Shown piece after piece: positions 1-64,000 of a stretch of DNA of 64,000 nt. This DNA comes from Pilasporangium apinafurcum. Taxonomy: Eukaryota; Oomycota; Peronosporomycetes; Pythiales; Pythiaceae. Both the position numbers and the translations under genes were made by a program. Within the stretch, counting starts at the first letter, position 1; each line of letters starts with the position of its first letter. The stretch spans positions 362,549-426,548 of the forward strand of contig BCKE01000028.1 of NCBI GenBank assembly GCA_001600495.1, read 5' to 3'. Under the pieces are notes generated by a model, which saw only the letters and a program-made list of their open reading frames with translations, was not told where the DNA came from and did no database searches.

Positions 1-2
1 CG

Positions 3-428
3 CTGGTGTCACTGCTCCTAGGCGGTTGCTGGAGCTGCATGCTCGCATACACACCAGAGAATTATTCCACGGAGATTCGCGGCCGAGGCGTTGGGTACAC
101 CTTCGGTTTTAGCCGTATTATTGCAATCGGGGGCTCGTACTTGTATCCTCACATGTTTAATGTGTGGTTGATGTCGGTGGCGTCGATCACATGGGTGTTT
201 GGCGGCCTGTTGGCGGCTGTGATGTTTGGTATCGTGATGATTTTCGGAGGGGATGTCAAGAAACGGACTTCGTCTGCAGCGGGAGACGATGCTACAGACA
301 TTGAGTGCGGCTCGGAGCCGAACGAGGGACAGTATCTGCTGGCTGAGAGTGATGACGAGAGAGTGACCTTCTGGATGAACCGCGATCGTATCGATGATCG
401 AGCTGGGACGAGTGCTTTTGACCATTAA
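3..428 (+). CDS. MFS transporter, C-terminal end (partial)
   Basis: This is the last part of a gene that starts left of the window; the open frame enters at base 3 and ends with TAA at 426-428. The visible 141 residues carry the family sign of sugar/SV2-like major facilitator transporters, an aromatic-Thr-Pro-Glu-x-Tyr loop (AYTPENYSTEIRGRG) after one membrane helix. Two more hydrophobic segments (around YLYPHMFNVWLMSVASI and GGLLAAVMFGIVMIFGG) and a charged cytoplasmic tail of about 60 residues follow. In this family that loop sits between late membrane helices and the positive charges help gating. The substrate cannot be told. The next gene is convergent, with about 200 bp between the two stop codons. 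Confidence 0.75.
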   Translation: MVSLLLGGCWSCMLAYTPENYSTEIRGRGVGYTFGFSRIIAIGGSYLYPHMFNVWLMSVASITWVFGGLLAAVMFGIVMIFGGDVKKRTSSAAGDDATDIECGSEPNEGQYLLAESDDERVTFWMNRDRIDDRAGTSAFDH

Positions 429-628
429 GCTGAACAGTTGGTACACCATGAGCAAAGTAAATTGACAGGTGACGATGCGCAATGAGTGAAAATACTTTTT
501 TGAATGAACATGTGTGGGGTGCGATGTAGTAGGAATTTATTTGTGATCGCAAAATCCAGTCAGATTTATGATTTATAATGGCGAATGTGATGCCTACTCA
601 TATCTGAATCGTTTTACAGACATACTCA

Positions 629-1831
629 TCAGGTCGCTTTCTCAGAATATAGGATTTCCTCATCGCGAATCACACTTACTTCATCAAAATGCCGTTTCCA
701 ACTACGAATTGTGCGGTGGTTCCCATTGTCTACGCTCCACTCGATCATTCGAGCTCGACGTGAGAAATCCGACGACCCGTATGCGCGTCCGAAACCTGTG
801 CCACCACCATAGCACAACTGCACGCGGTCTATAAGGCAACAGTACTCATTCAGATGGTCGTGCCCGACAAACACGGCTTTCACCTCGTTCATTTCAGACA
901 ATGTCGACAACATCCGTAGGTTCATGCCTTGTTCATGGACCGCATCATGTTTCTCGCCGTTGCAGTTCCCATCGGACGTGAACGAGTACTCTACCAACGG
1001 AATGTGAAAGAACATGACCGCTGGTAATACGACCCCTCCACTCTTACTCTGCTCGGATTCAGAAAGTGCTCGATAGTAGTTGATCTGACTCGGCTTGATC
1101 CAGTCATACTCCGCAAACACGTACGGATACTTGTCTGTCAACGCTTCGGCCCCCGAATCGAGGAAGTACATACGGAATACACTCTCATTCTGTTTTCCCC
1201 ATACTCCATCCAAAGGTGCCTTCACGTTCAGCATGTAGTTTCCGACACCGTCCACGGATTCAGGTCCTCTCTCAGTATACGAGTGCTTCTTTTCTGACAG
1301 CATCTCAACGATTTCTTCTCGTGGGAAGTCGCCTTCATCATCATGATTGCCAAAGACCATAGCATAGGGGATGCTGCGCTGCTCAACTGCTTGAGTTACT
1401 GAATCGATTGCTCGTTGACGATCGCTCCGTTGGTAGATTTCTATGTTGTCGCCAGTGAAGACAACGAAGTCGGGCTTTTCTGCATCGAGAATATCTTCCA
1501 CGAACGATAATGTTAACGATTCGTTGCAATTGCTACTCTCCATACCTTCAGGAACAGCACTACATTTGGTCCCTAGGATACCCGATATATGTAGATCTGC
1601 CAGCTGTACAATCTTGAACACAAGTGATTGGTCGGTACTAGTGGTACTTGCAGCAGATCTGAGTAATGTCGACGCCGAGAAGGGGGGATCATCACTCGTT
1701 CCGATCAGAGTGCGAGCATGAATGGGATGCTTCTGTGTCGTCACGCCCTCGACGAAAGTAGAAGCGTTTGCCATGACGCACAATATGCTACAAAGCGAGA
1801 GCAAGCATAGTATCGGCAGAACTCGCTGCAT
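629..1831 (-). CDS. Secreted calcineurin-like metallophosphoesterase (PAP29/DCR2-like)
   Basis: Single-exon gene of 400 aa. The start chosen is the ATG at 1831; it gives a clean signal peptide (MQRVLPILCLLSLCSILCVMA), so the enzyme probably enters the secretory path. The open frame runs further upstream only to a GTG. Metallophosphatase motifs appear in order: DLH near the start of the domain, GDN (VVFTGDN), GNHD (MVFGNHDDEG), FFHIP and GHDH (FVGHDHLNEY). These are the ligands of the two-metal centre. Order and spacing match the purple acid phosphatase 29 / yeast Dcr2 type, which cleaves phosphomonoesters; the true substrate is unknown. The C-terminal part has the usual YGGGTGFG strand. It faces the MFS gene tail to tail. 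Confidence 0.85.
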   Translation of the reverse strand: MQRVLPILCLLSLCSILCVMANASTFVEGVTTQKHPIHARTLIGTSDDPPFSASTLLRSAASTTSTDQSLVFKIVQLADLHISGILGTKCSAVPEGMESSNCNESLTLSFVEDILDAEKPDFVVFTGDNIEIYQRSDRQRAIDSVTQAVEQRSIPYAMVFGNHDDEGDFPREEIVEMLSEKKHSYTERGPESVDGVGNYMLNVKAPLDGVWGKQNESVFRMYFLDSGAEALTDKYPYVFAEYDWIKPSQINYYRALSESEQSKSGGVVLPAVMFFHIPLVEYSFTSDGNCNGEKHDAVHEQGMNLRMLSTLSEMNEVKAVFVGHDHLNEYCCLIDRVQLCYGGGTGFGRAYGSSDFSRRARMIEWSVDNGNHRTIRSWKRHFDEVSVIRDEEILYSEKAT

Positions 1832-1905
1832 TTTTCGATCAAGCGCGCTGAGATCGATTCGGGTGAAGAACACTTGTGGCCGCGAATTTTCGAATGATGC
1901 ACTAC

Positions 1906-1917
1906 CCCACCGGTGGG
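1906..1917. promoter_or_regulatory. 12-bp perfect palindrome upstream of the phosphoesterase
   Basis: CCCACCGGTGGG lies 75 bp upstream of the phosphoesterase ATG, where a promoter element would sit. The sequence is a perfect inverted repeat with no spacer. A regulatory role is inference. The same core occurs at 2.63 and 58.12 kb, but there it lies inside coding relics of a transposon and reads as His-Arg-Trp-Asp. Confidence 0.25.
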
Positions 1918-2489
1918 ACTGGGACCGGGTTTGACACTACTGTGTGCATTTTCCCATTAGAAATCATTCACTATCCAATTCTGGACTCCGAGCTAAAAAA
2001 TGCCTATTGGCCCGAATGGGCTGCCATTGTACTTTACTCTGGTACAGCTGCAGCGTCGGATGGGACTAGATAATCATACCAACTCCATAATCACCATGTG
2101 GTGCCATACCGCGCTTCAAATCGCTGCGGCATAAAAGGAACTACTATATTTCATCAATCGGTTTTGACAGATCAGTGTTAAAGGACTGGTTGATCAGCTT
2201 CGCAATCCGAGTCCAACATGCCAGTCCACGTCCTCCCTCAAGAAGGAATTCAGTGGAAGATTATCCAAGCTTGCTGATTCCTTAGACCTTATCGTTACGC
2301 TCCGTGTATGACGTAGGTATCTTTGCCTAACTGATCATACTCCTTGCATGTGTGACACTGTTCAGTGCAACCATATCGTAACATAGCCACACATGAGTAT
2401 CTACACGGATTATGATCAAAAGGACAATCCGCATGTAAAAGGTTAAGCTACTCTTTTGCGCTCCACCTCCACCTACTGAAAGACTTTAC
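1918..2489. other. Intergenic, no gene seen
   Basis: About 570 bp between the phosphoesterase promoter and the first recognisable part of the IS607 relic. No long frame, RNA gene or clear repeat was found. The left end of the transposon relic may lie here but no end sequence can be identified. Confidence 0.5.
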
Positions 2490-3075
2490 TTGTTGAAGGA
2501 AGCCATCGTCCGATGGGGGCTGAAGGTTCCTCAAAAGGAAACACTTGGAATGACCATGAAGATTCAGTATATGCAACGAACTAGTGCTGCTACGTCGGGG
2601 TATTTTTCTTTACTCCCCCATTTCTCTCACCGGTGGGATATAAACTTGTTTTCAATTCTCCGCGATGAGATATTTTCTCCACTGTCCTTCTTTCCAAGAA
2701 AGGATCCAAGTCGATGACAGCGCATACCCGAGAAGATCGACATTGGTTCCAGTCTCAAGGAAAGCAAGTCAGGACTGTCCAGATTAGTAGAAATGGCACG
2801 TAAAAAGCAGATCTCGAGGATTGCGGTTACCGTTCAAGACTGATTTGAGTACGGGCTCCTCGCACAAATGTGTAAAGAGCATAGCATCCAAGTCGTGGTT
2901 CACGCTGACCAACAACTTCATCAAGACAAGAATGAAGACATGAAAGCAAGAGAACGCCTCTCATCTCATGTTAATGTCTTCGTTGTGAAAAGAAATAGAA
3001 GAAAGGTAGGAATGCGCAGAATACGCCGATCTTCAATCGCCGAGGATCAAATGACGCAAGATAGATACACCAAGT
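2490..3075 (+). pseudogene. IS607-type serine recombinase (TnpA) relic
   Basis: One frame, broken by stops, reads like an IS607 transposase. After TGA at 2715 come RIPEKIDIGSSLKESKSGL, then SRLVEMARKKQISRIAVTVQD, then a TGA where the family has the Arg of its KDRLARFG motif, then FEYGLLAQMCKEHSIQVVV and VNVFVVKRNRRK. IS607 recombinases have the pattern DIGSG-N-(K/R)KGL-LL, KDRLARFG, then E-VV and a final S-VTVF-AR helix, and all pieces fall in the right order. Upstream, HFSHRWDINLF may be the end of the MerR-like helix-turn-helix part. The catalytic Ser region (RVSS-x-KQ) is poorly preserved. At least two in-frame stops make it non-functional. It lies just before TnpB-like sequence, the normal tnpA-tnpB order. 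Family match is from memory of conserved motifs; no search was run. Confidence 0.65.
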
Positions 3076-3084
3076 CCAAACAGC

Positions 3085-3235
3085 ATCTTGAGAGTGAGAT
3101 TGTATCCAACAAAGGAACAGAAGCAACTTCTCAACAAGATGTTTGGTATCAGAAAATCTTGGAGTGTTCTCAATGACAGAGATGTCAATGCTGCTAGAAA
3201 CATCTTTTTCAAGAATGAATATCTCCAGCAGCGTC
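3085..3235 (+). pseudogene. TnpB/Fanzor2-like nuclease relic, N-terminus fused to C-terminus
   Basis: The first residues, MRVRLYPTKEQKQLLNKMFG, are the typical TnpB/Fanzor start (K-x-RLYPT-x-EQ). After about seven residues the frame jumps to DRDVNAARNIFFKNEYLQ, which is the RuvC-III motif at the other end of the protein. The WED, REC and RuvC-I/II parts and the zinc ribbon are missing, so this is an internal deletion that kept the frame. TnpB/Fanzor proteins are RNA-guided DNA nucleases carried by transposons; this one cannot be active. It follows the recombinase relic by a few bases, as expected for IS607. The end piece is closely similar in DNA to the end of the copy at 57.74 kb. Confidence 0.7.
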
Positions 3236-3782
3236 CCGTGAAAGAGAAAGACAAAGACATGACGGTACTTCCTGACAATTACGTTCCCGATACTGTCTTT
3301 GGGATCGAGCCTGGCATGCAATCGCTCTATACTCCCATTCGTGCGTGAGAAGTTGATGTGGAAGAGAAGAAAGCGAAATGTAACGGAAGGGAACCCAAGC
3401 AGAATCAAGTGAAAGAGTCAAAGCAGAAAGACAAAAGAAGCGGAAGAAAAAAAGGAAGAGGCGACGCAAGCATGGTGTTCGACGCAAGCAAGCCAGTAAC
3501 CAGCGGTACAATGTTCAACAAATGTCTACGCAAGAGTACAGGCATCTCGCCGGAATGAGCAGGTGTACTTTCTGGCACGAGAAATTGAAGCAGCGGGAAT
3601 ATGAGTACGGAAGGATTATCCGGGAGATGCCTTCGTTCAAGACAACATCGTATGACCACTATATGACAAACGTCAAGTACATGTGGAGGCGTGAATCACG
3701 TGGGAGCGAGATGTGAATGCGTCGAATAACATTCTTACACTCGCTATGTGTCTCCTACATGGATTTCCAAGACCACCAGAGT
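3236..3782 (+). pseudogene. Fanzor1-like nuclease relic (middle and C-terminal parts)
   Basis: Directly after the IS607 relic comes a different Fanzor-like sequence in several frames. The piece LPDNYVPDTVFGIEPGM resembles the RuvC-I strand (x-GIDPG), with Glu where the catalytic Asp is expected. A Lys/Arg-rich linker follows, then STQEYRHLAGMSR and REMPSFKTTSYDHYM, a block I associate with Fanzor1 proteins after RuvC-I. Near 3700, in another frame, WERDVNASNNILTLAM is a second RuvC-III motif, followed by a short tail ending at TAG near 3808. Several stops and frame changes show that it is dead. Two RuvC-III motifs within 550 bp mean that two nuclease relics abut here. Fanzor1 assignment is by motif recall. 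Confidence 0.6.
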
Positions 3783-3797
3783 TACGACGGGGAGAAA

Positions 3798-3846
3798 GAA
3801 TGTAGGAAGAGAATGGAGTGTAGGAAGAGAATGGAGTGTAGGAAAA
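3798..3846 (+). repeat. Short tandem repeat, 18-bp unit, about 2.7 copies
   Basis: The unit GAATGGAGTGTAGGAAGA is repeated at 3811 and 3829, with a shorter first copy from 3798 that lacks some bases. It lies at the end of the Fanzor1-like relic. It gives a repeated RMECRK reading in one frame but no gene is apparent. Confidence 0.8.
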
Positions 3847-3860
3847 GTATCCATGGACAG

Positions 3861-4226
3861 CGGGAGAGTCAACCGACTTCTCAAACGTGTCCACACGGTT
3901 AGGCCGTATTCTGGTAATTGCCAGTAATCTTCAGCACTCTAGCTGACGATGAATGCAGTGTTCATTGGTCTATTTTTGGCAGTAATGCCGCTATTAGTAA
4001 TTCCGAAGCAGACGTCATCGTGCGGCGGGACTCTTTCAAATTGCTCTTCGCTTATCAGCATTAATTGCCGTTCACGCGCGTGTGGTCCGCTTATCCAGTT
4101 CAAAAGTGGAGCAGGCAGACAACATTAACGTTGTGGAACGTTATCAGCTCTTAGACACGCGGATAATGGTCTATCGGTGAACATTTATTATTTCCAAAAT
4201 TTCAGAGGATTGACTGATCGTTTGTT
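3861..4226. other. Intergenic, promoter region of the EF-hand gene
   Basis: About 370 bp between the transposon relic and the ATG at 4227. No frame or RNA gene stands out. The 60 bp before the ATG are AT-rich (around TTTATTATTTCCAAAATTTC), consistent with a promoter and leader, but no defined element can be named. Confidence 0.5.
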
Positions 4227-7200
4227 ATGGTGTCTCCGCGATTTGTTCGAAATGGCGGCAAGTCCGTGTTCGCCAATCTTCACGAGGTAGACTCACGAAA
4301 CAAACAAAATACTGAAGACAACCCCACAGAACCACCATTAGTTCAAAGAAAAATCGGGAAGAAATACGAAGCGCCGATGTATGAAGACACCAAAAGCGGT
4401 GAGAAGCATCGAAATGGCGGTGATAAAGCGCAGAAGACCACCATGGGCATCATGAGTGGGGGAGAAGATGAAAAGAAGCGGCTTAAACGACTGGAAGTTC
4501 AAGTTCGGCAAGCGTTGATACCATTTGTGAATGGAGGTGTGGGCCAAAAAAGCTCGATCCCAGCGGCAGCTACCATCAAGAAATTTCTCACACACGCGTC
4601 AGAACAAAAAAGAAGAAACGAAGGTGTGATTACTGCCAGCGAGTTTCGAAAATGCCTATTCGCATTGGGATTAGCGTCAGAGGATTGTGCATTCTTATTG
4701 GATCAGTTGGATCGAACTGGCACGGGTGTGATTGATGCAAGGTTCTTCTCCACGAAATTTTTACCCAATACTGGCAATGGAACTACCACGCGGACTTTTG
4801 ATGACGAAAATAATAAAAACACCAAGACTCTCATTCATCAAAATGGATTTGCTTCGAACAATTCGAGGAATCTTGGTGTAAGTGGTGATCGAGATGTCAA
4901 GGAATTGCATCGCAAAGTTATAGAGCGCGTATTACTAAGGAGCAAGAATCAGAATTTGAAAGACACATTTCGGCAATATGATCTGGATCGGACAGGACTA
5001 TTAACACTACCCCAATTTCGAACGATGATGCGCGACCACGGGTTTGTGGGTGCAGATGTCGAGCTGCTTATCAAATATCTCGATCGGAACAACCAACAAG
5101 CTGTTTCATTCAATGCATTTATGGCGGGTGTGAAGCTAGGGTCCGAACAAGGTTACATTAAACACTCGCCAAAAAAGCAGCAACTCGCTTTGCCGTTAGG
5201 AGCTCCAAAGGGTGGGAAGGCATCGGGTGTTAAATCGTCACCTACTCATTTGCCTGAAGATCCGATGGAAATGATTCGGGGCAAGTTACGACAGCGTGTC
5301 ATGGGCCACAACAAAACTATTCGTGAGATATTTATGGAATTTGATCTCGACAACAGCGGATCTTTAGACTATGAAGAATTCAAGCGATTTATGGCAAAGT
5401 ATAACTTTACTGCTGAAGAAACATCGATGGTCGTGGAATATTTAGACAGAGATTTCTCTGGCACAATTGATTACGACGAATTTGCAGCTGGTTTACTCTT
5501 TTATCGTCCACCTCCTGCAGCACTTCCACAGTCTATCCAATTGTCAATCGCCCGTTCAGATAAACCAAACCCGCCCAAGAATGCCATTGCAGACGGAGAG
5601 CAAATACTGTATGAAGTTCAAGACAAGTTGAACAAGCACCTACAGAAGTTGAAGGAAAACAACGGACAGCGCGTGAATCTGCGAGAGGAATTTGCTAAGT
5701 ATGATGTAGATGGAACTAATTCACTTGACTACCAAGAGTTTGGTGCATTTTTGGTGAGCATGGGAATCAAATTGCGTGCTGCAGAAATGACGTCGCTGAT
5801 TGAAAGCATTGATACTGATGGTTCTGAAAGCATCAATTTCGACGAATTCATCAAGCTATTTTGTCAGCATGATGCAACTGTCGATGAAAGCACTAGTGAG
5901 TGCAGCGACGATGATCACCAGTCGTCCAGTGATCAGGAAGACAGAGAACTTCTTGCGGTATTTAACAAGTATAATGCTGATAAAAGCGGATATCTAGACT
6001 ATGATGAACTTCGGCAATTGATGCGAGATCATGATTTTTCAGAAGCTGAAGTCGCCCAAGTGATTAAACAAATTGATCAAGACGGAATTAATCATGAGAA
6101 TAAACGAGATCTAAAGACAAAAGGCCGAAGGAGGGTTGATTACGAGACATTTGCATCTGTTGTTAGTAATAAGAAGTGGAAAATGAAAATCACGCGGAAA
6201 GAAGATATGTCCTCATTGACTAACCAGGCACAGAGCAAAATATCATCATTGGAGGGTCAGCTTGCTCAGTGGATGAAACGTGTTCTTCGCAATCATCGAT
6301 CTGTGGAAGAAGCCTTCTATCAACATGATACGGACGGAAGTAGGGAGCTTGACCATGATGAGTTTCGAAGATTTATGAAACATTATGGAATGAAAAGAGA
6401 CGAAGATATCAATGCGCTGATTAATCAACTTGACTCTGATGGGAACGGATTAATTAGCTACAGCGAATTTGCACATCTTTTTGGGAATGGAAGACAGAAA
6501 TCGAGCGTACGTAAAACACAGCAAGTTAGCTATGAACAAAACGAATTCCAAAAAAACAAATTGAATCGGAAAAAATCAAATGAAGACGCGAAGGGCACAT
6601 TAACGTTGTTGCGAATGGATGAGCTTCGTTTCATGGAACAAGTGCTTCGATCACATGACTCTATGGAAGCCGCATTTCGCGAATATGATCAAGATCAGCG
6701 TAATGAACTCGACTACGAACAGTTTCGAGAATTTATGGGAGAATATGGTCTTAGTGACGAATCCAAGATATCGCTATTGCTTAGGCGATTGGACACCGAT
6801 AATTCTGGTTCAGTAGATATAGACGAGTTTCTTTCCGTTTTCAATGAGCAGCGCCTTGCTCAATATCAAAAGCAAGAAACAGGTAGCAAAAACCACAATA
6901 GTGGTGAGATTTCTGAGAAACGTATGAGAACAGTTCGACTACGACAGCTTGAGGAACACTGGATCTCTGAAGTCTTGGCTAGCCATCACACTATTCGTGA
7001 CGTCTTTTGCCAATACAGTCGGGACCAGAATGGAGAGTTGACTCTTCAGGAATTCACTGCGTTGATGAATGCATTTGGGATTGATGACCCAAAGGATATT
7101 AGCTTATTAGTCAAACGCCTTGATGTGGACCAGTCGGGGTGTATCGATTATGATGAATTTTCTATGATTTTTCATGAATCACGAGTTAAGCAACTAGATA

Positions 7201-8297
7201 AAGGTCAACCATCAGCATTTCCGGACCCACGGCTCAGTCGTCAGAGTATTGTACCTGCAGTTAGTCAAGCAGAGTCGAAAAAGGCGCGCGCCGCTCGAAT
7301 GAGGGAATTAGAAGTTAAATGGATGAAGCGAGTGCTGAGTTGCCATAGCTCCATTGAAACTGCGTTTCGTGATTACGATAAAAACGGCAACGGAGAGCTG
7401 GATCACGAAGAGTTTCGCTATTTCATGAAGCGGTATGGGATTGGACAAGAAGATGACATCAATTTTCTCATTCGACGATTGGATTTGAATGGATCGGGAA
7501 CTATTGATTTCGACGAATTCTCAACAGTTTTCAATCCTTTACGCATTAACCAAGACAAGCACTCTGGTAAACTGAACGGAATTTTTTCAACAATGCCAGA
7601 TGACGATTCTATGGATGCTGATGAACTTGAGGCAATCTTAGAAATTGAAAGGGAACTTGCCACCCGAATGCTGGAGAAAACCCGGGACCTTCGACAAGCT
7701 TTCCATAAATTTGACTTGAATGGTAACGGGCGCTTGGAATACAAAGAATTTCGGGCTGTGTTGAAATCCTACCGACTTCCTGAGATGGAGATTCGTAAGG
7801 TGATTCGCCATCTTGATCGAGATGTGTCTGGCTTTATCGATTATAAAAAATTCATTGCTGGATTTTCAATTGCCAAAGAGGGCGGGTCATCTTCACCCGG
7901 TGGAGAGCGGAAACAGAGTCGATACAAGGTTTCGCGTGTTTCACAAGCGCCGATTAATAGGAAAAGAATGTTAAACAAAGTCAGCGAATCTACACCCGGT
8001 ATTTCTGATCGGCATCCTGATGAGCAAATCGCCAATGACACTGCTATAGAAACAGTAAAAAAGCAGCTTTTGACTAATATCCTAGCGACATATGGAACGG
8101 TTCAATCTGTGTTTCGGCGATACGATGAAGGGAAACAGGGGCGCCTGACTGAGGCACAATTTGAGGCGTTAGTGCTTGATCATGGAGTTTCTAAGGCCGA
8201 TGCAGCTATGCTATTGGATATTTTTGATCAGGATCAGTCCGGAACAATCGAGTATGGCGAGTTTCTGTCACAACTGGTAGTTCGGGCAGGCGTGTGA
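4227..8297 (+). CDS. Giant EF-hand protein with 11 EF-hand pairs
   Basis: Intronless gene of 1356 aa with no signal peptide or membrane segment. After a basic N-terminus of about 80 residues, a module of about 75 residues repeats 11 times. Each module holds a helix (for example KWMKRVLSCHSSIETAF), a first calcium loop such as DYDKNGNGELDHEEF, a linker helix and a second loop such as DLNGSGTIDFDEF. Many loops keep the D-x-D/N-x-D/S-G-x-I/L-x-x-x-E pattern and should bind calcium. The first pair is degenerate. The second loop of pair 5 is split by about 10 basic residues (around residue 620). Linkers are charged and variable. The role is unknown: a calcium buffer or a long scaffold, perhaps in the cytoskeleton or flagellum. 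The family is clear; the function is not. Confidence 0.85.
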   Translation: MVSPRFVRNGGKSVFANLHEVDSRNKQNTEDNPTEPPLVQRKIGKKYEAPMYEDTKSGEKHRNGGDKAQKTTMGIMSGGEDEKKRLKRLEVQVRQALIPFVNGGVGQKSSIPAAATIKKFLTHASEQKRRNEGVITASEFRKCLFALGLASEDCAFLLDQLDRTGTGVIDARFFSTKFLPNTGNGTTTRTFDDENNKNTKTLIHQNGFASNNSRNLGVSGDRDVKELHRKVIERVLLRSKNQNLKDTFRQYDLDRTGLLTLPQFRTMMRDHGFVGADVELLIKYLDRNNQQAVSFNAFMAGVKLGSEQGYIKHSPKKQQLALPLGAPKGGKASGVKSSPTHLPEDPMEMIRGKLRQRVMGHNKTIREIFMEFDLDNSGSLDYEEFKRFMAKYNFTAEETSMVVEYLDRDFSGTIDYDEFAAGLLFYRPPPAALPQSIQLSIARSDKPNPPKNAIADGEQILYEVQDKLNKHLQKLKENNGQRVNLREEFAKYDVDGTNSLDYQEFGAFLVSMGIKLRAAEMTSLIESIDTDGSESINFDEFIKLFCQHDATVDESTSECSDDDHQSSSDQEDRELLAVFNKYNADKSGYLDYDELRQLMRDHDFSEAEVAQVIKQIDQDGINHENKRDLKTKGRRRVDYETFASVVSNKKWKMKITRKEDMSSLTNQAQSKISSLEGQLAQWMKRVLRNHRSVEEAFYQHDTDGSRELDHDEFRRFMKHYGMKRDEDINALINQLDSDGNGLISYSEFAHLFGNGRQKSSVRKTQQVSYEQNEFQKNKLNRKKSNEDAKGTLTLLRMDELRFMEQVLRSHDSMEAAFREYDQDQRNELDYEQFREFMGEYGLSDESKISLLLRRLDTDNSGSVDIDEFLSVFNEQRLAQYQKQETGSKNHNSGEISEKRMRTVRLRQLEEHWISEVLASHHTIRDVFCQYSRDQNGELTLQEFTALMNAFGIDDPKDISLLVKRLDVDQSGCIDYDEFSMIFHESRVKQLDKGQPSAFPDPRLSRQSIVPAVSQAESKKARAARMRELEVKWMKRVLSCHSSIETAFRDYDKNGNGELDHEEFRYFMKRYGIGQEDDINFLIRRLDLNGSGTIDFDEFSTVFNPLRINQDKHSGKLNGIFSTMPDDDSMDADELEAILEIERELATRMLEKTRDLRQAFHKFDLNGNGRLEYKEFRAVLKSYRLPEMEIRKVIRHLDRDVSGFIDYKKFIAGFSIAKEGGSSSPGGERKQSRYKVSRVSQAPINRKRMLNKVSESTPGISDRHPDEQIANDTAIETVKKQLLTNILATYGTVQSVFRRYDEGKQGRLTEAQFEALVLDHGVSKADAAMLLDIFDQDQSGTIEYGEFLSQLVVRAGV

Positions 8298-8444
8298 GCA
8301 GTGTTAACTTGCAGTAGTTAGAGAATATTATAGACGCAAAGCCACGCGAACAGATACACTATTGAGAGAATGAGCTGGAGTGTTTACTTGGTTTGAATGA
8401 GCGCTTCTTCTTTCTGAGCACAAATGGTACTCTCTGGAAAATTG

Positions 8445-10776
8445 TCATGCTGCTGGTGTTCTTTCTCGAGCAATACGTGCAATATCGCGGGCAGTTCGCT
8501 CGTCTATAGTTGGATCAACCCGCATTAGTGCTTCCCAAAGTTCAAGTTTCTGTGGTCGGTTCGCTGCAAGAAACTATTAGGGCATGGAAGAAGGCTAATC
8601 AATACGGGCAAGCTATGTACGATCACAAATATCGAATACAACAAACGACGTACCCTTTCCGTTCCGCGGAGAGTTGAATACTGGAACGACATACGATCAC
8701 GAACTAAACGTTCCGTTTCACGTTTTTTGTTTTGAATTTGCTCTTGCAATGTCCATAGCTGTTGCCTGTATATGGACGTGGAAGTTGCCATTGGAGCTTT
8801 CAAAATATCCATATTGTACGAAACGTTCGTCGGCAATGAAGAAGGCGGCGGTGGTGGCAGTGAATTCTTCATGGTTGGCTGGTTGTGTGTGCTGGATTCG
8901 CTTGTAGGTGGTACTGGTTCTGCTGCTGAAGGTGGCAATGTGGATCCTGTGTCAGCAGTTTGCTGTTGAACAAAGAGGTTATGCATGCCGTCAGGTATTA
9001 GATCCGCCTGAATGGCAGCGTGGTTTCCTGTAAACTGTGTAGCTGCGTCTTTCATTTCAGCCTTTGTGTCGGATTGTGAATCATATGCACGAATAATTGT
9101 TATACGTGCTCGTGGACGCGGTATAACCTCAGAAGCTGCAGCTACACTTGCTTGTTTGAGCGTGTGTGCTGTAGTAGTCGACGCTGTCGACTGCGCCTGT
9201 AAGGCTAGTTCTGTACGTTCAGCGTTGTGATATTCTATACCTACTTGAGGATGAGTGGCTTTATTGATATCTCGAACTAACATCTGTTCGATTGGTGAAC
9301 TAGTATTTCGTTCTGGTACTGGTACATGGTCATCTTCCAGTGGAAGTATGGATTGTGTTTCAATCACTAGAGTTTTATCTGAAGATTGCGGTGGTGTGTT
9401 AGTCTCTATATCGTTTTCGTCCGAGTCGAGTAAGGCGCTGTGTTCGTCTTCTTTGTCACTCTCGTCTGCAGCTGATGAAGATAAAGACTCTTTCCTGGTT
9501 ACTGTCGGAATTGTCAGTTTCGACAAGATCTGATCGCTGGTGGTCTTTTGTGCGTTTTCATCGTCCGAAAAATCCATCGAGTAGTCAAAATTTGGTTCAC
9601 TGGTTGTCTCAACAATGGATGATTGCCGCTGGACAGCCACAGGATGAGTAGAGGCTATTGCTTGGTTTGATTCTTCTTCAAACTCATCCTCTTCGTACAC
9701 TCCGCTTTCGTGTGCTTTTTTGAAGAACGCTCCTGTTCTTGCTTTTGGCGAAGACTGGAAGCCACTTTCCTCCACGTAGTCACTCTCACTGGCGAGACTC
9801 TCATGTGCGTATTCTTCAACATCCTCTTCGCTTTCGTGCAGAACAGCACTGGGAACACTGGATTGCCTTATGGCCGGCGTGGTTTGAACCTGCGTAAGCG
9901 ACGCCATAACGACGGGCTGGTTGAATGTGTACGCTGGCGCGTTAAATGGTGGTGGTTCAGAGTCGTCGGAATCATTTATAAATGATGCTACGGCTTCGTC
10001 CTCATTGTCGTCACTTTGATATTCTTTCTGGTTTTTTTGTGGGTAATCTGGTGCTTCTATGGTAGCTATACTTTTGATATTCGTGGTGTCCATGTCAACA
10101 GTTTGGTCACGGGATGCTGCTACAGCTAAATTGCCATATCCCTGCGTCTTCTCTTGCTCTTCATCGTCATTGTCATTCTGAGAGTAGTCATCACTTTTGT
10201 CGATTTTACGTGCTGAGTTTATAATGCCCACGTTTTTCTTGACGCTTTTGGATTGCTGGGACGGCTTCCGCTTGGGATCGTCACTGTCATCCTCGTCAGA
10301 GAATCCCATTGAAAGGTCATCTTCATCCAAACTCAATTCTATTCGACTACGACGACGGCTATGACGATAACAGCATCGACATATAAGAGCATAATTCAGA
10401 TATCTCCTAACAAAATTTGGGATTGCCAAGCCGTACACTACCTGTTCGAAGTCGTTGTCGGCTTTATCTCGGCCGCTTTTGAAGAATATTTTGACAGAAA
10501 ACTCTTGGCTTTGTCCAGCGCATTGCTAGAAGTGGATGTGACTCTAGCTTTCGCAATAGCAGGAGATGGCTTGGTTGAGCGTGCTGTCTGAGAAGACTTT
10601 AGCATCTTGCTGCTGTCTGTCGTATCCTCGTCATCGCTTTGGCTGATACTGTCATCACTGCTACTGTTTCCCGCGTCGTCGCTACTGTCACCGCCGTATC
10701 CACGAGACTTTTTTATGCTTGCCTTTGTAGCATTTTCTTGAGGAATTTCAATCTCGAAATCATATGGATCAGCCAT
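8445..10776 (-). CDS. Acidic, low-complexity protein of unknown function
   Basis: Three exons: 10442-10776, 8654-10358 and 8445-8549, joined through GT-AG introns of 83 and 104 nt that keep the frame; 714 aa in total. The start MADPYDFEIEIPQENA is a clean ATG. The protein is rich in Asp, Glu and Ser with little predicted fold. Short motifs recur, such as DLSMGFSDEDD and YSMDFSDDE, plus an SFLSKYSSKAA helix. The last 70 residues look like a helical tail: RQQLWTLQEQIQNKKRETER leads into exon 3 with ELWEALMRVDPTIDER. The layout faintly recalls the vertebrate C19orf44 type (acidic repeats, conserved C-terminus), but this is a weak guess. It is convergent with the EF-hand gene, 147 bp apart. Confidence 0.7.
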
Positions 10777-11003
10777 TCAAGTACCTCTAGCGAAAATTTG
10801 TGTGATGATTTGAGTGTTAGTGTTCGTCTTCTAGAAGAATCACAAGCAACGTTTTCCGCTTATCATGCACATTTAAATCGTTGAAAATACAAAACGCCCA
10901 GAGGGTAACGGCAAGCGGCCGACCAAGTACTTCCTGGTAGCCAAGACTCCCGGCTGTGCGTAAATTCATCGAAAATGAAAATCTAGCGCAGGGATAGAAT
11001 CGG

Positions 11004-12236
11004 ATGGAGTTCGGGGACGGGCTCTCCGATCCCAACCTACCGTACTACAAAACGATCATGACCAGGCTTACCTCTGCCCTCAAGACTCAGGAGAAGCAAC
11101 CAGTGATCGGTCAGGCAGCGGCGACAGTCAACCGCATCGTCATTCGATCGCTCCTGTTCCTCAGGCTGTACTTGATGCACCACAAGGATACATCGCCGAT
11201 CGTGAATACCGAGCTAGTGGATACGATGTTCAAGGTGGTTTGTCAACAGAAGACTAGAGGTAGACGGCCAAAGTCCTGCGGGACAACTTGACTGTGTTCT
11301 ATAAGCAACACTTCGAGCCCCTGTTACCGATTGGAGACCAACCGTTGTCCTACACTCACCTCAACACTGTGCTCGACTATGCTTTCGTGCAAGCGGTAAT
11401 CGTCTTCGAGCCCAACGTCAAGCAGCACTTCGTTGAGTATGTAGAGGCATATGTCAACACGGTGTGGCAGAAGGACTACCTGGTAAAGCGCATCAGGACT
11501 ACTAGGAGAACCGAAAGGGAGCGCGAGGCTGCGATCAGGAAGCTATGTGCCATTATCCGGCAGCTCAAAAACGATATGTTGAACGTTAGGTCAGAGCCCT
11601 TTCAGTCGCACCCCTTTTACCACTCATGGGTGAGGTAGCAGGAGCGCCTAGTGCTACCTGCAAAGATCAGGTATGAGAAGGATCTACTGTATTGCGATCT
11701 GCAGTGCAAGCCACAGGATTACTGGCTCGGCACGCTGAGAATGACCGAGATGATTGAGCAGACTGGTAAGAAGGTCCGTAACTTCTGCCTTCTAAGGACC
11801 AGCGTCATTCCGAGGCACATCACACTGAACATGACCACCATGGGAACAGAAGAAGCATTATAAGCTCAAGGAGCCCACGAAAGGAAAGGGATTCAGGGCT
11901 CTGTCGAGGAAAGCTGGCTACTCGATGTACCTCGTGGGCGAGTTCAAGACCAGCTGTCAGTGCTCTCACTGCCAAGCCGAGGATGTCAAGTGCGTGAAGT
12001 TTCGTGTCAGGTTGGACCCTAACACCAAAAAGGCTGACGAAGACAGACAACTTCAACTTGTACACGGTCTATTGCTGTACCAACAGTGTCATAGGCTGTG
12101 GAACAGAGATGCCAACTCTTTAATCAACATAGCTCGCCTCACAAGGCAGGCTCTGGAGGGAAGAGAGCGACCAGAGTATCTGAGTTGCCAGACACGACTG
12201 CCATCGGCAGACAGTGCTGTTAGATCGACAGCATGA
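11004..12236 (+). pseudogene. Fanzor1-type RNA-guided nuclease relic, RuvC-I/II deleted
   Basis: The reading begins at ATG 11004 (helical N-terminal region), shifts frame near 11270, passes TAG at 11636, and shifts again near 11842 to finish at 12236. Pieces in order include NVKQHFVEYVEAYVNTVWQ, LKNDMLNVRSEPF, LQCKPQDYWLGTLRM and LLRTSVIPRHITLNM. Then comes a jump to KGKGFRALSRKAGYSMYLVG, the zinc ribbon start CQCSHC and the RuvC-III motif LWNRDANSLINI. This order matches the Fanzor1 type I know from fungi and giant viruses, where RuvC-I and II lie between the IP-x-x-ITL strand and the KGKGFR block. Here that stretch is missing. The insert looks more GC-rich than its surroundings, consistent with a foreign origin. 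It sits in the space between two host genes and cannot be active. Confidence 0.7.
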
Positions 12237-12243
12237 ACCATAA

Positions 12244-12317
12244 TTTACACCGCTGAGGTGCCCGAACGTTGTTATTTTAGGACACTCCTGGGCATTTGAA
12301 ATCTTGAGCGGTGTAAA
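12244..12317. repeat. Inverted repeat / long hairpin just after the Fanzor1 relic
   Basis: TTTACACCGCT (12244-12254) pairs perfectly with AGCGGTGTAAA (12307-12317). Inside, GTGCCC at 12258-12263 can pair with GGGCAT at 12290-12295 using one G-U pair, which extends the fold. It starts 8 bp after the stop of the nuclease relic. TnpB and Fanzor elements often encode their guide RNA scaffold at the 3' end of the nuclease gene, so a former omega-RNA region is one reading; a terminator or another transposon end is also possible. Confidence 0.5.
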
Positions 12318-12514
12318 CCAATTAGCTTGGCTCTTAGTAATGAAGCGACTTCATACAAATGAAAGGGACGTCAAAATGTGAAACTACTCATCACGGTGTT
12401 ATTTTTTGAGTTACAGACAAACGTCAGCTCAATGCTGACGAAACGCCTGGGAACGCACCGCTAATAGCTCGTGCCTTCTTACCAAAAAACTCTGAGCATC
12501 GGCGAGTAATCGAA

Positions 12515-15500
12515 ATGGCGACGGTCAACTTGATCCATCGGTATGCTCTCTAATGCGTTGTGTTGTGTATAGTTCATCCCATCTAAGCACGAACTAACCT
12601 ATTCAATTTTGCATGTCAGCCACATCTTTGGTCTAAAACCAGACGTGGTGAGCAATGTTGTGTATGTTGACGATCAGCAGATCGCGTACCCTGCCGGCCA
12701 CACAATGGTGCTGTATAGCATGGACGAAAAGCGACAGAAATTCATTCCAGCCACAGAAACTACTGAAGGTATTACTGCTTTAGCGATCGCGCCAAGTCGG
12801 CGGTTCATTGCCGTCGCGGAGAAGAGTGACCGTGGGTTGATCAGCATATACGACCTGAAAACACTCAAGAAACGCAAAGTTCTGAGCACAGCTGAGACCC
12901 AGGGGCGGAGCTACGTCAGTATGGAGTTTAGCGCTGACAACCAGTTGTTGTTGACGCAGGGTGGTGCACCGGATTGGATCTTGACGTGCTGGAATTGGTC
13001 TAAGGGCAAGGCAGTAGCTAGTATCAAGAGTCCTACTCATGTAACACTGCATCCCTCTCCTAGTTCCGCCATGTTGACTGCCACTGGCAATGCACACGGC
13101 CATTTCAGCAGCGTGAGTGGCATGACGATGGCTGGAATTTCCACGGCAAGCCTACACAGTTTGGGGAATAGCGGGCCGAGCGGTATGATTAACCTTAGTG
13201 GCACCAACAACGCCGGGATCTCAACGGATTCAGGTTCGAGTAATGGCAGTGGGGCCACAATTCCAATGGTCTCTGCGTGTTCATTCAGCAATATCGATCC
13301 GGGGCTGGTCTGCGTCACAGGAGTTCACCTTGTGCGGTATTTTCGTGTTCTGGAGAATGCGTTCCGTCCAATGCCCAGCCCTCGTATGGATTCGCACATC
13401 TTCCTCAGTCATGTGTGGCTCAAACAACGCGATGACTATATGCTCGCTGGTACAACAGAGGGTGATCTGCTGCTCTTTCACGGAGGTGAGTTCGTGACGC
13501 GACTTCTCGCCTCACCAGGGGATGGGCATGGTGTTTACTCGCTCGTATCGACTGCAAAGGGCGTACTCTGCGGCTTGGACGATTCAACCATCGTCATGTT
13601 CAGCATCAATTCCGAAGTCAATTCGACAGCGGATCACAATGCTGCCGAATTGTTGATATTCCAGCGCCGTGTTAAAGTCGATAGTTTTCTTTCACATGTC
13701 ACAACGATTGCCGTCAGTCCAAACGAAGACATGATTGTCATTTCGCTTTCAAGTGGCCAACTACTAACGATGCCATATCAACATCATATCAACGGTCTTC
13801 TCCCTGGTAGCTCACTTGCTACCGCTGCTGGTACTAGTAGCAGTGAAGAAATGGCATCAGTTGTGCTGAAAAGCGATGAAGTGGAGTACGTGCTTTCGTC
13901 TTTCCATCGTCCGAGCGACAACGGTCTTATGCACGTCACGGGTATGGATGTCTGTGTCCGGAAACCAATTTTAGTGACCTGTGGGCTGGATAAATCCGTG
14001 CGTGTATGGAATTACCTCGACCGCACGTGCGAAGTCGTCAAGTATTTCACCGAAGAAGCGTTCAGTGTCTCCTGCCACCCTTCGGGGCTGTACTTGCTTG
14101 TGGGGTTTGCAGATAAATTGCGATTGATGAACATTCTGATGGATGATATCCGCCCTTTTAAGGAGTTTCCTGTGAAGGCGTGTCGAGAGTGTCAATTCAG
14201 TACCGGTGGTCATTTGTTCGCTGCAGTGAACGGTAATACCATTCAAGTGTTTTCCTTGTTTACGTGTGACTTGGTAGCAAACTTGCGCGGTCACAATGGC
14301 AAAGTGCGATGTTTGTACTGGAATACAGACGACTCGGGGCTAATTTCAGCGGGAATGGACGGCGCTGTCTATCAATGGGACTTGGATGACGCCAAGCGGG
14401 AGGCGGAATTTGTACAAAAGGGCGTTTTGTATTACTCGGCACTTTGCAATCGCGAAGGGACTGCCATTTACGCTGTTGGGAGTGACCGAATGGTGAAGGA
14501 AATTGAGTTTCCATCGTCGCAGCTCACGAAAGAATTTTTGTGCGAGAATGTGTTGGGACAGATCGTGCTGTCGAATTCACAACGGATGCTATTTGGAGGA
14601 AGTACTGAACCAGATAAACCGGGCAGCGTGCGGTCGTTCAAATTTCCGTTGACTGGCGAATCGATGGAATTTCAGTGCCTGAGCGCGCCAGTAACGCGAT
14701 TGCGAATCTCGTTCGATGATGCGTTTTTGTTTGCAGCGGGTGAAGATGGTACTATTTGTATATTTGAGATCAGAGATAAAGAAGGAAGACCACGTGTGAA
14801 AGATGGACGAACAGGAGTGACAGCTTCAAGTGGCATGGATTTTCACCACATGAACAACTTTTCAGAGGAAATTCTTGTGACAAAAAGCGATCTCGAAGAG
14901 AAGAATACGTTGATGCTGGAATTGAAGAATAAGGTCGACGAATTGATGCTACACAATGAGTATCAGCTGCGCTTGAAAGACATGACGTACAATGAGAATC
15001 TGAAGGATTTAACGGAAAAGTTTACGCACGAGATTGAATTAGAAAAGAATAAATATGAGTTGCTTCGTGAAGACAAGAACGACATCGAAATGGAATACGA
15101 AGAAAAGATCAAACAGATGGAGGAGAAGCACTTGCAGCACATGCAGGAGGTGGAGGCTGAGTATCAACACCGTATCATGCAGGAAGTGGAGAAATATCAG
15201 GAGGTTTTGCAACAGCGCGAGGCGCAAAGTGTACACTGGAAGCACGAGCAGGCGCGTCTTGTGAGTACACACGACAAGTACGTAAGCGACGTGACGGAAG
15301 ACTTTGAGCAACGACTGAATGAAGATCGACAGCTGCGCGTGCAGATGCAGGAAGAGAAAGAAGAACTGGGGCGCGAGTATTCGGAGACGATTACACAGGT
15401 GGAGGCGGACGTGGACGAAGAGATCGAGTCGATCAAGCGCAAGTATGAGGACAAGTTGCAGGCAGAGCGCGAGGCGACATTGCGTTTCAAAGGCGAGAAC

Positions 15501-16484
15501 GGCATCATGAAGAAGAAGTTTTCAGCGCTACAAAAAGACATTGAGGACCAGCGCGACCAAATTAAATCCCTACTGGAGAAAGAGAAGACGTTGATTGAAG
15601 AGATTAAGACACTCGAAAAAGAAATTCAAGCCCTTAAACGCGAGATCCGTGCACGCGATGAAACGATCGGCGAGAAGGAAAAACGTATTTATGACCTGAA
15701 GAAGAAGAATCAGGAGCTGGAAAAGTTCAAGTTTGTATTGGATTACAAGATTAAGGAACTGAAACGGCAGATTGAGCCGCGTGAAAACGAGATTGCCGAT
15801 ATGAAGGAGCAGATCAAGGAGATGGACCGCGAATTGGAGCTCTTCCATAAGAGCAACGCGCAACTGGATTTGCTGATTGGTGAACAACGGCAGCGTATCG
15901 ACGGCATGCAGCGCGAGCTCGCGACTCATCGCCAGACACTAAGTGATCAGCAGACGTGGATCCGACGATTCCGTTGTGATTTATACGAGAGCGTACAGCA
16001 CATTCAGAACCCGAAGCAGCTGCCGTTGCAGGTCGCTACACTTTACAAGAAATATGTGAATGCGAACGATCTCCCAACCACTGCCATTGAAGAGGAGATT
16101 CAGCAAGAGTATCTACGACAGAAAGAGTATTTAGAGAAATCAGTACACGTTCTCAAGAAGAAATATGCCAAGGATGCTGCCCAGCACCAGCGCGACAATA
16201 TGAAGGCCACGGCTGAGAATATGTTACTCATTAAGGAAATGAACGAGCTCCGCACTGCATTGACCGCTTCAAAAGGTGTGTTGCAAATGGAACGTGCGGC
16301 GGTCGGTACGCGCGAGGCACGCAAAGGCCGTTCCATGTCGCTTGAGCAAGATCCAGACACTATAATTGAGCAGCAGCATCGGGATATCGATGAGTTAAGA
16401 TGCGCGATCAAGGCATTAGAAGACAAGATGATAGCCAAGGCATCTAGCGATGTCTTTCCCCCCATTCGCGGAGTCGACGGATGA
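12515..16484 (+). CDS. CFAP57: Cilia- and flagella-associated protein 57 (WD40 plus coiled coil)
   Basis: Two exons: a 26-nt first exon (12515-12540, MATVNLIH) and 12620-16484; 1296 aa. The small exon is inferred because the long frame opens only from a TTG, while GTATGC at 12541 and TCAG at 12616-12619 join in phase and restore the HIFGLKPDV start typical of CFAP57/WDR65. Residues 1 to about 740 form WD40 propellers (for example GLDKSVRVWNYLDR, GMDGAVYQWDLDDA). The rest is a long Lys/Glu-rich coiled coil. A Ser/Gly-rich insert of about 70 residues interrupts the first propeller around residues 155-225. CFAP57 is an axonemal protein needed for inner dynein arm/ciliary beat function, so the organism makes flagella. 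Length is close to the animal protein (about 1250 aa). Confidence 0.92.
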
Positions 16485-16638
16485 GAAGGAATTTGGAATT
16501 TATTGTCATATATACATTGTTTTGCTGTGCACAGTCCTCTGGTCGCTAGCTGGTACTAGTATTAATCTCCCCACATGGCAGGACGCTAAATTTTCCTTGC
16601 CCATCTGCATTCTACAGCATTCTTCCACATTCTATGCA

Positions 16639-18030
16639 TCAAATATGAAGCAATCGCTTGGCGTTCTCGCGTAGAATGGCATTTTGCGTGCCGATGTCCA
16701 TGTCGGCCATGGTCTCATAATTGGCAATTGTCGACGTCCAGTCCGAATCCTGTAACGTCTTCCCTTCGTCTGCGTTAGGTGGAAAGAAGGGGTTGTCCGT
16801 CCCATAGACGATCCGGTCAGCACCAACAAAGTCGATAAGGCATTGTAGCGCTGGTGTATGGTACGCGATGGCGTCGTAGTAGAAATTCTTGAGGTAGTGA
16901 CTTGGCAGGTGTTGGAGGCGGTTAGCAATAGCCAAGTCATGGGCCACGCAGCTATCGAGTCTGCCAGCGAGAAAAGGTAGTGTGCCTCCTGAGTGCGCCA
17001 ATAGTAACTTCAGTGTCGGCACTTTGTCTAGCAGGCCACTGAGCACGAGTTGCGAGACAGCAACAGTGGATTCGAAGGTGAAACCCAACGCTAGAAATAG
17101 TGCGTGGCCATACTGGTGGTAGTGTTCATTGCCCACACCATAGTGCGGGTGAAGAAAGATTGTCAATCCTAGTTCATCAATCTGCAACAGGAAGATTCAC
17201 ATATTAATATTTCAGCAATGAAAGGAAGATTCAAATCGAGGCTAGCTATATACACACATGAACATACTGTTTGGTAGAAGCCAAGCATAGTGGGATCATC
17301 CAGTCCTAGACCAAAGCCTGCTGTGCTAAGAATAATCCCGCGCACATGCGGCAACTTGGCAATGCGATGCAGTTCAGCAATTGCTTCTTCCAATTTCTAC
17401 AGCATCAAATCGATAATATGAGTCCTCCAATCACAACGACATTAGCTTATCTGACACATCTTTTTACTTGAGGGACAACGCCAAATGCATAGAACCTCCC
17501 ATTGGAGTCACCACAGATTTGCTCCATGTCTTCATTCAGTGCAGTCGCCATGGTCACTTGTTCATCAATAGGCAGGAAATCGAGCCACGGATTTGCCAGA
17601 CTGAGCACGGAGACTTGGATACCGTGGTGATCCATGTACTGCAGTTTGTGGTCAATGTTCCAATATTCTCCACCAATGGGACGACCTGCACTGATGATTC
17701 CTTTGTGGCCATTACCACGCGCGGCTTCTTCATCGATCTGCTTCTGCTCGTCCGGCAGGATCACGAGCCGCTCGTGATCACCGTAAAGCGCCTCGAACTT
17801 GCGCACAAACGGTACATCCTTCCGTTGACGGAGCATGTCCATATACCGTGGCAGATAAACGTGTGTGTGAAGGTCGATCGAGTTGACCTCACGCAGGTGG
17901 GTCTTGCCCTGGCTTGTCACGATGGATAGAGAGAGCTCAGTTAGACACACACAAACATGATATAAAAACGGCTAAGAATGCACACACAGGGTGCATACGT
18001 CTGTAAGAACTTGGTAAGCGCACGTGACAT
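16639..18030 (-). CDS. Amidohydrolase-2 family decarboxylase (ACMSD-like)
   Basis: Four exons: 17999-18030, 17468-17912, 17268-17396 and 16639-17181, all GT-AG with matching phases; 382 aa. The first exon (MSRALTKFLQ) is only 32 nt; its choice rests on splice phase and is less sure. The metal-binding pattern of the family is complete: His-x-His at residues 26 and 28 (DLHTH), IFLHPHYG, LLAHSGGTLPFLAGRLD and the catalytic Asp in VYGTDNPFFP. This is the layout of 2-amino-3-carboxymuconate-6-semialdehyde decarboxylase, which acts in tryptophan degradation. Relatives include uracil-5-carboxylate and resorcylate decarboxylases, so the exact substrate is open. It is convergent with CFAP57. Confidence 0.82.
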
Positions 18031-18341
18031 CGCGTTCTTTGCTTTTTTTTGCTTTCCTCTCTTGCTTCTGGTGGTGCTGTGAAGGAGCTCTTTAGTGAAT
18101 GATGCACATGCAGGAATATGCGTTTTACATGAGCAATTAGCCATTCCCCACTTTATCAATACATGATTGGATGAAAATGGTCTGGTGATATCAATCTATT
18201 GGATAAAAATGTGTAGTGCCGGGTATGCCATCATCTGATTACAAGGCGAGGTAAGCATTCGATTGGATACTCTCCCGATCCAAACAAGTAATGCAGCAGA
18301 TAAAAAGCAAAATGAAATGGCGTGTGCACATGGTTTCCATC
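18031..18341. other. Intergenic, no gene seen
   Basis: About 310 bp between the amidohydrolase start and the 3' end of the next minus-strand gene. It holds a pyrimidine-rich stretch and no supported frame or RNA gene. Confidence 0.5.
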
Positions 18342-19939
18342 TCATGATACTTCACCGTCTTGCATGCTCGTGAAGAGCACGTCTTCTTCTTCCTCGTTGT
18401 CGTTGTGATCTCCTTGTTCCTCGTCATGATGATCAAATGCATCAGCATCACTTCCTTCTCCATTCTCATCTTCTTCACCTTCACTACCAGTATACAGTCG
18501 ATCTTGCTCGTTTGCAACTTTTTTGCGTTGCGCTTCTTCTGCCTGCCGCGCTTTCTCCTGTGCGTCAAGTAACACACGCTGTCGCTGTTCTTCCTCGGCT
18601 TCGTTTTGCGCCTGCTTCTGCTGAGCCGCTTGTTTCTTATCCCGCCATGCTGCCAATTTTTTGTCACGCAGCTTTACAATCTTTTCATTCGCGAAGAACC
18701 CAATTCCCGACAGGAACAGAATCCAAAACACCGCGACTTCATATTGCGAAATGATGTAAAGCGATGGAGAGAGTGATAAGCAGGATTCAAACCCTGAACT
18801 GGTCGCTGTGGCTGCTTGATACGTGCCATACCCCCCCCACCAGATGAAGCAAAGCAGCCCGTAAATCAAATAAAACACGCGTACAGTGCGTAAAGTCTTT
18901 ATCGGATGCGGTCCCATCCAGCAGTACGTATAAAACCAGATCAGCACGTAGCTCAACACCACTGCACCTTGCATGAAACCTGATAACATAGTTCATTGTC
19001 AATATCCTTTTGTCCATACAAATTGAATGTATAGGAATAGGACTGACGCATGAGATCAGCATTGCAGTCATTCGTTGCGGCATTGATGATGACACCACCA
19101 AACAGAATTGTCGTCAGTGCTACACAGAACGGTACGAGCGGGAACAACAACAAAACTCGGGCCCAGTACTTGGTGTTCTCGCGTTCCATGGCAATTCGCG
19201 TCGCCAAATCATATTGGATCTACATAAATAAGTATAGATACAGATCAAACCCATGGATGGATACGTAAGATCACGACAGGCGTCCATACGCCCACAATAG
19301 CATGATGTCATCAGCACAAAGCATAAAACTTGTCTATGTGATTTAGGAGAACGAAATAAATCCTACCGCGCTTTTTTTGTGCTGGAATTTGGCGGCAAAC
19401 GAAGTTGTGCGCTTTGGATGGATCTCGACGGAATGCGGAGAAGCTGTATCATTCATTCGCTCAACGGCTTCATCTTCCTCAAATCCATCCTGTCCCACCA
19501 TCATCCTTCTCTAGTAAGGAGTTCCTCCCATATTCCCATGGGCTGCGTCCACTATCATAAAAAGCAAAGCGCCGCCCGTCGGATCTTCAAGGGTCACCTT
19601 TGGTGCATGTTGATACACACCTGGTAAACTACATACCCTTTCATAATAGATCCGTAATGAATTCGGTGCGTATTTTTTTCTATTGGCTGTGGCCACACTT
19701 CGTCACCATTTCTGTTCAATGACGATTGGACGCTCAACTCACACTTGTCAGAGGCGCACGCCCCACACGTGGCCGTCACATCTGCCAGGTATGCATCTGT
19801 GTGTCTATATGTGTGACTGTCAATAATATTCTATGCACGGATTACAACAGTAATCATCTGCTATCTGGTAACGCACTTTACGCGATGATACAGATAACAC
19901 TAGCGTCACGATGGGGAGAACGCTGACGAAAGCTTTCAT
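18342..19939 (-). CDS. Membrane protein with signal peptide, four TM helices and acidic tail
   Basis: Proposed exons: 19882-19939, 19621-19796, 19367-19510, 19048-19219 and 18342-18979; 395 aa. It starts with a signal peptide (MKAFVSVLPIVTLVLSVSS) and a Cys-containing lumenal part (CGACASDKCELSV). Four hydrophobic helices follow (VLLLFPLVPFCVALTTILFG, VVLSYVLIWFYTYCW, VFYLIYGLLCFIWWGGYG, VAVFWILFLSGIGFF). The end is a Lys/Gln-rich coiled coil and an Asp/Glu-rich tail. The 68-nt intron 18980-19047 removes an apparent frameshift. The region 19490-19650 is unsure: another frame there (FAFYDSGRSPWEYGRN) also looks coding but ends one base out of frame with the downstream exon. I do not recognise the family. 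Confidence 0.6.
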
Positions 19940-20359
19940 TAAAAACCTCCCATCTGTGATGTCGCGCGACCGCCTCAAGTACCATCACTCTCATGTCTTC
20001 AACCCTTATCACATATAACTATCGAACACGGAAAACGCTGTAACTAATATAAATTCCAAAAATAAAATATTTAATAGTTAAAAATGCTTGATACATTTTT
20101 CTAATTCTCGCATCTTGATATTTGTATGGTCAAGACTGAGCCACTTTGCTGTTGTAGTTTCTGCGTGTTTTATGAATGCGGAAGAACACTGTGTATTCGT
20201 AATTTACCCATAGTGGGATGCGTTTTTTATTCTTTTTCTTAACGACTTCCCATTCGTATAGGTCATGAAAGCGAAGCAGCCATTTTTCTAAACGGTGCAA
20301 AGAACACAGAACAAAGAGAGGGGAAGAACGTTAAAGGTCAGCGAGACAAGCAGCGCGCG
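19940..20359. other. Divergent promoter region
   Basis: 420 bp between two divergent genes (membrane protein on minus, RNF141-like on plus). The centre near 20040-20110 is AT-rich. No RNA gene or repeat is seen; it probably carries both promoters. Confidence 0.5.
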
Positions 20360-21846
20360 ATGGGCCAAACGACATCCGTGCAGGAAGATAAAATGAAGAA
20401 ACGCATCCGCCAGACGATGGGCTCGTTCATGGACTTTGGCCACCACCTCAACCAGGCCAATGAATGGTACGTTTCTTTTTTTTATTCTATAATTCAACTT
20501 ATTGAATGACCACAAAAGAAAGCAGTACTGAACGTGCTAGGATGTATTATTAATCAATATGAATACCCATGTGTTAATTACCATTATTGTGATAGGGCGC
20601 GTTTGTGTCCGACACCAAAGACATGCCAATTAGCGTTCCGCATCGTCATCAACGAGCGGATCTCTGCCGAGTTGTTGCCCTATGTGTGGAGAATACGTGG
20701 GAATGTACGTCACTTCCTACATTCAACAAGGAATTTTAAAAAGAAGGAAAATCTGACATGCGGCTTGGTTATGATGGTAGGTGTCGGTGGAAGTACGAAA
20801 GATCCGTCGTCGAAATGAGTTGCTGCAGACAGAATTACCGCCTGCGGATGCAAATGGAGAGAACCATCTCTCAGAAACAATCGGTCATGCGAAGATCTTG
20901 ACCGTCCGACAATTTTACTATATTTTTTGCTTTTTATCAGGTTAGTGCGACGACCAAGTCTACTTGTTTGCTTTTGGTGATGGATGCTGATACTGAACCA
21001 TTATTGACCTTATTATTTACAGATGTGAAGTCATGTGCAGCTCACACGGTGCAATTCCCAGCTGGTACAACCAGGTAATACATCTCGATTACTCAGTTTC
21101 TCATGTTGGGTATAAAAATCGATTGATAGTCTTCCCTTTTTTGTTGTCACCATTAGTGATGATGCCAATACTGATAGCAATTTTGATGAAACGGAGTGCC
21201 AAATTTGCATGGACAAGCAAAAGCAGGTTGTTTTGCCATGCACACACAGTTTTTGCCTCTACTGCTTCCAGCATTGGTAAGTATGCGCATGGTTAGCAGG
21301 CACACATGTTTTACAAAGTGAAATTTCAATACTGACATCACTATTGTAAATCGGAATGATAGGACCACACAGAGCCAGACGTGCCCAATCTGCCGCTCCA
21401 AAATTGAATGTTCGGAAGGTGATGAGTTGTGGCATCTGACATCCAACGAAGTTGAAGACATTGGCTCCTATGCTACAGATTTAGTTGCACGAATCTATGA
21501 GTTTTTAGAGAAGCGGGACAAGTCGCAACATTCTGAAGAAGACATCAAACGATCAGCTGAGCTTTACGCGGCTGCTATTGCAGTTAAGGAGACTTCATTC
21601 AGCAAATTAGTGCATACTGAACTCTTCCCAACCGCGTTGCCTTTAGGTTTTCCGTCCATTCTGCGCAACGGGATCCGCGTCTCCACTGAGTATGACGCTG
21701 ATGTGATGCTTGCGTTGGAATTGGCATCAGGGGAAGATCAGTACGCGGCTTTGAAACATTACGAACAACTGCGCCGTGACCATGTGATTGCCATGACGCT
21801 GGCGATGCAAGTTGAAGAGGAGGAAGACGACCTGAATGAGATTTGA
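20360..21846 (+). CDS. RING-finger E3 ubiquitin ligase, RNF141-like
   Basis: Six exons assembled by phase: 20360-20466, 20596-20704, 20781-20940, 21023-21074, 21157-21276 and 21363-21846; 343 aa. It begins MGQTTS, a good N-myristoylation signal, as in animal RNF141 (MGQQ). A conserved central part ends in HAKILTVRQFYYIFCF. Then a C3HC4 RING runs from about Cys157 to Cys193 (ECQICMDKQKQVVLPC, HSFCLYCFQHW, TCPICRSKIE). All eight zinc ligands are visible. After the RING there is an extra, mostly helical C-terminus of about 140 residues with an acidic end, absent from the animal protein as I recall it. RNF141 is expected to move ubiquitin from an E2 to targets at membranes; the target is unknown. 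Confidence 0.85.
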
Positions 21847-22354
21847 TCACGACAATGACGGCATAAAGACCGAAGACTGAGTATTTATCCCATTACCTAA
21901 AAAGGATGTCATGCTGTCCGTGACTGCTAGGAAACAAGAATTAGGGCCAAGCACGCGGCTCGGCCCAAAGTATTGCAGTGTATCAAGGATGCGATGATGG
22001 TGAAGAGCACAGGTGTTTGTGTTTGACTGGTTGGTGTGCGTGTTCAATGTGCATGTGAGTAGTTGAAGGAAAGTAGTAAAATGGGGCAGAGGTAGAAAAG
22101 GTGTATCTTGGGAAGTCGCTGGTAAAATAATTATTACGCTTCCGCCCATCTCAATTTCTAAAATTTACCATTTTAGTCATATGTTGGTCTTGTGCATAAC
22201 CATTATGATTAGAGGTGGGTTTTTGGCGGGTTTGGTTCAAGTTGACCCGCCCACATTCAAACTTCAAGCGTTTGGGTGCTTCCGTCCACAATACAACACG
22301 CAGGATCACTGTCACCAGTAGTGGTCAACGTCCACAGATCCACATAAAGCAAGC
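21847..22354. other. Intergenic, no gene seen
   Basis: 508 bp between the RNF141-like gene and MCC beta. It contains no supported frame, RNA gene or repeat and likely carries the MCC promoter. Confidence 0.5.
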
Positions 22355-24079
22355 ATGGTTCGTCTACAGGCTTTTGTTAGCCACGCAGTCCGCCACCATT
22401 ACAGCCGATATCCGCGCGGATCCGCGCGGCTCTTTGCATCGCATGCGGGTGTGCTTGGCCAGTCGGCCGCATCCAATGTCTTGGATGGCAAGTTGAACAC
22501 GAACTCGGCGGAATTTAAAGAAAGCATGGCACAGATGGAAGCGATGACGAAAGAACTCCGCGCACGTGTTGCCAAAGTACGTCTCGGCGGTGGAGAGAAG
22601 GCACGTGCGCGACATATCGCACGTGGGAAATTGCTTGTGCGTGACCGGATCGACACGCTCTTGGACCCAGACTCACCGTTCCTTGAACTGTCCCCACTGG
22701 CTGCGTATGACATGTACAATAGCGAAGTGCCCTCGGCGGGTATTATCACGGGAATTGGGCGGATCAACGGTGTGGAATGTATGATCCTGGGAAACGATGC
22801 AACTGTGAAAGGCGGGACATATTTCCCATTGACCGTCAAGAAACATCTGCGTGCCCAGGAAATCGCACAGGAAAACCGGCTGCCGTGTGTGTATTTGGTG
22901 GATTCAGGTGGCGCATTTTTGCCGAAACAGGCCGACATTTTCCCCGATCGCGACCATTTTGGCCGGGAATTCTATAATCAAGCCAACATGTCGGCGCAGG
23001 GAATTCCTCAGATTGCGGTTGTTATGGGGTCCTGTACTGCGGGTGGTGCATATGTGCCAGCGATGTCGGATGAAAGTGTGATTGTCAAGGGTAACGGTAC
23101 GGTATTCCTTGGCGGTCCACCGCTTGTGAAAGCGGCGACGGGTGAAGTTGTGACGGGTGAAGAACTCGGTGGCGCTGATGTGCATTGTCGCACATCAGGT
23201 GTGACTGACCATTTCGCCAACAATGACCATCATGCCCTGGATATTACACGTCGGATCATCTCGAATTTAAATTATACAAAGCAGCCGTCGGTGACGCAAT
23301 TTCCGATTGAAGAGCCGCTCTACAGTGCTGAAGAACTTGGTGGTATCATCCCCGCGGATTCCCGGAAACCGTTTGACGTGCGACAAGTGATTGCACGCAT
23401 CGTCGATGGAAGCAAGTTTGATGAATTTAAAAAGTATTACGGCACGACCATTGTTACGGGTTTTGCGCGGTTGTATGGTAATCCGGTCGGTATCATCGCG
23501 AATAATGGCATCCTGTTTTCGGAATCCTCAGTCAAGGCTGCGCACTTCATTGAATTGTGCTCGCAACGTGGCATCCCATTGCTGTTCTTGCAGAATATCA
23601 CCGGGTTCATGGTCGGCAAGAAGGCGGAACACGGAGGTATTGCCAAGGATGGCGCGAAGATGGTCATGGCAGTCTCATGCGCGAAGGTGCCAAAGATCAC
23701 ATGCATCATTGGCGGATCGTATGGTGCTGGCAACTACGGCATGTGCGGTCGTGCATTCTCGCCGCGGTTCCTGTACATGTGGCCCAACGCTCGGATCTCC
23801 GTCATGGGTGGTGAGCAAGCTGCGGGTGTACTGGCGCAGGTACAACGCGACAATTACGAACTCGCGGGCAAGCACTGGAGTGAAGAAGAGGAAAAAGCGT
23901 TCAAGCAACCAATTTTGGACAAGTATGAAGTAGAAAGCTCGGCATATTATTCGACTGCGCGTCTTTGGGATGATGGGATTATTGATCCGAAGGATACTCG
24001 CAAGGTGTTGGGCTTGAGTCTCAGTGCTGCATTGAATGAGCACGCGAAGGAGACCAAATTTGGTGTCTTCCGCATGTAG
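22355..24079 (+). CDS. MCCC2: Methylcrotonoyl-CoA carboxylase beta chain, mitochondrial
   Basis: Intronless gene of 574 aa, close to the 563 aa of the human protein. The N-terminus is rich in Arg, His and Ser without acids ([18 protein letters not shown]), a mitochondrial import signal. Two carboxyltransferase lobes follow, with conserved stretches such as [20 protein letters not shown], the oxyanion loop [16 protein letters not shown] in the N lobe and [20 protein letters not shown] in the C lobe. MCC joins CO2 to 3-methylcrotonyl-CoA in leucine breakdown; the beta chain carries out the transfer from carboxybiotin. Its biotin-bearing alpha partner is not in this window. The stop is 230 bp from the end of MPC1, which points the other way. 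Confidence 0.95.
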
Positions 24080-24311
24080 AATCAACAAACAAACGTGTTA
24101 AAAAAAAAAAGTACGATGTGAGTGAGAGCGTCAATGGAGTAGTGATATTAAACGCGTTGTTTTGCATTCTCCTTTGTTTACTTTGAACAATTCAGGGCAA
24201 TGTGAAGGTCTACCCAGCAATCAAACGGTCTCCTGATGATTTGTTGAAAGATGAGGATGATGAAGATGATAGAAACACAACTGTTGGGCGCAAATCTTCA
24301 ACGCATGCTCA

Positions 24312-24811
24312 CTATTGTTTCTTCTCTTCGTCATTCTTCGACCACCTGTATCGAAGCGCACGTTGCAGTTGGTAGAGTTGCGCCGCCTCGTTGGAGGCAT
24401 GACAGGCCAGCAAAAGGTAATTGCGCGGCTTAACCATCCACGCGAATCGCATGAAGATCAGACTATAGGCCGACAACGCTGTTTGCAGGCATATACATAG
24501 ATCATTATCAGTTCAATACGACACAATCACTCCTTAGTGTTAAAAACATTGCCAGTAGCTCTTTGTCGTGTTTACCTGACGTCATATTGATCGAGATCAT
24601 TTCAGCCGGTTTCTTCATGTCGGCCATAGCCTGCACAACACATAGCCGCACACACATAATGAGTTATAAGCATTATAAGTGGATAAGAAAAGTTTCATGT
24701 GAGCATTCTTACCGCGACGACAAACCCCCAATTGGCGACGGGTCCCCAGAAATGCGTCGTCTTGGGACCTGTCGGGTGGTTGATAAACTGGCGAAAGCGA
24801 GCAGCGACCAT
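24312..24811 (-). CDS. MPC1: Mitochondrial pyruvate carrier subunit 1
   Basis: Three exons (24713-24811, 24576-24630, 24312-24478), phases 0 and 1, giving 106 aa; too broken up to appear as one long frame. Conserved MPC1 blocks are THFWGPVANWGFVVA, AMADMKKPAEMIS, IFMRFAWMVKPRNYLLLACH and NEAAQLYQL. These match the human protein (109 aa) in order and length, with three membrane helices. MPC1 pairs with MPC2 in the inner mitochondrial membrane to import pyruvate. The start ATG at 24811 gives MVAARFRQFINHPTGPKT. It shares a 380-bp upstream region with NECAP, which is transcribed the other way. Confidence 0.93.
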
Positions 24812-25190
24812 GATCTACATACAAGCACAGGATACACATGAGTGATATAGCATCGCTTAGCTGCCTCTATCTCCATGTATCTTACACTTGTTGCGTTGTT
24901 CTCCTTGCTTGCCTGTGACGCAATCACCTCAGAGCTGTCGATATATGTATTTTAACAGGATATAATGCCCATTAATAAATAACAATTTAGATACTATTAT
25001 TTACTATTAGAGTTAAATGTGGTTCTTTTTGATGTGATCATGAAGAGCCACGCTCGTTGAAACGGATGTGGCATTTGGTTGCGTACCCTGCGGGTGTGGA
25101 GGAAGCGCACATTTCGAGCGGTTGTTTCATCGACAGCGATCTCAAAAAGTTTCCTACACAACTCTTTCCCATTTCCATTAGCGATTTGCC
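24812..25190. other. Divergent promoter region of MPC1 and NECAP
   Basis: 380 bp between two divergent starts. An AT-rich core lies near 24940-25010. A minus-strand frame across 24997-25317 overlaps the start of NECAP and has no supporting motif. Confidence 0.5.
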
Positions 25191-26296
25191 ATGTCTGGTA
25201 TGGATACATCGCTCTTAGCCTCATTTGCCCATCTACTGAATGAATCGATGGTCTGGATGTGAACTCTATAGGTGTGCAGCGTGTGTTGGCAGTGATCAAC
25301 CAATGTTTTGCGTTCAAGATTCCGCCACAAGTGTCAGCAGCTGGTCACAGGTAAGTGTAGCGCTGAAGTATGCCTGTGGAAGTGAAGGAGTCGTTCGTGA
25401 ATGGAGGAAACGTGCTGCATGTTGTCGATTTAGAGCTGATTCATGGCCGCAAGACCCTGCGTGGACCGGTCGACTCGTCATTTCTTCGATGGATGACGAA
25501 GCTATGATTGAGCTCAAGGATCCAAACACGGGGGCGTTGTTTGCAGCCTGTCCGATCAAGAAAGATGGACCACCAGCCGTGCAAAAAGGTTTGAATTTAC
25601 GTAACAACATTGATAAAAGCACTGCATCGTGTATTTGACACATACTCTCCCAATGCCTAATGTAGTGGTGGATAGCAGTCGATACTTTGTCCTCCGTGTT
25701 GTTGACCAGAACTCCGGTATGCTTACTCGCTGATGTTGAATATGCCAACCGAAATCTCTAATTCTTGCGTCTTTAAAACTGGGTAAAGGCCGGCACGCAT
25801 TCATCGGTATTGCATTCGAGAACCGAAGCGATGCGTTCGACTTTAATGTCGCCATTGACGATTTCTCCAAGTACTGAAAACCAACTTTGACAATGAAGCA
25901 AACAGATCAGATCTGACTCGACCTTTGTATGCGATTTCTACTTCTTGATGCAGAGAATTGAAACGCGAGCAGGTGGCGGCAGAAGAAGCGCTGCGTGCTC
26001 CCACGGTGTCAAAAGATTACTCGCTAAAGGAGGGCGAGAAGATCAAAATCAAGATCAACTCGACGCGTAAGGTGAAGGATACCCAGGATACTGGAGACGA
26101 TTCCTTCGGTTCATCCAAGAGCGATAATAGTAGTAACGACCTACTCGGTTTTTCCAACTCAACGTATGTATCGAGTGTGCTAGTTTGGTCGGGCTTATTT
26201 GCCGCTAGAGGTATGATGTACTCATGTCATACATGGTGTGTGGGTCGCAGGTCACAAAACAACAGTTCCTCTACAAGCGGATGGGAAACTTTCTGA
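25191..26296 (+). CDS. NECAP1: NECAP endocytosis-associated adaptor protein
   Basis: Seven exons: 25191-25197, 25272-25350, 25434-25588, 25666-25716, 25789-25870, 25954-26163 and 26251-26296; 209 aa. Every junction is GT-AG with consistent phase. The first coding exon has only 7 nt (M-S-G), so its place is inferred. The PH-like PHear domain is clear: AFKIPPQVSAAGHR, DPAWTGRLVISSMDDEAM, LFAACPIKKDGP, VVDSSRYFVLRVVDQ, HAFIGIAFENRSDAFDFNVA. The tail has KEGEKIKIKIN and ends GWETF. A terminal WxxF is the known AP-2 ear-binding motif of NECAP, and this one is in the same place. NECAP works with AP-2 in clathrin-coated vesicle formation. The symbol names the closest animal gene. Confidence 0.9.
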
Positions 26297-26521
26297 TAAG
26301 ATACACCACGAGCTACATGCAACAAAACACAGCGATAATTACAGTCACGACAAAAAGAGTAAAAACCGACCCAACGAAGACAAAGCTTTGCATCCAAGAA
26401 GCAATCAATATACACACTCTTCTTCCATCCATATACCTGCGACTTGATATCGAAAAGCTCAACACGTTGCCCCCATTGTGTAAGCTCAAATGACCAGAGT
26501 CAAAACGTGAATTGGAAAGTT

Positions 26522-26594
26522 CGTCCTTGAAGGGACTCGAACCCTCAATCTCCGCCTTCGGAGGGCGATGCCTTATCCATTAGGCCACAAGGAC
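26522..26594 (-). tRNA. tRNA-Arg (anticodon CCG)
   Basis: 73-nt cloverleaf on the minus strand. Acceptor GTCCTTG pairs with CAAGGAC. The D arm is GCCTAATGGATAAGGC. The anticodon stem TCGCC/GGCGG closes the loop CTCCGAA, so the anticodon is CCG (Arg, codon CGG). The T arm is GAGGGTTCGAGTCCCTT. CCA is not encoded, as in eukaryotes. It is the first of three near-identical copies here. Confidence 0.97.
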
Positions 26595-27207
26595 TTCTGG
26601 TTACCAACCATTGCCTTTTGCATACTGTACAAAAACTGTGTCATTCCGTTGTAAGCTTGAAGCGCCAAAAAAGATACCGCCACACATCAAACTGTTACCA
26701 ACTGGAACAATTTCCAAAGACATTGTTTTATGCGGTTATTGCCTACACATGTGCAGATAGGTGCTGCTACTCGGAGTCTGAATGTTACTACCCATAACCC
26801 ATGTGCATGTGTTCTCCTAGCAAAGTTGTGTTGCGGAGAGCCGCTGTGCAATGGCCGCTTTAATCTGCAACAGTAGAGACCAGTCGGGGTAACCCACACT
26901 CATTCCTTGTTGTTCATGTATCTACATTGACAGTACGTGGCAAACTCTCTATTTGCAATTACTCATCTGGACGACTATATCAATGCATTTCCCCGCGTCA
27001 ATACATTAGATTGGCGGACACAATTGCAGAAGATCGATATCTGGTAGAACAGAGTGGTCGTAGCATACCGTGGTAGCAGCGATAATTACGAAACTTTTCA
27101 CATAAATTTAAGAATTTTGGGGTTACCGGCATTATCTTGCGTGTCATCTTTCTAACGTATGATACTTTTTTACAGTGGATACAACTTCAAATGAGTGGCA
27201 AACAGCA
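26595..27207. other. Intergenic between tRNA genes, no gene seen
   Basis: About 610 bp without a supported frame or RNA gene. Confidence 0.5.
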
Positions 27208-27208
27208 G

Positions 27209-27281
27209 TCTTTGTGGCCTAATGGATAAGGCATCGCCCTCCGAAGGCGGAGATTGAGGGTTCGAGTCCCTTCAAGGACGT
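27209..27281 (+). tRNA. tRNA-Arg (anticodon CCG), second copy
   Basis: Same gene as at 26522 but on the plus strand. It differs by one base in the acceptor stem: GTCTTTG instead of GTCCTTG, which gives a U-G pair with CAAGGAC. All other arms are identical. The end coordinate may be off by one base. Confidence 0.95.
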
Positions 27282-27996
27282 GTTTTGTCCTGTTTCGTGT
27301 CACGGGATACTCTTGAAGCTTTTCGATCACCGCCCAGGAAACAGAGAACCGTGAAATCGGATATGTCTTTATACTACCAATTTTGACCAAGCGAATATAA
27401 TAAATGCACATCGTCATATTTGCGATGGTATCCTTCGATAGATCAGGGACTCATCCTTTCCAAGCGGGCAACGTTGCTCGCATTTACTGGATTTGCATGT
27501 TAGCTCAGTGTTTGCAGCAACTGGTGATACTCCGCATCTTTCTTTGGTGTTGCTACTGCTACATGTTCGATCTAATTTGGTGGTAGCCTTCCCGCGGTCA
27601 ACCAAAACCTAGATCAACTTATATCTCGCACGATCATATCCACTTTAGTATCGTGCTAGCATCATTTACTTAGCATAAGTAACAGCAATGAAATCAGGAG
27701 AGGTAAATGCGATTGCAATGGGTTTTGTACTTGAACGCTATCACAATCATCTTCATCGAAAATGTGAATTGTAGCTTCCACATATAGCGAACACAATTGC
27801 AAAGCATAAGAACGAGATACATGCTGCTATAGATCTATAACTAACACAATGAAAAACATATCACATTCGCAAATTGCATCATCCCTATCATCCTCCTTCG
27901 AAGGATGTTAACTCGATTAGATTTGCCAATCAACGATGTATCGTTATGCTTCCGTTCTCCCGCAGGACCCGAATTAAAACGAAAATTTGCCAAATT
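27282..27996. other. Intergenic between tRNA genes, no gene seen
   Basis: About 715 bp, AT-rich in places, with no frame or RNA gene I can support. Short frames here partly read through the tRNA sequences in reverse. Confidence 0.5.
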
Positions 27997-28069
27997 CGTC
28001 CTTGAAGGGACTCGAACCCTCAATCTCCGCCTTCGGAGGGCGATGCCTTATCCATTAGGCCACAAGGAC
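27997..28069 (-). tRNA. tRNA-Arg (anticodon CCG), third copy
   Basis: Identical over all 73 nt to the copy at 26522 and in the same orientation. It lies about 315 bp upstream of the 3-hydroxyacyl-CoA dehydrogenase start, on the other strand. Confidence 0.97.
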
Positions 28070-28218
28070 AGGACATCGCAGCTGCAATATCCTATCAGAA
28101 CTTTTGAGTGGTTCACAACTGTTACCCAATCGCAACCCACAAGAAGATTGATGTGTGTCATTCACGTTAAGTACGATTGTCTAAAGATACCTCACTTATT
28201 CGATAATTATCTTATTGT

Positions 28219-28243
28219 ACCGGTATATATCGTATATACCGGT
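28219..28243. promoter_or_regulatory. Palindrome in the dehydrogenase promoter
   Basis: ACCGGTATATA and TATATACCGGT are perfect 11-bp arms around a TCG spacer, 143 bp upstream of the ATG at 28386. A further half-like copy (ACCGATATT) follows at once. A binding site for a dimeric regulator is possible; this is inference. Confidence 0.4.
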
Positions 28244-28385
28244 ATTACCGATATTGTATCTTCACGTCGGATCCCTGTTGCAAATCTTCGCGTGTCAATC
28301 AAGTTGAACGTGTCGCGTCAACAAACAATTCGCTCTCGAGAGATCTGCTCACTTCACCTCTCTCTCTTTCTACTCGAATCACACC

Positions 28386-29399
28386 ATGATGATGCGTACG
28401 GCGGTACGATCGATGACAACGGTAGCGGCTGCCCACCGTCGATCCTCCTCCTTTCTCTTATCCTCTACGCTCTCGCGTGCGTTCGCGAGCAATTCGTCCT
28501 CCGATTATGAGATCAAGAAAGTCGGGATGGTTGGCTTGGGACTCATGGGCCACGGCATTGCGCAGACCGCAGCTGTCGCCGGATATGACGTCGTGGCAGT
28601 TGACACGAACCCAAAAGGTTTGGAATCAGGGATGAAGCGTATCGAGTCATCGTTGACCAAAATTGTCAGCCGGGATGTTAAGAAAGGCACGTTGACCGAC
28701 GAAGACGCCAAAAAGAAAATCGACGCCACGCTCGCGCGCATCACGCCGACGACCAATACTGAAGATCTGGCAGACTGTGATTTGGTCATTGAAGCGATCA
28801 TTGAAAACGTTGACGTGAAGAAAAATTTCTATGAGAAATTGGGCAAAATCGTCAAACCGTCTGCAATTTTTGCATCCAACACGTCGTCACTGGCGATTTC
28901 GGATTTTGCTGGCTCATCAGGCAGAGCTGCTCAAGTGGTTGGGCTGCATTTCTTCAACCCTGTGCAGTTAATGAAGCTAGTGGAGGTCATTCGTACCGAT
29001 GCGACGGACGCAAAGGTCTTTGACGCGGCCAAGCAATGGGTCGATTCGATCGGCAAGCACGCGGTTTCGTGTGTGGATACACCCGGTTTCATTGTCAACC
29101 GACTGCTAGTACCATACTTGGCACAAGCCATTGCTCTGTATGAACGTGGTGAAGCGACGAAGGAAGATATTGATGTATCGATGCAACTTGGCGCTGGACA
29201 CCCAATGGGACCATTGACATTGGCGGATTATGTGGGCTTGGACACAACGCTCTTTATCTTGGAAGGCTGGGTGCGTGACCATCCGAACGAGCCGGCGTTC
29301 TTCGTGCCCGATGTGCTGCGACAAAAAGTCAAGGAAGGCAAGTTTGGCCGCAAGACTGGCGAAGGGTTCTACAAGTGGGATGGAGACAAGCGACTTTAA
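28386..29399 (+). CDS. HADH: 3-hydroxyacyl-CoA dehydrogenase, mitochondrial
   Basis: Intronless, 337 aa. The N-terminus (MMMRTAVRSMTTVAAAHRR) is a mitochondrial targeting signal of about 35 residues. The Rossmann fold follows with GLGLMGHGIAQ as NAD-binding loop and VVAVDTN as second strand. Family blocks include FASNTSSLAISDFA, VVGLHFFNPVQLMKLVEVI with the catalytic His, and DTPGFIVNRLLVPYLAQA. The C-terminal domain has GAGHPMGPLTLADYVGLD. The enzyme oxidises 3-hydroxyacyl-CoA to 3-ketoacyl-CoA in beta-oxidation; bacterial relatives act on 3-hydroxybutyryl-CoA. It has a palindromic promoter element and a tRNA-Arg gene upstream. Confidence 0.93.
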   Translation: MMMRTAVRSMTTVAAAHRRSSSFLLSSTLSRAFASNSSSDYEIKKVGMVGLGLMGHGIAQTAAVAGYDVVAVDTNPKGLESGMKRIESSLTKIVSRDVKKGTLTDEDAKKKIDATLARITPTTNTEDLADCDLVIEAIIENVDVKKNFYEKLGKIVKPSAIFASNTSSLAISDFAGSSGRAAQVVGLHFFNPVQLMKLVEVIRTDATDAKVFDAAKQWVDSIGKHAVSCVDTPGFIVNRLLVPYLAQAIALYERGEATKEDIDVSMQLGAGHPMGPLTLADYVGLDTTLFILEGWVRDHPNEPAFFVPDVLRQKVKEGKFGRKTGEGFYKWDGDKRL

Positions 29400-30409
29400 A
29401 GTAACTCTTGTGTAAGTCATGCATACATATCCATGACCAGAGTGAGTGGACACTTTTAAAAAGGTATCCTTAGCGTTTTTAATGTTGGAAATAGTCGCGT
29501 GAAGAGCAGACAAAGTCCATTGGCAAACGGAATAAAAAATACAAGAATCTGGCTGTTTGCATGATGTATAAAAGCTCTATATTCGTGTTCAATGTATCTA
29601 CACAATATCAACGAAGTCCATGTAGAAAACCAACTTAATATTGCTTTCGTCTTCTTAAGACTCACTCTTTATAACCTGGCATCAGCGTTGCAACTCTAGC
29701 GGAATTGTCATATGCAATCCTGTCATTACAAAATTGCTTAAGAATTCTAATATGGCCAGTTTTAAGCAGAATATGCATAGCAGATCCTTGATCGCCGTAT
29801 CTGGGCCAGCTTAGTTGCGATCATTGTTTACAGTGGGCAATACGAAAGCAGAAGACTTGACGTTCACGACAAATTTGCTAGAGCCACGGAGAATGGAAAG
29901 TGTAATCGCCACATACAGCGAAAGCCAACAGGGAACTCAATATTCGCTTTCAAACCATAGACGAACCTATCAATATACCTTCAACGTACCAAAAGGAACC
30001 AACAACACTTGCATACTAATTTTTTAGTCAGTGTTCCATCACACGTAACGTTAATGATCATTGAACACTAGTATTCTCAAAATAGCTCTACTAGACTGTA
30101 GACACTTGACGTTAAGTATTGTGATGATAGTGCACATATCACAAATATCGCACCATAGTTACGATGACTTTACATTTTTATAGCTGGATGTTTATCGAAT
30201 GTGTGTCAATTGAACTTCGCCATACGATGTAGACGTAACGTATACGCTAATATGTTTTCCAGTTGACATGGAAAAGGATCAAATACACCATTCATTCCCA
30301 TACATAATCGCACAAGCTGCGCAATCATCATTGACATACCTTTCCATCTTTCTAATTCACGGCTGCCTCTTCAATAGATGTCAGATTTGATGTGATTGAA
30401 GTACGACAG
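29400..30409. other. Intergenic, no gene seen
   Basis: About 1 kb between two convergent genes. Only short frames occur, none with a family motif. No RNA gene, transposon motif or clear repeat was recognised. Confidence 0.5.
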
Positions 30410-32974
30410 TTACAACTTCGATTGTATGGGCTCTGCTTCGTGCTTAACGTCTCCAATCGACTCGTCTTCCTTTGCTAACAATGATCGTGTGGTTGGATAT
30501 TGAAGATTGACTTCTATATACCAGGCCGCCAACCACGCACGTTTCTCGGCTTCGCAGTTTTGTGAGATGCTGGTGAAGAGTGTCTGTTTCAATTCATGCA
30601 ATACAGATTCCGCTTCTGCACACTTCAATAACAGTAACTCAATTTCCATGGCGCCTTGTGGCACTAGATATAATGGACTCATCTTCATGATTTCAAACAG
30701 TAGCCCAGCGAGGTACACCCCATTACTTTTGCGAGTGTTGACCGTGTTCTTTTCGGATGGATCGGCTGATTGTACATCAGCCTCAGGTCCATCCGCCAGC
30801 ACCAACTGTACAATACGATCGGAACATTTCTTCATACCCCACAAGATCATTCGATCCAGTGTCTGTTGGTGGCTCTTCTCATCAACTGTAGTCGCATATG
30901 ACGATGATGCTGGTGCATTACTGTAGTATAATGCTCCAAAGATAGATCCCAACGCTCTAGCCATCGCTTCGCGACTCGCATTCTCGGGATATTGCGCCAA
31001 CGTCACTTGCAAATAATACGGGAACACCTTGTATATGGAGACAAATTGCGTCAAGTGTGTCAAGCAAAACCCAATGAAGCGATGAGCAAACGTATCCAAC
31101 GGTTCGTATCCATTGTAAATCCCATCAAATATGATCGCCAAGGCATCGTCCAACAAAGCAGGAGACTGAAAAAGCACCACGCGGAGTTTTCTTTGGATAA
31201 TGAGACCGACGACAAGTGCTTGACAGCTGAAGATAATATCAACCTCATGAGGGATGATTGTGTCCGTTGGCCACAGAGCTGATAAACTTGGCGATACCGA
31301 CTGGAAAATCGTCGAGAGGACCTTTTCAGGAGATCCTTCCACGTGATCCTCTATTTGTTGCGTCACATGATTCATATACGTGTTTATCTCTTGTGTTGAG
31401 CATGATTCCCGAGCAAATTCCAATTTCGAAAGCATCAAGAACGAACGAATTTGCGCGTCGTAATTGTTTGGTTGGCTGATTAACAAAGTGTGCAGTGTCG
31501 ATGCAACCGACACATATAAATTCTTCAAGTAAGCCAACACTTCCGTTGACAGAGTAATCTCGGATGCTGAGATACTTTGCCGCTGCGTGGATATATACTT
31601 ATTCACCACATTTCGGAATATTTCTTGGGGAAGAACTGTCCTCAAAGCTTCCACAAGTGATAGATGATGAGCTGGAGAGCTTCGGAAATATGTTAATGCC
31701 TCTGTCACTGCTGCTTCCTGCATTCGATAAGAAAGATTTACCACATCTGGGTAATCACGCATCTTCATGGCTGCGTGTAATCCACGTTGAGTTACGTCAC
31801 AAAACGTTGTGATTTGATTTGATGGCAGAATAAGACGAAATGAGAGAAGCGGGAGATTCACTGATCGTAAAAGTGCAAATTGCTGAACAAGCGTACGCGT
31901 CCATGACGGTCGTTGACTGGGATGATTGATGTCTTGAGGTGCTGCAAATGCAGCAATGCCAAGCGCCATCGCCACAATCGCTGTTGGATCGTGTGGTTGT
32001 GGGAGAGCTTCGCTTGTCTTCATTTTCTCGATGATTTGTCCACGAAGCATGACCAAAAAGCGTTCGCAACGGTCACTGTGATTCGCTTCCTCAATTGATA
32101 CGTAGGCAGTGACCAAGAACACGCCAATAGACATTCCCACGGCATTCTTCTCAACTCCTAACTGAGCCTGTGAAGTTGCGAAATTGATCGCTACATGTTG
32201 AACCATGGGGTATATAGCCGTCTTTTGTATGTGGGCGACAAGCGAAAGTCCCACATTTGATACGAAAACGAGTTCGTAGCCTTGCATTGCTCGAGCTATC
32301 CAATGCGTAAACACCTGCATCAGCCAGCTCATTATGGCTTCATATCTTCCTATATCGGCATCAGGACAGTTCTTAAGCGATTTTGAAACTACAGCGTCCC
32401 ATAGTTGGCAACTGAATTCGATCTGCTGTTGCTGAGCACAATGTGAAATCTGCGTAGGAAACTCAGTTGGCAGAGGAGAAGCCACACAACCCTCAAGCAC
32501 AGCGTCTATTTGCTCCACAGCATCATTTTTAATTCCAAGAAGACGTCGAAGCATTGACAATGAGCACGCGACTTCCATCCACTGAAGCCAGAGTGAAAGC
32601 GGCAACACTTGTTGGCTCCATGCGATGAGTGCGGTCGCTATTTCCATTACTACTTCTGCATGGTCTTCATGTGGGTCTGTCCTCTTCTCCCGGTCTTCAA
32701 TCTCGCTTGCTTCTACCCACACATTGCTACTATTGTTATTTGAAATGGAGTTGACTACCAGCAGCCGCTTCTGGATAAACGTCAGCACCACGTGAAGACA
32801 GCGACGCACACGTTCTTGGAAAGTTTCATCTGTCTTCACTTCCTCAAAATTGATATTGCGCAGCATCTGGAAAAAATCATGTCTGTCTGCAACAGATAAT
32901 CTCTCCATTTCCATTGATAAATCGCTGAAATCAGCTGCGGAAGCATGGCGCGTTCCATCTTCATGTGCTGTCAT
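30410..32974 (-). CDS. Large helical (HEAT/ARM-like) protein, function unknown
   Basis: Intronless gene of 854 aa starting at ATG 32974 (MTAHEDGTRHASAADF). No signal peptide, membrane helix or enzyme motif is seen. The sequence is made of amphipathic helices with many Leu, Ala and Val, for example CQALVVGLIIQRKLRVVLFQ and FAHRFIGFCLTHLTQFVSI, as in helical-repeat scaffold proteins. The length, lack of low complexity and good coding character make it a real gene. The C-terminal 30 residues are charged and probably disordered. I do not recognise the family; a role as scaffold or transport adaptor is only a guess from the fold type. Confidence 0.75.
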   Translation of the reverse strand: MTAHEDGTRHASAADFSDLSMEMERLSVADRHDFFQMLRNINFEEVKTDETFQERVRRCLHVVLTFIQKRLLVVNSISNNNSSNVWVEASEIEDREKRTDPHEDHAEVVMEIATALIAWSQQVLPLSLWLQWMEVACSLSMLRRLLGIKNDAVEQIDAVLEGCVASPLPTEFPTQISHCAQQQQIEFSCQLWDAVVSKSLKNCPDADIGRYEAIMSWLMQVFTHWIARAMQGYELVFVSNVGLSLVAHIQKTAIYPMVQHVAINFATSQAQLGVEKNAVGMSIGVFLVTAYVSIEEANHSDRCERFLVMLRGQIIEKMKTSEALPQPHDPTAIVAMALGIAAFAAPQDINHPSQRPSWTRTLVQQFALLRSVNLPLLSFRLILPSNQITTFCDVTQRGLHAAMKMRDYPDVVNLSYRMQEAAVTEALTYFRSSPAHHLSLVEALRTVLPQEIFRNVVNKYISTQRQSISASEITLSTEVLAYLKNLYVSVASTLHTLLISQPNNYDAQIRSFLMLSKLEFARESCSTQEINTYMNHVTQQIEDHVEGSPEKVLSTIFQSVSPSLSALWPTDTIIPHEVDIIFSCQALVVGLIIQRKLRVVLFQSPALLDDALAIIFDGIYNGYEPLDTFAHRFIGFCLTHLTQFVSIYKVFPYYLQVTLAQYPENASREAMARALGSIFGALYYSNAPASSSYATTVDEKSHQQTLDRMILWGMKKCSDRIVQLVLADGPEADVQSADPSEKNTVNTRKSNGVYLAGLLFEIMKMSPLYLVPQGAMEIELLLLKCAEAESVLHELKQTLFTSISQNCEAEKRAWLAAWYIEVNLQYPTTRSLLAKEDESIGDVKHEAEPIQSKL

Positions 32975-33947
32975 TTTTGAAAGTCTCGCACTTATCTTTT
33001 CGTTGGGGAATATGTACTGTATCGTCTCTCTAATTTAGTACTACTAAACGGTAGCGGAACTTCAATAATGTGATTATTAATTTATGGGATCCGCGTATAT
33101 CAAGTTGTCCTATACCGATGTTTTTAGAACTGCACATATGGGACTTGGGTGCAGCACAATGCGTATCAAGTAGAGTCAATTGCAAACCATTAAGCCATTA
33201 CTATTTGGTAGCTACTTTCTAAGAATCGCCCATGAGTTCGTCATCTAAGCAATATAAGATTTCTATATGATATTTTGTTGGCTTTCATCTTCATTTCCAT
33301 TCATATAAGAGACGTATCTAGGCATCATATGCAATGCAATACTCTAGATTCGACGTTACGCTTAGATACCAAAGTATGACAAAATAATAATAAGAGAATC
33401 ACTTTCTTTGCTTCGAGTCTCCTCGCAACTTCACATGCTATAATGACTTGGAAGAGACGCTATAGCGGTTTGGAAGAAATTCAATGTAAAGAAACAAAAA
33501 TTGTCTCTGAGCTACCAAATGGCAGCTCATATGATCTTTTTTCAATATTAGTGAGGTCGGAGCGAGTAAAACTATGATTAAATTCTCTACTTTAATATAT
33601 GAAAATAAAAGGTACAAAAGAATCTGAAAATTTATAGAAAGGTGCGTCAACATGGCGACGTCAACAAGTATAATCAATCGAAGTCTTGTGACTCCAGCAT
33701 TCCATTTTTTGAAAAATTATCAAAAAGCGTTGATTCTGCTTTAAAAATATCATAATTTTAGGTATTTTATACCTTATAATAGTCACACTTTAAATAAATT
33801 CACCCATTTTTGGTATTTTTACTGCTTACGTCACGTCTGGACAGCGATGTCGTCTCATTTTACGTGATAAAATGGCAATTCCATTTTGCCCAAGTGCAAC
33901 CAGTCAGACAAACGGCAAAGAAGATCGGATAGCATTTGATCAAGACG
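32975..33947. other. Intergenic, AT-rich, no gene seen
   Basis: About 970 bp separating two divergent genes. The part 33400-33850 is notably AT-rich. No RNA gene or transposon motif was recognised. Confidence 0.5.
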
Positions 33948-35189
33948 ATGGCGTCGACAGTCGAGACCTTTTCTCCACGGTTCTCGGCGTTCGTGGAGAG
34001 TCTCAAGAGTCCACGCTATCGTATGGTAGCACCATTTTTGGTGATTTTGCTTGCGCGCTTTATCTACCACAAACGACAGCGGCACCTCGAACAATTACGG
34101 CTTCATCGCGCCATCAACCAAACGTTGCGACTGCCGCTGTTCGCTTTGTCTGGATCAGACACGCTCGACCTGACACATCACCACCATGATCGAGACCTAT
34201 TGTCGCCTATGGAAGAGTGGCATGACGTCGGAGATGGCGTACAAGCTGCGTCGCTCGTGTATCATCCGCTGCCCATGCAAGGCAAAGAAGAAGAAGTAAA
34301 GAACAGCAATGTGATAGTGCTAATCATCCCTGGAAATCCAGGCGTACCGCATTTCTACTTACCGTTGATGCGTGAGCTCATTCATCACCATGGCCGACGC
34401 CACGAGATCCGCTGCCTGTCGCAAACAGGTCATTTCATGCCGTGGAAGAACAACCATCGAGTGTTTACTTTGCAAGAGCAGATCGCCCACAAACTGTACT
34501 ACCTCCGACAACGAATCAAGGAGAATCCAGATTTGCAACTGATCATCATCGGCCATTCAATTGGCAGCTACTTTGCGTTAAAAATCGCCGCAGAATTCCC
34601 AAATCATATCACCAAATTGGTGCTCATGCAACCAACAATCACACACTTGGGGAAAACTGTTCAAGGCAAGCGAGTCTTGCCATTGCTGCAGCACCGAGAG
34701 AAAGCTCTAAAACTTGTAAAGGGTGTTGAGTATCTTTTTCCCGTTACTGTGCGACGCTGGCTCGTGCGTTGTGCAGTTGGGAAGTCTGTGGAAGAAGTGT
34801 TGCAGCAGGCATCGCTGTCATTGGTGAGCCGACACGTCATGCGCAACGTCTTGCTCATGGCACTTCATGAAATGGAACAGGTTTGTGAATTGGACGATGA
34901 GCTCTTGCGGCGACACGAAGATAAGGCGCTTTTTGTGTATTCACCTGTGGACCACTGGGTACCTAATGACCTTGTGCAAGGCTATCAGGTGCGATTTCAG
35001 CGCGCTGGCCATCGGATGGTACCCCAGGCACATGCGTTTATGATGGAACCAAATGGTTCGCGCGACATGGCGGTGCATATCTCGCAATGGGTGCGTGAGA
35101 TTCTGGATAAGGCACCCCGAAGGGTGAAAGATGGTATGGAGAAGCGGTTTGATGAAGAAAGAACGATGACATTTGCTACAGGAGCATAA
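33948..35189 (+). CDS. LDAH: Lipid droplet-associated hydrolase
   Basis: Intronless, 413 aa from ATG 33948 (MASTVETFSPRF); the frame opens slightly upstream at a TTG. A hydrophobic segment (MVAPFLVILLARFIYH) near residue 30 may anchor it to membrane or droplet. The alpha/beta-hydrolase core has the strand VIVLIIPGNPGVPHFY, which is a hallmark of LDAH/C2orf43. It also has LQLIIIGHSIGSYFALKIA with nucleophile Ser near residue 203, an acid site in VYSPVDHWVP and the catalytic His in PQAHAFM. LDAH sits on lipid droplets and affects sterol ester and triglyceride turnover. It is longer than the animal protein (about 325 aa) because of the N-terminal extension and inserts. Confidence 0.88.
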   Translation: MASTVETFSPRFSAFVESLKSPRYRMVAPFLVILLARFIYHKRQRHLEQLRLHRAINQTLRLPLFALSGSDTLDLTHHHHDRDLLSPMEEWHDVGDGVQAASLVYHPLPMQGKEEEVKNSNVIVLIIPGNPGVPHFYLPLMRELIHHHGRRHEIRCLSQTGHFMPWKNNHRVFTLQEQIAHKLYYLRQRIKENPDLQLIIIGHSIGSYFALKIAAEFPNHITKLVLMQPTITHLGKTVQGKRVLPLLQHREKALKLVKGVEYLFPVTVRRWLVRCAVGKSVEEVLQQASLSLVSRHVMRNVLLMALHEMEQVCELDDELLRRHEDKALFVYSPVDHWVPNDLVQGYQVRFQRAGHRMVPQAHAFMMEPNGSRDMAVHISQWVREILDKAPRRVKDGMEKRFDEERTMTFATGA

Positions 35190-35387
35190 TTTCTCTCCAT
35201 TTGAATGTTGTATGGTGATAAGAGTTTGTGTTTTGGTGCTTTTACGGCTTGGAAAGAAAGTTGCTGCATTCACATCAATGCTCTCTCAGTTTTCAGATTG
35301 ATTATTGGAAGTTTCTTCAAAATATTTCGTGTGGTCTCTTTTCGTTTTAATGCTGATCTGACTGCTTTCTTCAACATCTAATTCTCT

Positions 35388-36995
35388 CTAGTTGCAGCTC
35401 TGTAACGAAGCCAATCCTTGTCTTTCGTTTCCTTCTGCTTCGTTCACAAGCGCACGGATGGCATTCGTGATCGCCTCAGGCTGCTCGTGATGAATACAAT
35501 GACCTGCGTCGGTCACAACAACATGAACACTTTTGGTACTGACATGTTTCACTAATTCACGCTGTGCGTTCTGCCATTTGCGCTCCAGCGCTGCGATCGC
35601 CGCCATGTCCACACCCGCTTGAACTTTCATTCCTTCAAACATATTTGCACGACCGTGTGAAAGCACTACACATGGAAATTCAAACTTTGTCGATGGTGAT
35701 GCATCACGGAAGCGCTGCTCCGTGAGCGGAATTCCCTTATTCTCCCATAACGCGCCTTGACGATGTGTGGGTGAAGGGGAGAAATAGTCAACGTAGGGGA
35801 GCGCGATAGCCGAGTATTTCTCCGCAAACTTCTTGTGTTGCACGACGTTAATCAATCGTACAATCCCGAACCGTGAGAGCTTGAGCACCATCTCACCATT
35901 GGCATCCATCGCAACCAAAGCTTGGTGCACGGCGTCTGAGACGCTTTCCAATTCGCCACGAAGGTTTTCTAAGATAACAAGAAAGCAACGAAGCGGCTGA
36001 ATTACTATAAAAAAAGCGTAATAAATCAACGCTTAGAAATGATGGTACTGTGTACCTTGCAAGGCATCGACCAAAACAATGCCTTCGCATTGGATGTTGC
36101 GCTTCCGGCTAAGCTCTTCCGCTAGTTGGCGCATGTTGTATCCTCCAGCGCCGTGGGCTACGAGGATGACTTTTCCAACCACGTTGAGCTTTTCCAGTAT
36201 TTGCAGATACTCCTTCGCAATCTACATATATATCATATGTACGTTGGTGAGCAACACTTCTATCCGATGCTTGATTTGTCCAGGCAAAAGTAATATTAAG
36301 AAAAGAGCACAGCGATGCACCTGCGTGGACGTGCGAGGTAGGCTCCCTTGTGAAGAAAAACCTAACCCAGGTCGATCGATTGCTAATACCGTCCCAAAGC
36401 GTGCCACCTAGTTCAATTTGAGTCATTGAATCGAAATTATAAGCCTCTACATGTTGATAGAGAGATTGACGACACTACTTCCGTTACCTGCTCAGCGACT
36501 TTATCCCAATCGAACGACGTCTCACCCACACCACCATCCATGATGACAGTGACATCGCCGCTGCCTTTCTTTTGCAAGTGAATCGACACCGCCTTTCCAT
36601 CTTCATCCGTGATTTCTAGGAGCGTGCCTGGTGCTGGTAGTGGGTTCCATTGCTTCGTGGTTTCAATGACAAATCCACTCGACGCGATCAATCCAGTCAC
36701 TACAATTGATCCCTATAAGCATACACCAGCAATATCCATTAGATATGTACTGCTAGCAGTTCATATATTGTGTATGAGTCCATTTTACCCCAATAACAAG
36801 CTTGAGGATCTCTTTGATCTCATGCGTGACCATCGCTTTCGTCACACCACTGGATGAACCAGAAGACGGTGGTGCATCTTTCTGCGTGGCAAAACGACGG
36901 AAGAGCTGCTTCTTCTGCTGCAATCGACTCATTGTCCGTGCACGCAGTGCATTGGCATTCGCTGAACACATCTGCTTGGCGATCCTGGGCAGCAT
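35388..36995 (-). CDS. Alpha/beta-hydrolase fold protein lacking the nucleophile Ser, probably mitochondrial
   Basis: Five exons: 36789-36995, 36488-36712, 36321-36407, 36056-36221 and 35388-35968. All are GT-AG and in phase; 421 aa. The start MLPRIAKQMCSANANALRAR and LFRRFATQ suggest mitochondrial import. The fold is clear: a DGGVGETSFDWDKVAEQ oxyanion-type loop, TVLAIDRPGLGFS and the nucleophile elbow VILVAHGAGGYNMRQLA. The family elbow is G-x-S-x-G; here the Ser position (about residue 197) is Gly (A-H-G-A-G). The catalytic His is still there (DAGHCIHHEQPEAI). It may be a non-enzymatic member or use another residue. It shares a 190-bp promoter region with the divergent mitochondrial TPR gene. 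Confidence 0.82.
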
Positions 36996-37059
36996 GTTGC
37001 TCCACCTCACATTCGAAATAAACTCTTTTTTGCATAACTGTATAGTGGATGTACGATTG

Positions 37060-37129
37060 CCGGATATTATTGATGTATAGTATCAGTAATATACTGGTTA
37101 TTTCCAATTACTATACGGTCATTATCCGG
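37060..37129. promoter_or_regulatory. Inverted repeat in a divergent promoter
   Basis: CCGGATA at 37060-37066 and TATCCGG at 37123-37129 are inverted copies inside the 190-bp space between two divergent genes whose products both look mitochondrial. A shared control site is possible; this is inference from position and symmetry. Confidence 0.3.
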
Positions 37130-37185
37130 ATATCGCGTCTGGACCATCAAAACGAAGTTCCTCAGGAACAGCATTGACACGAAAA

Positions 37186-38308
37186 ATGATGCAGAAGGCG
37201 GTCGGGAAAATTCTCAATAATACCGCGCGATCCAAGTGTTCTAGCGCTGCTACGCTTCGCGCATTAACAGTAAAATTTACCAGTAACGAACCACATTCAG
37301 TTGTCTCCCTAGCAGCACCGAGTGTTCGATGGCAGTCGACCGCATCATCATCATCACCACCAACGCGACCGACGGTGCAGGTGTTGCACCATAATCCACC
37401 GCGGAAAGCCTACATGCAAGTCGAAGAAGACATCGCTTCCATGCAACGAGAGATCCGTGACGCATACAAGTACGTCTATATAACCATAAGAATGGATTTG
37501 GTTTCATCGAATTATTATTCCATGTCCTCAGTACTGATGGATCATCATTGTTTCTTCTAGTGCTGGTGACTACAAGCAAGCATTGGAAGTCGGAATTTCA
37601 TGTCGCGATCTTGTAAAATCGCATTTCGGCGAGCAGCATCCCGTGTTTGCGAGCACGATCACCAACATCGCACTCATGTACAAAAACTTAGGGCAGACTG
37701 AGGAAGCAATCGAGTCGTACGAGTTTGCACTACAAGTATACAAGGCCAGCGTCGGTGAGCAACACGCCTCGTTCGCCACAACACTGCACAACCTCGGCTC
37801 GGTCTATCGCACAATGTCACTTTCGGCGACGGGTATGGAGCGTATGAATGCGTTGCATCGAGCGCTCGAGTGTTTTGAAGAATCACTCAAGATCCGCAAA
37901 GCAATCCTCGAACCAGGTCACCCAGACATTGGACTGAGTATGTGCAATTTAGGCATCATCCACTGGCACAACAAGCAAAGCGAGAAGGCTTTCCAGGTGT
38001 TAAACGAAGCGAAGGACTTACTAGAGCGAAAGGTGGGTCCTAATAGCACATTGACAGCGCTGGCGATGAACAATATGGCGTATGTGCACAAGGAAGCGCG
38101 AAATTACGATGAGGCGATTGCATTGTACAAGCGTGTAGTGGCTGTCCGTGAGCAGGTACTTGGACATGAGCATAATGAGACGATCATGGCTAAACACAAC
38201 CTCGCTGAGGCGTATCGATCCAGTGGAGATGAAGAAAAAGCGCTGGCGATCCAGAATGAGATTCTTGTGCTGTTTGACGCTGAAGCAGAGCACAACAAGA
38301 CCCTATAG
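37186..38308 (+). CDS. Kinesin light chain-type TPR protein, probably mitochondrial
   Basis: Two exons, 37186-37469 and 37561-38308, joined in phase 2; 343 aa. The N-terminal 70 residues (MMQKAVGKILNNTARSKC onward) have Lys, Arg, Ser and no acid cluster, as in mitochondrial import signals. From about residue 95 onward there are TPR repeats of the kinesin light chain/nephrocystin kind, about 42 residues long, for example FASTITNIALMYKNLGQTEE, SMCNLGIIHWHNKQSEKAF and ALAMNNMAYVHKEARNYDEA. TPR arrays bind protein partners. The partner and exact role are unknown. The protein ends soon after the last repeat. Confidence 0.85.
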
Positions 38309-38754
38309 ACGGAAAAATAAATGCGATGGAGTATACATTGTCTTTTTTTCTTTGGTTGTGAGTGTTGCTAGTCAATACAACTTGGCCGTGCTTCTGCTTA
38401 GCGCCTGTGTAAGTGGCTGTCGCGGCTTTCTGCCCACATTCCTGTATGGACAGATACTTTACTATCTTGAATCACTTTGGTGTGTGTTTTTTACAAAGAC
38501 TACACAGTCTGTACCAGCGTGGCAAATTGGACTTTGGCTTGCTGCATTTACTTTCGCGATTGTGTTTACGCAGTTACGCGAGAGACACTCACTATCAGCC
38601 AAAAAGAATGTTGTTAGTTGCGTCTCTAAACGTCATCGTTCCCCCAAATCAGCGACGACAGGAAAGACTCGACCATCTTTGAACTGATTCTCCACTCTAA
38701 ACTGCGACTATCGTCATTTGAGCGCTTGAGCTTTATATTAAAAACGTATTGTGT
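38309..38754. other. Intergenic; one start-less hydrophobic frame
   Basis: A frame between 38330 and 38687 encodes two hydrophobic stretches (LAVLLLSACVSGCRGFLP and WQIGLWLAAFTFAIVF) but has no ATG in phase and no obvious upstream exon, because the TPR gene ends at 38308. It could be an exon remnant of the membrane family that follows, but no family motif is visible. Confidence 0.3.
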
Positions 38755-38935
38755 TCATCTACAATCGACGTTTATGTTATGGTTTTTTCGCGACGCAATC
38801 GTCACTCGATCATTTTAGTATGTGGCTCGTAGTGTTTGATGCTTCTGTATGGGCGTGCAGAGAGTTATTGCTCTTTTGCTGGTCTACTTTTCTGATGGTC
38901 CCGACTACACCTTCAAATTCGCGTGGCTGGACTAG
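38755..38935 (+). pseudogene. 3' fragment of a membrane-family gene (copy 0)
   Basis: ATQSSLDHF and, after a short gap, GPDYTFKFAWLD followed by a stop match the last two exons of the family genes to the right (STQVSLDHFG and GADYTFKFVWL). Only the last part of exon 2 and exon 3 remain, and the exon 3 splice acceptor AG is lost (ATG instead). It marks the left edge of the tandem array. Confidence 0.65.
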
Positions 38936-39278
38936 TATCCGTAGTAACGGAGAATTGGGGACTTCATTTCTAGCAATTTTTGTCGATAATGGGGAACAAT
39001 TGGGAAAAAATTGGAAACAATATGATGAAGGCGATAAATGATCCACGATATAGACCAAATTGAAATCATATTCAGCAATCCAGCATTAGACATGATATCA
39101 AACACAATTAACGCAGTTCCAGCCACTCAACTTGGTAATTCAAATGTGAAGAATCTTTATTGGTGCATGAAAGTGAAGCTATTTTCAGCCATCTTTCCCG
39201 AGTAACGAAAATACTGGTGTGCCCCGGTTAGCAAGTTCATCAACTGATGTCGCCAATATCGAAACATTTTTGACATCA

Positions 39279-41096
39279 ATGTCCTCCCCATCCTGGTCAC
39301 ACTTCGGACGGAAAGTTGTCAATGGTTGGATAGCGCTGCAGGTAGAATTGCATGGCCAATATTCTCCCCAGCGACTCCTGACACTGCACTCGTACATCTC
39401 TACTGTCACTATTTGGCGAATGATTGCTACCATATGCCTCATGCCACTCCCGTGTCTCATCATGATCATAATACCTGAAGTTGCCAAGTTAGCCTCACCA
39501 CACGAAGGCTTGGAAAAGAATTATGTCTTTATCGGACGAGAGTATTTCTCGATATTCGTGTTTGTTTTCGTCATCACGCAGCAAGTGGCTACACGGATGC
39601 CAACGCTTCCAATATCGACACCTTACCTCATCTTCGCCTCTATCCTGGTTACGGTTGCCCTAGGAGGTTTGGGGATTGCTTTTAGTCTGTCTATCGGTTT
39701 CCCATTACCATTTACCTTTCAAGTAATCGGTCCGTTCTATCTACTGCTGACGCCTATGGCGTTGGCGTGGCCACATCGAAGCCAACTCCGTGCCAACAAA
39801 GCGCTTTTGTCCGACATGGCGTACGCATTCGAGATTTTTGTTATTCAAATGATCGTAATCAGCATCTACCCGATCTACTACTTTGTCTTCACGCAGATCC
39901 AGCCCGGATTCGCACAAACAGCGTTTACACTGCTGTTGCCAGTGTTGAAATTGATTTCCAAGAACATGTTCGCTTATGTGGCTCGTCATGACAATGACAA
40001 CATACCTATAGTGGTGGTGTTCAATGCTGAAATCTCGAACGCCCTGTTCAGCTCGTTTTGCATGCAATACTCGCCGTCCATCTTAACTACTGCTGGGCTT
40101 ACAACTATAGGATTTCTTCAAGTAGGAATCGCTCTGAGCGATGTAAATGATGTGATATGCATTATGCGAGCATTAGCAACACAATTGAACTCGCTGCAAG
40201 TCGGTAAGACCCACGAAGAAAGCACCATAACACCATTGCTGAGCCTTATAGACGAACAGAAGATGATTGAGCAGGCTTCTCAGATCCTTCTCACCCGACT
40301 TCATTCGTCAAATAACCACTATCATCAGATGAACAACCAACGCAAGCACCTTAATGGCATTTTAATCAAGGCGTTCATGCCCTGGAAGTACCAGAAATCG
40401 ACCCGGAAAATAGCTGTAGGAGATTCCTCCTCACAAAACAACTACTACACGAAAAAGGATGGAACATTCAAACAGGAAGTCGACAAGGACGTCATAGCCA
40501 AGCTCCCACACATTCAGAGAGAGCAATTGGAACATCTTTACGTGGAGCAAGTCTTGCGACTGCTGTACCTGACGGAGTTCATCGTTCTCATCAAGCACAC
40601 CGAAGTGGTCATTCCTCTTGCCTATTGTAAGTATATCCGTGTTGCCTTGATCAGTCGTATTGTCTTATTAATTTGATTATGTGTCCAGCCATTTACGTCA
40701 CTATCATGTATCAGGTTCCGAATCGTATCTATTTCGCGCAATTTGTCAGCATGGATACTCAGAAATTAGAGCAGACACTTGTGAACGTGCTGACGTACTG
40801 GGCGTTCGTGCTGGTGTCTACGATCCTCCTTGACCTTATGCTTCGCCGTAAATTGCACTTTTCGTCCAGCAAACAGCTGTGTTTTGCGCTGGAAACACAA
40901 TGCATCCACGTGCAATCGATGTTGATACAGTGGGTATTTTACTCGACGCAAGTGTCCTTGGATCACTTTGGTGGGTGTCTTGCTTGTGTATGAATTCGTT
41001 TCTTGGGATAATGTGCTTCCTAACGTTTTTCATTCTTTATTTGCCATAGGCGCTGACTATACTTTCAAGTTTGTGTGGTTGAACAAAGAAAAGTAG
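39279..41096 (+). CDS. Multi-pass membrane protein, tandem family copy 1
   Basis: Three exons: 39279-40626, 40689-40970 and 41050-41096, phases 1 and 1; 558 aa. The ATG at 39279 matches the start context of copy 2. The family pattern is a short amphipathic head with HGQYSPQRLL, then about seven helices in exon 1 (for example TIWRMIATICLMPLPCLIMI and LSIGFPLPFTFQVIGPFYLL) with the motif YPIYYFVFTQ. A hydrophilic loop of about 110 residues, more helices and a tiny last exon encoding GADYTFKFVWLNKEK complete it. I recall such proteins as a large oomycete-expanded family of unknown role; transport or sensing is possible but unproven. The frame is intact. Confidence 0.8.
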
Positions 41097-41569
41097 TAAT
41101 TTTGAGTCTGCAGCAGGCTGTAAAATGAAAATGACAACTATCAGTTGGGATAGAGTAGGCGATCTACTGCTTTTGATGGCAAGAGGTCCAGGTATGATTC
41201 ATTTCTTAACGCGAGAATGTGTACAGAGAAAATGAATGAAAATGATTGTTCATTTTTATTTTGGTTGTGCATGTAGAAGATGCGTTCAAGTTTTGATGGC
41301 TTGGAGCTCCTGATGCTATCCCATTAGAGTCAATTATTCATCAGTAATAAGACGAACAAGTTTGCGGTCAACTCACGCTTTTCGTTGGCTAACCAGAAAG
41401 TTGTGTCTGCCCTTACAATCCGAAATCGCTCGAGTTGTAAATGCACTAGTGCCAAGAATCTCATCACGGCCATAGCATCCAACACTATTTCAAGCATAGA
41501 TCCTATCAATAACACTCTCATCACTTCACAAGGGGCCTACAGAAGCATTTTTAATCCATCTTCAATTTT

Positions 41570-42550
41570 TCTCGTCAATGCCTGGCTCAAGTGTCCAAAA
41601 GCAAGTGTTGACGTTGCTACTGGACAAGGATTATCAAGATGTGAATATCGCTCCAGTTAGAGCTACATGGCCAGTATTTTGCACAATGACTCCTGAAACT
41701 TCAAACCTATGCCATGGCAACCCCTGACAAGCAATCACAACCGTTTGCCTTACACGAATACCGTGTCTGATGATAATCACACTGCTCGAGTTGGTGCCGC
41801 TAGCTCCACTGTACGAAGAATTGGGGAAGAATCAGGTCACTCTTTTTAGAGAAAATGCATCGTATGTCTTATTTTCTCGTACTCTTGGTGATCATGATCG
41901 ATTATATTTATCCAAGCTAACTACGTGCAAATTTAGAGCTGTTTTACGAATCGCGTACGCATTCAAGCTCTTTGCTTGTCAGGCACCCACGACTACAGTG
42001 TATTCGGTCTACTTCACGTTCACATGCTACAACATATGCCAAGCTGCCACCGCTGGGTCTCACAAGTTTAGGGCGAGAGGAACTCGAGATATACTATGCA
42101 GAGCAATCCTTCACCTCCTCTTCTGAGACATCATCCTCATCAAATACTCAGGAATGGCTATTTCCGTCATCTATTGTAAGATTTGTCGCCATTATTGAGT
42201 TTACTCTTTAACATCCCAATATTTGCTTGTCTATTGTGAAGTGCGGCCGTGTACTTGGTGATCATGTACTACATCTCACACCGTGCCTGCTATGCCCAAC
42301 TGCTTAGCATAGATAAACCTCGCTGAAAGCCATGCTCGTCAACACCTTGATCTACGATGCGCTGGAGCCGATGGTGTTGATTACTCTGAGTCTGCTTCTC
42401 ATGCGTAACCTCTAGTTTTTATCTACCAAGCGATTGGTTTTGTGCCAGAAAAGCAGTAAGTCCATGTCCAATTATCTTTTATTCCAATCATCGTCTACAT
42501 TTTTCAGGTCTATTTGGATCACTTTAGCTTGTTCAACTATGGTTGCGTAT
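41570..42550 (+). pseudogene. Decayed membrane-family gene (copy 2 of the array)
   Basis: Pieces in family order but in changing frames: FLVNAWLK near 41570, LELVPLAPLYEELGKN at about 41780, then a deletion. After it come LRIAYAFKLFACQ near 41950, ELEIYYAEQSF near 42090, an exon 1 donor near 42177, AVYLVIMYY near 42240 and LDHF near 42525. These line up with the intact genes on either side. Stops, frameshifts and a loss of several helices make it non-functional. Confidence 0.7.
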
Positions 42551-42809
42551 GTGTATATTATTACCAAAGGCACCGAAAATGTCACCCTAAGAAATCCTAA
42601 AAATTTCTAAGATGTTCCCTCACATTTGCTTTCGGGCTTTGTTCTAATCCCATAGTGTATAGCGATCCTAAAAGAGAGACGAGCCTCCCTGTGGGCACTT
42701 GTAGATACTTGTTATTCTTTCTACGTTCTGCAAGCTAATCAACTTGCGCTAGAGATTGCACTTGAATCATAATTACTACCAGCACCATTGTCTGACTTTT
42801 CTTCTGTGG

Positions 42810-43430
42810 TCACATCTGTACGGGTAGCAGCTTCTTACTTACCGAGTCCATACTTCCTGAAAACAAACACCAATCAACGCCATTGGGTGATGCTGCTAAG
42901 ATCAACGAATGTAAATTTCCTCGTCTTCCTGGTTTTCTCACAATAGTTCTCTGACCTTTCATGCTCCATGCATACTTTCGGCTGTGATTGAGAAAGAATG
43001 CTGCTTCATCCAACGCTATCCACTTTTTCCCTGTATGTTTGGACAATGATGACAAAAAATGACGTTGTTGTGTGCTACAGGCTTCTTGATAAGCAATGGA
43101 AGCCTTTTTGCACGTGATTTTATGTTCTAACAAAATGCGTTGGACTGTTCGTAGAGGGGTGTCAACGTCATACATATCTTTTACAAAAGTAACTCTGTCA
43201 GCAAGTGTGTTTGTATTACGATTGAGAAAAAATTGACGAATTGGTTGCGCTGGTTGCCATTCAATATTCGCAGATGAGATCGATTGAGAGGTTGTGTTGC
43301 AAACTTAACACTACTGAGTCAACGTTGAACGGCCCGTTTGCATACATCAAGAATCTCAGCTATCTTGTTGAGGGTGAACCCTTTAGTCCGAAGACGAAAA
43401 CAAATTTGTCGTTCAGCAATCGATTTCATG
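42810..43430 (-). pseudogene. Tc1/mariner-type (DDE) transposase relic
   Basis: The right part (near 43430 to 43330) reads SIAERQICFRLRTKGFTLNK then IAEILDVCKRAVQR, a helix-turn-helix, followed by a stop. The main frame (43175-42810) has TVQRILLEHKI and KKWIALDEAAFF, where the Asp is the kind found at a catalytic DDE strand. It continues with YAWSMKGQRTIVRKPGRRGN then LHSLILAASPNGVDWCLF. This is the usual layout of IS630/Tc1-mariner transposases. The end of the catalytic domain is missing and frames are broken. It lies between two members of the membrane family, in the opposite direction. No terminal repeats were found. Confidence 0.72.
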
Positions 43431-43793
43431 ACTATATATTTTTATGGATAAAAAGGGTGACATTCTCGCTGCAACTTGTAATAACACATGGCTATCTCAT
43501 TATGAAGGTTTATTCCGTATAGAAGCCGATTATACTTTCAAAGTTGCGTCGTTGCACAGCGAGCCGTGAATAGTGCGAGATGTTGGTGTTTATACGAACT
43601 TGCCCAGGCCAATTTGCTCATATTGAAGTGCGAATGATGGTATTGAGTCAATGCTATGGGTAAGTGGTCATAAATGGAACGAAGCAGCACATACTGATAC
43701 TATTTCGGGCGGTATTTGCTCTCTATTTTATTTCTGATCAGCTCATCAGCTCACTGTCTCAAGTGCTTGGCTTACTTTGAGTGATCGAGAAGC
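43431..43793. other. Intergenic, no gene seen
   Basis: 360 bp between the transposase relic and the next family gene. It may hold the missing transposon end and the promoter of the membrane gene at 43794; neither can be pinned down. Confidence 0.4.
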
Positions 43794-45591
43794 ATGCCGT
43801 CATGGCATCAGAAGCTCATCAATGCGTGGATAGCGACGCAGGTTGAGTTCCACGGCCAGTACTCACCTCAGCGTTGCGTCAAGCTACTCCATTACGCTAA
43901 CGCCACAAGCTTGTGGCGCGTAAGCGCCGTTTGCTGGCTTACTCCACTGCCGTGTCTCTTCATGACCCTCCTTCCTGAAGTGATGCCGCTATCGCCCCCG
44001 TCAGCAGGATTGGAAAAGAATGGCATCTTTATACTTCGACAATATATAGCGATGTTGACGTTAGTCACCTTGTTGAATCAGCAAATGTGTGCGCGATTGC
44101 CGATGCTCCCAATGTCGCCTCGACGGCTCATCATCATCTCTGTCATTGTCGCAGCTGGTGTTGTGGCCGTGAATTATCTTCTGACAATTGCCATCGGTTT
44201 CCCATTGCCATTCACCATCCAACTGTCTTGTCCAACTTATTTGCTGTTGATGCTTGTGGCATTAACGTATTCCTGGGAAAAGCATATTCGAGCGAATCCA
44301 GAAATGATAACCGCAGTTGTCGATGCCTCCAAGGTTTTTATCTGTCAAGCCGTGGCAATCGTGGTGTACCCGATATACTATTTTATTTTCACGCAATTAA
44401 CGTCAACCAAAGCACAAATGGCGTTTTCATTACTTCTTCCCGTCCTGAAAATCGTGTTTAAGAATGCATTTGGGTATTTCTTTCGCCACCAAATGGATCG
44501 GCGGCCAGAAGTGATCGTGTTCAACGCCGAGCTCTCGAATGCGTTGTTTCTTTTGTATTGCATGCAATATTCGCCATCAATGGTGACACTGGGCGAAATC
44601 ATGGTGGTTAATGTCATACAGGCATGTCTGTCCTGGAGTGATGTGCACGACATACTGCGGGTCTTGACGGTTCTCAGGCAAGAAATTGATGCACTAAAGT
44701 CCTTAAATGGGAATTTGACCACGAATGCGGGTGGAATAACTTGCCGTTCTCAGCAGAGTATGCTGGAAATCGCTGTGGAGATTTTACAACGCAATAACCA
44801 TGACGCTACTGCAAAAGCTACATGCCAATCTCGTCCAACGAGTGAAAAGGCCAATCCAGGTCCTCACAATAATAACCTGCCAGCGTTGTCATCGTCGACG
44901 CAATTCAGCAAGTGGAAAACGCACCAGTATGTACCGAGAAAAGTGCTCGCTGCGAATACTATACGTATTTCTAAAGTAGAACCAATAGAGGATGACCAGA
45001 TGCAATCAATTTCCACCGAAGCACAATTGGAGCGTCGCTATGTGGAAGTCGTGCTGCAATTGCTTTATATGACCGAGATACTTATCCTCGTCAGGTATAC
45101 AGAAGTCATGATGCCCGTTATTTATGGTAAGACTTTTAATGGGGCGTGCTATATTACTTTGATCGATTGCCTACGATGTTGGTGTCATTTTCTGTAGCTG
45201 TTTACTTATTGGTGATGTTTCGCCTGCCAAATCGGATCTACTACGTGCAATTCGTGAACATGGACGCCTCAATGCTCGACGACACACTCATGCAAGTATT
45301 TCTATATTGCTTGGTCGAGTGGATATCGTTGATATTATTCAGTAGTTTTCTGCGGTTCAAGCTGCATTTCTCGTTCATGCGTCAGCTGAGCTTTGTACTC
45401 GAAAATCAATGGGTTCATGTGCAGTCACTGATGATCGCATGGGTATTTTACTCGGCCCAAGAATCGCTTGAGCATTATGGTACGCTAATCTCTCTTTTCA
45501 TATTTGACGGTATATGATTGCTTTTACTTCACTTTGTATTGTGGCTGTAGGCGCTGACTACACATTCAAATTTTCGTGGTTGTACAAATAA
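43794..45591 (+). CDS. Multi-pass membrane protein, tandem family (second intact copy)
   Basis: Three exons: 43794-45126, 45198-45479 and 45551-45591, phases 1 and 1; 551 aa. It starts MPSWHQKLINAWIATQVEF, then HGQYSPQR. Exon lengths match the copy at 39279 exactly for exon 2 (282 nt). Family marks are LTPLPCLFMTLLPEV, GFPLPFTIQLSCPTYLLL, VYPIYYFIFTQL, FSLLLPVLKIVFKNAF and CMQYSPSM. The central hydrophilic loop (about residues 300-410) diverges most between copies. The last exon encodes ADYTFKFSWLYK. The frame is open throughout, so it is probably functional. The role is unknown. Confidence 0.82.
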
Positions 45592-46107
45592 TACCCAACT
45601 AATACTTTATTTCGCAATTCTCACGGATCAAGCCATCCCAACTAGTTGAATAAGTCTGCGCGCACGTGTTGCAGACCTATAGCAATCAAGTAGCATCATG
45701 CAAATCGAACCAAGCCTCTTGTTGTCGCCGATGTTTTGCCAGTATCGCCGATCCTCATACCGGTTTATGGCCGAATTGGCGGTGCTGCTTTTTCAACCTT
45801 ACTCTCGTATGAATTGACAAGAAAATGGAAATGTCCCAATCCGTTCATTGACGAGTTTGCGCCGAAAATCACGCCCATCATTGATGGTTGAATTTAGCAG
45901 AGACAGGATTGCTTTACAATAACGAATTTGAGTTGGTCACTTATTGATGCTAATGATAGGCATTGTATAGTCCTAGTTCAATTTGATGACTATTTCCGTC
46001 AAGAAGCAACATATTGTTGTTGTCCAACTGCTCGAATTGGATTAGTGTATTGACGCGCGTGATTTAATCAGCGACTGGTGTGCCGCGACTCCTTCAGTCA
46101 ACAAGCC
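45592..46107. other. Intergenic, no gene seen
   Basis: 515 bp between two family members. No frame with family motifs was found; this is probably spacer and promoter. Confidence 0.45.
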
Positions 46108-48012
46108 ATGGTAAATCGATGGCAGCAGCATGGAAGACGGCTCTTCCAGGCATGGATGGCTGTGCAAGTGGAATCTCATGGTCAATATTCTCCGCAACGG
46201 CTGCTTCAGTTCACCCAATTTGACAAAACTATCAGCAAATGGAAGTTAGCGGCACTGATTGGACTTTCACCGCTGCCATACCTCATAGCAATCACGCTAC
46301 CTGAAATCGTGGCGATGGCACCTCCACTGGCTGCGCTGGCCAAGAACCGTGTCTTTTTCTTCAGGTTATTCGTTGCCTGTGAAGTCATCGTGTCCTCGCT
46401 CTTCCACCAATTCTGCAGTTACCTGCCTATGCCCAGACATCGGGCCATTATTATCGTGTTCATCGTGTGTGTCGCAATGCTGGGTGTCTTTTACGTTCTA
46501 ACACTGGCCATCGGCTTCCCACTGCCGTTTACGGTTCAAATGATGGTCACGTCGTACGTGGCCTTTACGGCAATCGCATTGATGTATTTCTGGGGGTCAT
46601 ATATCCGCGCAGATCCATCTTTGTTGCGATATATGGCTGATGCATTGAAAGTCTATAGCTGCCAAGTAGCGATGATCATCGTCTATCCGATTTATTATTT
46701 TGCATTCGCACGTATCAACTCGACCAATGCGCAATTTGCGTTTTCATTGCTGCTGCCGATGCTGAAGTTGGTGTTCAAGAACGCCGTAGATTTCTTCTTC
46801 CAGCACCAGATGCATCGCAAACCGGAAGTCGTGGTACTGAACGCCGAGCTCGCAACTGCGTTATTTGTGAGTTATTGTACCCAATACTCGCCGTCTTTAT
46901 TGATGACGTTTGGTCTCATGGCAGTCAATTTCGGTCAAGCATGTGTCTCTGTGAACGACGTGAATGAGCTGAGTCGTGCAGTAACCGAGCTAGCAAACCA
47001 ACTCGCTACTGTAGAACATAAAACACTCGCAGAAACCCCTGCATCGGCTGAGCCTATTCATGACGATTCATTTAAACATTGCGCCATGATCAACTGAGCC
47101 ATTGAGATCCTCAATCGAATTGCGAGCGAAGAGATATTTCGATTAGATGCGAAATACAAGCTTCAACCCTTGAAACAAACGAAAGCTAGCAATCAAGCGC
47201 GTCAGACTACAAAAAAGTCATGGGGCTACTTCTGGAAATGGCAGAATAGCCACTCGGCTGCCAAAGTTATTGCTGTAAATGGGTGCGTGGAAGAGCGCCG
47301 CCATTCTGCGTCAGTGAAACCTGATCAAAAGTCTTTCTCTGCTGATTCTTCCTGCTTACATGGCGGTAGATTAGATCACACTCAATTGATGACTGCGCGA
47401 GCCACAGATTATCACCATCATCATCACATCCTACCCAAGCGAGAACAACTCGAAATACGATACGCCGAGTAAGTGCTCCGGCTGCTCTATGTGACCGAAT
47501 TTATCATTCTCATCAAGTATACCAAAGTGTTCATTCCAATTGTCTACTGTAAGACTGCTTAGCTGGATCAAAAATGATCAAGGTGGTGATTGTCTTCTCA
47601 TCTTTGTATATAGCCATCTACCTCGTAGTGATGTTCCATCTACCGAATCGAACTTATTACTCTCAATTTGCTGATATGGACATCGCTCACTTCAAAATCA
47701 TGCTCTTTAACGTGTTGTTTTATGGTACAATGCAGCTTGTTATGGCACTCGCTCTTGATTGGATTCTTCGACGGAAACTGCAGTTTTCATCGGTCAATCT
47801 ATTGGGGTTTGTGTTGGGAACGCAATGGCTGCACACACAATCGGCGCTCATGTTGTGGGTCCTTTATACGACGCAGGCCTCACTCGTGCATTTCGGTACG
47901 TGAGCCATTTTGAGAATTTGAACACTGAATCCTGATTAAGCAGTCATTTGCGAATGTTTCTGTAGGAGTGGATTATACGTTCCAATTTTTATGGCTGCAC
48001 AAGAGCTTATAG
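46108..48012 (+). pseudogene. Membrane-family gene with two nonsense codons
   Basis: The copy keeps the full three-exon layout (exon 1 from ATG 46108 to a donor near 47549, exon 2 about 47621-47895, exon 3 47966-48012) and the splice sites. All family motifs are present: HGQYSPQRLL, SPLPYLIAITLPEI, GFPLPFTVQMM, YPIYYFAFARI, CTQYSPSLL and GVDYTFQFLWL. Exon 1, however, has TGA at 47095-47097 and TAA at 47470-47472 in the same frame; the intact copy has sense codons there. Apart from these the sequence is well kept, which suggests recent loss or, less likely, readthrough or sequence errors. A short N-terminal product of 329 aa could still be made. Confidence 0.75.
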
Positions 48013-48099
48013 CTATAAGACTTTCTATATCTGCTTTGGGTAGCGATTTCGGTCTGCAATGGTTGTCTGATCCACCTTTGTAGGCTCTTTTCCACATAG

Positions 48100-49083
48100 T
48101 TCATGGTCGACAAGAATGATAAATTCGGTCGTGTATAGCAGCCGAAGAACGAGTTGCACATAAGCATGCTCGAGCTTATCTCGGTTCATACTTCCACCAC
48201 CAATCGCGATAGGAAGAATGCTCGCACTTTCTGGTAATAACTACAGTTTTTCTGCTTTTACGAGGTGGATTTGCGAAGGTAACCTGAGGTCTCTTTGAGT
48301 TGTACCCTTTACCGGCACAACAACCCTTGAGTGAGGGTGTCGTAAGGGTCCCTTCTTGACCGACTATTTGCGACTCAAAATATGTTTGAACTTTGAATGA
48401 CAGTTGATGTTGGCTTTGTCCACAATCGACGCTCCTGTCAAGGTGCTGGGGGCTCTGACGTGCATTGTATTGCTCTTGGCTGCTCTCTCTTCTTGGCTAT
48501 AAGATATCCTGTCGTCTTTCCATGTGGTCCTGTCGCAATTGGTCCAGTTGTGGTATGAGTTTGTCAAGGTAGTGAAGGATCCAGTCCAATTAACAAACAA
48601 TAGGGACGTTTGTTAAAAGTTCCCCACCATGACAACAACAGTGGTGATAATTGAGGGTAAGCTGTGGATACAAAACGTCACGAATAGTGTGTTGAAGATA
48701 TGAGTGTTGAATGTGCCCACCTCAGGTTTCCACTCGACTTGATTCCGGAAAAAATGACTCAACACATTCTTCACTAAGAGTTTGATGATGAGCAGTAGTA
48801 GTTCAAGCACCATTTCTGCGGTCGTGGACGGTAGCTGTGAGTAAATGAAGCAATAGATCGAGTAAACATCAAGCATGGTGATTTGACAACTATAAACCTT
48901 CACTACATTAATCAAATTGTTCACAAGCTTGCGCTGCCTGTGGAAAAATTTGCTCCAGGAATTGCTAGTGCAATCGCCATGAATAACACGTACGACGCAA
49001 CCAACGTTTGCGCTGTAAACGGCAATGGGTATTCCTCCAATTTCTAAGTTGACGAAGCTGAATGCGAGCATGTCAGAGCACAC
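48100..49083 (-). pseudogene. Inverted, decayed membrane-family copy
   Basis: On the minus strand, 49083-48613 reads VVKVYSCQITMLDVYSIYCF, SQLPSTTAEMVLELLLLIIK, LLVKNVLSHFFRNQVEWKPE and LPSIITTVVVMVGNF. These line up with the same blocks of the copy at 46108. Further on, 48100-48160 reads LRLLYTTEFIILV, which matches the exon 1 end of the family. The N-terminal third and the last exons are not found. This is the only copy in reverse orientation and ends the array. Confidence 0.65.
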
Positions 49084-49660
49084 AAACCAGTGCCAGATTG
49101 AGGCGAAAATAGCAGCTAATCGCGATCATTTGTCGATCACTGTCATATTCATCCATCATCAAGTCTTCTGACGTTTGAAACGGCATCAACTGTGATATCC
49201 ATAAACGGTAAACAGTTTTGATTGAACTTACTTTACTGTCTACTTACTGCAAGCTAGGTCGACATACTTCTTGATGATAAAACGAACAAGTAGCAAACAA
49301 AAGTATGAACCTCCGCGATCTTTCAAGTTGTGCGTGGAATCTCGGGCATTCGTGTACACTGCGCTGCCCATGATACTTAGTATTGGTTCGCACCCCTGAT
49401 ACCCGTTCACCGCTACATCAAGTCTAGATCCTTATCATCTTTCTATAAATCTTTTAGAAATGTAATAATACCAGAAAACTAAATCATGGGCTGTAAAACG
49501 TCAGCTTGGCACAACGAACGCACAGATAAAACATAAAGTAAAAGCTAATTGTTCATCAACATTTCTGCACCACTTACTGCTAACAAATCTCTACGTATTC
49601 CTCCACACTTTATGCACATATCGTCTTTCATCCTATTTTTGGATCGACGTATATGCTCAT
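49084..49660. other. Intergenic, no gene seen
   Basis: About 580 bp between the last family relic and the RME-8 stop. No supported frame, RNA gene or repeat. It may include unrecognisable N-terminal remains of the inverted copy. Confidence 0.45.
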
Positions 49661-52600
49661 TTATCCGATCTTGTGCGGGTTAGCTTGGTCGGACTTGAGC
49701 AAAGCAGGAGCGTTCGGAGGCGAAAGTAATCGCCGCAAATCGTCCGACGATCCCTGAGTGGTTTCACCATGAGTTTCCCAGACGCGTGAGGCGATGAGAA
49801 GACTAGAAATCGCGCCACCACTACCAGGATTCGACGATAGGACCGAGAGAAAACGCGCCGCGTACGATTTCGTCTGCGTGCTTTCGCCGAGTTTCGACTT
49901 GGGTACCAAAGTGGACAGTAGGTTCAGAAGAGACGCCGCAAGTTGTGAACTTACCGCGGCTTTCGCGAACTGTGTCGCCGCTTGCGTGTGACGTTTCAAT
50001 GGGATCATGTGCAAACAGAGCAAAAGTTGCATTTCGGTTGGATCACCCTGCCAAACGTGCGGCAAGAGGTTTGAGAGACTGACAGGGTCCATCCCCTTCA
50101 CAAGGTTGTCAATGCACGCCGGAATCAAACATAGATTCCCCAAAAATTGCAACGTGATCCGCGCCAATTGGCCCTCGGTCGACGCCTCTGTGCGCGCGAG
50201 ATTTCTGTACACAGTTTGGAACGCGCTCTTGATAAATGGCGGTACAACAGTTGCCAACGAGTCCACGCATTTCCCACTGAAAGAAAGCATATGCAAGCAC
50301 TCCATGCAGCGTAATTGGAGTAGTGGAGCGCACGACAGGGAAAATGCCTGCGGTTGCGCTTCGTGGTCCAACACAAAAAGCAATGCCAGGATCCCATCCG
50401 ACTGCACCACCTGTGCATCAATGTCCGGTGTAAATTGGATTAGATGACGGATTGCCGTTGCTACAGGAAGTAGCCGCTGTAGTAACACTGCCTCCAGTAC
50501 CTGCGGTTGCGCACGAACGCCCGAAATGTCGTGTGTTAACGATGCTAGGAGCCCATGCATGACGTGTCCACTGATTGTTCTCCCCTCGGCTACCGGTGCA
50601 GCCGGAGGAGTCTTTCGTACGCCAGTCCATCTTGCGGCTACTCCCGTTGGAGCAGGTGCAGGTGGTGGAGCAACTGTTGTCGTTGGCACAGGATTTTGCG
50701 TCCCAGAAATTTGCGCGAGAATGCCGTTTTGTGGGTTTTCATTGTAAAAATTGACGTAAATACCTGCGACGCAAAGCTCCTCTTTCTGCGCAGCATACAT
50801 AAAATGCGGCGGCAATTCAAACACCTTGTGCACTTCAGTATCTCCTCGATCTAGCGTGGAATGAAATTGCACGGCATTTTGGGCAATCGTGAACAATTCC
50901 TTCCGCATTCGCCCCGTCCACATCACATGTGGTTCACGTACTTCACTCACCACAACACCCAAAAACTTGATCGGACCATTCGTTCGCAAAATATCGATTA
51001 GTGCAGGCGTAAAGATGCCTTCAATCGTCGTTTGCATACGCTTGACAAAAATGGAAATGGTTTCCTCCTTTGCATTTGCTTGTAGGATTCTCTCCAACGC
51101 TTCGGCGGCGCCAATGCTGATCTTTTGCAAGTAACTGTCGGATTTCTTCTCCTCTTTTTGGTACTTGAACAATAGCAGCGCCAAGTACCACAGAATACCA
51201 TGCTCGGCTAGCTGAAGAAGCAGTACCTCAGCCATCTCTCCTGAGCTACCTGCCATTGCGTAGATAATCTGAAGAGACAGAATGGTTGCGAGTGGATCCT
51301 GGTCCTGCGATAAGTAACGCGTCAGGCACGGAAGCAAGTCCAGCGATTGTGCGGCCGCAGACACGCGACCGTTTGGCTGGTTGAGCACGCTCACGAGAGC
51401 TTCCAGAACCGAATGTGTTGTTGTTTTGACATCAAAACCCTTCAGCAACCCTAATGCATCTTGGTTATGGAATAGCAACTGCAGGGAGTTGCACAGTACA
51501 CGTAGTCCTAGTCCCGAGCTACACTCGTGAGCATTTTCGTCTGACAAACCCACAGCAAGGTTGATCACCCGAATCGCACTTGCGAATGCCTTCACGAACG
51601 TGCCCTTGCTTGCAATCGCGCCGCTAATGTTCAACAAACTCTTTGATGATCGAACTTTGTTGTCACGTAACTCCATGATGCACCTGTCCAATGCCTCAAG
51701 AATGTACGAGAAATTCCGTAATGTTGTGATGCTTGGCGCCTCGGGAAATCGTCGAATCAATAATGCAGTTGCATCGAGAAGCTCGACAGCGTCATTGACA
51801 GACAACAATTTAGTAGTCAGTTCCTTGCTTGCCATTGCTCCCCGATACGTCAGTAGTTCTTCGGGATGTATCCACCGATGAATGGAGTCCATTAATGCCA
51901 CCAAAAACGCAGCTTCATCGTTGATCGGCCAATCGGGGAAGTTTTTCTCGTCTAACAAGTTATGAAGATAATATTGATAGCACTGGAGTGCATGAACTTC
52001 CTTCGGATATTGAATAAGCGAAATGCATTCTTCATGCTCCGAACCCTCGACTTCTGAAATGAAAAACATCCCTTTCTCGTCCACATGGTGCTCCATAAAT
52101 TTTTCAATGTAGGAAACCATTTGACTACGCATTTTCGCGTTCCAAACAACTTCAGGATTGTTAGAATCCGAAAAAAGAGCCTGAGCAAATCGTCGTGGGC
52201 CATGGCGAAGTAACTGAGCAACCATAGACACCGGAAGTAGCCGAATCAACCAACTCTTCAAGCAAATTCTTGTTAATGGATCAGGAGAAAAGACCCCTTT
52301 CTTGTTTTCCCCTCCTTGTTTTTCATCCAAAAGATGAGGAACATCCAAACGGGATTGACGTAAATGAACATGAGAGATCAGACGGGCTGCAATCGCCATT
52401 TCTTCTACATCTTGAGCAAACCGGAGCAAGTAGTAAAACAGTCCAGTCTTATGAAGACTAGGAATAATCGCCTCGTTGTGTCGAACCAGTAGACGAATCA
52501 AGCCAAGGCATTTCTTGAACACAACTCGATTGGGGCAATCCAATAGCCCGACCAAGAATCGAAGCGTCTCGTCTTCACACAGTCGGTGCTTAATCTCACT

Positions 52601-55600
52601 CACTGGACTAACAGCCGAACCTTCAAAATGAGTAAGTCGTCCATACTTGGGGAATCGCACGTCTTGGTGCATATGCCCTTCTTCTTCAGACGTATGGCAA
52701 TCAATAAGACGACTGAGGACACTTAAGCAAGTCTGCATGATCATCGACCCACTCATGGCTCCGCAATGCTCTGCAACAACAGTAAATCGGCTCGGTTCGA
52801 CTTCTACGAAGCTATCTCCATTGCCGCGCGCATGCGTGGGCGACGAGGTGTTGCTTGATACTTCTGATCCTTCTAAGCCAGACTCTTCTAAAGCGTCGAT
52901 GGTCCTTTTTGCAATGTCGTCATCAGTACCGTGTTCTTCATCGTCATCATCGTAGTTTCCGTCCTCGTCCTCGTCAATACCTTCGTCGTCCATATCATCG
53001 TTATTACTCTCATCATCTGAATCTGCATGTATATCGCCTGGACTATCCACTAAGTATTCTTTCTCCACATCACTTGGTCCCTGAGTCATCACCAGTGGCT
53101 TGACCTCTTCTACTAAATCGAGAATCATGTCCACATTATCAGGTTCGCGCAAAAATCGTGAAGCGTTCAATGCACTGGATAGAACGCGATCTAGGAACAG
53201 AACAATGTTACCCCGGACAACCAGTGGCCATCTCCGATCGTTTCCTGGCATCATGCTCACTCGCAAAAAGTGGTTGAGGAACACCAAGGAGCTCAGCTCT
53301 GTAAAGTGTCGTTCGTACACTTGAATCATAACCTTCAGCACTAATAGTCGAATATCCGACATATCCACTTCCGTGAGAACTGACGACATAGACTTCCTCA
53401 CGCTATTTGTGCTATCGATCGTACTATTGTGCTCTTCTGTGAGAAGGCGATAATACAGCAACGTCATGAACTTATCTGCTCCATCAATATCTTCTACCAA
53501 GACACCGCGATCGTTGAGGAGATTCGTCAAATAATACGCGCCAACCTTGACTTCATCTCGTAAACATTCGTAATCGATACGGAACTCGTTCGCATTCCAC
53601 GCAACATACCACCGGGGAATGTGCTTGGTTTTCTTCTTCTTTTTCTTCTTAAATCGTACCTCACGTGAATCCTCTGTATGCTCATCGGTTTCTTCTTTGA
53701 TTGGTTTAAGGTCCACAAAGTCAACAGGTCGTCCACTGTCTGTTCTCCCAGCAACTAGGCCGTTTTCATCTGTAAAATTGTCATCACTGTCATAATTGTC
53801 GTTGTCCAGGCCATTGTCACTATCAATGTCAGATGTGTCCGGGTTGAGAAGAAATGAAATTGGTAAGTATCGGGCAAAGCGATTTGACGATGAGATAGTA
53901 CCTTTACTGATCTCCAGCGCCAAACGGGTCTCAATTCCATTTTGAAGAAACTCAAACGGAAAGGGTGCTAAATGGGCATGCTGCTCCAGAGGAAGGTTTG
54001 ACAGACGATCTCCAGATTCATAAGCATCCCAATGAGTATCGGGTTGGTCTGCCGCTAATGGATCAGTATACAAATAACATTGGTACTTCAGTCGATACAA
54101 ATCCAGCTCAGCAATTTCTGCCTCCAGCTTGCGAATCAATTCATGAACGGCATTTGGTCCCCACACAAGATCCTTCGTGGCACTATTTTTCCACAACCGA
54201 TCAAAAAATTCTGGTAATAACACAACGCACTTTGCGTTCTTGACCATGCGCGCACGGGTGTTAATACCGTAACTCATCTTGCTACGCCCACTTTCAGTTG
54301 TGTTCGTAATATCACCACGACCGCTCTCGGTTTTGTGCATCGAGCGTGAATTGGATTTCGTAAACAGATCTGGGTTGGCAGTTGGTATGTATCGTCCAAA
54401 TTCGTCATATTCTAGTTGACGGATTTGCATGTCATCCAACAGTGCATGAGGAAAGATGTTGCGCATCACATAAGAGGATCGAGGATTTTCATGAGTCAGC
54501 AGCGCCACCAGTTGTGACGAAATACGGCGTTGTGCTTTATCTTGCGCATACAGCGACATGTATAGCTGCCACAACAGCACACCGTGATTTCTGGCAAAGT
54601 CCTGAATAAGTTCCACCAATTCTGATGGCTGTTCTAGAACATGCACTTTGACCAAAATAGAAGAGCATTTGGCGATCGAGAAGCTCAGTGAGCGATTGAA
54701 TAGGAAAAGCGCGTGATGTCGCATAAATTCGTCTACTCGCATCGAACGCAACAAGTCGCGAGCAACACGCTCTGGAGTTGCCTTCTTTCCGCTCGATAAA
54801 CAGACCTCCAGAGTTTGTAGTACCAGGGCGATTACAAGATAGTCTGTGCCCAGCTGAGAGTAGGAGAGTGCATTCGCCATGCTACGCTCAACATTTGACC
54901 GCGATGTTGTTCCGTTTCCGCGTTTCGCATCTCCTTTCACCATTGGTAATTGATTCAAAGGAACCCGTCCAACCCGGTTTGACCGCGATAAATCAAAAAC
55001 CCGAGACACAAACAGCTTGCTGCGGTACTTAGTAAATACGGCACGACGGTTTGCCGTCTCTGATTTCATACTTCGAGTATCAGAGTAGTTGATCACCATG
55101 TATTTGATCACGCTAGCAGCCGCAAAGCTAACCTCTTCCATTGGAGAATGGAGTAGTTCCATGATGACCTCAATGCTGTTTTTATACTGGGAACTCGGAA
55201 TTTCTTCAAACATTCCTCGAGCGCATAAAAGGCGCTGAATGGCCAGAAGAAGCGCAACTTGAAACTCAGTCGTTGGGATTGGTGCGTCCGTATTGGACGG
55301 GCTGTTGAGCTGCGCAACAGAATACTCTTTGAAGTTCTCAAGCAGTTTCATGAGGCTCACAAAAGCTCGACGTTCTCTCTGACGCAGTCCTCCCAAGGGA
55401 ACATTTCGATTAAACTGCTCCAACTGCCGGAAGATCGCGTCAAGACTGTCCTTGGTCACCAGATTTGGAATCAAGTTTAAGGTTGCGAGCTTGCGAAGCA
55501 AAATATCTTCCCATTCTGGGTGGATCTCCGTACCCCACGTGCCTTCCTTGCATGCGATTTTTGTTTCTTCTGTTGACCACGACACATGCATCTTGTTCAT

Positions 55601-57261
55601 TCGACACATCTCAATCAAATTACAAAGAAGTAAACTTCGCGCTTCCTTCGAGCTCAGTAGTGTCGTCGATCCTGCCACTTTCAGCCATGCTGGTGTGCTT
55701 GTCTCGCCGCCAATATCGCCAAGAACTTGCCGTAATTCGCGTTCATGCGTCGTTGTCGCACGCTGAAGTCCAAGTCCGACTTCTTTATCTCTCCGACTCA
55801 CCGTTGAACTTAAGCAGACGAATCGTCGTGTTCGGCCATGCTTCAGTTCTAATGCAAATTTGCCACATGTGCCTTCGGTTTCCTTGGCGTTTAGGTTATC
55901 TTGAGATGAAGATATTGATGGATACATAACCACGTTGAAAATATCGCTTAGTGAATGGCTCGCGAGCGTTTTTCTCGTCACCGGATCTCGCTCAATGACA
56001 GCAGACGTTGTCAGTCCTATCAACCGCAACTGCAATTTATCAGATCGATTTTTGCTAATCTTCAACACCGGAATCTCAAAAGAAACAGGTTGGGGAATGT
56101 CCCGCGTCGACGTCATCGCATCAAACTCACAAGAATCTGATACCTCTTCCACAAAAAGCGATACACCGAGCCATGAGCGCAAGTTGTTGGAAAGTGCCTG
56201 GATAAACGGTTCCCGACTATCGCACCAATATCGATGCACGCGGTTGTTTTCATAGTATAGCAATAGCTCTGTCGAATTCGTGGTCACACGTTGAATTTTG
56301 ACAATATCGATAAGCAAAATTGACGACAGCGTGTTCCGCTTTTCAAAATCAAGTCGATCAAGACTGGAAGCACGAACTGCCAAAAGCACATTCATCTTGA
56401 TGGGTTGATCCGCTGTACTTCTTGTCGAACTGAGCTTGGTCATCGTGAAGGTCTTGCCACACAACTGGAACAGACTATCAAAGTAGATCCCACTCGCATT
56501 CGAACCTCCAATCGCACTACCTCCACTTCCAAGACTGCTGGCACTGCCACCAGGACCACCAAGATAAGGTAATCCGCCACTCCCAACGCCACCACCTAGA
56601 GCAGCCACTGCGCTCGCGGTGGTTGGATCCAATCCATCTTTGTTACGCATCGATGAGGCGCGCTCGCGCAGTTGATAGTAGGACGATAGCAAGTGTTGCC
56701 GACTGCGGCATGTATATGTTTCCTTTACGTTCTTGCCGATGAAGATGGTAAACGACCGATCAGCATTGTGACCGCCACTATCGGGTGCGACAGTGATTTC
56801 CTTGATATTATCATAAGCATACCGCTCCTTCACTTCGTCAGTGTACGGGTCTACAATCGTCAGATGGTCGCTACTGAGCACCATGATCCTACAAATTCCA
56901 CACAAAAATAGAGTCAATACATGACATTCAAGAATCTCCAACACATATCATCGTCCATAGTCAACACACACCTCTTGATAGACCGAAGAAATCCCACTCT
57001 CGTGACGAAAAACCGCGCAGCATAAATCACCCCCGAGTAACGATTTATTGGCACCTGCACGTCTTCCAGATCCACCTCGTCTAAATCTTTATTCTTCTCG
57101 CGTGGGGTCGCAGCCACTTCATTCTCAGCAGTCAGCGTTTCAGGTCCACGTGGAACGTAGCCTTCGTCCAGTGTTACCATGGATACACCAAAGGCAACGG
57201 GATCCAGGGCTTGCTTGAGTTTTTGGAGCTCCACATCGCCATCGTATCGTGACGCCGCCAT
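49661..57261 (-). CDS. RME-8/DNAJC13 homologue without a recognisable J domain
   Basis: Two exons, 56972-57261 and 49661-56888, joined in phase 2; 2505 aa. The N-terminus holds the PH-like region: FFVTRVGFLRSIKR joins RIMVLSSDHLTIVDPYTDEV. A very long armadillo-like helical body follows. IWN-type repeats are visible at about residues 1003 (LVWGPNAVHELIRKLEAEI), 1676 (EVVWNAKMRSQM) and 2083 (HVMWTGRMRKEL). The block YQYYLHNLLDEKNFPDWPI (about 1740) matches animal DNAJC13 just before its J domain. Here no HPD motif exists anywhere; the next residues are MASKELTTKLLSVNDAVEL. RME-8 works on endosomes with Hsc70 and the SNX/WASH systems. Low-complexity stretches are Gly-rich near residue 215, Lys-rich (KKKKKK) and Asp/Glu-rich. 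The family call is firm; the role without a J domain is open. Confidence 0.85.
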
Positions 57262-57709
57262 TCGCTATGCGTTCCGACAAGCAAAAGAGGAAGCAAGCGA
57301 CGTATTCTTTCGCCTGTTCCACTTATTCCTTCTTCCGTCTCGCTTAGCTACAAGCAGCCTCCTTAATGACTAAAGCGTCTGCTTCCTCCGCCGTCTCCGT
57401 CCTTCTCGCTTTTGCTCTTTTGGCTCGTTTCGCTTAGATGACAGAAAATCAGGTTGAGATTTCCCTTCGACGATTAGTAAAAAGTGGCAAATTATTTCTA
57501 AAATGTAGCAAATTTCCTAATTGTAGGGTACATAAACGCGATTCTGATTTGATGACCTTTTCGTGATAAAACCCAAATTTGGGTAATAGATTAATAAAAA
57601 CTAATAAGATTTGTGTTTTTCCGGATATGACATCCAATTTCCTTAACCATTATTGTTTGGGTCCGACTTAACTAACAAAAGCTAGCTTAGACTAGACGAT
57701 CACGGAGTA
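57262..57709. other. Intergenic, RME-8 upstream region
   Basis: About 450 bp between the RME-8 start and the end of the transposon relic. AT-rich near 57480-57610. No gene is seen; it likely carries the RME-8 promoter. Confidence 0.45.
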
Positions 57710-57724
57710 GGCGTCGCCGACACC
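57710..57724. repeat. Small hairpin after the nuclease relic
   Basis: GGCGTC and GACACC can form a 6-bp stem (one G-U pair) around GCC. It lies 14 bp beyond the stop of the minus-strand nuclease fragment. The length is too short to be sure that it is more than chance. Confidence 0.2.
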
Positions 57725-57738
57725 TGGACTCGATAAAT

Positions 57739-58210
57739 CTAGGAGAGTAGGTGTTCATTCTTAAGAAAGATGTTTCTCGCAGCATTGGCATCCCTATCGA
57801 GAATGAACTTGCAGTGAGGGCACTGAAAGACTTTTTGGTGCTCGATCGCGTGGTTGATTCTCCCACACTGAGAACAAGTATTTGTTGTAAAGTGTTCCTT
57901 ACAGTCGTATGTATGATGCTTGCCTTCCTTTCGCACCGATACTACCGTGCCACATTTTCTGGACAGTTATTTTGATTCTCCACGCACTCGATCTCCTCGG
58001 GCATGCACTGTCATCGCTTCATATCCGTTCTTGAAAAGAAGAATGGTGCTCATTGCGGAGAATTGGAAACAAGTTTCTGCTTCTATCGATAGAGAAGAGA
58101 AAATAGGTCAAAGTATATCCCACCGGTGGGAGAAGTGAGGGAATAAAGGTTAAAAAATGTCATTCATTCTCCTGGAGCTTCTTGCTCCTTGAGAATTCTT
58201 CCAATGTACC
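57739..58210 (-). mobile_element. Deletion derivative of the IS607/Fanzor element
   Basis: On the minus strand, from about 58210 to 57985, DNA similar to 2530-2745 encodes the N-terminal part of the IS607 recombinase (PHFSHRWDI and the stretch around NLFPILRNE). After a junction near 57965 comes the C-terminus of a TnpB/Fanzor2-like nuclease: CKEHFTTNTCSQCGRI, KVFQCPHCKFILD, then RDANAARNIFLKNEH and a stop at 57739. The four Cys of the zinc ribbon (CSQC, CPHC) and the RuvC-III Asp are intact. All between, over 1 kb in a full element, is gone. This is a short non-autonomous type copy. It shares its end sequence with the copy at 3.2 kb. Confidence 0.7.
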
Positions 58211-59076
58211 CCTCCTTGGCAACAATAGGTAATTCAAATGCGAGTCAATGATGGCTTACTCATGATTTGCCCTACCACAGTGATAAAGAAGATCATATCG
58301 GGTGCGTAAACACTTTTTGGGACATGCCTCCATAATCACACCGAGCTACTCTTAGACAGCTGGCATTGCACCAGGTACTGATACCTTCGCGTCACCTCCG
58401 TAAAAATCGTTTTTACATTTTTACACTTATTTGACGTGTGAACCAATCGTTTGCTTCAGTCCTTTGGATTCCTAACTTTGGATCATTTGAATTCTGGCGG
58501 CTACAAAGTGAATTGCTGGAGATTCGTGTAGCTGCTTGTCGTGCATATATATGTGTGTATGGGCATCTTGATGATGAAAAACCAATGACGATCTTGCCAG
58601 AACGGACCAATTCATGTCGATTGCAACTTTTTCGGGTACCAGCTGAGGTTTTTTATGTAAAACGATTAGTAACCAAGTGGCAGTATGAGCTGCAGCCAAC
58701 GAACGCCGTCTGATGAGCATTTTTCTAGTGATGTTTTTTTATTACAAGCGTATGTCTGATGACATGAGGACAAACAAAAATCGACTGAAGAAATTTGCAC
58801 TAGGAAAATATATTGCCAGCCACCATTAGCATAATGCGATAGGACACAACATGAATAGTCACGAAGCAAATGGCTAATCTCGCTTAGCATGCATATCGAA
58901 TGATGATCATCTCAATGGTTTCTGACTATCGCATCATTATGTGAAATGAAGAAGACATTTTTAATAAGACTACGATGATCTGACGATATTCTATTATTCT
59001 ATGGTTGCAATGAGCTTCGTGCAATTATTCTGACGATACGCTGCTTCGTTAGTTCCCTTTGCATTTTCGCAACCAG
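58211..59076. other. Intergenic, no gene seen
   Basis: About 870 bp between the transposon relic and the ATPase stop. Short frames occur on both strands, without family motifs. No RNA gene or repeat was recognised. Confidence 0.5.
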
Positions 59077-62000
59077 TCAAGCTAGAATGGAAAAAATTTG
59101 CTGAACAATGTACTCAAAGAGCAATGTCGCGCATGTGTCGCCTACCATGAGTCCGAACACAATTGTTTGCATCTAAAATAAAGATAGCGGAAGAATCTCG
59201 TTAAGATGACGACGGTAACACATTGCGACAGACCAAAGCATACCTCTGTATTGGGAAATGGCACCAAGTCGAGCATTTCGTTCACCGGAGGGAAAACTTC
59301 TGATACGGCCATCAACAATATCGCATAGACCATGAGCGTGCTTCGACAAAGTCCTTTATTGGCCGAAAAGCTTTCCATAAACGGTTGTCCTTGGTAGTTG
59401 ACCACAAACGTACTGACTTGGATGATTGTGGCCATGAGGAACATGACGCTATTGATAATGTTTGGTGAATATTGACCGTCTGGATGCATTGATGGATCGC
59501 TGCGATCGGCAAATGGTTGTGCAAAGTGCAGTGTGGCAGCGAGAAACGCCAAATGGATCGCGAATTGACCAAGAATGGATACCATCACCGACATACAGAA
59601 TACCCCTTGTGGTGGACGTCGATCTGATAGCTTCTTCGCTGGCTTTGTTCGTGAGAGGAAAAAAAAGAACGCAGCGATGATCAACTACAAACATCACATC
59701 AGCACATGGTCCAACAATCAGTACACCGAGAATAGGAGGTAAATTAAAGGACAGAACTCACTCCTGACAGTGTTAGCTGCTGATCGCCATTCTTGACCCC
59801 ATGCATGAAGAGTGAGCTTAAGTAGTAAGCCGTAATCAAACAGTTAACTCCCAAAATCTTGTACATCTGAATCGTCGTCACCAATGTGCATCTTCCCTGG
59901 CGAATGAGTTGCTTAGTGACGCGAATGCTGGAGCTTTTTGATGTAAAAGGGGAGGCGATTGAGGCGTCTCCAAGACGAACAATGTGGGTATCTTCGTCTT
60001 GAAGTAACCCCTTATACTCATCTTGGGGAAAACGCTGTTGTTGACCGCTTAATCCCCGTTGCCGTAATCCATCACGATTAAATGCACCACGCTCTGTACT
60101 CGATAAACCTGAAAATAATGAACTCCTAGCATTGTTTGTACTGGAAGCATTAACGATGGAAATACCGATATGAGCTTGCTTCAGTGCACCAACATCGTTC
60201 GTTCCGTCGCCACACATGGCAGTTGTCTTTCCGCTCCGGTTCATCGCCAAGATGATATGTTCTTTTTGCTGTGGCGACGTGCGCGCAAACACATTGATAT
60301 ATGGGCAAAGTTGTTCCAGAACCTGGAGATATCGCTCCAGTGCAACTCCTTCATCCTTGTTCACGGATTCTTGCTGAGTCAACAGCATCTTCAGGGCGTC
60401 TCCAGTTACACAAAGGTCGTATCGAGACTGCAGTTTTGCTACGTCAACCAATTTGAATGGAATTGATTCTATTTCCATGTCTGGAGAGCCATCATCGACA
60501 TAGTTCCACTCAACGAGCCCTTTATCCGCCAAAGCAGTCAAGACCAAAGTGTCTTTGGAATATCCAATGTTGATGCCGACTTGACAGGCAACATCGCATG
60601 CTGTCAGCTCATTGTCACCGGTCACCATTATTACCTTGTGTTTCGCTGTCACCAAATCGCGAATCGTCCGCTTCGTATCCTTCTTTAGTGGACAATCCAG
60701 CACCAGGAACCCGGCAAAAGTCAATTCCTTTTCGAATTCCTGTCGCGATTTTAGTCGGAGTTCGTCTAACAAGCAGTCTGTTGGGAGAATGCGATATCCT
60801 AATGCCAAGACACGGCATCCTTTGCTGGCAAAATGGCGATATACTCGACGATAATATGTTGGTTTCTTGATGAGAAACTGCTCCACCACTTCTGGAGCTC
60901 CCTTAGTAAGCACGCGACGTTCGTCCGGCTCCTCATTATCAGTTTTTATCACAGATACGATTGTAGTCATACGTTTTAGGTCAGATGAAAATGCATAGCT
61001 GTGGAGGATATCAATCGATTGAACTACACCACGACGATCAGAATAGAAAGACGGCTGCGCGCTATATCCAGTACCTCCGTACCCTTGACAGTAAACAAGA
61101 CTCCATTTGATGTTCTGCAAAGCCGTCAATTCCAATGGATCGCCCACAGTTTGTCCATTAAGGAGTACGAGTGATTGACAACCAGCCAAAACCAACTCCG
61201 TATCTAGAGGCAGAAGCTCCGGAGCGATAATATCCAGTTCGCCGTGATGTTTTCTGCTGCTATCACTTTCCTTTACGTGTGTCTCCAACCCCGCTACCCC
61301 ATGCATCTTCAATTCATCACTCGTCAGTGTACCCGTTTTGTCGAAGCAACAAACATCAATCCGCCCTGCAAATGGGATTCGGAACGGCTCGGTGCAAAAG
61401 ATGTTGACCTTCGTCAACGCAATTAGCGAGTTGGTCACCGCCAAGGAAAGTTCCATGGGTAATTCTGGTGGGACCACAGACGTAGTGATCATAATACAGT
61501 GTAGAATAAGCTTGAAGCGATCTCGAAGCGGATCCTGCAACCCATGGTACAATACAAAGCCTGACGCAAAGAGCGCAAACGCTAGCAGGAACAGGATGAA
61601 CCACATCGCTTCCGCGTTATTCGCTGTCACTCGTTGCGAAGCATAGAGAATTGTTCGTATAAGGCTCCCTTGTGTCGTTCCGAAACCTGTGCGCAGCACA
61701 AACGCAATGCAACCACCATCTGGAGCATCAGGGATGCGCAGCTTGGAGGTAATAGATATTGGAGTCGATCCGACTAGCGTGTGTTGCAAAATTTTGGTGC
61801 CACCAAATAAAACATACTTCTTGTGTCTCATGCTTGTGGATTCATCGACTTCCAGCGTTTCAATCATCTTGTCTGCATCCATTCCGTACGAAATAGATTC
61901 CTTGCGCAGTGGAATCGATTCACCCGAGAGCATCGACTCGTTCACAACGCAATTTCCGGTAAGAAGCAGTAAGTCACACGGTACGGTAGTCTCACGCTCG

Positions 62001-63095
62001 GATCCCATGTCGTTTGTGCCAATAGAACAAATATCACCTGGCACCAGCCCGTCGCTCCAAATCGAAATCCATTTCTTCTACGTTGCAGCGAAGAAGTCAA
62101 TACAATCAGCGTTAATAACATGAGCAAAGGTTTCAGTAGCAAATGGGCAACTTTTTCGCCTCACCGATCGATAAACCAAGCAGCTCTGCGGTGTTCGTCG
62201 CATTTGGTTCAGCATTTCCATGTTACGTTGCCGCTGTTTCACGACCGTGCACTCGAAAATCACAAGCATCACGAGTGTCAGCATTGAATAATAGACATAT
62301 TCGTCCAAACACCATAGCAGCATGCAGAAAAACTGGAACACGAAAAACGGAGCCACCAATTGCTCTTTTAGCAGCACAACAAATGTTGGAATGGGGATGT
62401 CGAAATCATTTTTCCCCCATTTCAGACTTGCAAGCGCCAATTCTTCGGTAGAAGTATAACCGTCACTCGCTATGTAACTCTTGATAGTCCTTTGCGTTGG
62501 GAAATCCATACGTCGAAAGCACACAATTGCATCGTCTTGATTTTGCACACAATCTAGTGTGTCATTGTAGAAGCAAAAATGCACGTTCTGGTACGAAAAC
62601 CACGCCAGAGGGAGCTTCTCACCACTCGAGAGTTGATTCTTTGTCTATGGAGAACAATATGAAACATTATTACTGAAGACGAAGCCACAAATATGCAATA
62701 TATGGAAGTTGACATACTCGAGCGCTTGAATCTGCGATATGGCACCTGCAGAGCTGTTTCGATAACGTTAACCGCGATGGAAACACTTTGACATAAACGA
62801 TTGTTTGTGAGTCCCATTGCACATCATAGGCAGTTGTGTAGGACACCCAGCAATCGGCATCAACGCTCCATTCGGCACTCAGGAAGGTCAGACCATGCAC
62901 CAGCACGATACCAGCGACAAAGACTGAGATGATCATGTCTTCGACGGATCGAATCGCGTAGAGATACATAGCAGTAGTATAAAGGAATGCAAACGGCAGG
63001 ACATCGAGACGGAGGAACCATGGTAATGGCTGATACAGCGCTACTGCATCGATCTCATGATCATCAATTGCCACCCTCTTGACCATTGTTGACAT
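59077..63095 (-). CDS. ATP13A1: P5A-type ATPase (ER transmembrane helix dislocase), ATP13A1/Spf1 homologue
   Basis: Five exons: 62787-63095, 62165-62644, 59762-62077, 59244-59684 and 59077-59172; 1213 aa against 1204 in human. The first donor is unsure (AAA|GTGTTT chosen; CG|GTTAAC with another acceptor also fits). Hallmarks: the P5A sequence PPELPMELSLAV (about residue 465), the phosphorylated Asp in CCFDKTGTLTSDE (about 507), LKRMTTIVSV, GVLTKGAPE-type nucleotide loop (RRVLTKGAPEVVEQF), VMVTGDNELTACDVA and MCGDGTNDVGALKQAHIG (about 885). The actuator loop reads SGES instead of TGES. The last exon adds a final membrane helix (MQTIVFGLMVGDTCATLLF). P5A ATPases in the ER remove misplaced membrane helices. 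Confidence 0.95.
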
Positions 63096-63678
63096 TTGGA
63101 TATTAAGGAACTCTTACCATAAGATAGCTCAGTTAAAGCCGCGACGAACACTCAATTAAAACCGTCCAACCCGAGTTTCGGATCTGATCAATCTGGTTTC
63201 ATCTATTCTGAACCGGATGGACTCTGCTCAATCAGCAAAAGCACATTATCGCTGAATTGCAATTAAGCCTTGCTTGGGACTGCTCATTCAAGTCTCCTTT
63301 GTCGTTGAGCTTTTGTTTAAAAATGTACTAAATCTCTGACGGCTTTAACCTCTCTAGACATTGATCGTAATGGGTCACACTTACTTACCCGACTATGAAG
63401 ATGGGTTGGATCTCCACGGGTTTGTGCCGGTTCTGAAAATTCAGATATTCTAATTGGATGAAATCAATAATCACGTTCATTGATTGGTTGAAATACACAG
63501 AGAATGAAAGGATATTGTAAGGCAGCCGTGGCGCCTTCAATCCAAATAAAAAGAGACTATATTTGGCTATCATTGCCTCTAAGCTTCACTTGCATGATGT
63601 CTATGTACATGTTGTTGTACATAGACGAAGCAATCGCTTGTTCGGGTTCGATTTTGGGTTCGGATTCGATTGGATGTC
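63096..63678. other. Intergenic, no gene seen
   Basis: About 580 bp upstream of the ATPase and before the first tRNA-Gly. No supported frame. The part near 63170-63260 has several short direct repeats of no clear meaning. Confidence 0.45.
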
Positions 63679-63750
63679 GCGCCGTTGGTCTAATGGTTAG
63701 GATTCATCCCTTCCAAGGATGAGGTCGGGGTTCAATTCCCCGACGGCGCA
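63679..63750 (+). tRNA. tRNA-Gly (anticodon TCC)
   Basis: 72-nt cloverleaf. Acceptor GCGCCGT pairs with ACGGCGC, then discriminator A. The anticodon stem CATCC/GGATG closes the loop CTTCCAA, so the anticodon is TCC (Gly, codon GGA). T arm TCGGGGTTCAATTCCCCGA. Sequence ends without CCA. Confidence 0.95.
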
Positions 63751-63869
63751 CACTTTTGCCGGTTTGTGATGCTGTCATTGACTCCCAGTTGTGGTTATGG
63801 CGCTCACTAGGTTGTTGTGATGATCTCATAGGGGGTGGTGAAGTGTGGTCTTTTTGTGGTTGTGCTGAT

Positions 63870-63941
63870 GCGCCGTTGGTCTAATGGTTAGGATTCATCC
63901 CTCCCACGGATGAGGTCGGGGTTCAATTCCCCGGCGGCGCA
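63870..63941 (+). tRNA. tRNA-Gly (anticodon CCC)
   Basis: 72 nt, nearly the same as the copy 191 bp upstream. The loop is CTCCCAC, so the anticodon is CCC (Gly, codon GGG). The 3' acceptor side is GCGGCGC, giving a T-G pair at the base of the stem. The body shared with the TCC gene points to tandem duplication followed by an anticodon change. Confidence 0.95.
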
Positions 63942-64000
63942 TTTGTTTTTGTTGAAAGGAGTGATGGTGCATCGTTCTCGCAATTAGTGTGAGGAACATC

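Follow-up and report, generated by a model that had tools for sequence, protein, structure and literature searches.

The window (the whole 64-kb stretch of DNA that was analysed) contains two relics, copy 1 (about 2600-3225, forward strand) and copy 2 (58148-57749, reverse strand), which are very probably two dead members, each with internal deletions, of a single eukaryotic IS607-type transposon family coding for a serine recombinase (TnpA) and a TnpB/Fanzor2-type RNA-guided nuclease. The remnants of both genes are present in the gene order of that family, the internal deletions differ between the two copies, and the coding sequence is damaged by a stop codon and by frameshifts. The relics thus document the IS607 serine-recombinase part next to a Fanzor2-type nuclease, probably in the nuclear DNA of a eukaryote, and at least two decayed copies are present, so that the family would once have multiplied in this genome. 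The features of both copies, and of a further nuclease relic next to copy 1, are collected in Table 1; copy 2 and the downstream relic were absent from the initial annotation of this DNA.

Table 1. Features of the two IS607-type relics and of the adjoining nuclease relic, in window coordinates.
Feature	Position	Strand	Evidence
Possible TnpA N-terminal helix-turn-helix remnant (KIQYM..RTSAATSGYF), frame-broken	2490..2614	+	tentative, by eye against IS607 TnpA sequences
Stretch common to copies 1 and 2, immediately 5' of the readable recombinase	2622..2740	+	72.5% over 120 columns
IS607-type TnpA relic with TGA	2739..2942	+	NF033518, 3lhf, profile score 33.9
Probable decayed TnpA C-terminus (VNVFVVKRN region)	2943..3062	+	open in the recombinase frame
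N-terminal HTH_OrfB segment of the TnpB/Fanzor2-type nuclease	3088..3147	+	PF12323 (HTH_OrfB_IS605) E 2.2e-7; NF038281 E 3.8e-4; profile score 28.3
Zinc finger second-half remnant (QKILECSQ), other frame	3150..3174	+	DNA alignment to copy 2
RuvC-III end of the copy 1 nuclease, DRDVNAARNIFFKNEYL	3175..3224	+	84% over 50 nt to copy 2; motif count
RuvC-I-like motif of the second nuclease relic, FGIEPGMQSLYT	3298..3333	+	1 in the window vs 1 match in 300 shuffles
Open piece (EYRHLAG...MPSFKTTS...KYMW) of the second nuclease relic	3384..3713	+	open frame
RuvC-III end of the second nuclease relic, ERDVNASNNILTL...	3695..3802	+	motif, DNA comparison
Copy 2 stretch corresponding to the 5' part of copy 1	57988..58148	-	DNA alignment
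Copy 2 TnpB/Fanzor2-type C-terminus, complete C4 zinc finger and RuvC-III	57745..57942	-	PF07282, NF038280, 9b0l

Judging by its sequence, the recombinase part of copy 1 is a TnpA serine recombinase of IS607 type. The query spanned 2733-3062 in one frame, with X for the TGA, and its residues 3-70 (2739-2942) matched NF033518, the NCBIfam IS607 transposase profile, with an E-value of 3.8e-7; the alignment covers 69 of the 187 profile positions and, as a fragment should, stays with 29.8 bits under the whole-protein cut-off of 110. PHROG 6620, a transposase family, was matched with an E-value of 3.8e-7, and the closest solved structures are 3lhf (Serine Recombinase; E 3.4e-5) and 3ilx (first ORF in transposon ISC1904). 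In the alignment to solved relatives, the in-frame TGA (2841-2843) falls at or near the Arg of the family motif D-R-L-x-R-F, which agrees with its earlier placement at the family Arg, and the three family residues right after it are absent. The peptides DIGSSLKESKSGL and SRIAVTVQD, the TGA, VNVFVVKRN and RLYPTKEQKQLLNKMFG were all found in the order given by the initial annotation. Its proposed IS607 TnpA match over 2730-3075 is borne out by NF033518 in the first part of this interval, the family match ending at about 2942. For this reason, the VNVFVVKRN region (2943-3062) received no profile support; by its likeness, it is probably a decayed TnpA C-terminus. PF00239 (resolvase), which had likewise been put forward as a check, was not among the Pfam results for the recombinase piece, the sole listed match being ACT_8 at 0.0045, below cut-off; this counts against the IS607 reading, yet is not surprising given the shortness of the relic. 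A six-frame motif scan of 2200-2745 gave no catalytic-serine segment, and the best local profile match begins downstream of that segment. Profile searches over 2490-2614 provided no support for the helix-turn-helix remnant.

The TnpB gene is located on the same strand directly downstream of the TnpA remnant, and its N-terminal HTH_OrfB segment and its RuvC-III end are recognisable. Profile libraries thus recover the remnants of both genes in the tnpA-tnpB layout of bacterial IS607, as had been claimed; however, the distance from VNVFVVKRN to the nuclease start is 100 bases (2996 to 3097) and not a few. The nuclease had also been described as having lost everything between its N-terminus and RuvC-III while staying in frame. 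Copy 1 retains part of the zinc finger (QKILECSQ) and this remnant lies in another frame, with 14 nt missing ahead of RuvC-III (DRDVNAARN) according to the alignment to copy 2; the open frame strings together sequence from two different original frames, which makes the description as in frame misleading. The pattern RD.NA..NI occurs three times in the 64-kb window versus one match in 300 dinucleotide shuffles, a chance rate that is optimistic for a pattern written post hoc. RuvC-I was recognised in neither copy 1 nor copy 2 from the single best local profile match per stretch.

Copy 2 belongs to the same family as copy 1 and carries other deletions; it lacks most of the recombinase as well as the beginning of the nuclease. 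Its C-terminus exceeds the curated cut-off of PF07282 (E 1.4e-13) and matches NF038280 (IS607_TnpB) with an E-value of 5e-9, under the whole-protein cut-off; the closest solved structure is 9b0l (E 5.3e-8; runner-up 2.1e-5), the TnpB-like protein L79, which we take to be a mimivirus Fanzor2. The C4 zinc finger with RD (RuvC-III) after it is complete in copy 2 and partial in copy 1. For this zinc finger of copy 2, the best plasmid match is a cyanobacterial TnpB located beside an IS607 TnpA with one in-frame TAG. The two copies agree at 72.5% over 120 columns in the 5' stretch and at 84% over 50 in the RuvC-III end, and homology between them is no longer clear past the coding piece. Of the 17 codons in the RuvC-III stretch that the copies share, 4 show synonymous and 3 nonsynonymous differences, which is at most weakly consistent with divergence at a time when the sequence still coded. 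The different internal deletions of the two copies agree with a transposon family that was formerly multiplying. The string CACCGGTGGG, which surrounds the palindrome CACCGGTG, is present in both relics (at 2628 and 58121-58128) and also at 1908, shortly upstream of the initial Met (1831) of a phosphoesterase ORF.

The copy 1 assignments, which exceed chance, were compared with controls by a frameshift-tolerant profile comparison, which reports one best local match per stretch. The recombinase scored 33.9 and the nuclease start 28.3, and the best of 52 controls from the same window reached 21.6 and 23.2, respectively. The comparison loci came from a genome-contig scan (38), a viral scan (3), 6 of 35 plasmid records, and the record of locus L001 (two more); after near-duplicates and length outliers were dropped, 12 of 31 TnpA and 10 of 27 TnpB sequences were retained for the profiles. 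Since 11 of the 12 TnpA sequences are archaeal by record title, that profile is not adapted to eukaryotic IS607. Neither the exact reversal of the recombinase piece nor a loosely scrambled 109-residue sequence matched any family. No relative was confirmed when viral contigs were scanned with one protein piece at a time (recombinase, zinc finger, middle, N-terminus).

Immediately 3' of copy 1 lies the relic of a further nuclease of the TnpB/Fanzor superfamily (3298-3802, forward strand). Its own profile score of 21.4 is inside the background, and thus the assignment rests on two correctly ordered motifs, GIEPGMQSLYT at 3301 and RDVNASNNI at 3707. Each pattern gave one match in 300 shuffles; both were composed after inspection of the sequence, so these chance rates for the RuvC-I-like and RuvC-III motifs are optimistic. 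No zinc finger was seen between the two motifs, and the middle part (EYRHLAG...) may be Fanzor1-like. The joined relic had no Pfam match below 0.2 and no NCBIfam match, comparison with solved structures gave no useful match, and the structure modelled for 3384-3713 from the sequence alone had low confidence (pTM 0.28). In viral contigs, a bait-alignment scan (295 stretches) confirmed no relative of the downstream relic, and a search with two DNA patterns confirmed none either, its 13 loci having the motif in an open frame in 10 cases and RD.NA in none of these 10. A perfect 18-bp tandem repeat of 2.4 copies (3801-3844) is found where the relic ends, and the RNA fold of 3720-3850 has a z-score of -1.72, with 9 of 200 shuffles equally good.

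The relic region is flanked by divergent ORFs for a calcineurin-like phosphoesterase (629-1936, reverse strand) and a multi-EF-hand protein (4218-8297, forward strand); the latter is an open frame of 1359 codons with 10 stretches matching the EF-hand pair PF13499. Other ORFs in the window contain WD40/beta-propeller, carboxyltransferase, 3-hydroxyacyl-CoA dehydrogenase, lipid-droplet hydrolase, and P-type ATPase domains. This predicted content fits a eukaryotic nuclear genome, and the nuclear setting proposed in the initial annotation is probable in view of the eukaryotic-looking ORFs nearby (multi-EF-hand, WD40/beta-propeller, lipid-droplet hydrolase). Going by where Fanzor2 has been published to occur, the host may be an oomycete. 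Three tRNA-Arg(ccg) genes on alternating strands are located within 1.6 kb at 26522-28070. An ordinary host gene was considered as the identity of the relic region and rejected.

The relationship between copy 1 and the downstream relic admits several readings. Both could derive from one scrambled nuclease, whose N-terminus would be that at 3088, with the RuvC-I motif of 3301 and the RuvC-III motif of 3707, and into which a second copy inserted the C-terminal scrap at 3150-3224; the pieces share a strand, their order is plausible, and a single frame stays open over 3055-3345. We consider this unlikely, as the scrap at 3175-3224 belongs to the family of copy 2, which also has recombinase-side sequence, and the RuvC-III at 3707 differs in its residues. 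Moreover, the distance from the N-terminus to RuvC-I corresponds to 173 TnpB profile positions versus 71 codons here, scrap included, and a single nuclease therefore needs a further loss of about 100 or more residues. We favour instead two nucleases, of which the second (from about 3225-3300) is probably a separate element juxtaposed to copy 1 by insertion or deletion. That the downstream relic is a Fanzor1-type gene carried in one IS607 element together with the recombinase and the Fanzor2-type nuclease is highly improbable; if true, such a gene inside an IS607 element would be a missing link. The adjoining relic nevertheless offers a concrete site for asking whether Fanzor1-type genes travelled with IS607 recombinases, and apart from this question the locus is an ordinary transposon graveyard.

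Three further alternatives concern the transposon reading itself. Chance likeness in low-constraint intergenic DNA might be suspected from short pieces with broken frames; however, several libraries concur on the recombinase and nuclease matches, the controls are clearly lower, and the second copy has a complete zinc finger. We rejected chance similarity, whose probability we regard as negligible, since the PF07282 match of copy 2 contradicts it. IS607 is mainly prokaryotic, and the pieces could accordingly be bacterial contamination or a recent bacterial insertion and not an old resident element. This origin, to which we attach hardly any credence, was rejected because the two copies are decayed and diverged, stand on opposite strands at a distance of 55 kb, and have eukaryotic-looking ORFs around them, and because tblastn of the recombinase gave no match in plasmids (E up to 10) or phages (E up to 1). 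It is also very unlikely that a remnant was kept for a function, for instance that intact copies mobilise it as a non-autonomous element or that DNA at its nuclease 3' end produces a guide RNA. The 3' end of the nuclease coding sequence does survive in both relics, and a right-end guide RNA encoded nearby is described for this group (PMC10711439); against such retention, just two copies were seen, 72-84% alike, the predicted RNA folds of the two 3' ends do not surpass those of shuffled sequences (z -0.87 and -0.45), and the clear homology between the copies ends with the coding piece.

On the reading as dead IS607-type copies, the family's TnpA serine recombinase would have moved the element, and the TnpB/Fanzor2-type RNA-guided nuclease is thought to help keep it in the population. 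By the descriptions in PMC10711439 and PMC6188088, an intact element would be double-stranded DNA inserted by the recombinase at short dinucleotide sites, with the nuclease guided by RNA from the right end of the element. Neither inverted repeats nor a target duplication are expected of an IS607 transposon. We infer that the element spread through the genome by recombinase-driven insertion, and that the copies then lost most of both genes and have presumably drifted without function since. Judged from sequence, no part of either relic looks functional; the copies are unlikely to move because the recombinase contains a stop, its catalytic-serine segment was not found, and RuvC-I was recognised in neither copy by best local profile match.

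IS607-like elements with Fanzor2 are known from eukaryotes and giant viruses (Bao and Jurka, 2013; PMC3627910), and Fanzor2 families are listed there for Phytophthora sojae, P. capsici, and P. ramorum; the recombinase examples that this paper names, in a list that reads 'such as', include no Phytophthora element. A 2023 study (PMC10711439) confirms the link between Fanzor2 and IS607, places Fanzor2s also in a few non-IS607 transposons, and surveys Fanzor1s as apparently not encoded in IS607 transposons. Among the papers searched, none joined Fanzor, IS607, and oomycetes, or TnpB, serine recombinase, and oomycetes, and those with IS607 and oomycetes were a Bacillus genome paper and a transposable-element classification paper. 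With the Fanzor2-bearing elements, as described in PMC3627910, the relics share the serine recombinase found in some, the TnpB-like nuclease, its HTH_OrfB N-terminus found in some, and the C4 zinc finger followed by RD; in contrast to these elements, both copies here are dead and internally deleted, and one of them adjoins a second nuclease relic. With bacterial IS607 (TnpA plus TnpB) they share the gene order and the matches to the NF033518 and NF038280 profiles, whereas the setting here is probably eukaryotic and only fragments are left. In the downstream relic, GIEPG is one residue off the DPG RuvC-I signature of the Fanzor lineage (PMC10711439), and its RD.NA end is a likeness to Fanzor nucleases as well; the DPG signature is common to Fanzor1, Fanzor2, and related TnpBs according to the same study and therefore does not single out Fanzor1. 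The kind of element represented by copies 1 and 2 is already known in eukaryotes, and the two relics are degraded, dead new examples of it.
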